Shown here piece by piece: positions 1 through 64,000 of a stretch of DNA of 64,000 nt. Numbering within the stretch: position 1 is the stretch's first letter; each line of letters starts with the position of its first letter. Both the position numbers and the translations under genes were made by a program. The DNA comes from Gammaproteobacteria bacterium. Its GTDB lineage: Bacteria; Pseudomonadota; Gammaproteobacteria; GCA-001735895. The notes beneath the pieces are model-generated. The model had not been told where the DNA came from. It searched no databases and saw nothing but the letters and a program-made list of their open reading frames with translations. The DNA lies in contig JABHSO010000025.1 of NCBI GenBank assembly GCA_018669845.1, positions 18,314 to 82,313 of the forward strand, read 5' to 3'.

Positions 1-21
1 TAAAAAAATATAAAAATTAAA

Positions 22-582
22 ATGAAACAATCTGTAGTTACTTTTTTCAAAAGAATGCGAGGTCCGGGAAAGTGTGGAGCACGGCATTCTCTAAGCTGGA
101 TTTTCTGGTCCTGGATTGGATCTTTTCTGGGTATTTTAGCTGTTGCTTTCTTTAATAAGCTATTACCTGTATCTGCCACTGACAGTGTTTTACTGATAGG
201 TTCTTTTGGTGCTTCTGCAGTATTGATTTATGGCACTCCTCATGTTCCCTATGCCCAGCCAAGAAATTTGATAGGTGGGCATTTTATCTCTGCGTTAACG
301 GGTGTTGCTATTGCCCAGTATCTAAGTATTCCCATAGAACTTCAGGCGGCACTGGCTGTCTCTTTGTCGATTGTTTTGATGCATGCCAGTCGAACATTGC
401 ACCCGCCGGGTGGAGCCAGTGCACTGATCGCGATTATTGGAAGTGAGCAGATACAGGATCTGGGTTTTATGTATGTCCTGCAACCCGTGTTGTCTGGTGC
501 CATTATCATGTTAGTCATTGCTCTATTAATCAATAATTTGAGACACGACGAGGAACGACATTACCCAAAATGCTGGTGGTAA
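22..582 (+). CDS. HPP family membrane protein
   Basis: Multi-TM ORF with the motif HASRTLHPPGGASALIAIIG, typical of HPP proteins. Confidence 0.9.
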   Translation: MKQSVVTFFKRMRGPGKCGARHSLSWIFWSWIGSFLGILAVAFFNKLLPVSATDSVLLIGSFGASAVLIYGTPHVPYAQPRNLIGGHFISALTGVAIAQYLSIPIELQAALAVSLSIVLMHASRTLHPPGGASALIAIIGSEQIQDLGFMYVLQPVLSGAIIMLVIALLINNLRHDEERHYPKCWW

Positions 583-725
583 CGTTCATTGAGACAGATG
601 AGTGTAAGCTTTACCTGTTGACCCATATCAACTAGCTTTCAGAATAAGCAGGAAATAGAAAGGAACTCTCAAAATAGAGAGTAAAATTGTTATCATTAGC
701 AGATGGATATTTTAAGGAGATAATG

Positions 726-1334
726 ATGCAAGTTGATGATACCCATCACCGTAACTATACATCTCTAAGCACAACAGAATTTTTAGAATGTCCTTTGCAG
801 TTACCTGAACTGGTCCAGATGGAAGACATGGCTACCCATGTTTTTACTGATTTCACCCATAATAGACCCGCTGTAATCCCGGCTGATTCATCAATTGATG
901 TTGCAATGCAAATGATGAAAAACTCCGGAATTCATTTGCTGCTGGTCATTGATAAAATGGATGCTGATACAGATTCCACAAACCGTCTGGTTACTGTCAA
1001 AGGCCAAATAACAAGCTGTGATGCTCTGGGTGATGCACCTGTGAAGTTAGCTCGGGAGAATGGTATCAACCACAATGAAATGACAGTGAGTATGGTCATG
1101 ACTCCCAACACAGATATTAAGGTGGTTGACTGGTCTACAATCAAAGTGGCAAAGGTAGGGCATATCATCAAAACAATGCATGACTGGGACTGCTGCCATA
1201 TTTTAGTTATGGATGAAGATAGATTGCGAGGCATATTTTCAATGAGTGAAATATCAAAACACCTTGGTCATAATGAGTCAGAGCCTCTGGTGTGCGCCCA
1301 TTCTTTAGCCGAGTTAGTACATACTATTGGGTAG
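726..1334 (+). CDS. CBS domain-containing protein
   Basis: Tandem CBS-like segments (RPAVIPADSSIDVAMQMMKNSGIHLLLVID; KVGHIIKTMHDWDCCHILVMDEDRLRGIFSMSEI). Start assigned to an internal ATG near 723-726 after a GGAG-like site. Confidence 0.8.
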   Translation: MQVDDTHHRNYTSLSTTEFLECPLQLPELVQMEDMATHVFTDFTHNRPAVIPADSSIDVAMQMMKNSGIHLLLVIDKMDADTDSTNRLVTVKGQITSCDALGDAPVKLARENGINHNEMTVSMVMTPNTDIKVVDWSTIKVAKVGHIIKTMHDWDCCHILVMDEDRLRGIFSMSEISKHLGHNESEPLVCAHSLAELVHTIG

Positions 1335-1349
1335 TAACTGCGTCTCTTA

Positions 1350-2204
1350 TTACTCAGGGATTTTCATCAAACCATTTTTTAAATCACTGTATTCAGCATG
1401 ATTTCTGGTGATATAGCCATGGCGAATCAGAAAATCAATCATGACCAGGTTACAGTTGAGTTTTATGTCACTGGAATTTTGAATGGTCTGAGCGACACGT
1501 TCCAGTGGCCATAGCTGAAAATTTTCCACCTCTCCATCTGTGCAGCGGGGAATAAAGTCTTCTGGTAGTTCCAGGTCGTAACACAACATCGTATCTGGTT
1601 TCAGACCTTGCTCGACTTCACGGCGGTAGGAAATTTTACCGACATGTTTGGCTTGTGCTGCCAGTTCTGCCGGGATACCGGCTTCTTCCCAACATTCTTT
1701 TGCCAGATTTTCATCAGAGCTTAAACCCCAGGGAAAACCACCTGCTACAAGATGGTCAAGCATGCCCGGTGCATGACGTTTTTGTAAAGAGCGACGAGCA
1801 ATCCACATATGAATTTCTCCCTGTCGCCGCACATAACCATTCATGTGCTGACCAAAAGCAGCAACACCAAAGTAGGAAACCAGAGCCCGGTCCATCAGAA
1901 ACAGAACCTGTTCACGTTGCCCGGTTGTAACCGGGTATAACTCACCATGTAGGTATGGGACTAAGTTTGCTTCCAATAATTTTTCAGTTAACTCAAACAT
2001 TGCCTGATTACGAGATGCAAAATCTGTTGCAGGAGTATTCCAGTGCAAAGCATTGTGGTCCTTATGAAATGCATCAGAAATTTCCAGCAGGCTTTGTGCA
2101 AAAGGATGTTTGATTTCACCTACCTTTAATCCAGCTATTTTGAATGGAATGAAGTGATCGGGCTGGTACAAATTACATTGCTGGATTTGATGAAGGTAAC
2201 TCAT
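1350..2204 (-). CDS. DUF4743/NUDIX hydrolase family protein
   Basis: NUDIX-type segment GGFPWGLSSDENLAKECWEEAGIP, with an N-terminal region like that of DUF4743 proteins. Confidence 0.85.
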   Translation of the reverse strand: MSYLHQIQQCNLYQPDHFIPFKIAGLKVGEIKHPFAQSLLEISDAFHKDHNALHWNTPATDFASRNQAMFELTEKLLEANLVPYLHGELYPVTTGQREQVLFLMDRALVSYFGVAAFGQHMNGYVRRQGEIHMWIARRSLQKRHAPGMLDHLVAGGFPWGLSSDENLAKECWEEAGIPAELAAQAKHVGKISYRREVEQGLKPDTMLCYDLELPEDFIPRCTDGEVENFQLWPLERVAQTIQNSSDIKLNCNLVMIDFLIRHGYITRNHAEYSDLKNGLMKIPE

Positions 2205-2376
2205 GAAATGTTTTTATAGTTGATATTCTAATTATTTGAAATTTCCTGCTTAGGGTAACAGAGCTTAGGACTATAGGAATAAATATCTAATCCTCGGTGA
2301 AATCTATTTTATATTAGCAATTGTTAATATAATTAGTTAAAATCCGCGCCTCTTTTCTGCTCCCTTAGGCTCTTTA

Positions 2377-3933
2377 ATGTTTCAGTTAACCTGTCCCGGT
2401 AAACTATGTGTAAAAAATGATGTGCTGTCAGGCCTGACAGTCGCTCTTGCACTGGTTCCTGAAGCTGTAGCATTTGCCTTTGTTGCGGGTGTTGATCCCC
2501 TGGTAGGTCTTTATGGCGCTTTCATGATGGGCATTATCACAGCTATCTTTGGTGGTCGTCCGGGTATGATTTCTGGAGCTACGGGTGCCATGGCTGTTGT
2601 TATGGTTTCGCTTGTATCATTACACGGTGTCGAATACCTGTTTGCGGCCATTGTGTTAACCGGTTTGATACAAATGAGTGCGGGTGTTCTTAAACTGGGT
2701 AAATTTATCCAACTGGTGCCTTTTCCGGTGATGCTGGGTTTTGTGAATGGGTTAGCTATTGTAATTTTTCTAGCACAGCTTCAGCAATTTAAAACCATTG
2801 GTGCCAGTGGTGAACTGGAATGGATGACGGGGCAACCTTTGTACATTATGTTTGGCCTGATTGTATTAACGATGGCAATTATTCATTATCTGCCTAAGTT
2901 GACTGTTGCCGTACCGGCTTCTCTGGCTGCTATTGTTTTTGTGACTTTATTAGTTATTGGACTCGATCTCGATAGCCGATCTGTTGTCGAAGTATTGCGT
3001 GATATGTCTGGAAATGCTGAAGCGACGATTGCGGGTGGTTTTCCGACATTACACATTCCGATGGTTCCTTTTAACATGGAAACTTTAATGATCATTCTTC
3101 CTTTTAGTTTTATTTTGGCAGGTGTTGGTTTGATTGAATCATTATTGACATTGAATTTAATTGACGAACTCACTGAGTCTCGTGGTCAGAATAACCGTGA
3201 ATGTGTCGGGCAGGGGCTTGGTAATACAGTGAATGGTTTCTTCGGTGGCATGGGTGGTTGCGCGATGATTGGTCAATCTATGATCAATATTAATTCAGGT
3301 GGTAAAGGGCGACTGTCGGGTATCAGTGCTGCTTTATTCCTGTTGGCATTTATCCTGTTTGCGTCCAGTTTGATTGAAATAATTCCGGTAGCGGCTCTGG
3401 TCGGTGTTATGTTTATTGTGGTTCTTGGTACCTTTGAATGGGCTACCTTCAAGATGTTTGGCAAAGTGCCTGTGGCTGATATTTTTACGTCGGTACTGGT
3501 TGCAGTGGTCACGGTAATGACTGATTTGGCTATCGCTGTCATCGTGGGTGTCATTGTTTCCGCTCTGGTCTTTGCCTGGGAACATGCCAAGCACATGAGT
3601 GCCAAATCATTTGTTAATGAAGAAGGTACTAAAATCTATGAGCTGAGTGGACCTTTATTCTTTGGTTCTGTTCGTGCTTTTAGTGAAATTTTCGATCCGC
3701 GAAATGACCCGGATGATGTGGTCATTGATTTCTATGACTCAAAAGTAGCTGATCACTCTGGAATTGAAGCCGTAGATAGTTTGGCTGAACGTTACAAACG
3801 TCATGGGAAAATATTGCATCTGAAACACCTCAGCAAGGAATGCAAAGAATTACTGGAAACGGCGGGTGGACTGGTTGAAGTGAATGTGATGGAAGATCCA
3901 AACTATCATGTGGCTGATGATAAATTTGGTTAG
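2377..3933 (+). CDS. SulP family inorganic anion transporter with C-terminal STAS domain
   Basis: [35 protein letters not shown] and a C-terminal STAS-like segment. Confidence 0.93.
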
Positions 3934-3982
3934 TTTTTTTGATTACCCAGCGGGTTTCAATATGCGATCAAGTTAAGGCTTT

Positions 3983-4172
3983 TTCACCACGAGCCAGGGC
4001 AGGATACCCATAGGTAGAACAATGCAGGAGTAATTGTCGAGACACGAAGTACGCGAAGGTAAATCATTCTATTGTTATGAATGTCTTCCAGGTTATTAAA
4101 CTAACGGACTTACTTAATTGACGATATAAATGTAATTTATTTTCTTCGTGAGCTTCGTGTCTTCGTGGTGAA
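3983..4172. repeat. Degenerate copy of a 'CACGAAG' inverted-repeat intergenic element
   Basis: Left part ttcaccacga ... gacacgaagtacgcgaag; right arm cttcgtgagcttcgtgtcttcgtggtgaa. Related to copies at 10139-10290 and 24668-24754. Confidence 0.7.
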
Positions 4173-4192
4173 TTTTTATGTTTTTTTGGAGT

Positions 4193-4816
4193 TTATAAAG
4201 CCGTCCACTCAGATCCAGTGATTTGACCCTGATCAGTTTTGATTGAACCTTTAAAAAGATCTCCTTTATTGATGACACCGACTCCTTTTGGAGTCCCTGT
4301 CATGATGATATCTCCATCATTCAGGCTCATAAAGGTTTGAAGCTCGGTTAAAATTTCATCGGGTTTATACATCATCAAACTAACATCTCCAGACTGAATA
4401 TTTTGGCCATTAATAGCCAGTTTTATAGTCAAAGAGTCATCGATTTCATCTAGTTCGACAAATGGACTGAATACAGCTGAACCATTAAACGCTTTGGCTC
4501 GTTCCCAGGGCAAACCCTTCGATTTCAGTTTACTTTGCAAAGTTCTTTTGGTGATGTCAAGGCCAAAACCTACAGCAGAAAATTGACCATTCTCAACCAT
4601 CAGGCAAATTTCCCCTTCGTAATGTAGCTGTTCCTGTTTAAAGCTATAAAGGTCATCTGAAATTGCCGAATTAGGTTTCATGAAAACCACCATTTCATCG
4701 GGCACTTCGTTGTTCAATTCATTGATATGATCGACATAATTCCTGCCGATACAGATTATCTTTGAAGGTATTACAGTTCTTTCACTGACTTTGACTGAAT
4801 TCAATTTATTTCCCAT
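4193..4816 (-). CDS. Fumarylacetoacetate hydrolase family protein
   Basis: IICIGRNYVDHINELNNEVPDEMVVFMKP ... GDIIMTGTPKGVGVI. Confidence 0.9.
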   Translation of the reverse strand: MGNKLNSVKVSERTVIPSKIICIGRNYVDHINELNNEVPDEMVVFMKPNSAISDDLYSFKQEQLHYEGEICLMVENGQFSAVGFGLDITKRTLQSKLKSKGLPWERAKAFNGSAVFSPFVELDEIDDSLTIKLAINGQNIQSGDVSLMMYKPDEILTELQTFMSLNDGDIIMTGTPKGVGVINKGDLFKGSIKTDQGQITGSEWTAL

Positions 4817-4829
4817 TCTGGATAGTAGC

Positions 4830-5276
4830 TTAAGTATTTTTAGCTAAAAAGCGATCGAGATGATTAGCAAAGGTTTGCCGATCTGACTGATTTAGAGGTG
4901 GTGGCCCTCCCGTGTTGACTCCGCTAGACCTTAAACTATCCATGAAATCGCGCATGGTCAAACGTGCTTTAATATTTTCAAGGGTATACAGCTCTCCACG
5001 AGGACTTAGAGCTATGCCTCCTTTCTCAATGGCATCGGCGGCAAGTGGGATATCACTGGTGATGATCAGGTCACCACTTTCAAGACGTTTAACAATTTCA
5101 TTGTCGGCTACATCGAACCCTGAGGAAACTCGAAGAAATTTTATATATTTTGAAGGAGGTGTACTGACATGCTGGTTTGCAATCAGGGTTAATTCTGTCC
5201 TGGTTCTGTTTGCCGCTTTGAAAAGGATATCTTTAATTACGACAGGGCAGGCATCTGCATCACACCAGATTTTCAT
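4830..5276 (-). CDS. YaiI/YqxD (DUF188) family protein
   Basis: [22 protein letters not shown] ... [12 protein letters not shown]-type C-terminus. Confidence 0.93.
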
Positions 5277-5458
5277 TGATAAATTTCTGTAATAAGATTG
5301 AATGATAATTTTACATGAGAGGCAACAGTGTGAAAAGTTAAGATATTAAGTATGAAACACAATTATGCTAAATAAAATCATGCTAGTACCAAGTTCTTGG
5401 TATGAATGTTTTTATAAAAATAGATAAGATAGTCAGCATATAAAAATTTTATAAATTG

Positions 5459-6099
5459 ATGCGAAAATATACTCTAACGCTGGTAGAAGATGATGCGGAT
5501 GTACGTGAGCGGTTGTCACAGCTGATTCTGGATCATGATCAGTTTGAGCTGCTCGACGCCAGTGGCACTGTTGAAAAAGGGCTTGAAGCTTTAAAATATT
5601 ATAAACCTGATATTCTTTTAACGGATCTTGGGCTTCCTGATGGCTCAGGCATAGAAATTATAAAAGCCATTGAACAGATGCATCTGGATTGTGAAGCGAT
5701 GGTTATTTCAGGTTTTCAGGATGAACACACTGTTTTTAGTGCTTTGGAAGCCGGGGCAAAAGCTTATATTCTGAAGCATGATGAAAGCCAGAAAATTACT
5801 GATGCGATATTATCTATGATGGATGGTGGGCACCTATCAGCCCTGTTATTGCACGTTTAATGCTGCAAAAATTCCAGTCCTCACAACCGGCTATAGAACT
5901 ACCCGAGGCATTAACTGAGCGTCAAATTAAGATTTTGAAGTTTGTTAGTCAGGGCTTTTCATCAAAAGAAATAGCTGAGAAACTGGATATTAGCTATTAC
6001 ACAGTGACCACGCATATAAAAAATATTTACACTAAATTGCAGGTCAACAGCCGCACGGAAGCTCTTCATGAAGCCTCTCGGCTGGGATTATTGGAATAA
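5459..6099 (+). pseudogene. NarL/LuxR-type response regulator interrupted by an apparent single-base frameshift
   Basis: ORF 5456-5860 (receiver domain) and ORF 5860-6099 (LuxR HTH) are in different frames. Shifting frame at GGTGGGCA (5825-5832) restores MDGGAPISPVIARLMLQKF. Confidence 0.8.
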
Positions 6100-6179
6100 C
6101 GCTAAAATTCACTTATATTAATCCACGTTAATACGCTACCATCAGTGCTTTTAATAAAGTAAGAAATCATGGATCGATA

Positions 6180-8048
6180 ATGTGGTTAAGCAATAATAAA
6201 ACCAAAGCGCTAATCATACTGTTTGTTTACTGGTTGGTAATGAATTACCTGGTATTACATGGGCCTGTTAGCTTTTTTCAGCAGTTGGACAGTGACGCCA
6301 TCACTGATGTTCAGTTTGTGGTGAGTGATGCCTCTTTCTTAGAGGAATTGAATAATCTTAACTGGCAACAGCTGACTCTACCCGATGACTGGTCTAACAA
6401 TCAAAAAGGTGCCGAACAGGTATGGTATCGGGCTGAAATTGAGTTATCAGAACTTTTCCAGGGTGTCTGGGCTGTCTATCTACCCTCAGTATCACATAAT
6501 GCTGAAGTATTTATTAATGGTGTCTGGATAGGACAGGGCGGGGCTTTCAACGATCCTGTATCACGTCATCATAATGAACCCTTATTATTTGATTTTTCAC
6601 CTCAATTACTTCGCAAAGGTCTTAATCAGGTTGATATCAGGGTGGTTACTGCATTTCAGCAACAGGGCTTTTTAGGTGGGTTTTACCTGGCTCCAAAAGA
6701 GCTTCTAAACACTGCTTTTCAGTTTAAATATTTTGTAAGGATTGAGCTGATTAAATGGATTACCACTTTTATGTACGCGATGGGCATCATTGTTTTTGCT
6801 TTCTGGCTGGCTCGTCCACAGGATAGTATCTACGCAGTCTTTTCTCTCGAAATGTTTTTCTGGGCTACCCATAATTTAAATTTGTTTGTGTCTGATATCC
6901 CGTTTTCAGCCAGAATGTGGGAAGCAATGACGCTGATTACCTTTGGTTGGATGATTATAACGATGATATTTTTTAACCATCGTTACGTTGGCAGGATTAA
7001 CCATAAAGTTGAGAAAATCATGTTAGTTTTTGCTATTTCAGGATTTGGTTTATTCCTGTTACCAGATATAAGTAGCATCCTGTTTGTGGGGTATAAAATT
7101 TGGGATAGTGTTTTAGTCCTTTTTGGAACTTATGCACTTTATTATCTGGTCACTGCTTTTTGGTATAAGCATCAGTTGGATGTATTTCTGATGATGCTGG
7201 TTGGTGTTCCCATACTCGTTTTAGGGCTGCACGACTATCTGATGCTTAACAATTTAGGCAACCCGATCGATGGGTTAGTCATACAGTATAGCGTGATACC
7301 TACAGTGTTACTGTTTAGCTGGTTTTTGCTACGCCGGTTTGTTAAATCTATTAATGAGGCTGAAACCCTGGCAGCCAACCTGGAACATCGAGTTGAAATA
7401 AAGAGATTAGAGTTACAAACACAGTATGAAAAACTGGGGGTTTTGGAAAAGCAGTCAGTATTGGCTGAAGAGCGAGAACGAATCATGCGAGATATGCATG
7501 ATGGGATTGGAGGACAGCTTGTTTCGGTTATTACCCTTTTACAGCAGCAAAAAGGAAAAGTGTTTAATAAAATTCGAGAAAAGGTGCAGCACAGTTTAAC
7601 CGACCTTCGTTTTGTCATCGATTCTTTAGACCCTATTCAAAATGAACTACCGACAATGTTAGGTATGATGCGTTTGAGATTACATGATCAACTGGAGTCT
7701 GCTCAAATTGATCTGGAATGGGCTGTTACAGATCTCCCTGATATACCGGGTATGAGTCCAGGTCAGAGTTTACATATCATGAGGATAGTGCAGGAAGCCA
7801 TTACAAACTGCATTAAACATGCCGAATGTAAAAAAATTACACTGGCTACCGGTATGTTGAATGAAGATGAGATTTTTATAGATATTATTGATTATGGCAT
7901 TGGAATGAAGATCGATAATGAAACACCAAATAGTCATGGTCGTGGTATTACTAACATGCATTATAGAGCTCAGCAAATAGGTGCTTCTCTACATATGAAT
8001 TCTGATTCTGAAGGTACTCAGATTAGATTATTGCTGTCTCTGGCATAA
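6180..8048 (+). CDS. Membrane sensor histidine kinase (HisKA_3/HATPase) with extracellular jelly-roll-like N-terminus
   Basis: ERERIMRDMHDGIGGQLVSVITLL (HisKA_3 H-box), IVQEAITNCIKHA (N-box), multiple TM helices. Confidence 0.9.
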   Translation: MWLSNNKTKALIILFVYWLVMNYLVLHGPVSFFQQLDSDAITDVQFVVSDASFLEELNNLNWQQLTLPDDWSNNQKGAEQVWYRAEIELSELFQGVWAVYLPSVSHNAEVFINGVWIGQGGAFNDPVSRHHNEPLLFDFSPQLLRKGLNQVDIRVVTAFQQQGFLGGFYLAPKELLNTAFQFKYFVRIELIKWITTFMYAMGIIVFAFWLARPQDSIYAVFSLEMFFWATHNLNLFVSDIPFSARMWEAMTLITFGWMIITMIFFNHRYVGRINHKVEKIMLVFAISGFGLFLLPDISSILFVGYKIWDSVLVLFGTYALYYLVTAFWYKHQLDVFLMMLVGVPILVLGLHDYLMLNNLGNPIDGLVIQYSVIPTVLLFSWFLLRRFVKSINEAETLAANLEHRVEIKRLELQTQYEKLGVLEKQSVLAEERERIMRDMHDGIGGQLVSVITLLQQQKGKVFNKIREKVQHSLTDLRFVIDSLDPIQNELPTMLGMMRLRLHDQLESAQIDLEWAVTDLPDIPGMSPGQSLHIMRIVQEAITNCIKHAECKKITLATGMLNEDEIFIDIIDYGIGMKIDNETPNSHGRGITNMHYRAQQIGASLHMNSDSEGTQIRLLLSLA

Positions 8049-8131
8049 AGTTAAAAATAGAAAAATTTCACCTTGTTTTATCTGGTTTATTGTTTCAATA
8101 TTAGGTGTATTAGTTGCTTCATTAAGGATAC

Positions 8132-10132
8132 GTGATCATGATAAGAAAACTTAAAAAAATCTTTATCAATATTACAGCTTTAACGACTTTCATTGTTTTA
8201 ACTGCCTGTATTTCATCTGATGATAAAGATGCTCAGGAATTTCAATATGATGCCCAGTTAAAATCCTTTAATAGCTGTGATGAACTTTCAACTTATTTGC
8301 TTGATACCGTTGATCAGGAACGTAGATTAATTGACTATTATGAATCTGATGTTGCTGTGCTGGGTGCTCCAGTAATTGAAGTTGATGCCGTTCAGGATAG
8401 TGCTTCCGGTGTTTTAGCTCCTTCCAGTGAATCCTCTAGTTCTATTGCAGATTATACCTCGACCAATAATCAGGTGACGGGTGTTGATGAAGCAGATTTC
8501 ATTAAAACAGAAGGTGATTTCACTTATATTGTAACTGGTGGTTTTTTTATCATTTTTGATACATGGCCTGCAGCTCAAAGTGAAGAACTGGCTAGAGTTA
8601 AAATAGCAGGAAATACCGCAGATTTATTTGTCTATCAGGACGTGGCCTGGGTAGTCAGTAATGTGTACAACTATGATTATGATGTGAGCAATGCAGATAA
8701 CCTGGTCAGCTTTGCTCCAAGATTGAATCGGCTAGTACATGTCAGTATGTTTGATATCTCTGATCGCAGTGTGCCCCTCTTGATAAGAGAAACAACGTTG
8801 GAAGGTTACTATGTGGATGCTCGAAGAATTGATAATCGTGTTCACATGGTCACTTCTGCAAACATTGATATTTATCCGTTGCTAGAAAATGAAACTCAGT
8901 TAGACATTGATGACTTATTGCCTGTGCTAACCGATAAGTTGTTTATTGCCGGTGAGACTATAACGAGCACAGAATTAATCAGTGACTGTGCTGATATTTA
9001 TCGACCTGGAACCGCTAATGGAACAGGCACAATGTCGGTCCTTAGTTTTGATTTAAATGATCCTGAATCTGATATAAAACGACAGACTATTATAAGTAAT
9101 TCAGGAATGGTTTATGCTAATCAGCAACATTTATACCTGGCAACAAGTGAAGATAACTTTTGGGCCTGGTTACCTGTAATGGAGGGCGAAGAGACTCCAA
9201 TACCCGGTACCACTTTTCATAAATTCAGTTTACTGAGTGATCCTGTTTATCTGGCCAGTGGGCGGGTGGATGGATACTTGATTAACCAATTTGCTATGGA
9301 TGAGTACAATGACCTTTTGAGAGCGGTTACTACTGTTTCATCCTGGTGGAGTGATGAAGATCCTGTCAATAGCCTGTTCATCCTGGAGCAGTCAGGAGAT
9401 CAGTTAATTGAAAGAAGTAAACTGACGGGATTGGGAAAGAAAGGTGAACGTATTTATGCTGCCAGATTCATCGGTGATAAAGGCTTTCTGGTGACCTTTC
9501 GGCAAATCGATCCTCTGTATACGCTTGATTTATCAAACCCCGATAACCCGCGTGTAGCCGGTGAGTTGGAAGTTCCAGGATTTTCGACCTATTTACATCC
9601 ATTGGAAGATGGGCTGCTATTAGCGATTGGGCGAGAAGTGGAAAGTAATTCAATGAAACTGAGCCTTTTTGATATCAGTGATTTCGATAATCCCGCTCTG
9701 CTAGATTCTGAAATTATCGGCTTTGGCAGTTACTCAGAGGCAGAGTACAGCCATAAAGCTTTTACATTTTTTGCTAAGGATAAATTGCTGGCACTTCCAG
9801 TTACTCACTGGAGTAATATTTTTATCTCTGGCGGGTATTCTTATTCAGATGTTTTTAATGGTTTGAAATTGTATAAAGTTGATAGAGAAACTGGTTTTGA
9901 ATTCTTTGGAGAAATCGATCATAGTAATTTTTATCGTGATGAGACTGAAAATTTCTGGTTTTATCCTGAAGCAGTTCGTCGAAGCTTTTTTGTTTCTGAT
10001 ACAGAAGAGAATAGTTTTCTATACTCTATTAGCAGTAGGGGAATGAAGGTAAATGCTGTTTTAGATTTGCAAACTGACCTGGCATCATTGCCGCTTCCTG
10101 TTTATGAATGGGATACTTTTATATTGCAATAA
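8132..10132 (+). CDS. Secreted beta-propeller domain lipoprotein (C-terminal beta-propeller family)
   Basis: Lipobox-like LTACISS; TSTNNQVTGVDEADFIKTEGDFTYIV is typical of the Beta_propel family. Confidence 0.85.
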   Translation: MIMIRKLKKIFINITALTTFIVLTACISSDDKDAQEFQYDAQLKSFNSCDELSTYLLDTVDQERRLIDYYESDVAVLGAPVIEVDAVQDSASGVLAPSSESSSSIADYTSTNNQVTGVDEADFIKTEGDFTYIVTGGFFIIFDTWPAAQSEELARVKIAGNTADLFVYQDVAWVVSNVYNYDYDVSNADNLVSFAPRLNRLVHVSMFDISDRSVPLLIRETTLEGYYVDARRIDNRVHMVTSANIDIYPLLENETQLDIDDLLPVLTDKLFIAGETITSTELISDCADIYRPGTANGTGTMSVLSFDLNDPESDIKRQTIISNSGMVYANQQHLYLATSEDNFWAWLPVMEGEETPIPGTTFHKFSLLSDPVYLASGRVDGYLINQFAMDEYNDLLRAVTTVSSWWSDEDPVNSLFILEQSGDQLIERSKLTGLGKKGERIYAARFIGDKGFLVTFRQIDPLYTLDLSNPDNPRVAGELEVPGFSTYLHPLEDGLLLAIGREVESNSMKLSLFDISDFDNPALLDSEIIGFGSYSEAEYSHKAFTFFAKDKLLALPVTHWSNIFISGGYSYSDVFNGLKLYKVDRETGFEFFGEIDHSNFYRDETENFWFYPEAVRRSFFVSDTEENSFLYSISSRGMKVNAVLDLQTDLASLPLPVYEWDTFILQ

Positions 10133-10138
10133 TCTGGA

Positions 10139-10290
10139 TTTCACCACGAAGGCACGAAGAGCACGAAGTAAAAAATTTGAAATAAAGTTAAAAGCTATTT
10201 TTAGATTCTTGAAACTATAAACTGATTCCGGTGAAAATCGAAGGTATTACCAAAATAAATCTTCGTGCTCTTTGTGCCTTCGTGGTGAAT
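10139..10290. repeat. Inverted-repeat element with ~29-bp arms (CACGAAG family)
   Basis: Left arm ttcaccacgaaggcacgaagagcacgaag; right arm cttcgtgctctttgtgccttcgtggtgaa; arms differ by one mismatch. Confidence 0.85.
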
Positions 10291-10329
10291 ATCTTTTGAC
10301 CTTTTAATTATGCTGAGTTGTTACGAAAA

Positions 10330-10656
10330 ATGTTACGTAAAATATTAATTTCAACTTCGATACTGTTGCTGTCTGGCTGCACAAATAGCAGTACCATCAT
10401 CACAGGCACAGTCGCAGAAGAGATCGATTTCAACGACGTTGATGTGATTTACAATAAAAAACCTGATTGTGAATTTGATGTGATTGCACACATCAAAATC
10501 CCTGGTGAATACTATAGCAGTGATGCATTAATCGATGGGTTTAGACAAAGGGCTGCGGTAATCGGTGCACCTGCTGTGCAAATAACTTACCTTCAGCATC
10601 AGGCAACAGGTGAGTTTTATGGATCAGCCAGGGCCATTCGTTGTACCAATAATTAG
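10330..10656 (+). CDS. Small putative lipoprotein
   Basis: Signal peptide with lipobox LLLSGCTN; Cys-containing mature part. Confidence 0.65.
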   Translation: MLRKILISTSILLLSGCTNSSTIITGTVAEEIDFNDVDVIYNKKPDCEFDVIAHIKIPGEYYSSDALIDGFRQRAAVIGAPAVQITYLQHQATGEFYGSARAIRCTNN

Positions 10657-10754
10657 TGCCCTGTTTGATAAGCCTGATACTACCCGTTTATTTTATTTTT
10701 TACTCTGCGGTTGTTTAAGGTTAAGCTGCGTCAAATTATAAAAAAAACATCCTG

Positions 10755-12230
10755 ATGTTCTCATTCTCAGCACAATATTCTGATGGTGAAAATAGCTATA
10801 AACTAATTGCCGCTTTATTTCTTCGCCTACTGGCACTTATATATTTTATAGCTTTTTTTACGCTGACTTTTCAAATTACCGGCCTGGCTGGTGAAGACGG
10901 TATATTGCCGTTAAGTCCCTGGTTAAATTACTTGTTGAATGACCTTGGGGGTACTGCCTTTCTCCACTTCCCGATGCTGTTCTGGTTTGATCAGAGTAAT
11001 ACCTTTCTACAATCTGCTGCCTGGGCGGGTTGTGTTTTTTCAGCTTTATTATTTCTTAATATCTGGCCTAGAATTAACCTGATTCTATTATTTATTTTTT
11101 ATCTGTCGCTGGTTACTGCTGGCCAGACCTTTATGAATTTTCAGTGGGATGGCTTGTTGCTAGAAGCTGGTTTTCTGGCAATATTTCTAAGGCCTGATTC
11201 AAAGATAATGATCTTTTTGTTCCGCTGGTTATTATTCAGATTACGCTTTATGTCTGGTATTTCTAAATTTGCCATGGGTGATCCTTCCTGGCTGGGCATG
11301 ACAGCATTAATTTTTTACTTTGAAACACAGCCTTTACCTCATGTGGGTGCCTGGTTTTTCCATAATTTACCAGAAATCCTACTGCTTACAGCTACAGTTC
11401 TGGTATTGATTGTTGAAATTATTGTGCCCTTCATGATGTTTTTGCCACGAAAATATCGCCTGATAGCTGCATGGGTCACACTTGGTTTACAGCTGCTTAT
11501 TTTATTTTCTAGCAATCATAACTGGTTTAACTTTTTGAGCATTGCACTTTGTTTATTCCTGTTTGATGACAAGGCGGTTCGACGAATAATTACCGGTGGC
11601 TTAGAGCGATGGTTAACCATGAGCTGGTCAAAAAGACTGGTAAATAGACCAACAGTATTATCAGCCTATACATGTTATATGCTGGCAATAGTATTGGTGA
11701 CAGGTGGGTTACTCAGTATTCATCGGTTAGCCACTAATCAAAGTCTGGGTAAATTTGCCGATGGATCTATTGATTTGTTGCAGCAGTGGCATATTGTGAA
11801 TGCTTACCATGTCTTTCCAACCATGACGACCCGTCAGATAGAGTTGAAAATTGAAGGTTCAATTGACGGCATTGATTGGAAGGAGTATGAATTTGTGTAT
11901 CGCCCGAACGAGCTTTCTACTCGACCTGCTATCGTTTTGCCGCATCATCCCCGGCTGGACTGGATGATGTGGTTTGTGCCTTTTCATCCCAGATTTTTGC
12001 CCTGGTTTGATTCTTTTCTGATCGCTTTACTGGACAATTCTGCAGATGTGACGGCTATGCTGAAACATAATCCCTTTAAAGATCAGGCTCCTAATTTTAT
12101 TCGAGTGAATAGCTGGCACTATGAATTTACAACGCCTGAGGAAAGAGAGTTGACAGGGAATTGGTGGAAGCGAACTTACCTGGGGCCTTTTGACCCTTTG
12201 CCCGGTAAGTTCAGATTAAATAAACTGTAA
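10755..12230 (+). CDS. Lipase maturation factor (LMF)-family membrane protein
   Basis: Multi-TM; QWDGLLLEAGFLAIFLRP, RLRFMSGISKFAMGDPSW, and C-terminal DGIDWKEYEFVYRP. Confidence 0.85.
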   Translation: MFSFSAQYSDGENSYKLIAALFLRLLALIYFIAFFTLTFQITGLAGEDGILPLSPWLNYLLNDLGGTAFLHFPMLFWFDQSNTFLQSAAWAGCVFSALLFLNIWPRINLILLFIFYLSLVTAGQTFMNFQWDGLLLEAGFLAIFLRPDSKIMIFLFRWLLFRLRFMSGISKFAMGDPSWLGMTALIFYFETQPLPHVGAWFFHNLPEILLLTATVLVLIVEIIVPFMMFLPRKYRLIAAWVTLGLQLLILFSSNHNWFNFLSIALCLFLFDDKAVRRIITGGLERWLTMSWSKRLVNRPTVLSAYTCYMLAIVLVTGGLLSIHRLATNQSLGKFADGSIDLLQQWHIVNAYHVFPTMTTRQIELKIEGSIDGIDWKEYEFVYRPNELSTRPAIVLPHHPRLDWMMWFVPFHPRFLPWFDSFLIALLDNSADVTAMLKHNPFKDQAPNFIRVNSWHYEFTTPEERELTGNWWKRTYLGPFDPLPGKFRLNKL

Positions 12231-12247
12231 GGTGCGCAGAGCGCACC
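12231..12247. repeat. Short GC-rich hairpin immediately after the LMF-like stop codon
   Basis: ggtgcgcagagcgcacc; perfect inverted repeat. Confidence 0.6.
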
Positions 12248-12250
12248 ATG

Positions 12251-12361
12251 TTACGAATTGATATCGCTTTCTTCGCTTAATTCAGTTTCTGAATCATCCT
12301 TTGGTTCAAGGATTTTTTGTTTATCTTCTTCTGTAAGAATGATGGTTTCATCTTCACACAT
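12251..12361 (-). CDS. Unlisted 36-aa acidic micro-ORF, putative small peptide
   Basis: Manual translation MCEDETIILTEEDKQKILEPKDDSETELSEESDINS; AGGTG Shine-Dalgarno-like site 5-6 nt upstream; 28 nt downstream of the 386-aa gene. Confidence 0.5.
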   Translation of the reverse strand: MCEDETIILTEEDKQKILEPKDDSETELSEESDINS

Positions 12362-12388
12362 AATAACACCTATTAATTTATTATTATT

Positions 12389-13549
12389 CTAACCTGGCCA
12401 ATAGTCAGTCTTTATAGCTTCTCCAAGATCAGCATCTATCAATCTCTGTCTTACTTCAAGTAGTTTCTCAATGAGTAAAGGTTCAGCTTTTTCATAAGCA
12501 TCTACATCGGGTGCACGTCTTACGACTACACCCAGTAATTCAGTGATTGCATTACCGATAGAATTTTGACTTATTGTCACAACCCATTTACCTGCATCAT
12601 TTCTATAAATGAGTTGCTTAAAAGCAGGTTGCCAGCGAATAGAGTTTGCGTATTTTGCATCTTTGATACACTGATCTCTAACGATTTTGGCGGTGCTTAG
12701 AAAGTCATTATTAAATAATAATTTTTCGATTACCTGATCTTTAAAATAGATGTCTCTTGGTATATCACCATTTCGAGTTGAAACCTGAGTAAAAAATGTA
12801 CGGTAAAAATCAATGAAACCTTTTAAAATCATGTCGTATTCTTTCCAGAAACTCACTTCTTTAATGGCATCGATTCCACCTTCTATTTCCCAGCAGGGTA
12901 AGCCCTGTGGATAACCAGTGAGCTTTAATTGTGATGAATCTCCAATAACAGGTTTTAAAATGTTGAAATCAAGGGTTTCAAAAAAGGCACAATAAGCTTC
13001 ATGCATATAACTTTGAAAAAGACTGTGCTGACCACCATCGGTTAAATTGGGATTATTTTTATCAGCAACTTCTGCATCACGTAATTGTTGTTTATCGAAT
13101 ACGATGAAATGATTGTGCAACATACGAATACTGGGAACACCGGGTGATGTCATTGGCCAGGTGGCATCCAGACTTGCTTCTCCACATAATATTAGATGAT
13201 TTTCAGGATTTGGAAATGACTCCTCCATGTATTCAATCAATATCTGGTTCATTCGATTCCACACATTACGAACCTTTTCCGGAACCTGAGTTCTTCTAAC
13301 AGGGCGACCTAAAGGGTCAAGAATACATTTTGAAGTATTGTAAATAATGGAAGTATCGAATACATTGGAGTGTCCCAGTGCTTTCCGGTACATCAATAGA
13401 TTTTCAGCATTTTGTAGCAGGCCGTTGTTATGCTCAAGATCGTTTAAATTTTCTGTGCTATTGAAAAATTCATTTGGTTTCATTCCTTCGGGTACATCAA
13501 GAGGAATAGGGCGGAAAGGAGTTGTGATTTCTCTAGGTCCGATTGTCAT
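12389..13549 (-). CDS. Conserved-looking hypothetical protein, 386 aa, no recognised family
   Basis: Long ORF with normal composition; notable motif GVPSIRMLHNHFIVF. Confidence 0.7.
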   Translation of the reverse strand: MTIGPREITTPFRPIPLDVPEGMKPNEFFNSTENLNDLEHNNGLLQNAENLLMYRKALGHSNVFDTSIIYNTSKCILDPLGRPVRRTQVPEKVRNVWNRMNQILIEYMEESFPNPENHLILCGEASLDATWPMTSPGVPSIRMLHNHFIVFDKQQLRDAEVADKNNPNLTDGGQHSLFQSYMHEAYCAFFETLDFNILKPVIGDSSQLKLTGYPQGLPCWEIEGGIDAIKEVSFWKEYDMILKGFIDFYRTFFTQVSTRNGDIPRDIYFKDQVIEKLLFNNDFLSTAKIVRDQCIKDAKYANSIRWQPAFKQLIYRNDAGKWVVTISQNSIGNAITELLGVVVRRAPDVDAYEKAEPLLIEKLLEVRQRLIDADLGEAIKTDYWPG

Positions 13550-13642
13550 GTTGGTCTCAATATAAATTTGTTAGACGTAAGAATACATGATTTATGGAGA
13601 CTTTAGGCTTCAAAAAAATATAGCTTATTACTTAATAGATGT

Positions 13643-14521
13643 ATGTTAATGAAAAAATCTGAAAATATTCTTTCAGCCAATTCAAAAGGTATATTACTGG
13701 CGAGTATCGGTATCCTGATACTCAGTCCTGATAGTTTACTCATCCGCCTGATTGATATCGATTTATGGACATTGATGTTTTTACGTGGGTTGTTCATGGG
13801 AGTAACGCTCTTTCTACTGAATTTTTTAATCAATAAAAAAGACTCTATTCAACAATATGTAAAACTGGATCGATTTGCCTGGGGCATTATTGTGCTGATG
13901 ACGATAAGCTCTTTTTTCTTTGTGTCGGCTATTCAAACTACGTCTGTTGCGCATACATTAATAATTGTTGGAGCCGCTCCTGTCGTGGCAGCAATATTGG
14001 GTTTAATCTTCTTACGAGAAAAAGTTTCTACAGCTACCTGGATCACCATAATGGTTGTAGTAATCGGTCTGATATTCGTGGTTTATGATGACCAGCAAAG
14101 CAGCTTGTTGGGGGATATGTACGCACTGGCTGCCTGCTTGTTGTGGTCCACAAATTTTATCCTTGCCAGATTGACCCGAATGAAAAATATGCTTTCAGCA
14201 ATGAGTGTGAGCGGATTTTTAATGGCTTTATGCAGTTTTCCTCTGGCTAATTTGAGTATTATCAGTTTTGAACAAATTATGCTGGGCTTGTTACTGGGAC
14301 TGCTGGTTGGTGTTGCATTTTCCTTAATTACCCTGGCACCACGATTTATTCCTGCAGCTGAAGTCGCTGTTTTTATGCCATTGGAATCTGTATTCGGGTC
14401 GTTACTGGTGTGGTGGTTCCTCGGGGAATACCCGGGTTTGATTTCATTATCAGCAGGACTGGTTATTATCGGGGCTATTATGCTCAATAGTTATTTTCAA
14501 ATTATTAAATCTTCGAAATGA
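13643..14521 (+). CDS. DMT superfamily (EamA) transporter
   Basis: Paired EamA-like 5-TM halves, e.g. IQTTSVAHTLIIVGAAPVVAAILGLIFLREKVS. Confidence 0.9.
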   Translation: MLMKKSENILSANSKGILLASIGILILSPDSLLIRLIDIDLWTLMFLRGLFMGVTLFLLNFLINKKDSIQQYVKLDRFAWGIIVLMTISSFFFVSAIQTTSVAHTLIIVGAAPVVAAILGLIFLREKVSTATWITIMVVVIGLIFVVYDDQQSSLLGDMYALAACLLWSTNFILARLTRMKNMLSAMSVSGFLMALCSFPLANLSIISFEQIMLGLLLGLLVGVAFSLITLAPRFIPAAEVAVFMPLESVFGSLLVWWFLGEYPGLISLSAGLVIIGAIMLNSYFQIIKSSK

Positions 14522-14577
14522 TATGTCGTCATGTGGTATATTTTAGTCAGTAAAATAGCCATTATTCGAGAAAGATT

Positions 14578-15957
14578 ATGTCGCAACAATTTCGTACAGA
14601 AAAAGACAGCATGGGTGAACTTCAGGTTCCAGAAGAAGCCCTTTACCGTGCTCAAACTCAGCGGGCAGTTAATAATTTCCCTATTAGCGGAATTCCAATA
14701 CCCCGGCAGGTTATTCGAGCTTTAGGACTGGTTAAAATTGCCTGTGCCCGCAGCAATTTTCAGCTGGGTGATCTCGATGATGATCTTGCAAAAGCTATTG
14801 AAAAAGCAGCAAATAAAGTGGTTAGCGGTGATGTTGATGAGCACTTTCCGATAGACATTTTTCAAACCGGTTCTGGCACCAGTAGTAACATGAATACCAA
14901 TGAAGTCATTTCAACTCTGGCGAGTGATGGTGATTTTAAAGTGCACCCGAATGACCATGTCAATATGGGGCAAAGTTCTAATGATGTATTCCCTTCTGCA
15001 ATTCATGTTAGTGCCTGTCTGGCAATTCATGAACAGTTGATACCTGCACTGGCTCATCTGGAAAAAACGTTGAATGATAAAGCAGAAGAGCTTAAAGACG
15101 TTGTCACAACCGGTCGTACTCACTTAATGGATGCCATGCCTATTACACTCGGGCAGGAGTTAGGAGGTTGGTCAACACAGATTAAAATGGGTTTATATCG
15201 AGTTCAGTCGAGTTTAACCCGCTTGCAAAAATTACCACAGGGTGGAACCGCTGTTGGTACGGGAATCAATGCTCATGAAGATTTTGCAGAAAAAGTGTGT
15301 GCTGAGCTGGCTTCATTAACCGGGGTACGATTTGCCCCCAAGGAAAACTTCTTTGAAGGTTTGAGTGCTCAGGATGCAGCTGTAGAAATGAGCGGACAAT
15401 TAAAAACCGTAGCCGTTTCGATGATGAAAATTTCCAATGATTTACGCTGGATGAATTCAGGGCCTCTTGCTGGAATTGGTGAAATTGCTTTACCAGCTTT
15501 GCAACCGGGAAGTTCAATCATGCCGGGAAAGGTAAACCCGGTAATTCCTGAAGCAGTCACTATGGTGTGTGCTCAGGTAATCGGAAACGATACGACAATC
15601 ACCATTGGTGGTCAGTCGGGTAATTTTCAACTAAATGTAATGCTACCAGTGATTGCCCATAATTTGATCCAAAGTATCGAACTGTTAGCGAATGCTGCAC
15701 GAGTTCTGGCCGATAAAGCCATCGATGGTTTTACGGTGAATCATGACAACATCAATAAAGCATTATCAGCTAATCCGATTCTGGTCACGGCGTTAAATCC
15801 GGTTATTGGTTATGAACTAGGGGCCAAGATTGCAAAAACAGCTTACGCTGAAAAAAGACCAGTACTGGATGTTGCCAAAGAACTGTGTGATTTATCTGAA
15901 GATGAGCTAAAGAAACTGTTAGATCCTGCAAAAATGACTCAAGGTGGTATTGGCTAG
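14578..15957 (+). CDS. fumC: Class II fumarate hydratase
   Basis: IFQTGSGTSSNMNTNEVI; GSSIMPGKVNPVIPEA signature. Confidence 0.97.
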   Translation: MSQQFRTEKDSMGELQVPEEALYRAQTQRAVNNFPISGIPIPRQVIRALGLVKIACARSNFQLGDLDDDLAKAIEKAANKVVSGDVDEHFPIDIFQTGSGTSSNMNTNEVISTLASDGDFKVHPNDHVNMGQSSNDVFPSAIHVSACLAIHEQLIPALAHLEKTLNDKAEELKDVVTTGRTHLMDAMPITLGQELGGWSTQIKMGLYRVQSSLTRLQKLPQGGTAVGTGINAHEDFAEKVCAELASLTGVRFAPKENFFEGLSAQDAAVEMSGQLKTVAVSMMKISNDLRWMNSGPLAGIGEIALPALQPGSSIMPGKVNPVIPEAVTMVCAQVIGNDTTITIGGQSGNFQLNVMLPVIAHNLIQSIELLANAARVLADKAIDGFTVNHDNINKALSANPILVTALNPVIGYELGAKIAKTAYAEKRPVLDVAKELCDLSEDELKKLLDPAKMTQGGIG

Positions 15958-15983
15958 TCACCGTAAAGTATGCGTTGATGTAA

Positions 15984-16008
15984 GTAGGGTGCGCACGACA
16001 CACCCTAC
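15984..16008. repeat. Intergenic hairpin of the GTAGGGTG(Y)GC family
   Basis: gtagggtgcgcacgacacaccctac; 8-bp perfect arms. Confidence 0.7.
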
Positions 16009-16026
16009 GGTTAAAGTCTTTAAACT

Positions 16027-16569
16027 ATGAAAAAAGAAAATCAAGTTATTGTCGATTCAGTTATAAGCTGGTTTGAAAAAGCTGTTCTGGGTTTAAACCT
16101 ATGCCCCTTTGCTGCAAAACCCTATCGGCTTGGGGCTATTCGTTTTGAGTTATCTAAAGCTACCGATGATGAATCCTGTCTGGTAGACCTATTATTAAAT
16201 CTGAACTTACTCGATGATCAAACCGATATTGAAACAATGGTTCTCATCATTCCTAATCATTTCAAACTATTTTCTGATTATAACCAGTTTTTAGATCTGG
16301 CTGATGCGTTAATTGAACAGCAAGGCTGGGATGGGATTTATCAGATAGCGAGTTTTCATCCTGACTATGTGTTTGCAAATAATGATGAAAATGATCGATC
16401 AAACTGGACGAATCGTTCACCTTATCCATTGCTGCATTTAATTCGAGAAACATCAATTAATAATGCAGTTGAATCTCATCCTGATATAAATGCGATTCCA
16501 CAGCGTAATGTTGAGCTCTTAAGATCTTTGAGTGAAGATAAATTAAAAGAAATTTTTGGAGATCACTAA
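16027..16569 (+). CDS. DUF1415 family protein
   Basis: WFEKAVLGLNLCPFAAKPYR ... YQIASFHPDYVFA ... NRSPYPLLHLIRE. Confidence 0.9.
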   Translation: MKKENQVIVDSVISWFEKAVLGLNLCPFAAKPYRLGAIRFELSKATDDESCLVDLLLNLNLLDDQTDIETMVLIIPNHFKLFSDYNQFLDLADALIEQQGWDGIYQIASFHPDYVFANNDENDRSNWTNRSPYPLLHLIRETSINNAVESHPDINAIPQRNVELLRSLSEDKLKEIFGDH

Positions 16570-16607
16570 TTAAAAATGCCGTGCAAGCTGTGCTCTACCA
16601 GCTACTT

Positions 16608-17099
16608 CTACTTTATTTGTTCATCTATATATCTGGCGGCATCTTCTAATTCACTTTGATTGAATACCCGGATACCATTTTGTTGTAACAGGGCGGCTGT
16701 TACACCTGCACCTTCACGTAATTGATTGTTAAATGATCCATCATAGATCAGTTTATTTCCACAGGAAGGACTGCGTTTTGATAATATTGCTATAGTTATA
16801 TTATGCTTTTCACACAGTGAAAGAGCCTGTTGAGCGCCACTGAGAAATTCATCAGTTACATTATTTCCCGCTTTATCGACTACTGTTGCTGAACCCGCCA
16901 GAACATTATTTCCATCACCCCCAATAATCTCGGCAGCTATTCTTGGTACTGGAAGCCCGCCTGAAACTTCCGGGCAAAATGACATGACTCTATTGTTTTC
17001 GATCCAGCTGTTTAGCAATTTATTTTCTATGTGCTTATTTTTACCATCGTATCTTACGAGTTCTCCCAACAGGCAGGAGCTGACTAATATTTTTTGCAT
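16608..17099 (-). CDS. DUF523 family protein
   Basis: ILVSSCLLGELVRYDGK ... SFCPEVSGGLPVPR ... ILSKRSPSCG. Confidence 0.93.
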   Translation of the reverse strand: MQKILVSSCLLGELVRYDGKNKHIENKLLNSWIENNRVMSFCPEVSGGLPVPRIAAEIIGGDGNNVLAGSATVVDKAGNNVTDEFLSGAQQALSLCEKHNITIAILSKRSPSCGNKLIYDGSFNNQLREGAGVTAALLQQNGIRVFNQSELEDAARYIDEQIK

Positions 17100-17392
17100 A
17101 GATCGTTTAACCTTTTAGAAGGTCAATATCTGGCAGATTAAGTTGAACCTGCTGCCAGCTATCATAAAGAAAGAATATCAGCCATTGATTTAACATGACT
17201 ATTTTTCCAGTTGATAATAGTTGATGATTCTAAATATTTATTCATATGCAAATTATAGGGTATGAAATTTAATCACAATAATTTCGAAAATGAATAGCTG
17301 TATTTATTATGGATAAAAATGAGTTTATTGTTATACACTCTTTACATATTATAAAAAATACTTAATTAATTCATGTTTAGCTGTTTATCAGC

Positions 17393-19009
17393 ATGATTTC
17401 TAACATTTTACAGGATGCCAGTTTGGAAGAATCTACCGAAATTACTAAAAAAGCTAAAAAGAAAAAAAAGGCTGCATACAGTAAAGCTGTTGAAACCATG
17501 TATCGTAATTCTTACAGGGCACAGCTTGACCTAATCTCCCTGGCAGCCACTAAAGCCAATATCATGATTTCGTTAAATGGCTTCATTGTGTCAATTTTAA
17601 TGGTGTCAGGTTCTTTTATTTTTGTGAATGACCCTGGCTTCCTGGTTCCTGCAGTTATATTTTTACTGACATCCGCATCGTCCATTTATTTTGCTTTATC
17701 TTCTGCTTCTCCTGAGGCACCGGTAAAACGTAGAAGCCTGCTGAAGTGCCTGGTGGCCTATTTCACCGGCAAAGTAAGCCTGAAAGAGTTTAATGATTAT
17801 AGAGAAGCACCTAAAGATGTATTTGATCGTCAAAATTCTAATATCTTAATTTTTGAAGATTATGCCAAGGTATCTAAAAAGGTTTATCTGGAATGCATGG
17901 ATGAACTCATTAATGATCCTGATAAACTCTATGCCAAGATGAGCGACCAGCTTTATTATTTGGGTAAAGTAGCCGATAAAAAATATACTACTCTCAGGTA
18001 TTCTTACTCAATTTTTCGCTGGGGTTTGATTCTATCAATAATTGTTTTTTTAGTTATAAAGTCATTACACCTTCTTTTTCCTCATACCAGTGTGGCTTCC
18101 AGCGACATCATTGTTAATTCAGGAATCAAAACATTTGATAAAATTTATGAACCTTCTGGAGTCCAAAGCCTGTTAGATGGTCGTCTGGTTGTTATCGAAG
18201 ATGAAGCTTCGCAAGCCTTGCATGTTTTAGATATAAAACAGGATGGAAGTTTTAAAGAAAATAAGCGCCTGACTCAAAAATTAATGAAATCATTCAACAC
18301 TAAGTTAAATGATCTTGAAGGTGTAACCCTGGGGCCGGATGGTTATATCTATGCTATTACCTCTCACCAGAGAAATTTGAGTGGAGAAAGATCCTCTGAT
18401 CGAGAACAGTTAATTCGATTTAAAATTGAAGGGAATAGGATTATAGATGTGGGTAGTTATGGAAAACTGACCGATGATATTGAGCAGTCTGGCATTTTGG
18501 GCGAGGTTGATGAACAGGGTAATGGTGGAATAGTAAATATCAATATTGAATCATTGTGCTTTGACCGGGAAGGTAACTTATTGATCGGATTTAGAGCTCC
18601 TTTGAATTCTGAAAAAACTATAGTTGGTGTTTTAGAAAACCCAACGGATATCTTTGAATATAAAGCTAAACCAATAATTTCACCACAACCGTTACTGCTG
18701 GATTTATTTGGTGGGGGTATTCGTGCGATGTCTTATGATCGAATTTTAAGAGGGTACCTGATCAGTAATGAGATATACGGAATTAATAATAATAAAAAGA
18801 AAGTTTCTCAGATTTTATTCTGGGATGGTGAAAAAACACACCGTACGCATCGAATGGCTCAACCGGGGCTAAAAAATATAGAAGGCATAACTTCAGTGAG
18901 GTATGGCGACAATACCCGGATACTGTTGAGCAGTGATGATGGTAAAAAAGCTAAGGAGAAAACAGCCAGTTATTTGTTTCTGAAATATATTGAATTATCT
19001 GACAAATAA
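17393..19009 (+). CDS. Fusion: N-terminal Pycsar-effector-like TM domain (PycTM/DUF5706-like) plus C-terminal DUF3616/esterase-like beta-propeller
   Basis: N-term KAVETMYRNSYRAQLDLISLAATKANIMISLNGFIVSIL...KKYTTLRYSYSIFRWGLILSIIVFLV resembles PycTM proteins. C-term PSGVQSLLDGRLVVIEDEASQALHVLDI...NDLEGVTLGPDGYIYAITSHQRN resembles DUF3616. Confidence 0.75.
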   Translation: MISNILQDASLEESTEITKKAKKKKKAAYSKAVETMYRNSYRAQLDLISLAATKANIMISLNGFIVSILMVSGSFIFVNDPGFLVPAVIFLLTSASSIYFALSSASPEAPVKRRSLLKCLVAYFTGKVSLKEFNDYREAPKDVFDRQNSNILIFEDYAKVSKKVYLECMDELINDPDKLYAKMSDQLYYLGKVADKKYTTLRYSYSIFRWGLILSIIVFLVIKSLHLLFPHTSVASSDIIVNSGIKTFDKIYEPSGVQSLLDGRLVVIEDEASQALHVLDIKQDGSFKENKRLTQKLMKSFNTKLNDLEGVTLGPDGYIYAITSHQRNLSGERSSDREQLIRFKIEGNRIIDVGSYGKLTDDIEQSGILGEVDEQGNGGIVNINIESLCFDREGNLLIGFRAPLNSEKTIVGVLENPTDIFEYKAKPIISPQPLLLDLFGGGIRAMSYDRILRGYLISNEIYGINNNKKKVSQILFWDGEKTHRTHRMAQPGLKNIEGITSVRYGDNTRILLSSDDGKKAKEKTASYLFLKYIELSDK

Positions 19010-19013
19010 TAAG

Positions 19014-20045
19014 TTATTTAGCCGGACGATATTCAAATTTAGCTCTAACTACACCATGATCTGATGAGCCATGCTTTTTATGGTCTTTTAAATGAAGGTG
19101 ATCATTATGCAGATCCATGCCTTTAAATGCCCATAATCTGAATTTTGAATTATCATAAAATTCCTGAGAAACCAGGATTTGATCTAGAGACTCATGTGTA
19201 TTTTTAAAAACATGAGTGTAGTAAATGTCTCTTAAACTACGATATTCCTGCAGTGTCTCTACGGTATATAAAGATGTATCACTACCTCCCTTAGAGTAGC
19301 CACTCAACAGGTAATTGGGTTGTTCGGTCAATATATTCAATGTGTTGCTATGTTGTGAGTCATTACAATCACCTAAAACCACGACCGGGTTTGAATTGTT
19401 TTTCATTTCATCGGTAAGCATCATGCGTAGTGCGGAAGCTTCGGCGGTTCTTCTGATAGTTGAAATTGCAGAACCTATGGATATTCGATGTTTTGAATAA
19501 TATTCATTGTTATCTTTGTACCATTTCTCCCTGTGAATATGGGTAGGACCTTTCGATTTAAAGTGCACCACATAAACTGAAATCACCTTTCCATTTTTAC
19601 GCGGACGAATTTTAAAGTGCAAAACAGGGCGTGAAAATTTATTGATTGAAACTGAGATGTTAGATGATTGGGCATCATCACCCCCACTAATCAACCTAAA
19701 ATCAGGTGGAAATTTATTAATCCATTCGGGTTGACCGACTAATAAATTATTTCGTACAGCTCCAGCACATACAATTTTGCCACTATGATTTTCAGGCACT
19801 AGTAACTGGTATTTAGAATCCAGGCCGGCTGAGATAAATACATCCTGTAGTGCCTGATGATGCCAGAGCTCCTGGAATCCCCAGACATCTGATTTTAGCT
19901 CTGTTAGTACTGAAGCGGTCCAGTCTACTTTTTTATCATAATCTGCCTGATTCCAGCCATCGGTATCTCTATAGATGGGCAAACCGGGTTTGTTGATGTT
20001 ATAGAGATTACAGGTTGCAAAGCTAATTTTAGTTCGAGCTGCCAT
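19014..20045 (-). CDS. Endonuclease/exonuclease/phosphatase family protein
   Basis: ISFATCNLYNIN, DVWGFQELWH, VVVLGDCNDS, and C-terminal SSDHGVVRAKF. Confidence 0.9.
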   Translation of the reverse strand: MAARTKISFATCNLYNINKPGLPIYRDTDGWNQADYDKKVDWTASVLTELKSDVWGFQELWHHQALQDVFISAGLDSKYQLLVPENHSGKIVCAGAVRNNLLVGQPEWINKFPPDFRLISGGDDAQSSNISVSINKFSRPVLHFKIRPRKNGKVISVYVVHFKSKGPTHIHREKWYKDNNEYYSKHRISIGSAISTIRRTAEASALRMMLTDEMKNNSNPVVVLGDCNDSQHSNTLNILTEQPNYLLSGYSKGGSDTSLYTVETLQEYRSLRDIYYTHVFKNTHESLDQILVSQEFYDNSKFRLWAFKGMDLHNDHLHLKDHKKHGSSDHGVVRAKFEYRPAK

Positions 20046-20083
20046 GTTTAGTACTCCTTACTTTTTGGCTGAAAATCTTTGGC

Positions 20084-20437
20084 TTACTTATCTGACCAGA
20101 CAGCATATTCATTTCCATTTGGATCGCTAAAATGAAAACGACGTCCACCTGGAAAAGTAAATATTGGTTTGATTATTAAGCCACCGGACTTTTCGATTTT
20201 TAACAGGGTGGCTTCGAGTTGATTACTATACAAAACGATAAGGGCACTGCCATTTTTAGTGTTGATAGATAATTCTGACTTGTAAAAACCACCGCTTAGA
20301 CCTGAATTTGAGAAAGCAGTATATTCAGGACCATAATCGGTGAATGACCAGCCAAACACTGAAGTAAAAAATGTTTTAGCTGTTTCGATGTTAACGGCAG
20401 GAAATTCTACGTAGTTAATTTTTTCATGGTTACTCAT
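20084..20437 (-). CDS. VOC/glyoxalase family protein
   Basis: INYVEFPAVNIETAKTFFTSVFGWSFTDYGPEYTAF ... GRRFHFSDPNGNEYAVWS. Confidence 0.93.
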   Translation of the reverse strand: MSNHEKINYVEFPAVNIETAKTFFTSVFGWSFTDYGPEYTAFSNSGLSGGFYKSELSINTKNGSALIVLYSNQLEATLLKIEKSGGLIIKPIFTFPGGRRFHFSDPNGNEYAVWSDK

Positions 20438-20544
20438 TAAAATCTCCTGATTTTTAATGCTTAAACAAAAAATTACTGATCAGTTTCAGGCTTTATCATA
20501 CTCTGTGTTTACAGAGTATGAAATATCAGAGTAGGGTGAGCCCG

Positions 20545-21546
20545 CTACTGTTTTGAATTATCTAACTTGGTGTCACCCTGATAATAATAATCGTATCTAT
20601 CCAGTAGCCTTTTCATGAAGCCCCAGGCTTCGTTGTACGTTAGTCCACTGTTTTTAGGAATGATTATTTTAACGTATAAATCAGCACCTTTTTCTTTCTT
20701 CAATTGATCAAGTCTTTTTTCAACTTCAACCATTGATATGTCTCTGGAATTTTCATCACCAGGCTGCTTAAAGCGAATTATTTTACCGGCTTTCTCTTTG
20801 ACGTAGAAAACTTCAACAACGTACTTACCCTTTGCACTACGGGCAGGTTTGATGAGTTGGTCATATTTGGACTTAACCACTTCATATTCGCCCTTAAGCG
20901 TGAGTAACTGGCGGTTGTACTCGATTTTTTCCTGTTCTAGCAGGTCAATTTCCTGTGACTGTTGCTCGGTCGTTGCATTTAATGCAGCAATCTCTGCTGT
21001 GGCTAGTTTCAGTTCCATTTGAGCTGCATCAGCCATTAATCTCTGTTGTTCAAGCTGAAGCTTTAGTTCGTCCAGTTGATTGGCAAATTCTTCAGATTCG
21101 GCAGTAATGATATTGATTTTTAAACTTGCATCAGTTAATTCGGCCAGTTTATTTTGAATCAGTTTATTTAGTTGATCTTTATCAGATTTAAGCTCAGTAA
21201 TTGTCTGAAGTTTTTTGATATCTTCACGTTCTGCTTTTCTGAGTAATTCATCTTTTTTCAATAAACGTAAACGCAGAATGGAGTTCAGTTGCTCTGCATT
21301 GATCAGGCGTTCTTCGAGGGTGGCATTTTCCATGGTGGTTGTTTCAATCACCATGGCGGCCATTTTTTCAGCTTCAATACTATCCTGTAATTCTGCAACC
21401 AGATTATAGTTACGCACAATCAACAGGCTGGTGGCGAGTAGGAAAATCAATACCACCACCATCATGATGTCGGTAAAGGCGGGCCAGAATGAATCCCCGT
21501 TATCAGATTCCTGGCCGTGCGCTCCTATGGGTGCAAATGCACTCAT
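20545..21546 (-). CDS. Single-TM coiled-coil MotB/ZorB-like partner protein without a clear OmpA domain
   Basis: SFWPAFTDIMMVVVLIFLLATSLLIV, with a plug/TM Asp as in MotB-type subunits, then long coiled coil; overlaps the MotA-like gene by 4 nt. Confidence 0.75.
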   Translation of the reverse strand: MSAFAPIGAHGQESDNGDSFWPAFTDIMMVVVLIFLLATSLLIVRNYNLVAELQDSIEAEKMAAMVIETTTMENATLEERLINAEQLNSILRLRLLKKDELLRKAEREDIKKLQTITELKSDKDQLNKLIQNKLAELTDASLKINIITAESEEFANQLDELKLQLEQQRLMADAAQMELKLATAEIAALNATTEQQSQEIDLLEQEKIEYNRQLLTLKGEYEVVKSKYDQLIKPARSAKGKYVVEVFYVKEKAGKIIRFKQPGDENSRDISMVEVEKRLDQLKKEKGADLYVKIIIPKNSGLTYNEAWGFMKRLLDRYDYYYQGDTKLDNSKQ

Positions 21547-22487
21547 TCTTGTCCTGGAGTAGGTGCCGGCAAACGGAAACCATCACGCAGGATTTTCTTA
21601 ATTGAAGAAATATCACTGGTAAGTTTATCCATCTGTTGTTTGTTGCTTTCTACAGACTGTTGCAGAGTCAATGCTGATGCCTTGTAGACTTCCTGAGTTT
21701 CAGTCATTTTTTCAGTCGCACGAATAACGCCTTTAATGAGGCCAGCCATCTGGTTGATAATGTCTTCACTGCGTTTAACAAATTTTGGAATGAGAAATAC
21801 TGATGTTAAATGTTCAATTCCACTGATTAAGTGAGTTTGTACATCTTTCACTCGCAGATAAAAATAACCAAATAGCACATAGCTGACAATGGCAGTAATG
21901 GTGGTTGATAGTGCTGTAGACATACCATGAATAACAAGACCCATGCCATCGAGACCAGTTCCTGCGGTTTCAATCAGATCAGAGGCGCCGAGAAGGGCGA
22001 TAGAAAGGGATACAATTGTACCAAATACACCGGTCAGAATAAGGATGTTATTGATAAAGCGAACCACACCCAATCGGGTACTTTCATCAGCCGTTAACAT
22101 GGCAGCCAGAGCATTATGGTTTATTTCTCCATGCGCCAAATTAATGGATTTCATGGTGGCGAAACGTTTTGCTATCAGACTGTGGGTATTTAAACCTTCG
22201 ATAGGGTCTTTGCGGATGGCTTCTACATTTTCGACAAAACCAGAGATTGCATTTTCTTCACGGCGATAACGTAATAAAAGTATAAACAGGTTGAGCAAAC
22301 CAAGAATTAATATGCCGGCAATGATGCTGTTTAAAATAATACCGGTATCGGTTTGTTGATTCTCAAGATAGAAATGCTTGAGGAAATCGACATTTATGGT
22401 TATAGCAACAGCTAATAATATAAGAGCAATAACAAACTGTAACAGGATGCGATTACTGAGTTTAATGAGTAGACGATGCGTATCCAT
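21543..22487 (-). CDS. MotA/TolQ/ExbB-type proton channel family protein
   Basis: RFINNILILTGVFGTIVSLSIALLGA ... GLVIHGMSTALSTTITAIVSYVLFGYFY. Confidence 0.85.
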   Translation of the reverse strand: MDTHRLLIKLSNRILLQFVIALILLAVAITINVDFLKHFYLENQQTDTGIILNSIIAGILILGLLNLFILLLRYRREENAISGFVENVEAIRKDPIEGLNTHSLIAKRFATMKSINLAHGEINHNALAAMLTADESTRLGVVRFINNILILTGVFGTIVSLSIALLGASDLIETAGTGLDGMGLVIHGMSTALSTTITAIVSYVLFGYFYLRVKDVQTHLISGIEHLTSVFLIPKFVKRSEDIINQMAGLIKGVIRATEKMTETQEVYKASALTLQQSVESNKQQMDKLTSDISSIKKILRDGFRLPAPTPGQE

Positions 22488-22536
22488 AAAAAAACCGATT
22501 ATTTATAAGGCAAGTTTATCTGATGAAATGGTTAAT

Positions 22537-23157
22537 TTACTGCTGGGTTAAAGCTGCGTAGCCACGGCTACGAATCAGGTTTCTGAAGTAGGCGCGGTAA
22601 TAAGCGATAGCGCTATTTCCATTGGTGCCAACATCATACACTTTCCAGCCCTGAGGACCCTGCATGAAACGAAAATCAATTCGAATCGGGTAATTGGAGG
22701 AAGGAATAACTCGGGCAGTAACCACAACTTCTTCAAAACCCTGACGACGAGGAGGTAAAAATTCAACGCGGGGTTGAGCATCGCCATAAGCGCTAACGAT
22801 ACGCGCAAAAGCAGTAAAGAATAATTTTTTCAGGTTTGACTGGAATATATACTGTTGAGCGGAATTCATACGGTTGTAATGAAAACCGGCAGACCAGCGA
22901 GCCATTTGTTCAAAATCGAAAAAGGGAGACATCTGTGTATCCAGAAAATTAATCACTTTTTCCTGGTTATCAAATTCACCAGATTTCAGGTAATTCTGTA
23001 ACACTTTGATACCCATTTCGAGTAACTGTGCGGGTGATTGTTGATTGTAGTTTTGATATTGAGCATAAGGTCGAGAATAACCATACCCTTGTGCTGCTGC
23101 GTTAAAACTTATGAGACTGAACGTAAGACTAATGATGAGTAAGCTGAGACGTTTCAT
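22537..23157 (-). CDS. MlaC/Ttg2D-like phospholipid-binding family protein
   Basis: Signal peptide after internal Met 23157; FFDFEQMARWSAGFHYNRMNSAQQYIFQSNLKKLFFTAFARIVSAYGD...RIDFRFMQGPQGWKVYDV. Confidence 0.85.
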   Translation of the reverse strand: MKRLSLLIISLTFSLISFNAAAQGYGYSRPYAQYQNYNQQSPAQLLEMGIKVLQNYLKSGEFDNQEKVINFLDTQMSPFFDFEQMARWSAGFHYNRMNSAQQYIFQSNLKKLFFTAFARIVSAYGDAQPRVEFLPPRRQGFEEVVVTARVIPSSNYPIRIDFRFMQGPQGWKVYDVGTNGNSAIAYYRAYFRNLIRSRGYAALTQQ

Positions 23158-23251
23158 GATTTTCTCTTTTAAATTAAGCGATTGAAAGAATGTTTTATCG
23201 ATGCACATAAAGAGGTTGCAGAAAAACATTTAAATACAAACTGAGTAGAGA

Positions 23252-23338
23252 TGGTACCAGTGGGCGGACTCGAACCGCCACGCTATTGCTAGCGGGGGAT
23301 TTTGAATCCCCTATGTCTACCAATTTCATCACACTGGC
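23252..23338 (-). tRNA. tRNA-Leu, anticodon CAA
   Basis: Reverse complement gccagtgtgatgaaattggtagacataggggattcaaaatccccc...ggttcgagtccgcccactggtacca; anticodon loop TTCAAAA; acceptor stem pairs; CCA encoded. Confidence 0.95.
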
Positions 23339-23638
23339 TTAAACTCTTACATATGCTTACAAGAAGCAAAATACATAAATTCTGAATAGTTTAACGAGTC
23401 AAAGTGATGGCATACAATTTAAAATCTGCCGATTTACCTGTTCCGCTACCTCAAGAATATGGCAGAGGATTCTAATTGATAATTCTTCTAAGTGGTAGGG
23501 TTAAAACGACTATTTTTATAAACCATAACATCAATAATTTTTATTGGAATATATAAATTAACCATAGTCTGACGTTACATAATTTAACTTATGTAAAAAT
23601 ATGAGTATGATTGCGCCCCCAAAATAACCTGACCTGCT

Positions 23639-24685
23639 ATGAAATCTGCTGATTTTGATTACCAACTTCCCGAACACTTAATAGCTCAAAAGCCATTAAA
23701 GCAGCGTCAGTCCTCCAGACTTCTGGTATTGGACCCGAATCAACAGGATATTGTTGATGATAATTTTGCCAACTTTGAGTCCTGTGTTGAGGCTGGTGAT
23801 TTACTGGTTTTGAATGATACTCGTGTGTTTCCAGCTCGTTTATTTGGGCAAAAAGAAACCGGTGGCAAGATTGAAGTACTGGTTGAAAGATTAATTGATG
23901 ATTCGACTCTATTGGCCCATGTTAGATCCAGTAAATCACCTAAAGCAGGAACACGATTAATACTTGAAGATAATATCGAGTGTTTCGTGACAGGACGGCA
24001 GGATGAATTTTTTGTTTTACAGCAAAATAGTAAGTCGGACTGGCTTAGCCTGTTACAACAATTTGGGCATATGCCGTTACCTCCATATATTCAGCGTGCC
24101 GATGAAGAAAGTGATCGTGAACGCTATCAAACGGTATTTTCTCTAAAACCGGGTGCGGTAGCCGCTCCGACTGCCGGTCTGCACTTTGACCAGGTTATGC
24201 TGCAGAAGCTGAAAGATAAGGGTATTACAATCGCGTTTGTTACCCTGCATGTTGGAGCAGGAACTTTTCAGCCGGTCAGAGTCGATGATGTGTCTGAACA
24301 TATTATGCATGCTGAAGTGGTAGAAGTGTCAACTCAGGTTGTCGAGCAGGTAGCTGAGACAAAAGCCAATGGTGGAAGAGTGATTGCGATAGGCACAACG
24401 GTCGTTCGTAGCCTGGAGTCGGCAGCACAACAAGGTTCGCTTGAACCTTTTTCAGGTGATACTCGTTTGTTCATCACACCGGGTTTCGAGTTTAAGGTTG
24501 TGGATGCGATGTTAACCAACTTTCATTTACCACGTTCAACATTGTTGATGCTGGTGAGTGCGTTTGCAGGGCAAGAGTTCATGCTAAATGCTTATAATCA
24601 TGCCGTAGAGCAGCAATATCGTTTTTTCAGTTACGGTGATGCGATGTTCATAAAGAATAAAATTGCTCACCACGAAGCACACTAA
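23639..24685 (+). CDS. queA: tRNA preQ1(34) S-adenosylmethionine ribosyltransferase-isomerase
   Basis: [27 protein letters not shown] ... [11 protein letters not shown] ... [17 protein letters not shown]. Confidence 0.97.
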
Positions 24686-24754
24686 GAACACGAAGAAAGA
24701 AATTGATTGTTTTTTAAATATAAATTCTTCGTGTTCTTCGTGCTCTTCGTGGTT
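24668..24754. repeat. CACGAAG-family inverted repeat overlapping the queA 3' end
   Basis: Left arm caccacgaagcacactaagaacacgaag; right arm cttcgtgttcttcgtgctcttcgtggtt; the queA stop lies inside the left arm. Confidence 0.85.
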
Positions 24755-24775
24755 AAAATGGTTTATATTTTTTAA

Positions 24776-25883
<1,108 letters not shown>

Positions 25884-25885
<2 letters not shown>

Positions 25886-25959
25886 TTTTTGGTGCGCACG
25901 GAGCACCCTACAGCGGTTCAGGTATATGGGTGTAGGGTGTGCCGTGCGCACCAAAAATT
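25884..25959. repeat. Large near-perfect inverted repeat/hairpin between tgt and the CoA-transferase
   Basis: aatttttggtgcgcacggagcaccctaca ... tgtagggtgtgccgtgcgcaccaaaaatt. Confidence 0.85.
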
Positions 25960-25974
25960 AACCACTATCATCAT

Positions 25975-27513
25975 ATGAATAATAAAGTAATCACTGCTGA
26001 ACAGGCAGCTGAAATAATTAAAGATGGCCAAACCATAGCCACCGGTGGTTTTGTCGGTATAGGTGTGCCGGAAGCTTTACTTTGTGCGATTCAAAAACGA
26101 TTTCTAAAACAACAAAAACCTCGTGATATTACATTAGTATATGCAGCAGGACAGGGTGATGGTAAAGATCGAGGGTTAAATCATCTGGGTGAAAAGGGCC
26201 TGGTCAAACGAATTATCGGTGGGCACTGGGGACTGGTTCCGAAACTTGGGCAGCTTGCTTATGCGAATGAGCTAGAAGCCTATAACCTGCCACAGGGTGT
26301 TATCTCCCATCTTTATCGTGATATTGCTGCTGGAAAACCTGGGACTTTAACGCACGTTGGGCTGCATACTTTTGTGGATCCGAGAGTTGATGGAGGTAAG
26401 CTCAATGCAGCAGCTAAGGAGGATTTAGTAGAACTGCTAACCATTGGTCAACAGGAATACCTATTTTATAAACGGTTTCCTATCGATATCGCTTTGCTTC
26501 GAGGCACTACGGCCGATAGCAAGGGCAATATCACCATGGAAAGAGAAGCTCTCACGCTTGAGGCACTATCAATTGCACAGGCCGTGCATAACTGTGGTGG
26601 CAAAGTGCTGGTGCAGGTAGAACGAGTCATTGATAAACACCAAGTTTCTCCCCAACTGGTCAAAATTCCGGGGATATTAGTTGATGCCGTGATTGTGGCA
26701 AAAGCAGAAGATCATATGCAAACCTTTTCTGAGCCATATAACCCAGCTTACAGTGGTGAGCTTCTAACTGAGGATGAAAACCTTAACTCAAGCAATATAG
26801 AAAATGCGATAGATAGCCGCTTAATAATAGGCCGCATTGCTGTTCAATATTTAAAACCGGGCAGTATTGTGAATCTGGGCATTGGCATGCCCGAAGCAGT
26901 TGCTCAGGCTGCGACGGAGTCTGGTGATATAAATTCGATTACCTTAACGGTTGAACCCGGTGGAATAGGTGGAACACCTGCAACAGGGCTGAGTTTTGGT
27001 GCGACAGCATATGCCGACTCGATTATTGATCAAACGACGCAATTTGATTTTTACGATGGTGGTGGCCTGGATCAGGCTTTTCTCGGCATGGCCGAAGTGG
27101 ATGAACTGGGTAATGTTAACGTAAGCCGGTTTGGAACCCGTACCGCCGGGGCAGGCGGCTTCATCAATATCAGTCAGAATGCTAAAGAAGTGTTTTTCAT
27201 GGGAGCTTTTACTTCCGGGAAACAGCAAGTTGACATTATGGCTGATGCTCTGAGTATTAAACAAAATGGTAGTGTGAAAAAATTTGTAAAAAATGTTCAG
27301 CACCTGACTTTTAATGGCCAGCACGGTTTAAAAAATAACCAGAAGATTCGTTTTATTACCGAACGTGGAGTATTTCGCCTGACTAAAAATGGCTTGTTAC
27401 TGGAAGCAATAGTACCTGGAATTGATATTCAAAAAGATATTGTTGCTTTAATGGATTTTAAACCGCTTGTGGCACAGGAGCTAAAAGTATTAAGTTGCAA
27501 CATCTTTAACTAA
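25975..27513 (+). CDS. Acyl-CoA:acetate/3-ketoacid CoA-transferase (YdiF-like)
   Basis: KVITAEQAAEIIKDGQTIATGGFVGIGVPEALL ... NLGIGMPEAVAQ ... TVEPGGIGGTPATGLSFG. Confidence 0.9.
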   Translation: MNNKVITAEQAAEIIKDGQTIATGGFVGIGVPEALLCAIQKRFLKQQKPRDITLVYAAGQGDGKDRGLNHLGEKGLVKRIIGGHWGLVPKLGQLAYANELEAYNLPQGVISHLYRDIAAGKPGTLTHVGLHTFVDPRVDGGKLNAAAKEDLVELLTIGQQEYLFYKRFPIDIALLRGTTADSKGNITMEREALTLEALSIAQAVHNCGGKVLVQVERVIDKHQVSPQLVKIPGILVDAVIVAKAEDHMQTFSEPYNPAYSGELLTEDENLNSSNIENAIDSRLIIGRIAVQYLKPGSIVNLGIGMPEAVAQAATESGDINSITLTVEPGGIGGTPATGLSFGATAYADSIIDQTTQFDFYDGGGLDQAFLGMAEVDELGNVNVSRFGTRTAGAGGFINISQNAKEVFFMGAFTSGKQQVDIMADALSIKQNGSVKKFVKNVQHLTFNGQHGLKNNQKIRFITERGVFRLTKNGLLLEAIVPGIDIQKDIVALMDFKPLVAQELKVLSCNIFN

Positions 27514-27853
27514 GGAATATTAGGGGAGGAATGAATAGTGATTTCAGGGAGCAAGTTGTTGATTTACTGGCAGAGGAAGTAAGGGCTACAAGTTAGTGAG
27601 TTTTTAACCACTGAAAACATTCCTAAATAGTATATTTGATCTACCAGTATAGGTTCACTCTGGTGAATAACTAAAGCCGTGTGATCAGAGTCTCAAAATA
27701 GTTGTTTTAGCTTTGAATTAACGCTCTTCAAGATAGATGTTTACAAACCAATCGTTTACAGTGGCGCAGTTCAAAAATACCTTTGAATTGATCAAGCTGG
27801 GTTATTAAGTGAAGGTCATTGGATATTTTTATCAAGTTAAACTGGAGGGATTC

Positions 27854-28693
27854 ATGTCGATTCGATCAAAGCTGTTAATATCTTTTCTGTTTTTAACATT
27901 ATTGCTGCTAACTCATTTTATAATTGGTTATTACTTTACCCAGAGAGAACATGATCTGGTTAAAGAAATGGCTAATGAACATAATATTAGTCACCAGTTA
28001 TCACAGCTTGCTATATCGGCACAAAAAATTCGTCGTTATGAGAAAGAATATTTCATTTACCTGCAAAACACACCGAAACGTAGAAAATATTTCAAGGATT
28101 TTTCGGATGCACGTAATGAAATCAATAATATTTTATCCAGCTTAAAAAATACGTATTCAAAATTAGGAAAAAAATTAGACCTTAATCGACTTGCAGCGTG
28201 GAAAATCTCAACTCTATCTTATACGGCAGGTTTTGAAAAAATAAATGAAGAAGTAATGAATGGAATCATTACCGATGTTGCTGAAGCTAATGGAGCAATA
28301 AAAGAATCTAAAAATAAATTCAGATCGGTTTTGTCAGGCAGTATGGATGCAATTGATGAATCTTTCAGATCGTCAAAAAATAAAGCAAAATTGATTCAGG
28401 ATTTTGGTGCTACATCCTCACTTATTTCCAGTTCGATTGCGCTCATAAGTGTGTTTATCGGGCTTGTTATGGCTTTTCAGGTGCCTGCAAGCATTATAAG
28501 ACCGCTAAAAGAATTGTCCGAGGTTGCGAACAGTATCAGTAAAGGTAATCTAAATGAAAAAGTTGATATTGTGGGTAGTCCTGAAATTGTGGATTTATCA
28601 AAGTCGATAGAACGTTTACAAACTGCCACTTTAGGACTGCTTAAACGTGTTCAAATTACCAAACGTGAGGGCACTACTAAAACTAAGGATTAA
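27854..28693 (+). CDS. HAMP domain membrane sensor-like protein with no recognisable output domain
   Basis: N-terminal TM, long periplasmic helical region, second TM, HAMP PASIIRPLKELSEVANSISKGNLNEKVDIVGSPEIVDLSKSIERL; ends ~25 aa after HAMP. Confidence 0.8.
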   Translation: MSIRSKLLISFLFLTLLLLTHFIIGYYFTQREHDLVKEMANEHNISHQLSQLAISAQKIRRYEKEYFIYLQNTPKRRKYFKDFSDARNEINNILSSLKNTYSKLGKKLDLNRLAAWKISTLSYTAGFEKINEEVMNGIITDVAEANGAIKESKNKFRSVLSGSMDAIDESFRSSKNKAKLIQDFGATSSLISSSIALISVFIGLVMAFQVPASIIRPLKELSEVANSISKGNLNEKVDIVGSPEIVDLSKSIERLQTATLGLLKRVQITKREGTTKTKD

Positions 28694-28918
28694 TCTTTCA
28701 GCTTGAAATTATGGAAGTAGACACAAGATCTACATATAGATATTAAGTTAATTTCGATAAACCCTACTGGAATAAAGTTTAATGCCGATTTACATGGCAA
28801 TATCCATAAAAAAAGGGCTCATTTTGGGCTGTATCGAAATACCCTTCATATAACACGTTCTCTGTGCAATAATACGCGCCGTTTTTAATCCACCAAATTT
28901 GACCATTAAGGAATTATT

Positions 28919-29248
28919 ATGAGCTTTTTTATTAGTGATGCAATTGCCCAGGCAGGTCCAGCAGCAGAGAGTGATCCAATCATGTCTTTTCTGCCTTTAA
29001 TTATCCTGTTTGTTATTTTTTACTTTCTGTTGATACGCCCTCAGCAAAAGAAAGCGAAAGAACATAAAAATATGGTGGAAACACTAAGCAAGGGTGATGA
29101 GATTGTTACTCAAGGTGGTATTTTGGGTAAAGTTACCGATGTGTCTGACAATTATCTGACCTGCAAAATTGCAGATAACGTAGAAGTAAAAGTTCAAAGC
29201 CATGCAGTAGCTACGGTTTTGCCAAAAGGAACTATCAAAAACTTATAA
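28919..29248 (+). CDS. yajC: Preprotein translocase subunit YajC
   Basis: LIILFVIFYFLLIRPQQKKAKEHKNMVETLSKGDEIVTQGGI. Confidence 0.97.
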   Translation: MSFFISDAIAQAGPAAESDPIMSFLPLIILFVIFYFLLIRPQQKKAKEHKNMVETLSKGDEIVTQGGILGKVTDVSDNYLTCKIADNVEVKVQSHAVATVLPKGTIKNL

Positions 29249-29268
29249 TCACGAACTTATAAAAGATC

Positions 29269-31137
29269 ATGCTTAATCAATATCCTGTCTGGAAATATCT
29301 GCTGCTTATAGTCATTGTTGCAATGGGGCTGCTATATGCTGCGCCAAATTTGTATGGTGAAGACCCTGCAGTGCAAATATCACACAGGGTTAACCTGATT
29401 AATGATGATGAAGTTCAGAATATAAAAAATATGCTGCAAAATTTGAATATAGAACATCGCTCTATAGAAATGGGTGATGGTTTTATTCTTATTCGTTTTA
29501 ACAATGAAGACCAGCAGTTGAAAGCTGCATCTGATATTAAAGATGCTCTTCAGGAACAGGATAGTCGTTATGGTGTGGCGTTGAACCTCGCTCCGGCTAC
29601 TCCTGACTGGTTGCGTTCGATGAATGCTTTGCCTATGTATCTGGGCCTGGATTTACGAGGTGGTGTACATTTCTTAATGGAAGTTGATATGGATGCAGCT
29701 ATTACCAAGTCGCTGAATCGTGCATCTTCTGAAATCCGTACTTATTTACGAGAAGAAAAAGTTCGTTATAGATCGGTTAAGGCATCGAAAGATAATTTGG
29801 CTGTGCGTTTTTCCAGTATCGAAGAAAGAGATCAGGGTTTAATCAAGCTAGAAGAAGAGTTTCGTGATTTTAATTTTCAAATTACTCAGGATGAACGTAG
29901 TTTCTATGTCAATATGAGCTATAGCGAAACGGCTTTAATTTCTGAAAAAACAGCGGCACTTACGCAAAATATTTCAACCCTTAAAAATCGTGTTAATGAA
30001 CTGGGTGTAGCTGAACCGGTTATCCAACGGCAGGGTGAAGACCGTGTTGTAGTGCAGCTGCCGGGTGTTCAGGATACGGTGAGAGCAAAAGAAATACTGG
30101 GTGCAACGGCCACTCTGGAATTTAGACTGGCACAGGGTTCTCTAACCGATTGGTCAGAAGCAGAGAGATCTGGAAAAGTACCTGTTGGAGCAAAGCTGTA
30201 TAAAGAAACCAATGGCTCGCCAGTGTTATTAAAGCGTAGCATTATTGTTACGGGTGATCAGGTTGTTGGTGCAGCATCCGGTATTGACAGTCAGTCAGGC
30301 ACACCTGATGTAACGATCACGCTGAATGGAAAAGGCGCTGACCGTATGAGTAAAATCACCCGGGATAACATTGGAAAACCAATGGGTGTGGTATTTATTG
30401 AAGATAAATATGAATACAAAGAAATTAACGGTGAGAGAAAAAGGATTAAGAAAACCGAGCAGCGGGTCATCAATGTAGCAACTATTCGTGACCAGTTAAG
30501 TAAACGTTTTCATATTACTGGCCTGGATAGCACACGAGAAGCTCGTGATCTGGCTTTATTACTACGTGCTGGTGCATTAAGAGCGCCTATGATCATCATC
30601 GAAGAACGTACTGTAGGACCTAGCCTTGGACAGGAAAATATCAATAAAGGTTTTATGTCTGTTGTCATTGGTTTTATCGCTGTACTCATTTTTATGGTTG
30701 TTTACTATAAAGTTTTTGGATTGATAGCAAACGTCGCTTTGACCATGAATCTTGTATTGTTGGTTGCTGTCTTATCCATGCTACAGGCAACTCTAACTTT
30801 ACCGGGTATTGCGGGAATAGTTTTAACAGTTGGTATGGCTGTGGATGCTAACGTATTGATTTTCGAGCGGATACGAGAAGAAATTCGATTGGGGAACTCA
30901 CCTCAGGCTTCTATCTTTTCCGGTTATCAGAAAGCATTCAGTACCATTGCTGATGCAAATATAACAACATTGATTGTCGCCGTTATCCTGTTTGGATTTG
31001 GCACAGGTCCTATTCAGGGCTTTGCTGTTACATTATCAATTGGAATCCTGACTTCAATGTTAACTGCAATCATGGGCACTAGAGCCATTGTTAATTTGGT
31101 TTATGGTCGTAAAAACATTAAAAAACTGGCTATATAA
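29269..31137 (+). CDS. secD: Protein translocase subunit SecD
   Basis: MYLGLDLRGGVHFLMEVD ... GMAVDANVLIFERIREE. Confidence 0.98.
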   Translation: MLNQYPVWKYLLLIVIVAMGLLYAAPNLYGEDPAVQISHRVNLINDDEVQNIKNMLQNLNIEHRSIEMGDGFILIRFNNEDQQLKAASDIKDALQEQDSRYGVALNLAPATPDWLRSMNALPMYLGLDLRGGVHFLMEVDMDAAITKSLNRASSEIRTYLREEKVRYRSVKASKDNLAVRFSSIEERDQGLIKLEEEFRDFNFQITQDERSFYVNMSYSETALISEKTAALTQNISTLKNRVNELGVAEPVIQRQGEDRVVVQLPGVQDTVRAKEILGATATLEFRLAQGSLTDWSEAERSGKVPVGAKLYKETNGSPVLLKRSIIVTGDQVVGAASGIDSQSGTPDVTITLNGKGADRMSKITRDNIGKPMGVVFIEDKYEYKEINGERKRIKKTEQRVINVATIRDQLSKRFHITGLDSTREARDLALLLRAGALRAPMIIIEERTVGPSLGQENINKGFMSVVIGFIAVLIFMVVYYKVFGLIANVALTMNLVLLVAVLSMLQATLTLPGIAGIVLTVGMAVDANVLIFERIREEIRLGNSPQASIFSGYQKAFSTIADANITTLIVAVILFGFGTGPIQGFAVTLSIGILTSMLTAIMGTRAIVNLVYGRKNIKKLAI

Positions 31138-31164
31138 ATCAGGCTAAGCATTTAGGAAAAAACT

Positions 31165-32094
31165 ATGGCACTTTTTAAAGAAATAAATTTTATGGGTCTA
31201 CGCAAAATTGCGATGTCCATTTCGTTGGTATTAATCCTGATATCACTGGTTAGCCTGTTCACTAATAAATTGAACGTTGGTATCGATTTCACCGGTGGTA
31301 GTGTTATTGAAGTGGGTTATGAAGAAGCAGTTGATCTTAAACCAGTTAGAGCGGCTCTAGTTAAAGCGGGTTACGGGGATGCAATTGTTCAACACTTTGG
31401 TAGTGCGAAAGAAGTACTTATTCGCCTGGTTCCACGTGAAGGGCAGAATAAAGCTGAACTGAGTTCATTACTCATTCCAATATTAGCTGAGCAAACTAGC
31501 AGTAAAATGGATGTCCGCCGGGTTGATTTCGTGGGACCTCAAGTGGGTGAGGAGCTTCGTGAAGACGGTGGACTGGCAGTTCTCTATGCTTTGATTGCTA
31601 TATTGATTTATGTGTCATTACGTTTTGAATACCGCTTTTCTCTTGGAGCTGTAGCGGCTCTGATTCATGATGTAATTATTACTCTGGGTGTATTTTCAAT
31701 CCTGCAGCTGGATTTTGATTTAAGTGTACTGGCGGCTATTCTGGCGGTTATAGGTTATTCACTGAATGATACAATTGTTGTATTTGACCGTATTCGTGAA
31801 AATTTTAGAAAAATTCGTAAGAAAACTTCTTTTGAAGTGATTAACATGTCTATCAATCAAACAATTTCACGTACGTTAGTGACATCTTTAACCACTTTAC
31901 TGGTGTTAATAGCGTTATATACCTTCGGTGGTGAAGTTATTGAAGCTTTTGCCCTGGCCTTGATTATTGGTGTAATGGTTGGTACTTACTCTTCAATTTA
32001 TGTAGCAAGTGCAAGTGCCCTGGCTCTGGGTATTACACGATCTGATATGTTGATACCTGAAAAAGAAGATGTTGAAGCGGAAGCGCAGCCATAA
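31165..32094 (+). CDS. secF: Protein translocase subunit SecF
   Basis: LNVGIDFTGGSVIEV ... VIGYSLNDTIVVFDRIRENFR. Confidence 0.98.
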   Translation: MALFKEINFMGLRKIAMSISLVLILISLVSLFTNKLNVGIDFTGGSVIEVGYEEAVDLKPVRAALVKAGYGDAIVQHFGSAKEVLIRLVPREGQNKAELSSLLIPILAEQTSSKMDVRRVDFVGPQVGEELREDGGLAVLYALIAILIYVSLRFEYRFSLGAVAALIHDVIITLGVFSILQLDFDLSVLAAILAVIGYSLNDTIVVFDRIRENFRKIRKKTSFEVINMSINQTISRTLVTSLTTLLVLIALYTFGGEVIEAFALALIIGVMVGTYSSIYVASASALALGITRSDMLIPEKEDVEAEAQP

Positions 32095-32153
32095 GGTTTT
32101 TTACCTCAAAAGCTTGAATATCAAATTAAAGATTAGTAGTTAAAGTTTTAATC

Positions 32154-32187
32154 ATGCTGGAGCAAACGATGTTTGTTCCAGCATTTT
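32154..32187 (+). terminator. Intrinsic terminator downstream of secF
   Basis: 14-bp stem atgctggagcaaac / gtttgttccagcat with 3-nt loop, followed by a short T tract. Confidence 0.75.
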
Positions 32188-32253
32188 AATCTTTAGCAGG
32201 CTAACTCTGTTTATTCAACAAAGTAAAACTTTTCATTATTTGTAGTTTGGATT

Positions 32254-33033
32254 TTAATTAGTTAATGATTTAAAAAACTGTTTAACTCCACCAGCCATAA
32301 AGAAATAATCTGCAATTCCATTATCTTCCAGATAGTACTGTAACCAGCGTACCTGTTTGCCAGCCTCATCATATACCAGTAAGCTTTTTCCGGATTTTTT
32401 AACGCCTTTTAAAAACTTACTCAGTTTTTTCTGCTCATCCATTGATATATTATCCTGACGGTATGGGAAGAGTTCTATTAGTCCACGTTGAGAAGGTTCA
32501 CGAATATCAAGAATAACGGTGTTATCATCAATATTAGCAGTGAATTCTTCAGGCTTTAACAGGTATTTTTTCAAATCATCTTTACTTAATAATCGACTTG
32601 TATCTACAGGTGTACTACCCAGTAATACTGCTTTTTCAGGGTGAGCCTTTGCCCAGTCAAAGATGCCAGAGTCGTAAGCGAATATATTCGTGATTTTTGC
32701 TCTACGGGCTTTCTTTGCTGCTTTATAAGATTTATAGCAGCTATGACCATTACAATAAAAAATAACGGGTTTACCGTCGTTTTGAAGAGCGGAAACCTGA
32801 GCAGTAAATTTTTTGCTGTTTAAAGGAATGTTAATGGCATTGTTTATATGTAACGTATTAAATTCAAAAGCTGAACGTACATCTACAACAATCACATTAT
32901 CAAACTCCCTGTTTAATTGTGATGTTTCGTAAACTTGTACCTTGGGGTAAGTCGCCCGTCCTGGGTAATCACCCGATTGAGCCCAAACTGGTAGTAATAG
33001 ACTAATGAGTGAAAATATGAATAGAAATTTCAT
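32254..33033 (-). CDS. Secreted protein with two rhodanese-like domains
   Basis: Signal peptide; VIVVDVRSAFEFNTLHINNAINIP ... VIFYCNGHSCYKSYKAAKKA, then a second domain VILDIREPSQRGLIELFPYRQDNI. Confidence 0.88.
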   Translation of the reverse strand: MKFLFIFSLISLLLPVWAQSGDYPGRATYPKVQVYETSQLNREFDNVIVVDVRSAFEFNTLHINNAINIPLNSKKFTAQVSALQNDGKPVIFYCNGHSCYKSYKAAKKARRAKITNIFAYDSGIFDWAKAHPEKAVLLGSTPVDTSRLLSKDDLKKYLLKPEEFTANIDDNTVILDIREPSQRGLIELFPYRQDNISMDEQKKLSKFLKGVKKSGKSLLVYDEAGKQVRWLQYYLEDNGIADYFFMAGGVKQFFKSLTN

Positions 33034-33223
33034 TCCTGCAAGCTCCTGTATATTTTAGTGATTATTGTTTTTATAGACTTAAGTGTAGATTAGATTATCG
33101 TTAGGTCAATAAGTTAGATGCTTTTGCTAATAAAAATATTAAGTTTTTACCTTTGTGTTAACTCTTTAATATTGTGATTTGATTTGATTTGTTTTAAAGG
33201 TTATAGCTCACATCTTACTAAAG

Positions 33224-33240
33224 TGGCACGCTCTCTGCAT
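33224..33240 (+). promoter_or_regulatory. Sigma-54 (RpoN) promoter-like site upstream of flgG
   Basis: TGGCACGCTCTCTGCAT; GG (33225-33226) and GC (33237-33238) separated by 10 nt. Confidence 0.75.
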
Positions 33241-33275
33241 ATACTCCTGTAAATGCCCCAACACAGGAGATTATT

Positions 33276-34061
33276 ATGAACCAGGCACTCTGGGTAGCCA
33301 AAACTGGTCTGGACGCCCAACAGACCCGTTTATCAGTCATTTCAAACAATCTGGCTAATGTCAGTACCAATGGATTTAAACAATCCAGAGCGGTGTTTGA
33401 AGACTTGTTGTATCAAAATGTTCGGCAGGTAGGTGGCCAGACATCGCAGGAAACCCGTTTACCGTCAGGCCTTTCACTGGGTACCGGTACACGCGTAGTG
33501 GCCACAGAAAAATTGCATACGCAGGGATCTATTCTTAACACTGAAAATTCACTCGATGTAGCTATTGACGGGAAAGGTTATTTTCCTGTTTTACTACCCG
33601 ATGGCAATGAAGCTTACACCCGAGATGGTAGCTTTAAAATTTCTGATCAGGGGCAATTAGTCACCGCAAGCGGCTATACCTTGCAGCCTGGAATTACTAT
33701 TGCTGCCGACGTTCAATCAATCACAATTGGTCAGGACGGTGTTGTTTCAGTAACTTTACCTGGGCAGGCAACACCGTCTGTTATCGGTAATATTCAAATT
33801 TCAAACTTTATAAATCCTACCGGTTTACAGCCGATTGGAGAAAATATGTTTCTTGAATCGGCTGCCAGTGGTGCTGCTCAGGCCGGAACACCAGGATTGA
33901 CCGGCTTGGGGCGCTTACGCCAGGGGGCCCTTGAAGGTTCTAATGTGAATATTGTGGAAGAAATGGTTGGTATGATTGAAGCTCAACGTGCCTATGAAAT
34001 GAATTCGAAATTGATCTCAACTGCTGATGGCATGATGCAGTATCTGAATAACAATATTTAG
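33276..34061 (+). CDS. flgG: Flagellar basal-body rod protein FlgG
   Basis: [47 protein letters not shown] ... [22 protein letters not shown]. Confidence 0.97.
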
Positions 34062-34069
34062 GTGATGTG

Positions 34070-34771
34070 ATGAGAAATAAATACTTAACTCAACTGATAA
34101 AAGCTGCAGTTCTTATTTCTTCAGTTATTTTATTACAGGCCTGTTCAAGTACCCGCCTTCAGGTGCAACCTGATCCCATGTTTGCACCGGTTGATTTGAA
34201 ACAAAGCCGTTTCCAGCCAGTTAATAATGGCTCTATCTTCCAGCAGGGCCGATCTGTTAGATTATTTGAAGATAGTAAGGCGTTCAGAGTAGGGGACTTG
34301 CTGAGTATTTCACTTTCTGAGTCAACTAATGCAACAAAATCAGCAGCAACCAACACGGCAAAGGATGATGATGTCACTTTAGGAGCAGGTACTTTTCTGG
34401 GTGTTTCACCAACTTATAAAGGCAATGCTCTGATGGATAATGCATTAACTGCTGAAAGAGCCTTCAAGGGCAGTGGCGATACGGCGCAGAGTAATAGTTT
34501 AAAGGGTGAAATAACCGTGATGGTGAGTGATATCTTACCGAATGGCAATTTAGTGGTTAGAGGTGAAAAGATTATAGGATTAAATCAAGGGTCTGAATTC
34601 ATCCGTATTACAGGCATTGTCCGCCCACAGGATGTGAGTTCAAACAATGAAGTAACATCAGGAAAACTGGCCAATTCTCGCATTTATTATGGTGGTGGTG
34701 GGGTCATTGCAGAAGCAAATACAAAAGGCTGGTTAAGTCGTTTCTTTAGCAGCCCTGTTTTTCCTTTTTAG
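34070..34771 (+). CDS. flgH: Flagellar L-ring protein FlgH
   Basis: Lipobox LLQACSS; GSIFQQGRSVRLFEDSKAFRVGDLLSISLSESTNATKSA. Confidence 0.95.
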   Translation: MRNKYLTQLIKAAVLISSVILLQACSSTRLQVQPDPMFAPVDLKQSRFQPVNNGSIFQQGRSVRLFEDSKAFRVGDLLSISLSESTNATKSAATNTAKDDDVTLGAGTFLGVSPTYKGNALMDNALTAERAFKGSGDTAQSNSLKGEITVMVSDILPNGNLVVRGEKIIGLNQGSEFIRITGIVRPQDVSSNNEVTSGKLANSRIYYGGGGVIAEANTKGWLSRFFSSPVFPF

Positions 34772-34774
34772 GAG

Positions 34775-35884
34775 ATGAAGATGAAAAATTTAAAAATGTT
34801 ACTACTGATTTGTTTGTTAGTGATTTCATCTAATAGCTTTGCAGAACGTATTAAAGATATTACTGAAATTAAAGGTGTTCGCAGTAACCAACTGGTTGGA
34901 TACGGTTTGGTTGTGGGTCTGGATGGAACAGGTGATCAAACAGCTCAAACTCCATTTACAGTGCAAAGTTTAAAAAGCATGTTATCGCAATATGGTATTA
35001 CGTTGCCTGCTGATGTTAACCCACAGGTTAAAAATATAGCAGCAGTCAGTATCCATGCAGATTTACCGGCATTTGCCAAAATTGGTCAAACTATTGATAT
35101 CACTGTGTCATCATTGGGTAATTCGAAAAGTTTACGTGGTGGTAGCCTGTTAATGACCCCGTTAAAAGGTGCTGATGGAAATATCTATGCCATGGCTCAA
35201 GGCAATTTGATTGTCGGTGGTCTGGGTGTTGAGGGAGCTGATGGCTCAAGAGTAACAATAAATGTACCGAGTGTGGGACGTGTTCCAAACGGTGCTTCTA
35301 TTGAACGAGAAATTACTAACCCTTTTGCTCTGGGAAATCATATCACGCTGCATTTAAAGCGACCTGATTTTACTACGGCTAAAAGGCTTTCGGATACCAT
35401 CAATCGAGTATTAGGTCCGGACAATGCGTTTGCCCAGGACAGTGTGTCTGTAAAAATAAATGCGCCAAAAGATATTTCTCAACGGGTTGGATACATGTCG
35501 TTTATTGAAAACCTTGAGTTTCAACCGGGAGAAGCCGCAGCCAAAGTTATTATCAATTCACGCACTGGAACCGTTGTGATTGGCAATCATGTGAAAGTTT
35601 ATTCAGCAGCGGTATCACATGGAAATATGACGGTGACAATTACCAATACAAATCAGGTCAGCCAACCGGGAGCGCTATCAGATGGGGAAACAGTAGCAAC
35701 TCAGCAAAGTGATATTGATGTGGCTCAGGGTGATAACCGTATGTTTTTGTTCAATACAGGTGTTTCGCTGGACCAGATAGTACGTGCAGTTAATCAGGTA
35801 GGGGCTTCACCGGGTGATTTGGTTGCTATTTTAGAGTCTTTGAAGCAAGTGGGTGCGCTTTCTGCTGATCTTATCGTTATTTAA
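34775..35884 (+). CDS. flgI: Flagellar P-ring protein FlgI
   Basis: [43 protein letters not shown]. Confidence 0.97.
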
Positions 35885-36137
35885 CTTATCCGTGTTGAAT
35901 GCCAATAAGAGCATCATCTCTATCATCAATTTTAGCTGTACATAAAATAATAGGAAGTCATAATTTATAAATGACTGATAGCAGTTATCTAAAGGTCAAT
36001 CTTTATTTAACTGTTTTCTCATGTCTAAATATACATAGAATTAATTGAAGACTGAGCTATTATTATAAAATCGTAAAATTATTGTGGGTTAGTCTTCTTT
36101 TTAGAAAGCTGATTCTGAGATGTGAAAGGTATTATTA

Positions 36138-36584
36138 ATGAGCAAGAATAGAAATGAGCTGTTGCGTGATATTAAGTCATTAGCATTGTTAATACCGGGC
36201 GATGACTATGATTTGTACATAAAACAGACTCAACAAAAGAACCTTGATTATGTTCCGCCTTTCGGATTTCTCCCTGCGATGGATGAAAAAAACCCAAAAT
36301 CTTTAAATGATGTTGAGCTGAACGTTCTTTCAAAATCAAAACAGAATTACCTTAATAATATATTCATTCCCGTTATTGTTGAGAAACAGGCTCATATACT
36401 TAAAGACGATAAAAAGGAAAGTGAAAAGTCAGCCGTTGCACGGTGGACTGACCTTATAAAAAAAGCTCAGACTCCGAATCAGCTTAAGAGTGTTATTGAA
36501 AAAATTAATCTACGCATGAAGTCTCAGACTAAAGGTAAAAATTCTCAAAATAAATCATTCTGGAAAAAAATTCTGGGTTTATAA
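36138..36584 (+). CDS. Hypothetical protein
   Basis: 148-aa ORF with GAG-like upstream site; Lys-rich C-terminus; no family recognised. Confidence 0.5.
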   Translation: MSKNRNELLRDIKSLALLIPGDDYDLYIKQTQQKNLDYVPPFGFLPAMDEKNPKSLNDVELNVLSKSKQNYLNNIFIPVIVEKQAHILKDDKKESEKSAVARWTDLIKKAQTPNQLKSVIEKINLRMKSQTKGKNSQNKSFWKKILGL

Positions 36585-36791
36585 TTTTATATCATATTTA
36601 CCCATAACTTCGTTAATTCCTGGTACATTTGAAATTGTTTAACTGAATTATGTCAGGTTAATTTCTCACTAAATCTTGTTAGCTTGGCTAGCTCTTTGTT
36701 CGTTTCATGCCCAGTATTTCAAGGCTTATATTGATTTACACTTATTTGTTTGAAAGGGTACGCATCATTAGTGATGACAATAAAATTCAAA

Positions 36792-36834
36792 GGTGCGCGT
36801 GGAGTACCCAACGGTAGGGTGTGCCATGCGCACC
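36792..36834. repeat. Imperfect inverted repeat of the GGTGCGC...GTAGGGTGTGCC family
   Basis: ggtgcgcgtggagtacccaacggtagggtgtgccatgcgcacc. Confidence 0.75.
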
Positions 36835-36845
36835 AGATGATTAAT

Positions 36846-38612
36846 TTATTCTTTAATTTGCTGCAAAATTTCAGCGTTTGAAATTGAACTGATTAATTCA
36901 TAATTTATGTAACTGGGCATATTTCTTAGTGTATCTGTAACCTGTTGTTCGTCGTTAAAGTTACCACCATAAACTAAAGCGTACTGTTCATCAGCGGTGA
37001 TGAAGTAGGCCAGCTCTTCTGTGAAGTAATTGCTATAACGCTGTGCAATTTTATACATGTCCTGCTTTTCAGCAACGGTAGCAATCTTGATAGACAATTT
37101 GCTTTCATCAAGATTTGATAACCACTGAGAGCCATGAATAGTATTATCTGAACCGAAGTTATATAACGGTGCCAGGTATTGAACACGGCCATCAAGACTT
37201 TGTACTTCATCATTCATTTCAACTATTTCAGCTTTAATTTCTTCAGCTTTCTGTTGAAACTCAGTATTTAGTTGCTCTGTCTTTTGTTGTAACTCTGATT
37301 TAACCTGAGTCAGGTTGTTTTGTAACTCAATGATTTCAGAATAGAAAACCTGTGAAGCCATTTGCTCATCTTCTACCTTATTCTGTAAATTAGAAACCTG
37401 CTCGTTGATAACGGTATTACGCTGACCTTCATTAGCCATCTCAGTATCACGAACATACTCACCATAAAAGAAAGTAGCGATCACAGCCAATACAAGTAAC
37501 AGACTTCCACCAGCCAGTACTCTGAAATGTTTCTTTTCGAGTGTGGCAAGAGCCAGTAATGTGCGAGTGATAGAGCCGGTATTAACCTGTAGTTCATCAA
37601 TCTGAGCCTGTTGCTCAATATTTTCCTGAGCTAATTGAGCAGTATGTAGCTCAAGTGCTTGAACATCAGATGATAATTTACTGGTCAGAATATCCAGTGT
37701 CTCTGTTGAGTCTCTAAGGTTTTGACTATCTATGACTAATTGATCAGATGTGCCTTCAAGTGCTGCTGCACGCTTTTCCAAAGCTTCATCGACAGATTGC
37801 ATCAACAGCATTTTTGCTTTTTGGCTGCTGATCTCATCGTTACTTGTTTTTATCTTGTCATCAAGTTTTTCATCTCGAGACTGAGATAGTTGAGCAACAT
37901 TTTCCAGGTCTGTAATGATTTTGGCTTCAAGTTCTGAAAGAGCTTTGCTATTTTCCTTGATACTCTTAGTCAGTTTTGTACTAATAGTTTTAGCATTTTT
38001 AGATAGTTTTTCAGCCCGTTGGATGAGATCTTCGTGCTGTTGTGTAAACTCGCTATTTACTTCAGACTGAGTATCAATAGCCAGATTAAGAGCTTCTTTA
38101 GATGATTTTTCAAATGCCTTTAAAGTGGTATTAACCTTTTTCAAATCAACAGTGATTTTATTTGACTGTTGGCTCAGTTCGCCAAATGTATTATCTATAA
38201 CGGCTAATTGTTTATATGTATCAGCAACTTTGTCGGTTATTTCTGCATCAGAGGTTGTCAAACGATTAACATCTGATTTCACCTGTTTGTTAGTCGCATT
38301 AAGCTTTTTAGTTAATGTACTGATGGAGCCTTCTACAGCAGTTATTTGATCATTAATCTCAATAACCTGTTTTTCATTACTTTCGGTTATTTCGACATCA
38401 GAAGTTGTCAGTCGAGAAACATCTTCTTTAACTTGTTTATTAGTCGTATTTATTTTCTTTGTTAACGTACTAATAGATCCTTTTAAAGCAGACATTTGCT
38501 TATTAATTTCTAAAACCTGACTTTCTTTACCGCTGTCCTGCAGTGAAATCAGATTATCTTTCGTCTCTGGGACGTCGCTGTCTGTTATCAGCGTAGTGCT
38601 TTTAGTTGCCAT
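36846..38612 (-). CDS. Large coiled-coil protein with one TM helix and SPOR-like C-terminus
   Basis: Extended heptad-like sequence; TM FRVLAGGSLLLVLAVIATFFYG; ~50-aa internal tandem duplication in the N-terminal part. Confidence 0.7.
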   Translation of the reverse strand: MATKSTTLITDSDVPETKDNLISLQDSGKESQVLEINKQMSALKGSISTLTKKINTTNKQVKEDVSRLTTSDVEITESNEKQVIEINDQITAVEGSISTLTKKLNATNKQVKSDVNRLTTSDAEITDKVADTYKQLAVIDNTFGELSQQSNKITVDLKKVNTTLKAFEKSSKEALNLAIDTQSEVNSEFTQQHEDLIQRAEKLSKNAKTISTKLTKSIKENSKALSELEAKIITDLENVAQLSQSRDEKLDDKIKTSNDEISSQKAKMLLMQSVDEALEKRAAALEGTSDQLVIDSQNLRDSTETLDILTSKLSSDVQALELHTAQLAQENIEQQAQIDELQVNTGSITRTLLALATLEKKHFRVLAGGSLLLVLAVIATFFYGEYVRDTEMANEGQRNTVINEQVSNLQNKVEDEQMASQVFYSEIIELQNNLTQVKSELQQKTEQLNTEFQQKAEEIKAEIVEMNDEVQSLDGRVQYLAPLYNFGSDNTIHGSQWLSNLDESKLSIKIATVAEKQDMYKIAQRYSNYFTEELAYFITADEQYALVYGGNFNDEQQVTDTLRNMPSYINYELISSISNAEILQQIKE

Positions 38613-38746
38613 GTTAATACCCATATCTAATTTGAAATCATATTTCAACAATATTAGCATATACTAATATAGAGTTAAAGAGTTTAGTTTTCTATGGCAT
38701 CATTTTGCTATGGGTTATAATGGTTTTATTTTGTATTGGACATCTT

Positions 38747-39157
38747 ATGAATTTCAGTTCTTCAAACTTTGGAATGCGTTTCCTTTTTTCAGCTATCCTG
38801 GTATTTGCTACTTATAACCCTGAAGGTTACTCATACTATGACTGGGTAAAAAATGTTATCCCTGCAGTCACAATTGAACAGGCGTTTGTGGGTGTTTTAC
38901 TGATAATAGGCTGGGTTATATACCTGAGGGCTACATTACGTTCACTGGGTTTTATTGGTCTTATTCTCGCATTTGCTTTTTTTGGTTTGTTGATAGCCAT
39001 GTTATTTAAGTGGGGCTGGATTTCACTGGAAGCTTCTAAAATGGTGGCCTATGTGATCGAAGTTTTATTAGCTGTAATACTGGCAGTGGGTATGTCCTGG
39101 TCTCATATTCGTCGTCGCATGTCGGGACAGATGGATATGGATGATGTAGATGAATAA
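38747..39157 (+). CDS. DUF6524-like membrane protein
   Basis: NFSSSNFGMRFLFSAILVFATYNPEGYSYYDWV; 4 predicted TM; C-term SWSHIRRRMSGQMDMDDVDE. Confidence 0.75.
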   Translation: MNFSSSNFGMRFLFSAILVFATYNPEGYSYYDWVKNVIPAVTIEQAFVGVLLIIGWVIYLRATLRSLGFIGLILAFAFFGLLIAMLFKWGWISLEASKMVAYVIEVLLAVILAVGMSWSHIRRRMSGQMDMDDVDE

Positions 39158-39234
39158 TACCTGATTAGTCTCTTGCATATCGTATAATTAACTTTTAAAA
39201 TCACTGCTAACGTAATGAAATTAAAAGAAATTAA

Positions 39235-41208
39235 GTGTCATTAGATAATGTGTTGTTTTGTAAGAGGGTGATTTCAAAATATTTGCCTGTGTGGTTACTG
39301 TTAGCCTTAATGATATCTTCTTTATCTGTACAGGCTAAGACAACCAGTTATACACTTGAGCAACAACGTTCATTATTCAAACAGGCTGAAAGAGCCCTTT
39401 CTGTTAAAGATAATAAAAAATTTAAAAAGCTGTTGATAGAGTTGCAGGATTATCCTGTAACCGGCTATCTTGAGTATGATTCATTTAGAAAAAAACTGAG
39501 TCGTTCAAGTCAGGATGAAGTAAAACAGTTTCTGAATAAATATCAGGGTTATCCCTTTTCCTATCGGCTTCTTGGAAAATGGTTAAATTTACTGGCTAAA
39601 CGTAAAGACTGGAAAAGCTATCTGGATTTTTATGATGGCAGGACAGCGGTTAAATATAAATGTCTCTCTTTTACTGCCCGTTTACAAACAGGTCAGGTTA
39701 AAAATATAAACAGTGATATTGAAAAAATCTGGTCGACAGGTTACTCACAACCTGACCAATGTGATGCCCCATTCGGTCATTATCTAAAAACTGCAGACAA
39801 TATTTCAGACTCGATTTGGACGAGAATAGAAAAAGCTTTTAAGGTCAGGCGTCCATCACTTGCAAAATATTTAGCGAAAAAGCTAAGTAAAAAAGATCAG
39901 AAATTAGTAGACGAGTGGTATCAGTCACATCGACACCCTGCAAAAAGATTACCCGCTCTGGCAAATAAAAAAGACAGTGAAATAAACCGTAAGATTATTA
40001 TTCATGCTTTAAAACGTCTTGCACGTAAGGATAGCTTAAAAGCCAAAGAACATTGGGATAAGCTTAAAGACAACTTCGAGTTTAATATAGAACAGAAGCA
40101 ACAGGTCGATCAAAAAATTGCATTATCAGCTGCTTATCAGCACAAGTCAGAGTCTAAATTATTACTTCAGAAGTTACCGGACAAATTGAAATCAGATAAT
40201 GCTCATATTTGGCTGGCTCGCATTCACCTTAGAGATGAAGACTGGATAGGGCTGATAAAAACTATTAGCAGCATGCCGGATCATTTAAAAACTGAATCTG
40301 AATGGGTTTACTGGTTAGCTAGAGCTTATGAAAATGCAGGGCATACGGTGAAGTCGGTGGATATTTTTACTGATCTCGCCCATAAAAGTACTTATTATGG
40401 GTTTCTGTCAGCTGACAAAGTTGATTTGAAATACCAGATAAATCAGCAACAAGCTGCATCAGAAACAACTTTTACAGAGCAGCAATTACTCGATAAAAGT
40501 GATCACTTATTAAGGGCTAGAGAACTCTTTTTTCTAGATAGACTTCTGGATGCAAGGCGCGAATGGTTTCAGGGTATTAGAAAGCTAAATCAGCAGGAGA
40601 TCAAACAGGCCGCGAGTATCGCTTCTAACTGGAAATGGCATGATAATGCTATTAAAACTGTAGCTAAAACCACTCACCGAAGTGATTATGACCTTAGATT
40701 CCCAATGCCCTTTAAGAAACAGGTAATGAAGAATGTTAAAAAAAATGGTCTCGATTTATCCGTGATCTATGGAGTCATGCGCCGGGAAAGTCTGTTCGAT
40801 CCTTTAGCAAAATCGAGGGTTGGGGCTTTAGGTCTTATGCAATTAATGCCTTCTACTGCTCGTCGTGTTGCGAAATCTCTAGGTTTAAAGAAGCCTAAAA
40901 AATATGATATTTTAAGAGTTAGCAATAATATCAAACTGGGTACTAGTTATTTTAAATCTGTACTTAAGCGATTTGATAACAATGTATCACTGGCAGCCGC
41001 TGCTTATAATGCAGGACCCGGTAATGTTAAAAAATGGCTACCAGAAAAAGAGTTACTTCCAGCTGACTTATGGGTAGAGACAATACCATTCAAAGAAACC
41101 AGGAACTACGTCCAGGCGGTATTGGCATATGCCACAATATTTGATAAACACCTGGGAAAAAAGGTACAGATATCAAGCCGTATGAATGATGTTAAACCGG
41201 TTTATTAA
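39235..41208 (+). CDS. Soluble lytic murein transglycosylase (Slt-like)
   Basis: YGVMRRESLFDPLAKSRVGALGLMQLMPSTA ... AAAYNAGPGNVKKWL; GTG start. Confidence 0.93.
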   Translation: MSLDNVLFCKRVISKYLPVWLLLALMISSLSVQAKTTSYTLEQQRSLFKQAERALSVKDNKKFKKLLIELQDYPVTGYLEYDSFRKKLSRSSQDEVKQFLNKYQGYPFSYRLLGKWLNLLAKRKDWKSYLDFYDGRTAVKYKCLSFTARLQTGQVKNINSDIEKIWSTGYSQPDQCDAPFGHYLKTADNISDSIWTRIEKAFKVRRPSLAKYLAKKLSKKDQKLVDEWYQSHRHPAKRLPALANKKDSEINRKIIIHALKRLARKDSLKAKEHWDKLKDNFEFNIEQKQQVDQKIALSAAYQHKSESKLLLQKLPDKLKSDNAHIWLARIHLRDEDWIGLIKTISSMPDHLKTESEWVYWLARAYENAGHTVKSVDIFTDLAHKSTYYGFLSADKVDLKYQINQQQAASETTFTEQQLLDKSDHLLRARELFFLDRLLDARREWFQGIRKLNQQEIKQAASIASNWKWHDNAIKTVAKTTHRSDYDLRFPMPFKKQVMKNVKKNGLDLSVIYGVMRRESLFDPLAKSRVGALGLMQLMPSTARRVAKSLGLKKPKKYDILRVSNNIKLGTSYFKSVLKRFDNNVSLAAAAYNAGPGNVKKWLPEKELLPADLWVETIPFKETRNYVQAVLAYATIFDKHLGKKVQISSRMNDVKPVY

Positions 41209-41241
41209 TGTTCAATAATAGCTTTTTATAAAAGTAATAAA

Positions 41242-42810
41242 TTAATTTTTCCGAATAATTTCACGAGCAGCATTGTGACCTGGAATACCACTGACACCGC
41301 CACCCGGGTGAGTGCCTGACCCGCACATGAATAAATTATTTATTTCAGTCTGGTACTGAGCCATTCCCAGCATCGGGCGCACTGAAAATAATTGATCAAG
41401 ACTCAATCTGCCATGAAAAATATCACCACCCGTCAGGCCAAATTTTTGCTCCAAATCCCAGGGACTATGAATTTGACGAGCTAAAACTGAATCTGTGAAA
41501 CCAGGTGCATAATTATCCACGGTATCGATGATATTATCTGCAACCTTCTCTCGGTGATTATCCCACTCTGAGCCTAAATCAGGGTTAAACTGTTGGCAGA
41601 ACAAACTGGCGACGTGTTTTCCTGGTGGCGTAAGCGTTGAATCTATGGTGCTGGGTATCAGCATTTCAACGATAGGTTTTTTTGCCCAGCCATTTCTTCT
41701 TGCATCGGTAAATGCCTGATCCATATAGTCGAGTGAAGGTGACATAATGATTCCTGCCTCAAGACAAAACTCAGGCATATCTGCGGTGAATTTTGGAAGG
41801 CTATCGAGCGCGACATTCATTCTGAATGTGCCGCTTTGGCATTTATAGCTTTTAAAGTGACTAAATATTTCATCACTCAAATTTTCAGGTTCTATAAGTT
41901 GTTGAAATAACAGTTTAGGGTTTACATTGGATACAACAATATCTGCAGTAATACTTGATCCATCTGCAAGATGAATTATTTTTGCCTGCTGTTTTGATAT
42001 CTCTATATTCTTTACTTCAGCCTGCGTTTTAATGCTAACACCAAGATTGATTGCCTCTTTGGCCATGGCCTGGGTGATGGCTCCCATTCCTCCTACTGCA
42101 TGACCCCAAACACCGGGTTTACCATTGACCTCGCCCAGTACATGATGCAAAAGCACATAAGCTGAACCTGGAGAGTAGGGACTGGCATAGTGGCCGACAA
42201 TAGCATCAAAACCCAACAACACCTTGATCGCATCAGATTCAAAAATATCATCAAGCATTTCACCTGCACTGACACTGAATAACTTGAGTAAAAACTGTTT
42301 CTGAGTATTGTTGAGTTTTCGAAAAAGTCGACTCATGCTGAATAACTTTAAAATATCTCCAAGTCCACCATTCACGATTGCCGGAGGTGTTAACAACATG
42401 ATTTCCTTAATGACAGGCACGATTTCATCAAGTGACCGGTAGTAATGAATTAGAGCATTCGCATCAGCAGAAGAAAATCTGTCTAGCTCTTCACAAGTTC
42501 TTTTAAGCTCAGGATAACTGAGGAAACTACGTCCATCTTCAAATGGAAGATAATTGTTAATTCTGCGCAGAAGAATTTTTAGACCATGTTCATGCAGATG
42601 AAGGTCATTAATTATTTTTGGGTGTAGCAGGCTGACGGTATAACTAGCCACTGAATTTCTGAACCCTGGATGAAACTCTTCTGTAACGGCTGCACCACCA
42701 ATTACATGGCGGCGTTCTACTATGGTGACTTTAAAGCCAGCCCTTGCCAGATAGGTGCTACACACTAAACCATTGTGACCACCACCTACAATAACGATAT
42801 GTTTGCTCAT
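41242..42810 (-). CDS. Phytoene desaturase-like NAD(P)/FAD-dependent oxidoreductase
   Basis: IVIVGGGHNGLVCSTYLARAGFKVTIVERRHVIGGAAVTEEFHPGFR ... MCGSGTHPGGGVSGIPGHNAAREI. Confidence 0.9.
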   Translation of the reverse strand: MSKHIVIVGGGHNGLVCSTYLARAGFKVTIVERRHVIGGAAVTEEFHPGFRNSVASYTVSLLHPKIINDLHLHEHGLKILLRRINNYLPFEDGRSFLSYPELKRTCEELDRFSSADANALIHYYRSLDEIVPVIKEIMLLTPPAIVNGGLGDILKLFSMSRLFRKLNNTQKQFLLKLFSVSAGEMLDDIFESDAIKVLLGFDAIVGHYASPYSPGSAYVLLHHVLGEVNGKPGVWGHAVGGMGAITQAMAKEAINLGVSIKTQAEVKNIEISKQQAKIIHLADGSSITADIVVSNVNPKLLFQQLIEPENLSDEIFSHFKSYKCQSGTFRMNVALDSLPKFTADMPEFCLEAGIIMSPSLDYMDQAFTDARRNGWAKKPIVEMLIPSTIDSTLTPPGKHVASLFCQQFNPDLGSEWDNHREKVADNIIDTVDNYAPGFTDSVLARQIHSPWDLEQKFGLTGGDIFHGRLSLDQLFSVRPMLGMAQYQTEINNLFMCGSGTHPGGGVSGIPGHNAAREIIRKN

Positions 42811-42853
42811 AATTCTACTTCAATTTTTTAAGTCTGAGATAGGACTAAACAGA

Positions 42854-43459
42854 TCAGTCACTTCGGTCGTTTATAATATTAGTTAAGTGTTGTTTATACC
42901 TGCTGATATCATTTTCAATATCCGGATTTTTTCTAACATCAAAACATGAAAAGCAAGGCAAAACCTCTGCGCCAGAAAATTTATAGTTAGTTGTATTTCC
43001 AATAAAGACATCATCCACAGATCTGCCTTCAAATAAAAACTGTTGTTCATTATCAAAAGCTTCTTTTGGTGCATTCCAGGTCAATGAAAGCAGGTATTTT
43101 TTACCCTGCATTTTCCCACCGGTACCGTATTGCTTTGATGGATCTTTTCGTGTTCTTCCATCATCAGCTACCAGAGTGCCTGAGGCAAGACCCGTTGAAA
43201 ATATTTCATCAGCATATTTTTTATAGATCCACGGAGTGCCAAACCAGAAAACAGGGGACTGGGTAATGATTAGATCGGCCCACAGGTGATTCTCTACTTC
43301 ATCATTGATATCATAGCCTTTTTCAATATCCGTTAACCTGACTTTAAAACCATTTTCTGATAATAATTCTTTGGCTATATTTACCATGCTTTTGTTCAGT
43401 TCACCCTCAGAAAAATCTTTATAAAACTGGTGGGCGTTGATAATTAAAACCTTATTCAT
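42854..43459 (-). CDS. NAD(P)H-dependent flavin oxidoreductase (MdaB/flavodoxin-like fold)
   Basis: VLIINAHQFYKDFSEGELNKSMV ... ITQSPVFWFGTPWIYKKYADEIFS. Confidence 0.85.
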   Translation of the reverse strand: MNKVLIINAHQFYKDFSEGELNKSMVNIAKELLSENGFKVRLTDIEKGYDINDEVENHLWADLIITQSPVFWFGTPWIYKKYADEIFSTGLASGTLVADDGRTRKDPSKQYGTGGKMQGKKYLLSLTWNAPKEAFDNEQQFLFEGRSVDDVFIGNTTNYKFSGAEVLPCFSCFDVRKNPDIENDISRYKQHLTNIINDRSD

Positions 43460-43589
43460 AATAAATATCCTACTGTAAATATTGATAATTAAAAGAGACT
43501 AAAGAGTTGTTATTCAAATTGTCGTTTCTAACATTCGGATTTATACTTGTTCAAGAATTTTTTAATGTTTGTTTTATGATGAGATACAA

Positions 43590-43964
43590 ATGTATTTGAT
43601 AGCATTTTTCGGTATGTTGATGGTATCACTGAGTATTATTATGCTTGTAAACCCTACATATTGGTCAGAAGGTATAATTAGCTTTAGTAAAAAGCCATAT
43701 TTTCATCTATTTGAAATATTAAGCCGACTTCTGTTTGGCATTGTTTTTATACTGTTTTCAGATCAAACAAACTACCCCGTTATTATGTTGGTGATTGGTT
43801 ATTTATTGGTGATTGTTAGTGCTGGACTCTCTTTAACACCTGTCTCAAAGCATAAACAATTTGCTGTTTGGTCTGCACAGAGATTTATCAAAGTTTTCAG
43901 ACCCGCTGGATTAGTTTCACTGCTGTTCGGCTTATTTCTGGTTTATGCTGCTTTATCAAATTAA
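43590..43964 (+). CDS. Small membrane protein, unknown function
   Basis: Four hydrophobic segments; possible starts at ~43569-43590. Confidence 0.6.
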   Translation: MYLIAFFGMLMVSLSIIMLVNPTYWSEGIISFSKKPYFHLFEILSRLLFGIVFILFSDQTNYPVIMLVIGYLLVIVSAGLSLTPVSKHKQFAVWSAQRFIKVFRPAGLVSLLFGLFLVYAALSN

Positions 43965-43975
43965 ATTTGCCTGAT

Positions 43976-44719
43976 TTAATCGTTAGAACAAATTGGGCAA
44001 GTCGGGTTCTTAGGAATTTGAACCTGTTGCCATTGCATATTCAAACCATCGAATAGCTGTAATTTTCCGATTATTTCCTGAGTGTGACCCGTTAAAATTA
44101 GCAGGGCCTGTAAAGCCTGAAGAGTACCCATAACACCTACGACAGGACCAAGCACGCCCTCCATTTCACAGGTTTGTGCATTTTCATACTCTCCACTGTA
44201 TAAACATTGATAACAGGGGCCATCTGTATCAGGTATGAAGCTGAGGATCTGGCCTTCAAGGCGAATGGCAGCAGCTGAAACAAGAGGCGTTTTTGTTTGT
44301 ACACAAAAGCGGTTTACGGCAAAACGGGTAGGGAAGTTGTCACTGCAATCAAGCACGATGTTTGCTTTATTTATAAAGTCTTCCAGTTCTTCATCATCAA
44401 GCTCTCGGTCGATCATTTCAACCTGACAGTCAGGGTTTATATCGAGGATGGTTTGTCGTGCAGAATGAGCTTTTAAATCGCCAACATTTTTGGTTTGATG
44501 GATGATTTGACGTTGCAGGTTGGACTCTTCGACAACATCAAAGTCACTAATGATTAATTTACCTATACCGGCAGCAGCCAGGTACATAGCAGCAGGAGAG
44601 CCAAGTCCACCCATACCTATGATTAAAACTGTACTATCAATTATTTTTTGCTGACCTTCTTCGCCAATTTGAGGTAATTTAATTTGACGGTTGTAGCGTG
44701 ATTCATCTGAAGGTGTCAT
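43976..44719 (-). CDS. MoeB/ThiF/HesA-family adenylyltransferase (E1-like; candidate AorE-type)
   Basis: RYNRQIKLPQIGEEGQQKIIDSTVLIIGMGGLGSPAAMYLAAAGIG; CxxC-type Zn motifs CYQC and CPIC. Confidence 0.92.
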   Translation of the reverse strand: MTPSDESRYNRQIKLPQIGEEGQQKIIDSTVLIIGMGGLGSPAAMYLAAAGIGKLIISDFDVVEESNLQRQIIHQTKNVGDLKAHSARQTILDINPDCQVEMIDRELDDEELEDFINKANIVLDCSDNFPTRFAVNRFCVQTKTPLVSAAAIRLEGQILSFIPDTDGPCYQCLYSGEYENAQTCEMEGVLGPVVGVMGTLQALQALLILTGHTQEIIGKLQLFDGLNMQWQQVQIPKNPTCPICSND

Positions 44720-44724
44720 AACTT

Positions 44725-45036
44725 TTAACCTCCACCTTTATGGAAATATTTAAAGAACTTATTGAAAAAAAATTCGGACTGCTGCTTTGTTGCCGAATTG
44801 ACTTTAAAATAGACCTGTAAAACAGGTAAGGCTATTGCACCGAGCACTCTATCAGGTTTTTTTTCAATTTTAATTTCGATGTTCATTGGAGAATCTTTAT
44901 GAGAAATTAACCAGCTATTTGGTTTAGCTAATTTACATCTGAGCTCGGAATTTTCACCACTAAAATTTCCATTTAAAACCTGACTAAACTCGGAGGCAGT
45001 ATAACCCATATCATATTGAAATTCGGTGTTCTCAGC
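44725..45036 (-). CDS. Unknown ~103-aa protein ending in -HKGGG, encoded between MoaD-like and MoeB-like genes
   Basis: Start moved to internal Met (MAENTEFQYDMGYTASEF...), which avoids overlap with the MoaD-like gene; C-terminus KFFKYFHKGGG confirmed by manual translation. Confidence 0.65.
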   Translation of the reverse strand, partial: AENTEFQYDMGYTASEFSQVLNGNFSGENSELRCKLAKPNSWLISHKDSPMNIEIKIEKKPDRVLGAIALPVLQVYFKVNSATKQQSEFFFNKFFKYFHKGGG

Positions 45037-45052
45037 CATCTCGTGTAGTTTC

Positions 45053-45307
45053 TTATCCGCCGGCAACGGGTGGCCAGATTGAAACTGTATCTTCAGCAAC
45101 TAGCTCTCTAGATTTGCGATCATCAACACTACAAACAAAATGACCATTAACCAAAACTATATGCGCCAGTTCATCCGTTATTTTATATAACTCGATAAGC
45201 TGTTGAACGTTGGTGCCATCTTCCACTTTAATTTCACGTCTAAAGCGTTCTTTACCCGGTGGTAATAAAGGCATTAGTGACGCATAAAGCTCAATATACA
45301 TTTTCAT
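45053..45307 (-). CDS. MoaD/ThiS-family sulfur carrier protein
   Basis: MKMYIELYASLMPLLPPGKERFRREIKVEDGTNVQQLIE ... DTVSIWPPVAGG C-terminal GG. Confidence 0.9.
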   Translation of the reverse strand: MKMYIELYASLMPLLPPGKERFRREIKVEDGTNVQQLIELYKITDELAHIVLVNGHFVCSVDDRKSRELVAEDTVSIWPPVAGG

Positions 45308-45322
45308 GTTATATGCCGAGGT

Positions 45323-46570
45323 TCAACCCAGTTCCTGAGTATTGGCCATATACGCTTCCATGATTAAGGTGGGATCTTTGAGCAGTCTGTCTTTCCAAAC
45401 ACCCAGCTGTAATCGTGATTCAATCAAGCCTCTTAAAACACCAATGTGTTGAGTCATTCCTGTACTACTGGCACCGACAAGGATATCACCGTCAAACTGC
45501 AAGTTCAGGTAGCGGTAATCTTTTTCATTGTAGATTTCTACAGACTCTCCATCTTCGACTCCCATCCATAACCCAAAAGAACAGGAAATTAATCCAACTG
45601 TATCCAGAACGTTCATGTTGATAGAGCCTTCGTGTTGTACTTTTTTTCCACACATATTCAAGGCAGCTATTCTTCCATGATCGGTTGATGTTGTTTGAAT
45701 AGCCTGAACTTCGTGATTTCCGGTTGAAAAATCCAGTGCCTGTGCAACGTCACCTGCGGCATAAACATTTGAATCACTGGTTTGCATGTATTCATTGACC
45801 AGTAGTCCCTTGTCTATCTGAATTTCAGAATTTTCAAGGAATTCTGTATTTGGCTTTACACCGGTTGCGGTAATGACCAGGTCGGCTGCGAGTTGAGACC
45901 CATCGCTTAGTTTTACGCCGACCAGACCTTCTGTATTTCTGATAATAGATTCGACACCACAGGATGTTTTGACATCGATTCCTTTTTCTATACACCAGGA
46001 TTTAATTAAACCACCGGCTTTATCGTTAAGCATACGTGGAACCATGCGGTTTCCAGTTTCAACAATGGTTAAATTGATACCCCGTTTTAGTAATGACTCA
46101 AGAATAATGCAGCCGATAAATCCTGCTCCAATCAAAATAACGTTAGAACCTGGTTGAGCTAATTCGATAATTTTTCGCGCATCTTCTAGAGTCCAGCAGC
46201 TATGAACTATATCAAGGTCTGTACCAGGAATAGGTGGCGCTAAAGGGCGAGATCCGGTTGCGATCAATAATTTATCAAACTGTAAGGTAGAACCACTGTT
46301 TAATGTTAATAGCTGCTCAGCCGTATCGACATTGTTAACGATATCCTGAATAACATCGATTTTTAATGACGAAAAATGAGAAGAGGGATCACGTAAATAG
46401 CTTCCTTCCTGCTCTATTTTTCCTTCCAGAAAATAAGGGATGGCCATGCGGGAATAGGGCGGTTCGGGTTCAGCACCAATGATTGTGATATCGGCGTGCT
46501 GATCATTTTTTCTCAATGTTTCTGCAGCCACTACGCCTGCAGGTCCTGCACCAATTACGATGTAATGCAT
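45323..46570 (-). CDS. NAD(P)/FAD-dependent oxidoreductase, candidate FAD subunit of AOR (AorC-like)
   Basis: YIVIGAGPAGVVAAETLRKNDQHADITIIGAEPEPPYSRMAIPYFLEGKI; second Rossmann motif NVILIGAGFIGCI; operonic with AOR. Confidence 0.88.
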   Translation of the reverse strand: MHYIVIGAGPAGVVAAETLRKNDQHADITIIGAEPEPPYSRMAIPYFLEGKIEQEGSYLRDPSSHFSSLKIDVIQDIVNNVDTAEQLLTLNSGSTLQFDKLLIATGSRPLAPPIPGTDLDIVHSCWTLEDARKIIELAQPGSNVILIGAGFIGCIILESLLKRGINLTIVETGNRMVPRMLNDKAGGLIKSWCIEKGIDVKTSCGVESIIRNTEGLVGVKLSDGSQLAADLVITATGVKPNTEFLENSEIQIDKGLLVNEYMQTSDSNVYAAGDVAQALDFSTGNHEVQAIQTTSTDHGRIAALNMCGKKVQHEGSINMNVLDTVGLISCSFGLWMGVEDGESVEIYNEKDYRYLNLQFDGDILVGASSTGMTQHIGVLRGLIESRLQLGVWKDRLLKDPTLIMEAYMANTQELG

Positions 46571-46610
46571 GATTAGACTCTGTAATTTGAATTTATATGG
46601 GTTGAAAACT

Positions 46611-46640
46611 AAAAACCCACCTGCGTTACCGGAGGTGGGC
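46611..46640 (-). terminator. Intrinsic terminator between the AOR catalytic gene and the FAD-subunit gene
   Basis: Minus-strand CCCACCTCCGGTAACGCAGGTGGGTTTTT; 7-bp GC-rich stem plus T tract. Confidence 0.8.
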
Positions 46641-46648
46641 TTCTCTAG

Positions 46649-48499
46649 TTACAGAGACAAACGTTGTTTTGTCTCATCGGTGATTTCACCTTTATCAGTC
46701 CAGCCTCGTATTTCGTAATACTTAGGCAGCATGTCACCCAGTCGATTTACCTGACCATCGGTTGGACCACCTTTGATCGCTTCTTCGAGAAGGCGCTTAG
46801 GTAGTTTGTCATCATTGGATGTGAAACCAGCATCATTATTAAACTGACGTTCAATATTCCAGATACGTTCACCGACTTCGAGACATCTTTCTACAGACCA
46901 GTCACCTTCACAGGCACCATCAATTTGTGGAGCAATATTGTCCATGCCCCAGGCAAATGTAGTAAATAAACATAAACCAGCGGAATCAACTACAGCAGTT
47001 GCATCCTGAAAAGCTTTGACCAGCTCTGGTTTTCCATCAGTATCGGTTTGTTCCGTTTTAACGGGGATACCCAGTATTTCAGAAGCGACAGTATAGCCTC
47101 GAACATGGCAGGCACCACGGTTAGATGTGGCATAGTTAAGTCCGATACCCTGAATTCCACGAGGGTCATAAGCTGGAAATTCCTGACCTTTTACCGTCAT
47201 GGCTAGTTCAGGGCGGCCATATTTTTCACACAGTCTTTTTGAGCCCAGTGCCAGATCCTGACCAAAACCTTCTCCGCTACAGAGTGCTTCTGCAGCAGCA
47301 ACAAAAGCTTCAGCTGAACCAAATTTAAGTTCAATTCCACCCGTGTTTTCAGTGGTCAGGACACCGTCTTCAAACATTTCCATGGCTGCCGCAACGGTGC
47401 CACCAAAAGTTATCGGATCAAATCCATCTTCATTACAAAGGAAGTTTACATAGGTAATAGCATCAAGATCATCTACGCCTGTGTCAGCGCCGAGTGCCCA
47501 GGCTGCTTCATATTCAAGACCACCTGAAGCTCCCCAGTACTCCGGTTTATTTTCGATTGAGAAGTGAGTTCTATCGATTGTAGAGATACGTCCACAGGCA
47601 ATGGTACAACCAAAGCAACTGGCATTGGTGGTCAGGTTAGGTTTGCCATCGCTTGCTCTGGGTTCATGCATGGCTTCACCAGAAATATTTTCAGCACCTT
47701 CAAAGCCTGCATTTTTCATGTTATGCGCAGGTAAGCCACCTACACCATTGATGACATTCATTAATACCTGGGTTCCATATGTGGGTAAACCCTGGCCAGT
47801 AACTGCATTTTCAGCCAGTACAGTTTTTCCTGCATTAATTGCTTCAACAAATTTAGGCATGTCATTGATATTACCAACACCTAAAGTTCCACGTACCGCG
47901 ACAGCTTTAAGGTTTTTAGACGCCATGACTGTTCCAACACCCGAGCGACCTGCTGCACGGTGTTTATCATTTATAACACCTGAATAAAGACATCCTGCTT
48001 CTGCAGTTCTACCTACGCAGGCAATACGAACCTGAGGGTCCTGATGAACTTGATGAAGAATATCATCAGTTTCCCAGGCTGATTTACCCCATAGATCAGC
48101 AGCTGATCTTAACTCAGTTTTATCATTTTCGATCCACAGGTAAACGGGTTCAGGTGATTTGCCTTCAAAAATCAGCATATCCCAACCGGCATTTTTAAAT
48201 TCAGCTCCAAGAAAGCCACCTGAGTTTGAACAGGCTATAGCACCGGTTAACGGGCCTTTGGTGATAACGGAATAACGTCCACCCGTTGAAGCCATTGTTC
48301 CTGTTAACGGACCTGTTGCCATGATCATTTTATTTTCAGGGCTTAAAGGGTCACACTTTGGGTCTACTTCGGCTGAAAGGTATTTTGAAGCGAGGCCACG
48401 TTGGCCAAGGTAATCGTTAGCCCACTGCATATTGAGTGGTTCAGCGGTACAGGTACCTTCAGTAAGATTTACTCGTAATATTTTTTGTGTCCAGGACAT
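46649..48499 (-). CDS. Aldehyde:ferredoxin oxidoreductase, tungsten pterin enzyme (AorB-like)
   Basis: ILRVNLTEGTCTAEPLN ... SRAAGRSGVGTVMASKNLKA-type motif; CFGCTIACG; VVDSAGLCLF. Confidence 0.95.
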   Translation of the reverse strand: MSWTQKILRVNLTEGTCTAEPLNMQWANDYLGQRGLASKYLSAEVDPKCDPLSPENKMIMATGPLTGTMASTGGRYSVITKGPLTGAIACSNSGGFLGAEFKNAGWDMLIFEGKSPEPVYLWIENDKTELRSAADLWGKSAWETDDILHQVHQDPQVRIACVGRTAEAGCLYSGVINDKHRAAGRSGVGTVMASKNLKAVAVRGTLGVGNINDMPKFVEAINAGKTVLAENAVTGQGLPTYGTQVLMNVINGVGGLPAHNMKNAGFEGAENISGEAMHEPRASDGKPNLTTNASCFGCTIACGRISTIDRTHFSIENKPEYWGASGGLEYEAAWALGADTGVDDLDAITYVNFLCNEDGFDPITFGGTVAAAMEMFEDGVLTTENTGGIELKFGSAEAFVAAAEALCSGEGFGQDLALGSKRLCEKYGRPELAMTVKGQEFPAYDPRGIQGIGLNYATSNRGACHVRGYTVASEILGIPVKTEQTDTDGKPELVKAFQDATAVVDSAGLCLFTTFAWGMDNIAPQIDGACEGDWSVERCLEVGERIWNIERQFNNDAGFTSNDDKLPKRLLEEAIKGGPTDGQVNRLGDMLPKYYEIRGWTDKGEITDETKQRLSL

Positions 48500-48515
48500 A
48501 ATTATTCTCCTCCTG

Positions 48516-49001
48516 TTAAGATGCAGCAGCTTCGGCTGCAGGTAAACTCTTTGAGGCTGATGCCATCATACGGTCATATCCAGTCCAGTCGGAATTGATA
48601 TAAGTAATAGCTGCAGTTGGGCAGGCTTTAACACAGGCAGGGTCTCCACCACAAAGGTCGCATTTAGCCACCTTGCCAGTCGCCTGAGAATAATTAACCG
48701 TACCGAATGGGCAGGCAATGGTACAAACTTTACAGCCGACACACTTATCATCCGAAACAACTTTGGCACCGGTTGCAGAATCGATAGTAATAGCATCTAC
48801 CGGGCATGCTCGTTGACACCATGCATCATCACATTGAGTACAGGTATAAGGTGCGAAACGTCCCTCATGGTGAAAAGTGAAAACTTTGATAGTGGATCGG
48901 GACGGGTTAAAGGCGCCAGTGTGTTCGTAAGAACAGGCCATCTCACATTGTAAACACCCGGTACATTTAACCGGATCAATATGTAATGATTTTTGCATCA
49001 T
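48516..49001 (-). CDS. 4Fe-4S dicluster protein, candidate electron-transfer subunit of AOR (AorA-like)
   Basis: CTGCLQCEMAC, CTQCDDAWCQRACP, CVGCKVCTIACP, CDLCGGDPACVKACP. Confidence 0.92.
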   Translation of the reverse strand: MMQKSLHIDPVKCTGCLQCEMACSYEHTGAFNPSRSTIKVFTFHHEGRFAPYTCTQCDDAWCQRACPVDAITIDSATGAKVVSDDKCVGCKVCTIACPFGTVNYSQATGKVAKCDLCGGDPACVKACPTAAITYINSDWTGYDRMMASASKSLPAAEAAAS

Positions 49002-49307
49002 TTTCTCCAAGGTAATTAGATTATTATTTTTTAGTTATATTAAAGAATTCTTATTTAAAGCATTCGTTTAAAATAAAATTATCAACCAGAAATATTTTTT
49101 TTTAATACTTTGAATTACTAATGTTATTGCAGTTGGTAGTCGTAATGCAAATGGATTTTGCTTATTTCCTTAAGTTGGTTTTTGAAATCATTTTCACTTA
49201 CTATCCTCTTTATTAAAGCGATGTATCACTTAACTGAATTAGTTTGATACTCCATGCTTATAAGAATAGATTTGATAAGTATAATTTCACACTGAGATCA
49301 CTAGAAT

Positions 49308-50117
49308 ATGAAACGCGGACTAATACCCGGTTTAATCTTTTTTTTACTATTTTACAACACAGTTCTTGCAGTAGATTCGAAATTGATACGCCTTGCAACT
49401 ACAACCAGTACTGATAATTCGGGCTTATTAAATAATTTATTACCTGTATTTACGAAAAAGACGGGTTATAAGGTACATGTGATTGCTGTTGGAACGGGTA
49501 AAGCGTTAAGGCTTGGAAAAGATGGAGATGTTGATGTTGTTTTAGTTCATGCTTTGCAAGCAGAAAGGGATTTTGTAAATTCTGCTTATGGCATTAAAAG
49601 ATATCCGGTTATGTACAACGATTTTGTTGTGACTGGACCAGCTAATGACCCTGCAAAAATTAATGGTTCAAAATCTATAGAGCAAGTTTTCAAATATATT
49701 AATGACACTCAATCTCTTTTTATATCCAGAGGCGATAATTCCGGTACCCATAAGAAAGAACTGAGAATCTGGAAACAGTCCGCTATTGAACCTTCGGGAC
49801 CCTGGTATCGTGAAGTTGGGCAGGGTATGGGTAAAGTATTACAAATGGCCAATGAAATGGATGCTTATACCTTAACGGATAGAGGTACCTGGCTGGCGTA
49901 TCAGAATAAAGTTCAATTAAAGGTTTTGTTTGAAGGGGATAGTTCTTTATTCAATCCTTATGGCATCATTGCTGTGAATCCTGCTCGATACCCCGACATA
50001 AATTTTAAAGGATCTTCAGCGCTGATAGAGTGGATGACTTCTAAAATAAAAGGCCAACCATTGATTGGTAACTATAAAATGTTTGGTCAGCAGTTGTTTA
50101 CTCCGATGGCAGATTGA
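49308..50117 (+). CDS. tupA: Tungstate ABC transporter substrate-binding protein (TupA-like)
   Basis: Signal peptide; IRLATTTSTDNSGLLNNLLPVFTKKTGYKVHVIAVGTGKALRLGKDGDVDVVLVH; SRGDNSGTHKKE. Confidence 0.88.
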   Translation: MKRGLIPGLIFFLLFYNTVLAVDSKLIRLATTTSTDNSGLLNNLLPVFTKKTGYKVHVIAVGTGKALRLGKDGDVDVVLVHALQAERDFVNSAYGIKRYPVMYNDFVVTGPANDPAKINGSKSIEQVFKYINDTQSLFISRGDNSGTHKKELRIWKQSAIEPSGPWYREVGQGMGKVLQMANEMDAYTLTDRGTWLAYQNKVQLKVLFEGDSSLFNPYGIIAVNPARYPDINFKGSSALIEWMTSKIKGQPLIGNYKMFGQQLFTPMAD

Positions 50118-50132
50118 CTCTGTTTTTAATTT

Positions 50133-50321
50133 TTAGATGGACTCTTTCTTTTTACATTGCTTTCCTTTACACCCGCAACTCTTACCACAGCCAGCACCTT
50201 CTTCTTTAAAGGTGCCTAGTTCCGGGTGTGAACGGGCAAAACGTCGTCCCATATGTTGAATAAATAACCAGCCTATTAGCAGGGCAGGTACTACTAACAT
50301 GGCAATTAAATACTGTTCCAT
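50133..50321 (-). CDS. Small Cys-rich membrane protein, NqrM/RnfH-position-like maturation candidate
   Basis: One N-terminal TM and tail GAGCGKSCGCKGKQCKKK; overlaps the rnfA stop by 1 nt. Confidence 0.7.
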   Translation of the reverse strand: MEQYLIAMLVVPALLIGWLFIQHMGRRFARSHPELGTFKEEGAGCGKSCGCKGKQCKKKESI

Positions 50322-50908
50322 TAGTGGCTAGCCCCTAATCCAGCGAAGCCCATAAAAGCCAGCGATAGTAATCCGCCCAACATTAAACTTAGTGCGGCTC
50401 CCTGTGTGACACTGGGCAATTTTGATAAAACCAGTTTCTCTCGAAGGCCGGCCATTAATGCAATGGCCAGTGTGAATCCTATACCTGCACCAAAAGCATA
50501 AGTTACGGATTGAGCGAAATTGTATTGATAGAAAGTTTGGAATAAGGCCAGTCCCAGTATGGCGCAGTTAGTGGTGATTAATGGCAGGAATATACCCAGT
50601 GATCTAAATAGCGTTGGACTGTATTTTTTTAATGTCATTTCTACCAGTTGCACTGCGCTGGCAATAATGGCGATATAGGCTATCAGCCTTAAAAATTCGA
50701 TATCCAGTGCCACCAGAATCATATTAACTGCATAAGCCGAGATAGAGCTGACTAGCATAACAAAAAGAGTTGCTATGCCCATTGGAATTGCTGTATTCAA
50801 TTTTCCTGAAACACCTAAAAAGGGACATAGCCCCAGGAACATGGCTAAAACAAAGTTATTGGCCAAAACAGTATTTAAAAATATAAAACTTAAGGAATCA
50901 GTTGGCAT
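50321..50908 (-). CDS. rnfA: Electron transport complex subunit RnfA
   Basis: FLNTVLANNFVLAMFLGLCPFLGVSGKLNTAIPMGIATLFVM; start set to internal Met 8 nt after AAGGAG. Confidence 0.95.
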   Translation of the reverse strand: MPTDSLSFIFLNTVLANNFVLAMFLGLCPFLGVSGKLNTAIPMGIATLFVMLVSSISAYAVNMILVALDIEFLRLIAYIAIIASAVQLVEMTLKKYSPTLFRSLGIFLPLITTNCAILGLALFQTFYQYNFAQSVTYAFGAGIGFTLAIALMAGLREKLVLSKLPSVTQGAALSLMLGGLLSLAFMGFAGLGASH

Positions 50909-51545
50909 GTTCATTCTCCTTAAGTAAACGTTCCTGCTGACGCTGATTGTACCAGTCAAATAGTAACAACCAGGCTCCCAGCACCAGGAAGCCACCGGCA
51001 GGTAATACCATAACTACCCAGGGTTGGAAATTATCGCTAAATAACTGGAAACCAAATAAACTTCCTGCACCTAAAATTTCACGAACAACACCCAGGCATA
51101 AAAGTGCGATGGTAAAACCTGCACTCATACCTAAAGCATTGACGATTGATTTAAGTGGTCGATGTTTTGAAGCATAAGCTTCAGCACGACCCAGAATCAT
51201 ACAATTCACTACAATCAGCTGGATGAAAGCACCCAGTGAATTGTATAAATCCAGAGAGATCGCCTGAATAACATAATCTACTATGGTGACAAATGTTGCG
51301 ATAATGACGATGTAAGTTGCTATTCGGACCTGTTTGGGAATGTATTGACTTAATAGTGATACCAGGGTGCTGGAAGCCAGTAGCACAAAAGCAGTTGCAA
51401 GCCCCATAGCTAGTGCATTGAGAGCCGAGTTTGTTACCGCAAGTACCGGGCACATACCCAGTAACATGACGAATACAGGGTTCTCTTTCCACAGACCTTC
51501 ACTAAAGGTTTCCCAGGTAATTTCATTACTGCGAACTCTGCTCAT
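50898..51545 (-). CDS. rnfE: Electron transport complex subunit RnfE
   Basis: GLWKENPVFVMLLGMCPVLAVTNSALNALAMGLATAFVLLASS. Confidence 0.96.
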   Translation of the reverse strand: MSRVRSNEITWETFSEGLWKENPVFVMLLGMCPVLAVTNSALNALAMGLATAFVLLASSTLVSLLSQYIPKQVRIATYIVIIATFVTIVDYVIQAISLDLYNSLGAFIQLIVVNCMILGRAEAYASKHRPLKSIVNALGMSAGFTIALLCLGVVREILGAGSLFGFQLFSDNFQPWVVMVLPAGGFLVLGAWLLLFDWYNQRQQERLLKENEHAN

Positions 51546-52270
51546 AACTCTGACTCCTTTTGTGCTGACTTCTTTTGAGAAAGTTCTTTCAGCTGCTGCA
51601 TCAACGGTACAAGTGTCGGTAACAGTGATTGTGCGGAGGTATTAATTGCTTTTCCAACAGCCTTGGATGATATGGTTGCTCCAGAAATGGCATCAATTTC
51701 CCAGTATTCTTTTTTAGTACCATGTTTAACAGTAATAATGGGGTTTTGTAGCTTTGTATTTTCAGCGTTAAGGTGAGCATCAAGCTGGTCAAAATTTTTC
51801 TGGAAATGACTGTCAGTTATAATTTTGTCACCAAGCCCCGGAGTTTCAGACAGTTTGAGGACTTTAATGCCCCGGATACACTGGCACTTCGGGTCATAAC
51901 CGTATAATAAATAAATCATGCCCGCATATCCCTGGGCTGCCGCTTTACTGGCAATACCTAATAGTTTGCCATTTGCATCGAATCCGGCATAAATTAAAGA
52001 CCCACTTTGTCCTTTTTCGGCTATTGAAATTTTATTATCTAAAATTGTATAGGCTTGATGAGTAACACTGCCTGGAATAACTTTAGAGACTGCCTGTTCA
52101 ATGGCAATTCGCTGATTTTCTTCAATGAAGGGGGCTGTTAATTGTGAGGTAAGTACCACTAAAAAACCCGATATCATGGCTATACCTGTGAGTACAGCAA
52201 TCATTCTGCCAGATGGAGTTACCGGTTGTTGATGGTCTGATGTGTTGATGGAGTTATCGGTTGTGTTCAT
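51542..52270 (-). CDS. rnfG: Electron transport complex subunit RnfG
   Basis: FMN-binding region: KVLKLSETPGLGDKI ... IDAISGATISSKAVGKAI (S(T)GAT motif). Confidence 0.95.
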   Translation of the reverse strand: MNTTDNSINTSDHQQPVTPSGRMIAVLTGIAMISGFLVVLTSQLTAPFIEENQRIAIEQAVSKVIPGSVTHQAYTILDNKISIAEKGQSGSLIYAGFDANGKLLGIASKAAAQGYAGMIYLLYGYDPKCQCIRGIKVLKLSETPGLGDKIITDSHFQKNFDQLDAHLNAENTKLQNPIITVKHGTKKEYWEIDAISGATISSKAVGKAINTSAQSLLPTLVPLMQQLKELSQKKSAQKESEL

Positions 52271-53310
52271 GATTTACCCTGTTGTCCGAAAACCCTGGGT
52301 AAAGTGTACTGATCAATCAATGGTGTTGCGGCATTAGCCAGTAAGATCGCATACATGACCCCTTCGGAGAGTCCTCCGAATATACGGATAATGACCGTTA
52401 AAAAACCGATTAGCAGACCATAGATAATGACACCTACTGGAGTCACCGGCGAACCAACCATATCGGTTGCCATGAACCAGGCTCCTAACATGAGCCCACC
52501 GGAAAACAGCATGAATAAGGGTTCAGGGTAAAGTACTGGATCTATTAAGTAGAAAGCTCCTGATGTTAAAAAAGTCCCTGATAAAATGTAAAAAGGAATG
52601 CGCCAGTCCAGGAAATTTCTAAAAGCCAGGTATAAACCGCAAACCAGAATAATCAGTGCAGATGTTTCACCACTTGACCCCGCTGCATTTCCAACAAACA
52701 AGTCTAAAACCGGTGTATTTATACCTTCAAATTTTTGCAGAGCCAAAGGTGTTGCTCCGCTGAAGGCATCAATTGCAACCTGCGAATTCCAGTCAGCTAC
52801 TTCAACTGGAATCATAAATGGCATGGTTAACGTGGATGGAATCAACTGACTGAATCGGCCATCAAATAAAGCAGGTGTCCAGGTCGTAATTGCGACTGGA
52901 AATGCAGCCTGAACAAAAGCGCGACCAACCAGTGCCGGGTTAAAAATATTCATGCCCAGGCCGCCAAACATAACCTTACCCATTGCCATAGCGATAAAAC
53001 CTGCAACTACGGCCATCCACAGAGGAAAGGCTGGTGGTAAGGTTAACGCTAACAGTAATCCTGTAATAATGGCTGACCAGTCACCTAAAGTGTTGGCTTG
53101 CCCGCTAGTAATATTAAACAGTCTTTCGGTGAGAAGGCAGGTGCCTGTGACAGTCAATAATAATAACAGGGCGCTGAGACCAAATTGCCAGATAGACCAG
53201 GCTGCGATGGGTAAAATGGCAAATACAACATTTTGCATGATGACCACGACATTCTGTGGTGCATGTAAATGCGGGGTTGTTCTTAATTCAATTTTACTCT
53301 TTTTGCTCAT
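52267..53310 (-). CDS. rnfD: Electron transport complex subunit RnfD
   Basis: GDWSAIITGLLLALTLPPAFPLWMAVVAGFIAMAMGKVMFGGLGMNIFNPALVGRAF; SGATPL flavinylation motif. Confidence 0.96.
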   Translation of the reverse strand: MSKKSKIELRTTPHLHAPQNVVVIMQNVVFAILPIAAWSIWQFGLSALLLLLTVTGTCLLTERLFNITSGQANTLGDWSAIITGLLLALTLPPAFPLWMAVVAGFIAMAMGKVMFGGLGMNIFNPALVGRAFVQAAFPVAITTWTPALFDGRFSQLIPSTLTMPFMIPVEVADWNSQVAIDAFSGATPLALQKFEGINTPVLDLFVGNAAGSSGETSALIILVCGLYLAFRNFLDWRIPFYILSGTFLTSGAFYLIDPVLYPEPLFMLFSGGLMLGAWFMATDMVGSPVTPVGVIIYGLLIGFLTVIIRIFGGLSEGVMYAILLANAATPLIDQYTLPRVFGQQGKS

Positions 53311-54647
53311 GCCGCCTGTTCCCGGTTAATGGCCTTTGCAATTCTAAAGTATTGCACCAGAGGAATGTTAGATGGACATATATATGAACAACAACCACAT
53401 TCAAAACAATGATTTAAGTGGTATTGCTCAGCCATTACTTCATATTCACTTGCTATTGCTAGCTGGCCTAGTTGGGCGGGATTAAGGTTCATTGGGCAAG
53501 CATTTACACAACGGCCACATTTTATACAGGGCCAGACATTAAGTGTTTCCTGTTGAATACTGGGTTCATTTAAAACCAGTAATCCGGAGCAGCTTTTTGT
53601 CACCGGAGTTTGCAATGAGGAAACCGCTGAACCCATCATAGGACCGCCTAATATAAATTCATTGATTCCACCATCATAACCGACCTGGTCCAGAATAAAG
53701 CCGATGGGTGTACCAATAGGCACAATATAATTTCCGGGTCGTTTGATACCGGGACCTGTTACGGTAATAACCCTTTCTGTTAAACCTTCTCCGTTGGGCA
53801 ACAGTTGACCCAGGGCCGACAGGGTATGTACGTTATTAACAACCACGCCAATATCGGCAGGAATTCCACCTGCGGGCACTTCTTTGTTGAGCAAAGATTT
53901 GATCAGCATTTTTTCTGATCCCTGGGGGTATTTCGTCTCCACGGCCTGAACAGAAATATCGGGGTGGTCTGTTAACAGGTCTTGCAGACTTTTGATAGCA
54001 TCCATTTTGTTGTCTTCGATACCAATAATTGCTTTATTGCTTTCTGTTGCACGCATAGCATAAACGATACCACGTATAAGATGTTCCGGGTGTTCCAGCA
54101 TGACACGATGATCACAGGTTAAATAGGGTTCACATTCGCATCCATTTACAATCATTGTGTGTACATCTTTATCATCCGGGATATTATGTTTAAAGTGCAA
54201 AGGAAATGCCGCGCCGCCCAAACCAACCAGACCTGAATCCTGTATGGCCTGAAGTAATTCGTCGGTATTTAATTTATCTGGATTTACATGGATCGTACGC
54301 ATTATTTTCTGCGTTGAAGCTTCATATACCTTTAAAAATATTGCGGATTCTTTGGTTCCGCGTGCTCCTGTTATTAATTCAATTTTCTGTATCCGACCGG
54401 TTGCCGGTGAGTGTATGGGAACAGACAGTGCTCCATGGGCTTCAGCAATGGTTTGACCACGCATCACTTCCTGTCCTTTATTCACTATGCATTTAGAAGG
54501 TGCTCCAATATGCTGACTCAGAGGGATGATCAGCACAGGAGCAAAGGGCAACCTCTTTATAGGTATCCCGGAGGTATAACTTTTATGAGCCGGTGGGTGT
54601 AATCCATGGGCAAAGGTCTTTTTATTAAAAATAGAAAGTAACCCCAT
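53307..54647 (-). CDS. rnfC: Electron transport complex subunit RnfC
   Basis: IVNGCECEPYLTCDHR; two 4Fe-4S motifs CIKCGRCVNACP and CFECGCCSYICP. Confidence 0.96.
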   Translation of the reverse strand: MGLLSIFNKKTFAHGLHPPAHKSYTSGIPIKRLPFAPVLIIPLSQHIGAPSKCIVNKGQEVMRGQTIAEAHGALSVPIHSPATGRIQKIELITGARGTKESAIFLKVYEASTQKIMRTIHVNPDKLNTDELLQAIQDSGLVGLGGAAFPLHFKHNIPDDKDVHTMIVNGCECEPYLTCDHRVMLEHPEHLIRGIVYAMRATESNKAIIGIEDNKMDAIKSLQDLLTDHPDISVQAVETKYPQGSEKMLIKSLLNKEVPAGGIPADIGVVVNNVHTLSALGQLLPNGEGLTERVITVTGPGIKRPGNYIVPIGTPIGFILDQVGYDGGINEFILGGPMMGSAVSSLQTPVTKSCSGLLVLNEPSIQQETLNVWPCIKCGRCVNACPMNLNPAQLGQLAIASEYEVMAEQYHLNHCFECGCCSYICPSNIPLVQYFRIAKAINREQAA

Positions 54648-54692
54648 GACTACAACACCGGTAATTTGATAAGAATTAACATGATCTTATTT

Positions 54693-57600
54693 CTACTGAT
54701 ATTTCTCCGCACGTTTAATCAGTTTATCGATATCTTTTTCATTCATATTCCAGGGTGTTCCCGGATGCAGGCAACCGGCAGTACACTTTTCTGCGGCGCG
54801 GACAATATCTTTATATTTTCCACCGGTAGGATTAATGACCTCTGCCATTTTATCGGCATTGTATGAAAATATTTTTGGTGCAATATCGGTACACTCATCA
54901 CAGGCAGTACATTCAGGGGTTTCAATCCAGACAGGTTCAAAACCTTCGGTACTTAATGAAGATGGAGTTGCTGAGGCTGCAGATGAATTATTATTTCCAT
55001 CTGCAGAAATTGCACCTGCAAGCATATCAGTAGAACCGGAAGCCGATAGTGAAAGAAGTGTTGAACTTAAACGGCTGGCCATATCGACTTTGGTTTGTTG
55101 AATGACTTCGTTGATATCAACTTGATTCATTTCACCGGCCAGATCCTTCAGTTGTCTCCAGAACTGCCTACGTTCTACCGCAGAATTTACAATTTCCTGT
55201 GAACATAAAATACGAATTAACTGATTTTTGTCATCAACACCCCAGATATACGGATATAGCCCCTCTCTATCGTCTTCTTCAAAATCAATGAACTCATCAA
55301 ATGGAATCATTTCATCACCCCATGTTTCTCTTGGAGCCTGTTGGAAATGCTTTCGAAAACGCCCCTCACTCGCTGCAAAATCGGCGAAGGTTATCGGTAA
55401 ATTCATACTGCTCTGTTTACCCGATTCATCGATATAACTCAGGTCGTAAGTCGGCCAGTCTTCAGACAGATCCGGGTTACCGTCCATGTCCATGCATTCG
55501 CTCAGTGTTTCACCAGCATCGGGGTCAAATTTCATCAGGGGGTAAGCACGTGATTCTACAGCTAATTTAGATTGGCGATAAGTTGCGTCATCGGCGACAC
55601 CATGCTCGGGTTGACAGGTTGAATAAATATTAAACATGGCAGGTCGACGGCTGTTCAATCCATCGATATAACCTTCAATTAAATGGGTTGTATTACTGGG
55701 GGAGCTTTGCAGAATATAGGAACTTCTGTGAGCAATTCCGATGAGCCCCATTTCTTTACGAATTTCTTCTTTGCCTTTCATTGCTTTACCATACGGGCTC
55801 ATGTCGGCTACCTGACCTATAAATCCCGAGGTACAGGCCTGTCCACCGGTATTGGAATAAACCTGAGTATCAAGAATCAATACTTTAATCGGCATGCCAG
55901 AAGCGAGGGCACGAGACAGGTTCTGGAATCCAATGTCGTACATGGCTCCATCACCACCCACAGCAACTACAGGTGGGCAAAGCTGCCATTCTTCATCGGT
56001 GAATTTTTTCCAGTTAAAGGACTGGAAGAAGGTTTTATGTTCAGTAACATTATATTTTCCAGCAAGCTCAAGCTCTGCAATTCGAACCGCTTTAAAACCA
56101 TCGGCCATCTTGGCCATATGACCTTCAAATAAGCCCATCGCCATGGATGGACTATCCTGGAATAAATTACTGGTCCATGGGAAAGGGTAAGGGTTATACG
56201 GGAAGGTTGATCCCCAGACTGATGTACAACCGGTGGCATTAACTATGCCCATCTCTGCACGACCATTTTTTGTTGGACCTTCTCGATAACGCCAATGTAG
56301 ATCTCTCAGCTTATCGAGTATGCCAGTCATATTCTTCAGCCATTTTTTATCGACCAGGGTGTGTTCATGCTCGGGATCCATGGATTCACTCAGGCTAGCC
56401 AGGCTTAAGTCATCATCACCATTATCTGTGGCTTTATTAAGAGCGGATAAATCATTCAGATCCACGCCCTGAGCAAGTTTTAAACGAATATGCTGTTCCA
56501 GTTTTGCAATCAAATCATCCAGTTTGCCTAACTGTTGTTTAACTCGTGGTTGCATCAGTGTGGTAACCGTTCCTGTGAACAAATGAATTACCGTTTTTTC
56601 ACCACAGCCCAGACAAGCACCATCACCACAAACCAGGGAGTTATAAGAAGACTTATCCAGTAGCATGGTTTCGAGGGCACCAATCTTTTCATCCATATCA
56701 TCGATACGGCTGAAACTTTCATGAGTGGTTGGAAGATCTAACCAGAAGTCCCAGTCTCTTCGTAGCCTGTCAATGGCATCGTTATCCTGTGCTTTCAATC
56801 TAAGAGCATCATCATCGCAGACATCGACACATTCCATACAGCCTTTACAGGTATAAGGGTTAATGGTGATGGAGAATAATCCTCCTGAGTTAGGTGCTTT
56901 CTTTTCCTTAGTATTCCAGTAAGGTTTGGTGACTGAAAATTCAAAACTGCCCATTTTATCGAGAAATAAAGCAAATTCTTTTTCCAGTGTTTCACGACTA
57001 CTGCCTTTAGTATCGGATTCTTTAATGATTTCAAGAATAGATCTGTCAAGCATTTCCCTGACGTTTGCCATTTCACCCTGTTCATTGAGTAATTGACGTA
57101 AACGTTTTTCAACCTGACGAGTTTCTCTGCGCAGGTAAACGGTGGGCATTCCACCCAGTTCAATTTTATCAACCACTGTGGCGAAAATTTCTGAAATGGT
57201 ATTGACCAGACCGGGAATAGAGCTGTCAGGGCAAATACTGTAACAATCGCCACAGGCGGTACAGTTTTCAGCTATCCACTCAGGGTAGTCAAAACGAATG
57301 GAGGTCATATCACGGAATACACCCGTAGAAGCAGGCACCAGCGATAAGGCCTGATGCGGATCAGCCAGGTTATCTGAACCTTTACCCTGAGAATAAAAGT
57401 TTCCAGTTTGCTCCCAGAAACGATGAACATCGGAAAGGGAACCATCACTCTGAGGAATTTTCTTCAGCATGACAGGCAGATTGATTTCTACTTTCATATC
57501 TTCGAATGATTCAGCACTCATCTGACGTTGTGTGACTTCATGGATTTCATCAAATCCCCTGCGCACTATTCGAAGGTTATCTTCGACGACTGATTTACCC

Positions 57601-59624
57601 TTGTTGCCAAATTTGTCCTGCAATTGAACTTCAATTGAAGTGAATAGTTTTTTCTCATCGAGTCCGGACATTTCCATTAATGGAGAACCTGCGAAAAAAG
57701 CACCCTGAAAAGCGTTACCCTGCATTCTTAACTGTAATTCAGGGTTAGAGGCTTCTTCACGTGCAATTTTAAATCCATCGATATAGAACACTTTAATGTC
57801 ATTATCGATAATCTGCGTTTGCATCCAGCGAGGAAAGCTAGCCCAGACCTGAGACTCTGTTTCCAGCGAGGATTGAATAATTAATGTACCACCGTGTTTA
57901 AGTCCTGATAACGGATTGGAGTGACCAAACACATTAGGATCCGGGCTGAGAACGACATCAACATAATGATATTCGCAATTTAACGGAATTGGGGTAGGGG
58001 CCACGGATAAATAATAAGTTGTAGGCTGGCCTTTTTTCTCTGAACCATATTTTGGATTAGCCTTGATTTCATAACCCAATAAATCATACAGCGTCATTAC
58101 CAGATTTTTACCGGTGGTGATTGCTCCCCATCCACCGACTGAGTGCATGCGTACCGTGATTGATCCTTCTGGCATCAGGTTTGGATTTTCTGAACCCTGG
58201 ATAGCCATTTGTCCAATGTCGGGATATGCTTCAAGCAATTTTTGCAGGTATATTTCCTGTTTGGGGTTGGCCGCTTCCCGAACAAATTCAATGCCCAGAT
58301 AGAAAAAACGAACCTGCTTACCATCGGGTAGCATATTTTCAATGGCACCAATCAAAGCTTCCGGTTGCAGGTCACGTGAACCCATACCGAATGCACCTGA
58401 GAACAATCGTGGAGCATCCTTGAAAGATTGATAGCTTTCATAGTCAGCAAAAGATTTGTTGTTTTCAGCCTGACCATTTTCAATACACTTGGAAATAGAC
58501 GCTCGAACTTCCCGCATTAACGGAAGGTCTTCTGCCAATGGTTGATCTGTTCTCTCAAGAACAACGACTCCTTTTTTGCCTTTTAAGACCTTACCCAGCA
58601 GATCACCCGGAAATGGACGAAACATGGTGACGTCAACAATGCCAATTTTTAGTTTACGAGTGATTTTAAGGTATTCGGCTACACCGATAGCCTGCACAAT
58701 CATGGACCCCATGCCGACGATCACATAGTCCGCCTTATCGGTATTGAAACAACCGATACGATCATATCGACGACCCGTTAGTTCATAATATTCATCCATA
58801 ACCTGTTCGGTTAAATCTTTAATATGGTTGTAGAAATAGGGACGTTGGGCTGCCTGAGTTTGCATGTAGGCATCCTGATTCTGAACAACACCAGACTGTA
58901 GTGGATTATCCACATCCCAAATTGCCGGGATTCTGCGGCGGGTTTCACCATAAAGCATTTGTTGTGCAGGAGTAGGGCATTCGATTTCATCATCAGGATT
59001 ACCCAAAAATTCTGCAATCAACTCTTTTTCTGGTACTTGTAGAGGCTCAATCAGGTGAGTCGTCAGGAAACCATCCTGTGCAACGGCAGCAGGAGTCAGT
59101 GATAACTCAGCGATTTTTCTGGAAATTAGATTCAGGTCGGCTGCACCCTGTGCATCACGGGCAAACACCTGAAAAAAGCCGGTATCATCGATGCAATGGA
59201 AATCATCGTGACCACAGTGAACATTTAAGCTGGCTTTTGTGATAGCCCTGCAACCTATATTCAGCACATAGGGTAAACGCTTTCCTGCTGCGGTGTAGAG
59301 GGATTCATGCATGAATGCAATGCCCTGAGCAGAAGAGAAATTGGTTGCTCTTAATCCTGTCATTGCCATGCCAGCTGTTACAGCCGCCGCCGCATGTTCT
59401 GATTCTGGTTCCACAAAAATTAATGCTTTATCGGCATTGTTGATATGGCCTTTGGCAACTTCTTCGGCCCAGTATTCCCCCATTTGTGTGGAAGGGGTTA
59501 TCGGGTAGGCTCCAGCGGCATCAGAGGCTTCACGTTCGCACATGATGACAGCGGTATTACCGTCCATCGCCATTCGCTTTCCAGGATATTTGAAAGTGCG
59601 TTTAGCTTTTTTAAGAAATGACAT
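54693..59624 (-). CDS. nifJ: Giant pyruvate:ferredoxin/flavodoxin oxidoreductase (NifJ-like, 1643 aa) with extra C-terminal ferredoxin domain
   Basis: MDGNTAVIMCEREASDAAGAYPITPSTQMGEYW; CTACGDCYSICP; CKGCMECVDVCD; TPP region GGDGAMYDIGFQNLSRALASG...VYSNTGGQ; terminal CTACDECTDIAP...CTAGCLHPG. Confidence 0.92.
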   Translation of the reverse strand: MSFLKKAKRTFKYPGKRMAMDGNTAVIMCEREASDAAGAYPITPSTQMGEYWAEEVAKGHINNADKALIFVEPESEHAAAAVTAGMAMTGLRATNFSSAQGIAFMHESLYTAAGKRLPYVLNIGCRAITKASLNVHCGHDDFHCIDDTGFFQVFARDAQGAADLNLISRKIAELSLTPAAVAQDGFLTTHLIEPLQVPEKELIAEFLGNPDDEIECPTPAQQMLYGETRRRIPAIWDVDNPLQSGVVQNQDAYMQTQAAQRPYFYNHIKDLTEQVMDEYYELTGRRYDRIGCFNTDKADYVIVGMGSMIVQAIGVAEYLKITRKLKIGIVDVTMFRPFPGDLLGKVLKGKKGVVVLERTDQPLAEDLPLMREVRASISKCIENGQAENNKSFADYESYQSFKDAPRLFSGAFGMGSRDLQPEALIGAIENMLPDGKQVRFFYLGIEFVREAANPKQEIYLQKLLEAYPDIGQMAIQGSENPNLMPEGSITVRMHSVGGWGAITTGKNLVMTLYDLLGYEIKANPKYGSEKKGQPTTYYLSVAPTPIPLNCEYHYVDVVLSPDPNVFGHSNPLSGLKHGGTLIIQSSLETESQVWASFPRWMQTQIIDNDIKVFYIDGFKIAREEASNPELQLRMQGNAFQGAFFAGSPLMEMSGLDEKKLFTSIEVQLQDKFGNKGKSVVEDNLRIVRRGFDEIHEVTQRQMSAESFEDMKVEINLPVMLKKIPQSDGSLSDVHRFWEQTGNFYSQGKGSDNLADPHQALSLVPASTGVFRDMTSIRFDYPEWIAENCTACGDCYSICPDSSIPGLVNTISEIFATVVDKIELGGMPTVYLRRETRQVEKRLRQLLNEQGEMANVREMLDRSILEIIKESDTKGSSRETLEKEFALFLDKMGSFEFSVTKPYWNTKEKKAPNSGGLFSITINPYTCKGCMECVDVCDDDALRLKAQDNDAIDRLRRDWDFWLDLPTTHESFSRIDDMDEKIGALETMLLDKSSYNSLVCGDGACLGCGEKTVIHLFTGTVTTLMQPRVKQQLGKLDDLIAKLEQHIRLKLAQGVDLNDLSALNKATDNGDDDLSLASLSESMDPEHEHTLVDKKWLKNMTGILDKLRDLHWRYREGPTKNGRAEMGIVNATGCTSVWGSTFPYNPYPFPWTSNLFQDSPSMAMGLFEGHMAKMADGFKAVRIAELELAGKYNVTEHKTFFQSFNWKKFTDEEWQLCPPVVAVGGDGAMYDIGFQNLSRALASGMPIKVLILDTQVYSNTGGQACTSGFIGQVADMSPYGKAMKGKEEIRKEMGLIGIAHRSSYILQSSPSNTTHLIEGYIDGLNSRRPAMFNIYSTCQPEHGVADDATYRQSKLAVESRAYPLMKFDPDAGETLSECMDMDGNPDLSEDWPTYDLSYIDESGKQSSMNLPITFADFAASEGRFRKHFQQAPRETWGDEMIPFDEFIDFEEDDREGLYPYIWGVDDKNQLIRILCSQEIVNSAVERRQFWRQLKDLAGEMNQVDINEVIQQTKVDMASRLSSTLLSLSASGSTDMLAGAISADGNNNSSAASATPSSLSTEGFEPVWIETPECTACDECTDIAPKIFSYNADKMAEVINPTGGKYKDIVRAAEKCTAGCLHPGTPWNMNEKDIDKLIKRAEKYQ

Positions 59625-59638
59625 AATGGGTTCCTGGT

Positions 59639-60517
59639 TTAGTGTATTGGCAGTGCCTGGTTTCGCACGATTTGTTTAGCTTTGGTTCCTTTGAGGGCTA
59701 TTTCATTGTTTAACCATACAATGGCACCTGTTGGGCAACGCTCCGTGGCGACAGGAGAAGCTAAATGGTTTTTCTGGTAATCGATGACGGCGAGGTTATC
59801 TTTCATGATGATAAGGCCATCTGGTGAATCAACCACACAACGCTCGCAAGAGTTACAGGCGACTTCGCAATCAGATTCTGCGCCATCGCCGTGGATCAGG
59901 TTTTTACAGGCCACCCATAATTGTTGATTAACGGGTTCCAGGGAAAATAGATCTTTAGGGCAGATAACAACACAGTCATCGCAGGCAGTGCATTTTTCGG
60001 GATCAACGATGGGAAGGCCGTGAGTATTCATGGTTATTGCATTCTGGTCGCATGCTCTTAAACAATCTTCAAGACCGATACAACCCCAACTGCAGCTTTT
60101 GGGACCACCTGCAATGATTGCAGCTGCTCGACAGGTTTCCATGCCTGCATAATGCCCCTTGTTTTTAGCAACATTAGATCCACCTGCACAAGCTAATCTG
60201 GCAACCCGTTTAATGACATCACCTGAATCGACTCCCAGGTAATCTGCAATTTCGTCGGTAGCTTCATTAGAATTGACCGTGCAACTTGCTGGTTCTATTT
60301 GGCCTGCAATCAGGGCTTCAGCAAAAGGTCTGCAACCCGCTGTTCCACAGGCTCCACAATTGGTACTGGGCAGCATTTCTTCAACTTCATCTATTCTTGG
60401 GTCTTCAAAAACCCATAGTTTTTTATTGGCAAATGCCAGAACACTGGAGAGAATTAATCCCAGTCCAAGCATGAAAGCTACTGTTATGATGATATATTCG
60501 ATATCAAATGCGGGCAT
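59639..60517 (-). CDS. rnfB: Electron transport complex subunit RnfB
   Basis: VEEMLPSTNCGACGTAGCRPFAEALI; CTACDDCVVICP; CNSCERCV. Confidence 0.95.
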   Translation of the reverse strand: MPAFDIEYIIITVAFMLGLGLILSSVLAFANKKLWVFEDPRIDEVEEMLPSTNCGACGTAGCRPFAEALIAGQIEPASCTVNSNEATDEIADYLGVDSGDVIKRVARLACAGGSNVAKNKGHYAGMETCRAAAIIAGGPKSCSWGCIGLEDCLRACDQNAITMNTHGLPIVDPEKCTACDDCVVICPKDLFSLEPVNQQLWVACKNLIHGDGAESDCEVACNSCERCVVDSPDGLIIMKDNLAVIDYQKNHLASPVATERCPTGAIVWLNNEIALKGTKAKQIVRNQALPIH

Positions 60518-60651
60518 TTAGATAACCTCATATTTTCTACTACTATAAATACTATGTTTACATCATGTTGTTGAATTGAATATTGATCAATTTAATAAAT
60601 TTAATATAATATATTAAAAACTTAAATATTATTAACTGAAACGGTGACTCC

Positions 60652-61599
60652 ATGACTGAAAAACTTCCGCAGTTTTATTACAAACAAAACCGTTTGAAAC
60701 AATTGAAAGCATTTTGTGCAGCAGCTAAATGTGGAAGTGTTTCACTGGCAGCCGAAAGCCTGTTTTTAAGCCAACCCACTGTTACATTACAAATACAGGC
60801 TTTGGAGAGAGAAATGGATGTCACTCTATTTGAACGTAGAGGTCCTAAAATAACTTTAACACCGGAGGGGGTCGTACTTAATCAAATAGCGCAACCCCTG
60901 GTCGATGGCATAGAAGGGCTGGAAGAAAGTTTTCATGCTCATTTTGGTAAACTGGAAACAGGGGAGTTGAATATTGCGGCCGGGGAATCGACAACTTTAT
61001 ACATATTACCAAAATACATTAAAAGGTTTTCAGAGGCATATCCTGGTATTCAAATTAAGCTACATAATGTTACAGGACGTGATGGAATGACCATGTTAAG
61101 AGCTGATGAGGCGGATCTGGCTATCGGTTCAATGCTGGAAGTGCCTGATGACATTATCTATAGGCAGTCACTTTCTTTTAGCCATACTTTGATTACACCA
61201 TTAGATCACCCGCTTGCCAATAAAGAAAATATAACCTTAGAAGATATTTGTCCTTATGGATTGATATTACCTCCAAGGCATCTTGCTACCTGGCGGTTTT
61301 TGGAGTGGGTGTTTAGTCAGTCTGGTTTAAAGTTTAGTGTGTCTCTTGAGGCCGGTGGTTGGGAGATTATCAAAAAGTATGTTGCTCTGGGTATGGGAGT
61401 ATCGATTGTGACGGATGTTTGTTTAACTGGAGAAGAAGCTTTAGCACGAAAATCACTGGATAAATTTATTCCTAAACGTTCATACGGTGTTGTAGTTCGT
61501 AAAGGCAAATTCCTTAACCCGCAGTCACAGGCTTTTATAGATATGATCGATGCTGATTTCTTTAAACAAATGGAAGAAACCTCAAACCTGACTAAATGA
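60652..61599 (+). CDS. LysR-family transcriptional regulator
   Basis: LKQLKAFCAAAKCGSVSLAAESLFLSQPTVTLQIQALEREMDVTLFERRGPKITLTPEG. Confidence 0.95.
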   Translation: MTEKLPQFYYKQNRLKQLKAFCAAAKCGSVSLAAESLFLSQPTVTLQIQALEREMDVTLFERRGPKITLTPEGVVLNQIAQPLVDGIEGLEESFHAHFGKLETGELNIAAGESTTLYILPKYIKRFSEAYPGIQIKLHNVTGRDGMTMLRADEADLAIGSMLEVPDDIIYRQSLSFSHTLITPLDHPLANKENITLEDICPYGLILPPRHLATWRFLEWVFSQSGLKFSVSLEAGGWEIIKKYVALGMGVSIVTDVCLTGEEALARKSLDKFIPKRSYGVVVRKGKFLNPQSQAFIDMIDADFFKQMEETSNLTK

Positions 61600-61662
61600 T
61601 TCCAGGTTGAAAGTTAAACCAGTTTTTGAAATGATTCATCAATAAGTCTATTCTTTATCCGT

Positions 61663-62367
61663 ATGCAAACATTAACCGATGCCACTCTAGAAGCTCTTTT
61701 TCTCCTGCTTTCAGGAGACCCTACTATCTGGGGGATTATTGGAATTTCCTTTCAAGTATCAACGATTGCAATTTTTAGTGCTGTTCCACCTGCTTTATTA
61801 GTGGCGTTTACCCTGGCGCACTTTCGGTTCCCCGGCAGGAAAATTATAATATCAATTTTTAGCGCTTTACTATCTGTGCCAGCGGTAGTTGTCGGCTTAA
61901 CCTTATTTATTGTCTTATCACGACAAGGGCCACTGGGAGATTTTAGACTGTTATTTACTCAGTCAGCGATGGTGATCGGTCAATTTTTATTGAGTTTTCC
62001 AATATTGGTTTCAATGTCTCTTGCAGCTATTCAGGCGGTAGATGATCGTGCCTGGGAAACGGCAAGAACTCTGGGGGCAGGACCTTTTCAAGCTTTTTTT
62101 ACGTTGTTATATGAAGTTCGTTTTGGCTTGCTAACCGCCTTACTGGCCGGTTATGGCCGGATTATTGCCGAAGTTGGTGCTTCTATGATGTTAGGCGGAA
62201 ATATTATGGAGTATACCCGTAATATTCCGACGGCTATCGCGTTGGAAACCAGTAAAGGCAATTTCGCTCAAGGAATTGCTCTGGGAATTGTTTTGGTCTT
62301 ATTATCCTTTATTCTGAATGCTTTTTTACATTCAATGGATCATAAAACCAATGTATTGCGACCATGA
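61663..62367 (+). CDS. tupB: ABC transporter permease, TupB-like (tungstate)
   Basis: Multi-TM; VVGLTLFIVLSRQGPLGDFRLLFTQSAMVIGQ ... AWETARTLGAGPFQAFFTLLYEVRFGLLTALLAGYGRIIAEVGASMMLGGNI. Confidence 0.85.
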   Translation: MQTLTDATLEALFLLLSGDPTIWGIIGISFQVSTIAIFSAVPPALLVAFTLAHFRFPGRKIIISIFSALLSVPAVVVGLTLFIVLSRQGPLGDFRLLFTQSAMVIGQFLLSFPILVSMSLAAIQAVDDRAWETARTLGAGPFQAFFTLLYEVRFGLLTALLAGYGRIIAEVGASMMLGGNIMEYTRNIPTAIALETSKGNFAQGIALGIVLVLLSFILNAFLHSMDHKTNVLRP

Positions 62368-62672
62368 TCATTGTTTGCGGGTTATTGCTTTTGTTTGACT
62401 TCCCTGTAAATCTCACCCCAAAACATCATATCACCATAGTATTGTGACAATATTTTCATGAGACAGGTTTTTATACTACTTATAGATAGTTGTTATAACA
62501 ATATGTCCATGTTGTAATAAAAACCTAAGGGAAGATATATGAATTTCTACGTTATGACGGTTTATTAATTTTATCTAGCTTACTATCCAGCCCATTGTAT
62601 ACAAAAGATTTTGGCGATATCACCATTTCATAAAAACCATTCCCTGCAGCAACTCTCAATCCTTCTATTTGA

Positions 62673-64000
62673 ATGAAAACCGAATTAGTTACCTGGTATA
62701 GAATACAGCACTACTCAGCATATTTGATTGGGTTTGTAAGTTTCACTGTTCTGCTGCTATTTATCTGGCTAGGACAGTATGCTCATCCTTCTTCTGATGA
62801 CTTCTGTATGGCAACTGGCATAAGAAATGAAGGCTTGTTGTCTCATCTGTGGAATCATTATATGGAGTGGAGTGGGCGATATTCAGGGAATGCCCTGTAT
62901 GCAATTTATCCACTTATTTTTGGCATGTTGAGCGGGCTTACCTTTATGCCGGCAATATTGATTTTATTATTATTTCTGGCCTGTAGTTACTTCTTATCAA
63001 ACTTATTTAATTTAAGATTACTATCAAAATCGGTACTGCTAATTTCACTTAGCTTTGTCTGCATTTTTTTACTAGGTATGAAACATACTGCTAGCAGTCT
63101 GTACTGGCCTGCAGGTGCTTTGAGTTATCAGACGGCTAATATTTTGTTGCTTTTTACCATGGGTTTAATGGTCCGTCTGATGGACAGGTTAAGGCAGCAA
63201 AAAAGTTATAACCGGGTTCTATTTTCTCTTGTCATTGTTATCTTTCTCGGTATGGGGACCAATGAGACCGATATGCTAGCCTTAAGTGGCTTAGTTGGCA
63301 TGGCATTACTGATTCACCTGCGTTCAGGCTGGGCTGCTCTTAAACCCTGGATGATTTTAATAGTTGTTACACTGATCTGTTTTTTGATAGTCTATTTCGC
63401 ACCGGGTAATACCATTCGTGAAGCATCTTTTCCTTTACGACATGATTGGACTAGAGCTATAAAAGGCAGCATGGATATGGGCTGGTGGGTTTTGTCTGGA
63501 TGGTTACTAAATCCTCTTTTTATTGTAGCGACACTGCTTTCTCCATTTGCAATAGCAAAGCTTTACTCTTTGTCTTCCAGGACTTTTAATATTTCAAATA
63601 CACAACTGGTAGCAGTGATATCAGTCACTTTAGTTTTACCCTTTGCATTGCAATTTCCTGCCTGGTGGGCAATGGGGGGATGGCCTCCACCTCGTACAGT
63701 TGATGCGACTTATTTTGTTTTTATCGTAAGCTGGTTTTTTATGTCGGGAATGTTAACCATTCGTTTTGCTACAACAGGATTTGTAAATTCAAGTAGTAAA
63801 TATTACTCGACATCTTCAAGTATTACTTTCTCAGTGGGTGCTGTATTATTTTTTCTGGCCGTACTGGGTAACTTCAAATTTCAACGTGCCCAGCAGGATC
63901 TCTGGCAACGTGCAGAACCTTTTAATGAATATATGCAACAGCGTTACTCTTTAATGAAACAAGCTGTGACATATCAGCACTTTTCACTGCTGGTTCCTGC
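62673..64000 (+). CDS. DUF6056-like multi-TM membrane protein, truncated by window end
   Basis: Open frame from ATG 62673 to the window edge: MKTELVTWYRIQHYSAYLIGFVSFTVLLLFIWLGQYAHPSSDDFCMATG...YMEWSGRYSGNAL; not in the ORF track because it has no stop. Confidence 0.7.
   Translation, partial: MKTELVTWYRIQHYSAYLIGFVSFTVLLLFIWLGQYAHPSSDDFCMATGIRNEGLLSHLWNHYMEWSGRYSGNALYAIYPLIFGMLSGLTFMPAILILLLFLACSYFLSNLFNLRLLSKSVLLISLSFVCIFLLGMKHTASSLYWPAGALSYQTANILLLFTMGLMVRLMDRLRQQKSYNRVLFSLVIVIFLGMGTNETDMLALSGLVGMALLIHLRSGWAALKPWMILIVVTLICFLIVYFAPGNTIREASFPLRHDWTRAIKGSMDMGWWVLSGWLLNPLFIVATLLSPFAIAKLYSLSSRTFNISNTQLVAVISVTLVLPFALQFPAWWAMGGWPPPRTVDATYFVFIVSWFFMSGMLTIRFATTGFVNSSSKYYSTSSSITFSVGAVLFFLAVLGNFKFQRAQQDLWQRAEPFNEYMQQRYSLMKQAVTYQHFSLLVP

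Follow-up and report, generated by a model that had tools for sequence, protein, structure and literature searches.

A PycTM membrane module fused to a predicted periplasmic propeller, and its links with propellers beyond the Pycsar operon

Both the name and the annotation of PycTM proteins mark them as anti-phage effectors, and within Pycsar a cyclic nucleotide drives the PycTM module from the cytosolic side. The locus described here raises the question of what such a module does when it shares one polypeptide with a propeller. Within a 64,000-nucleotide stretch of gammaproteobacterial DNA (the window), the original prediction had recognized a gene fusing a PycTM-type membrane domain to a DUF3616/esterase-like propeller of periplasmic type, and had suggested a different use of the PycTM fold. 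The gene occupies 17393..19009 on the forward strand, to which all protein features below also belong; it begins with ATG and forms one intact open reading frame of 538 amino acids with no internal stop.

One gene, two modules

The N-terminal part of the protein is a PycTM domain. PF18967 matches residues 82-211 (17636..18025) over profile positions 8-107 of 107, with an E value of 1.3e-15 and 58.1 bits against a gathering cut-off of 27.2, and the PADLOC PycTM model PDLC02364 matches residues 39-221 (E 4.2e-15), while PADLOC models of CBASS 2TM effectors (PDLC00700 and others) show weaker similarity (E 2.6e-9). The HMM similarity whose absence would have counted against this assignment is thus present.

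Could the two modules instead be separate genes joined by an error of sequencing or assembly? We give this explanation virtually no chance, because independent single-ORF fusions recur and because purifying selection acts on the PycTM part, the linker, and the propeller alike. Such fusions occur at ten loci in independent genomes that span seven genera, six families, and two classes. The relatives of the window's gene include two from its own genus with synteny kept (L013 and L014, the latter without the endonuclease/phosphatase neighbor), one from its family (L004, 47% identity), others from further families of its class (L063 to L067), and one from another class (L106); they range to about 30% identity, all in one frame. 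Between the window and L013, dN is well below dS throughout, with dN/dS of about 0.10 for the PycTM part, 0.21 for the linker, and 0.06 for the propeller. The fusion is nonetheless rare: it was found in 6 of 369 sampled genomes of the class, the source genome included, with one further genome carrying adjacent genes, and in 1 of 385 genomes of the class of G563, where it was likely acquired by transfer. In two genomes, G011 and G005, pieces of the fusion lie at contig ends, so that gene structure can be judged only in part; the near-identical PycTM starts and ends at the contig ends of G005 (L017, L018, L019, and L035) suggest copies that were collapsed in assembly.

The C-terminal part, residues 248-538 (18134..19006), models as a five-bladed propeller of the Phytase-like/DUF3616/SdiA-regulated kind. 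An AlphaFold2 model of the propeller, built from an 18-sequence alignment, has a mean pLDDT of 92 and a pTM of 0.91, and its strands group into five blades; confidence is lower for the model of the whole protein (pLDDT 77, pTM 0.55). The closest Pfam families are Phytase-like (PF13449), which matches 14 of 18 relatives at E<=1 and the window protein at 24.1-27.1 bits, just below the gathering cut-off of 27.6, and the originally predicted DUF3616 (PF12275), which matches 12 of the 18 relatives (best E 3.3e-13) and gives no match to the window protein itself. Members of these two families that stand alone without PycTM were also found (for example L107-L110 and L126), and we know of no activity for this propeller subgroup. 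The SdiA-regulated family (PF06977), which includes YjiK and CarP and is not fused to PycTM, gives the window propeller 14 bits, under its gathering cut-off of 21; even so, SdiA-regulated and fused propellers align by hhalign (E 2.3e-5, probability 76) in register over three blades, with the blade motifs S-G, D-E, D-x-E, and E-G in common.

Ten residues are invariant in the 18 sequences: S255, D270, D307, E309, H325, E386, R401, R444, E497, and D515. According to the secondary structure of the model, S255, E309, E386, R444, and E497 mark the beginning of the first strand in blades 1 to 5, and D270, H325, R401, and D515 lie in or just past the second strand of four blades. Propellers commonly have their ligand or active site at such positions. 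A fold search with the propeller returned generic propellers alone, with a best TM-score of 0.50, among them the Ca2+-dependent hydrolases paraoxonase and calcium-activated nucleotidase, and a sequence search of the PDB gave no significant match (YjiK, 3qqz, at E 0.38). With PDB matches this generic (TM-score <=0.50), we abandoned the assignment of an enzyme class by fold.

The protein is predicted to have its N-terminus inside, three transmembrane helices, and the propeller outside the inner membrane. Residues 1-30 (17393..17482) form a variable lysine-rich tail, presumably cytoplasmic, with pLDDT below 50 for residues 1-22. Three hydrophobic peaks then occur in the same places in all ten fusions. 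TM1 (residues 59-77; 17567..17623) and TM2 (residues 84-102; 17642..17698) are also helices in the model, and TM3 (residues 211-229; 18023..18079; hydropathy peak 2.41), at the end of a long model helix, is predicted to cross to the periplasm. Segments rich in lysine and arginine precede TM1 in all ten fusions and usually also follow TM2, with no such excess after TM3, which by the positive-inside rule places the propeller outside. This placement agrees with a split homologue, L068, in which the end of the PycTM gene overlaps with a propeller gene that has a hydrophobic export signal of its own at the N-terminus. This topology supports the periplasmic character first proposed for the propeller, as do the export signals that several of the unfused partner propellers carry. 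A cytoplasmic location is possible for some relatives, since the closely related unfused propellers of L107, L108, and L069 are without a clear signal peptide.

A context outside Pycsar operons

No cyclase adjoins the fusion gene in the window neighborhood, as the original prediction had noted. The genome-wide search that it proposed gave a more qualified answer, as four class III cyclases are encoded on other contigs of the source genome; these are ordinary FHA-, ATPase-, and CHASE2-type proteins by domain names read by eye from the sequences. A search of the genome for SMODS (PF18144) gave no match while the positive controls were detected, so the genome has no CD-NTase by this measure, and its PycTM count is one. 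The survey was able to see cyclase-PycTM operons, as a search with the PADLOC model PDLC02365 recovered cyclase-adjacent PycTMs at L139, L140, L141, L143, and L144. The only fusion with a cyclase nearby is that of L067, where it follows another gene: at L067:9034-11119 the fusion gene is convergent with genes for a cNMP-binding protein and a CHASE2 class III cyclase. PADLOC PycC models match this cyclase and also another CHASE2 cyclase, and the neighborhood is not enough to call Pycsar. On another branch, a solo-clade PycTM lies directly beside a class III cyclase (L104:1480-3454) in a possible Pycsar operon.

The PycTM part itself also stands apart. In 39- and 59-member PycTM trees, the fused proteins and L068 form one clade (support 97/94 and 96/92) separate from the PycTMs of cyclase operons, in trees whose deep branches are weak and whose cyclase-operon members sit on long branches. 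Where other PycTMs have the NxLxFFG motif, the window protein reads SNILIFEDYA (residues 149-158; 17837..17866), with FED in place of FFG and aspartate replacing the glycine. In our alignment, from which this signature was drawn with no published criterion, the glycine is absent from 11 of 11 members of the fused clade (ten fusions and the split L068) and present in 45 of 48 other PycTMs. The separation of the fused clade from cyclase-operon effectors and the absence of the FFG glycine favor the idea that the PycTM fold is used differently here; together with the lack of a cyclase operon, they let the suggestion stand as a matter of context, by which the fusion is not a Pycsar effector.

We also considered a mobile or phage-borne defense gene. 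Searches of phage and viral contigs gave no match to the fusion, and plasmids gave three partial matches, none near-complete, and on these results we rejected this candidate. Within the genus the fusion keeps a syntenic chromosomal position, and its neighbors are not conserved between families. To the left in the window lies a gene of the 2-thiouracil desulfurase family (DUF523; PF04463 match; 16608..17099, reverse strand), kept in L013 and L014, which we regard as genomic context; a gene of the same family adjoins an unrelated solo PycTM of the same bacterial family (L037:3630-4115). To the right, a convergent gene of the endonuclease/exonuclease/phosphatase family (PF03372, E 4.4e-8; 19014..20045, reverse strand) is present in L013 and was rejected as an obligatory partner because it has no match at the L014 locus.

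Propellers beside unfused PycTM proteins

The link between PycTM and propellers recurs without fusion, as overlapping genes, as neighbors, and in Bacteroidota as HD-PycTM genes beside those of SdiA-regulated propellers; this recurrence is new here. A literature search found no paper linking PycTM with a propeller or an HD domain, and an eLife survey of conflict systems describes, in the part of it covered here, other propeller systems with no link to PycTM. At L111 and L112 a PycTM lies within 0.6-0.9 kb of a signal-bearing propeller, and the PycTM of L111 is flanked on its other side, at a distance of 189 bp, by an SdiA-regulated propeller. The HD-PycTM proteins of Bacteroidota resemble the fusion in their PycTM, in a lysine-rich stretch ahead of TM1, and in having a propeller gene near in half of their loci, whereas they differ in an N-terminal cytoplasmic HD phosphohydrolase, in the separate SdiA-regulated propeller gene, and in keeping FFG.

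In 9 of the 18 Bacteroidota loci the SdiA-regulated propeller lies within 4 kb of the HD-PycTM, in five gene orders (L173/L174/L182; L175/L186; L012/L180; L190; L011). Overall, a propeller is nearby at 12 of 22 HD and split loci versus none of 26 other (solo and operon) PycTMs, with a Fisher p of 9e-6 that serves as a guide only because the loci are related rather than independent and because L011, L012, and L111 served as seeds for the profiles. The differing gene orders are a stronger argument for the link than the p value. A metallophosphoesterase protein is encoded in 12 of the 18 Bacteroidota loci and PPK1 in 5; for the metallophosphoesterase proteins of L011 and L186, the Omp85 part was confirmed. 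Across L011, L012, L173-L175, L180, L182, L186, and L190, the cluster comprises HD-PycTM, SdiA-regulated propeller, metallophosphoesterase-Omp85, and sometimes PPK1, in shuffled order. Elsewhere, a phosphodiesterase gene is a neighbor at L063 and L065 and a metallophosphoesterase gene at L070 and L109, and a phosphate-selective porin follows the propeller gene at L019 in genome G005.

What the fusion may do

Our tentative reading, to which we assign a little less than an even chance, is that the fusion is a three-helix inner-membrane sensor-effector whose PycTM bundle is under the control of the periplasmic propeller. The cytoplasm would contain the lysine-rich N-terminus and the TM2-TM3 segment, with TM3 leading to the propeller outside. 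There, a ligand present in the periplasm may bind to the double ring of conserved polar residues; a metal (Ca2+, for example), a phosphoester, or both are the likeliest candidates. The state of the ligand would pass via TM3 to the PycTM bundle, altering its assembly or membrane activity. A phosphoester is suggested by the recurrent phosphoester-related neighbor genes, and Ca2+ by CarP of Pseudomonas aeruginosa, an SdiA-regulated propeller that affects Ca2+ homeostasis (PMC10574481) and that PMC12802237 lists as a propeller of the inner membrane. The two domain assignments, the intact fusion in seven genera, purifying selection, the N-in, C-out topology, the homology of fused and SdiA-regulated propellers, the unfused pairs at L068, L111, and L112, and the Bacteroidota association all argue for such a sensor-effector. 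However, the nearest solved propellers are generic, the neighbors of the fused gene vary between families, and the propellers of L107, L108, and L069 have no obvious signal peptide; furthermore, the linked Bacteroidota PycTMs, with their FFG and HD domain, may work differently, and the deep branches uniting them with the fused clade are weakly supported.

Alternatively, the protein may be a membrane-tethered periplasmic hydrolase of phosphoesterase or lactonase type, with PycTM as a mere anchor or oligomerization device. Invariant acidic, histidine, and arginine residues once per blade, the Phytase-like/DUF3616 similarity, fold matches that include paraoxonase and calcium-activated nucleotidase, and phosphoesterase and porin neighbors would all suit an enzyme. 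We nevertheless consider it rather unlikely, as an anchor needs no complete PycTM whose cytoplasmic segment is conserved and held by purifying selection (dN/dS about 0.10 between the window and L013), and in the split homologue a full PycTM is kept next to a propeller that is encoded separately and bears its own signal. Less likely still is an orphan anti-phage effector of Pycsar or CBASS-like type that is switched on by the cyclic nucleotide of an unlinked cyclase, the propeller serving as an envelope or phage sensor or as a brake. The PycTM half is indeed homologous to effectors of real cyclase operons, with which it shares the three-helix membrane domain (hhalign probability 95, E 2e-8), and both the four cyclases elsewhere in the genome and the cyclase and cNMP-binding protein beside the L067 fusion could be enlisted for this explanation. 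Yet those four cyclases are of ordinary types, and the absence of an adjacent cyclase and of a SMODS gene, the separate clade with its missing glycine, and the syntenic position with no phage, viral, or near-complete plasmid match all tell against it. Most doubtful of these functional alternatives is a device for Ca2+ or ion homeostasis in which the propeller gates the PycTM bundle, itself a regulated leak or channel, much as in CarP-linked Ca2+ control. The description of the Pycsar PycTM as a pore former that disrupts the membrane (PMC11224242) would fit, as would the effect of CarP on Ca2+ homeostasis, but CarP is a distant family relative and the fusion has neither a transporter nor a two-component partner as a conserved neighbor.

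Because the pairing of PycTM with a propeller is genuine and recurs across distant bacteria outside the Pycsar operon, it suggests that the PycTM module also senses or handles something in the cell envelope. More broadly, and somewhat more doubtfully than the sensor-effector reading, the fusion of Pseudomonadota and the Bacteroidota cluster may represent a system for envelope signaling or for phosphoester or ion handling that is unrelated to phage defense. If so, Pycsar effectors would be one specialized use of an older membrane transducer. If members of the family act in the envelope, the anti-phage annotation of PycTM misleads for many genomes. A sensor-effector fusion would also offer one protein with which to study the switching of a PycTM bundle, and would place the DUF3616, Phytase-like, and SdiA-regulated propellers, whose function is unknown, in a membrane signaling context that can be tested with one gene.

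Other genes also turn up beside PycTM genes. One family at L063:7110-8411, L065:4036-5298, and L070:9357-10451 looks CotH-like by eye but matches nothing in Pfam or the PDB; a true CotH gene is a neighbor at L004 (PF08757, E 2.2e-9). At L116, L117, and L119, within one family of the phylum, solo PycTMs lie near a gene of the class I/II aminotransferase fold that by eye resembles serine palmitoyltransferase.
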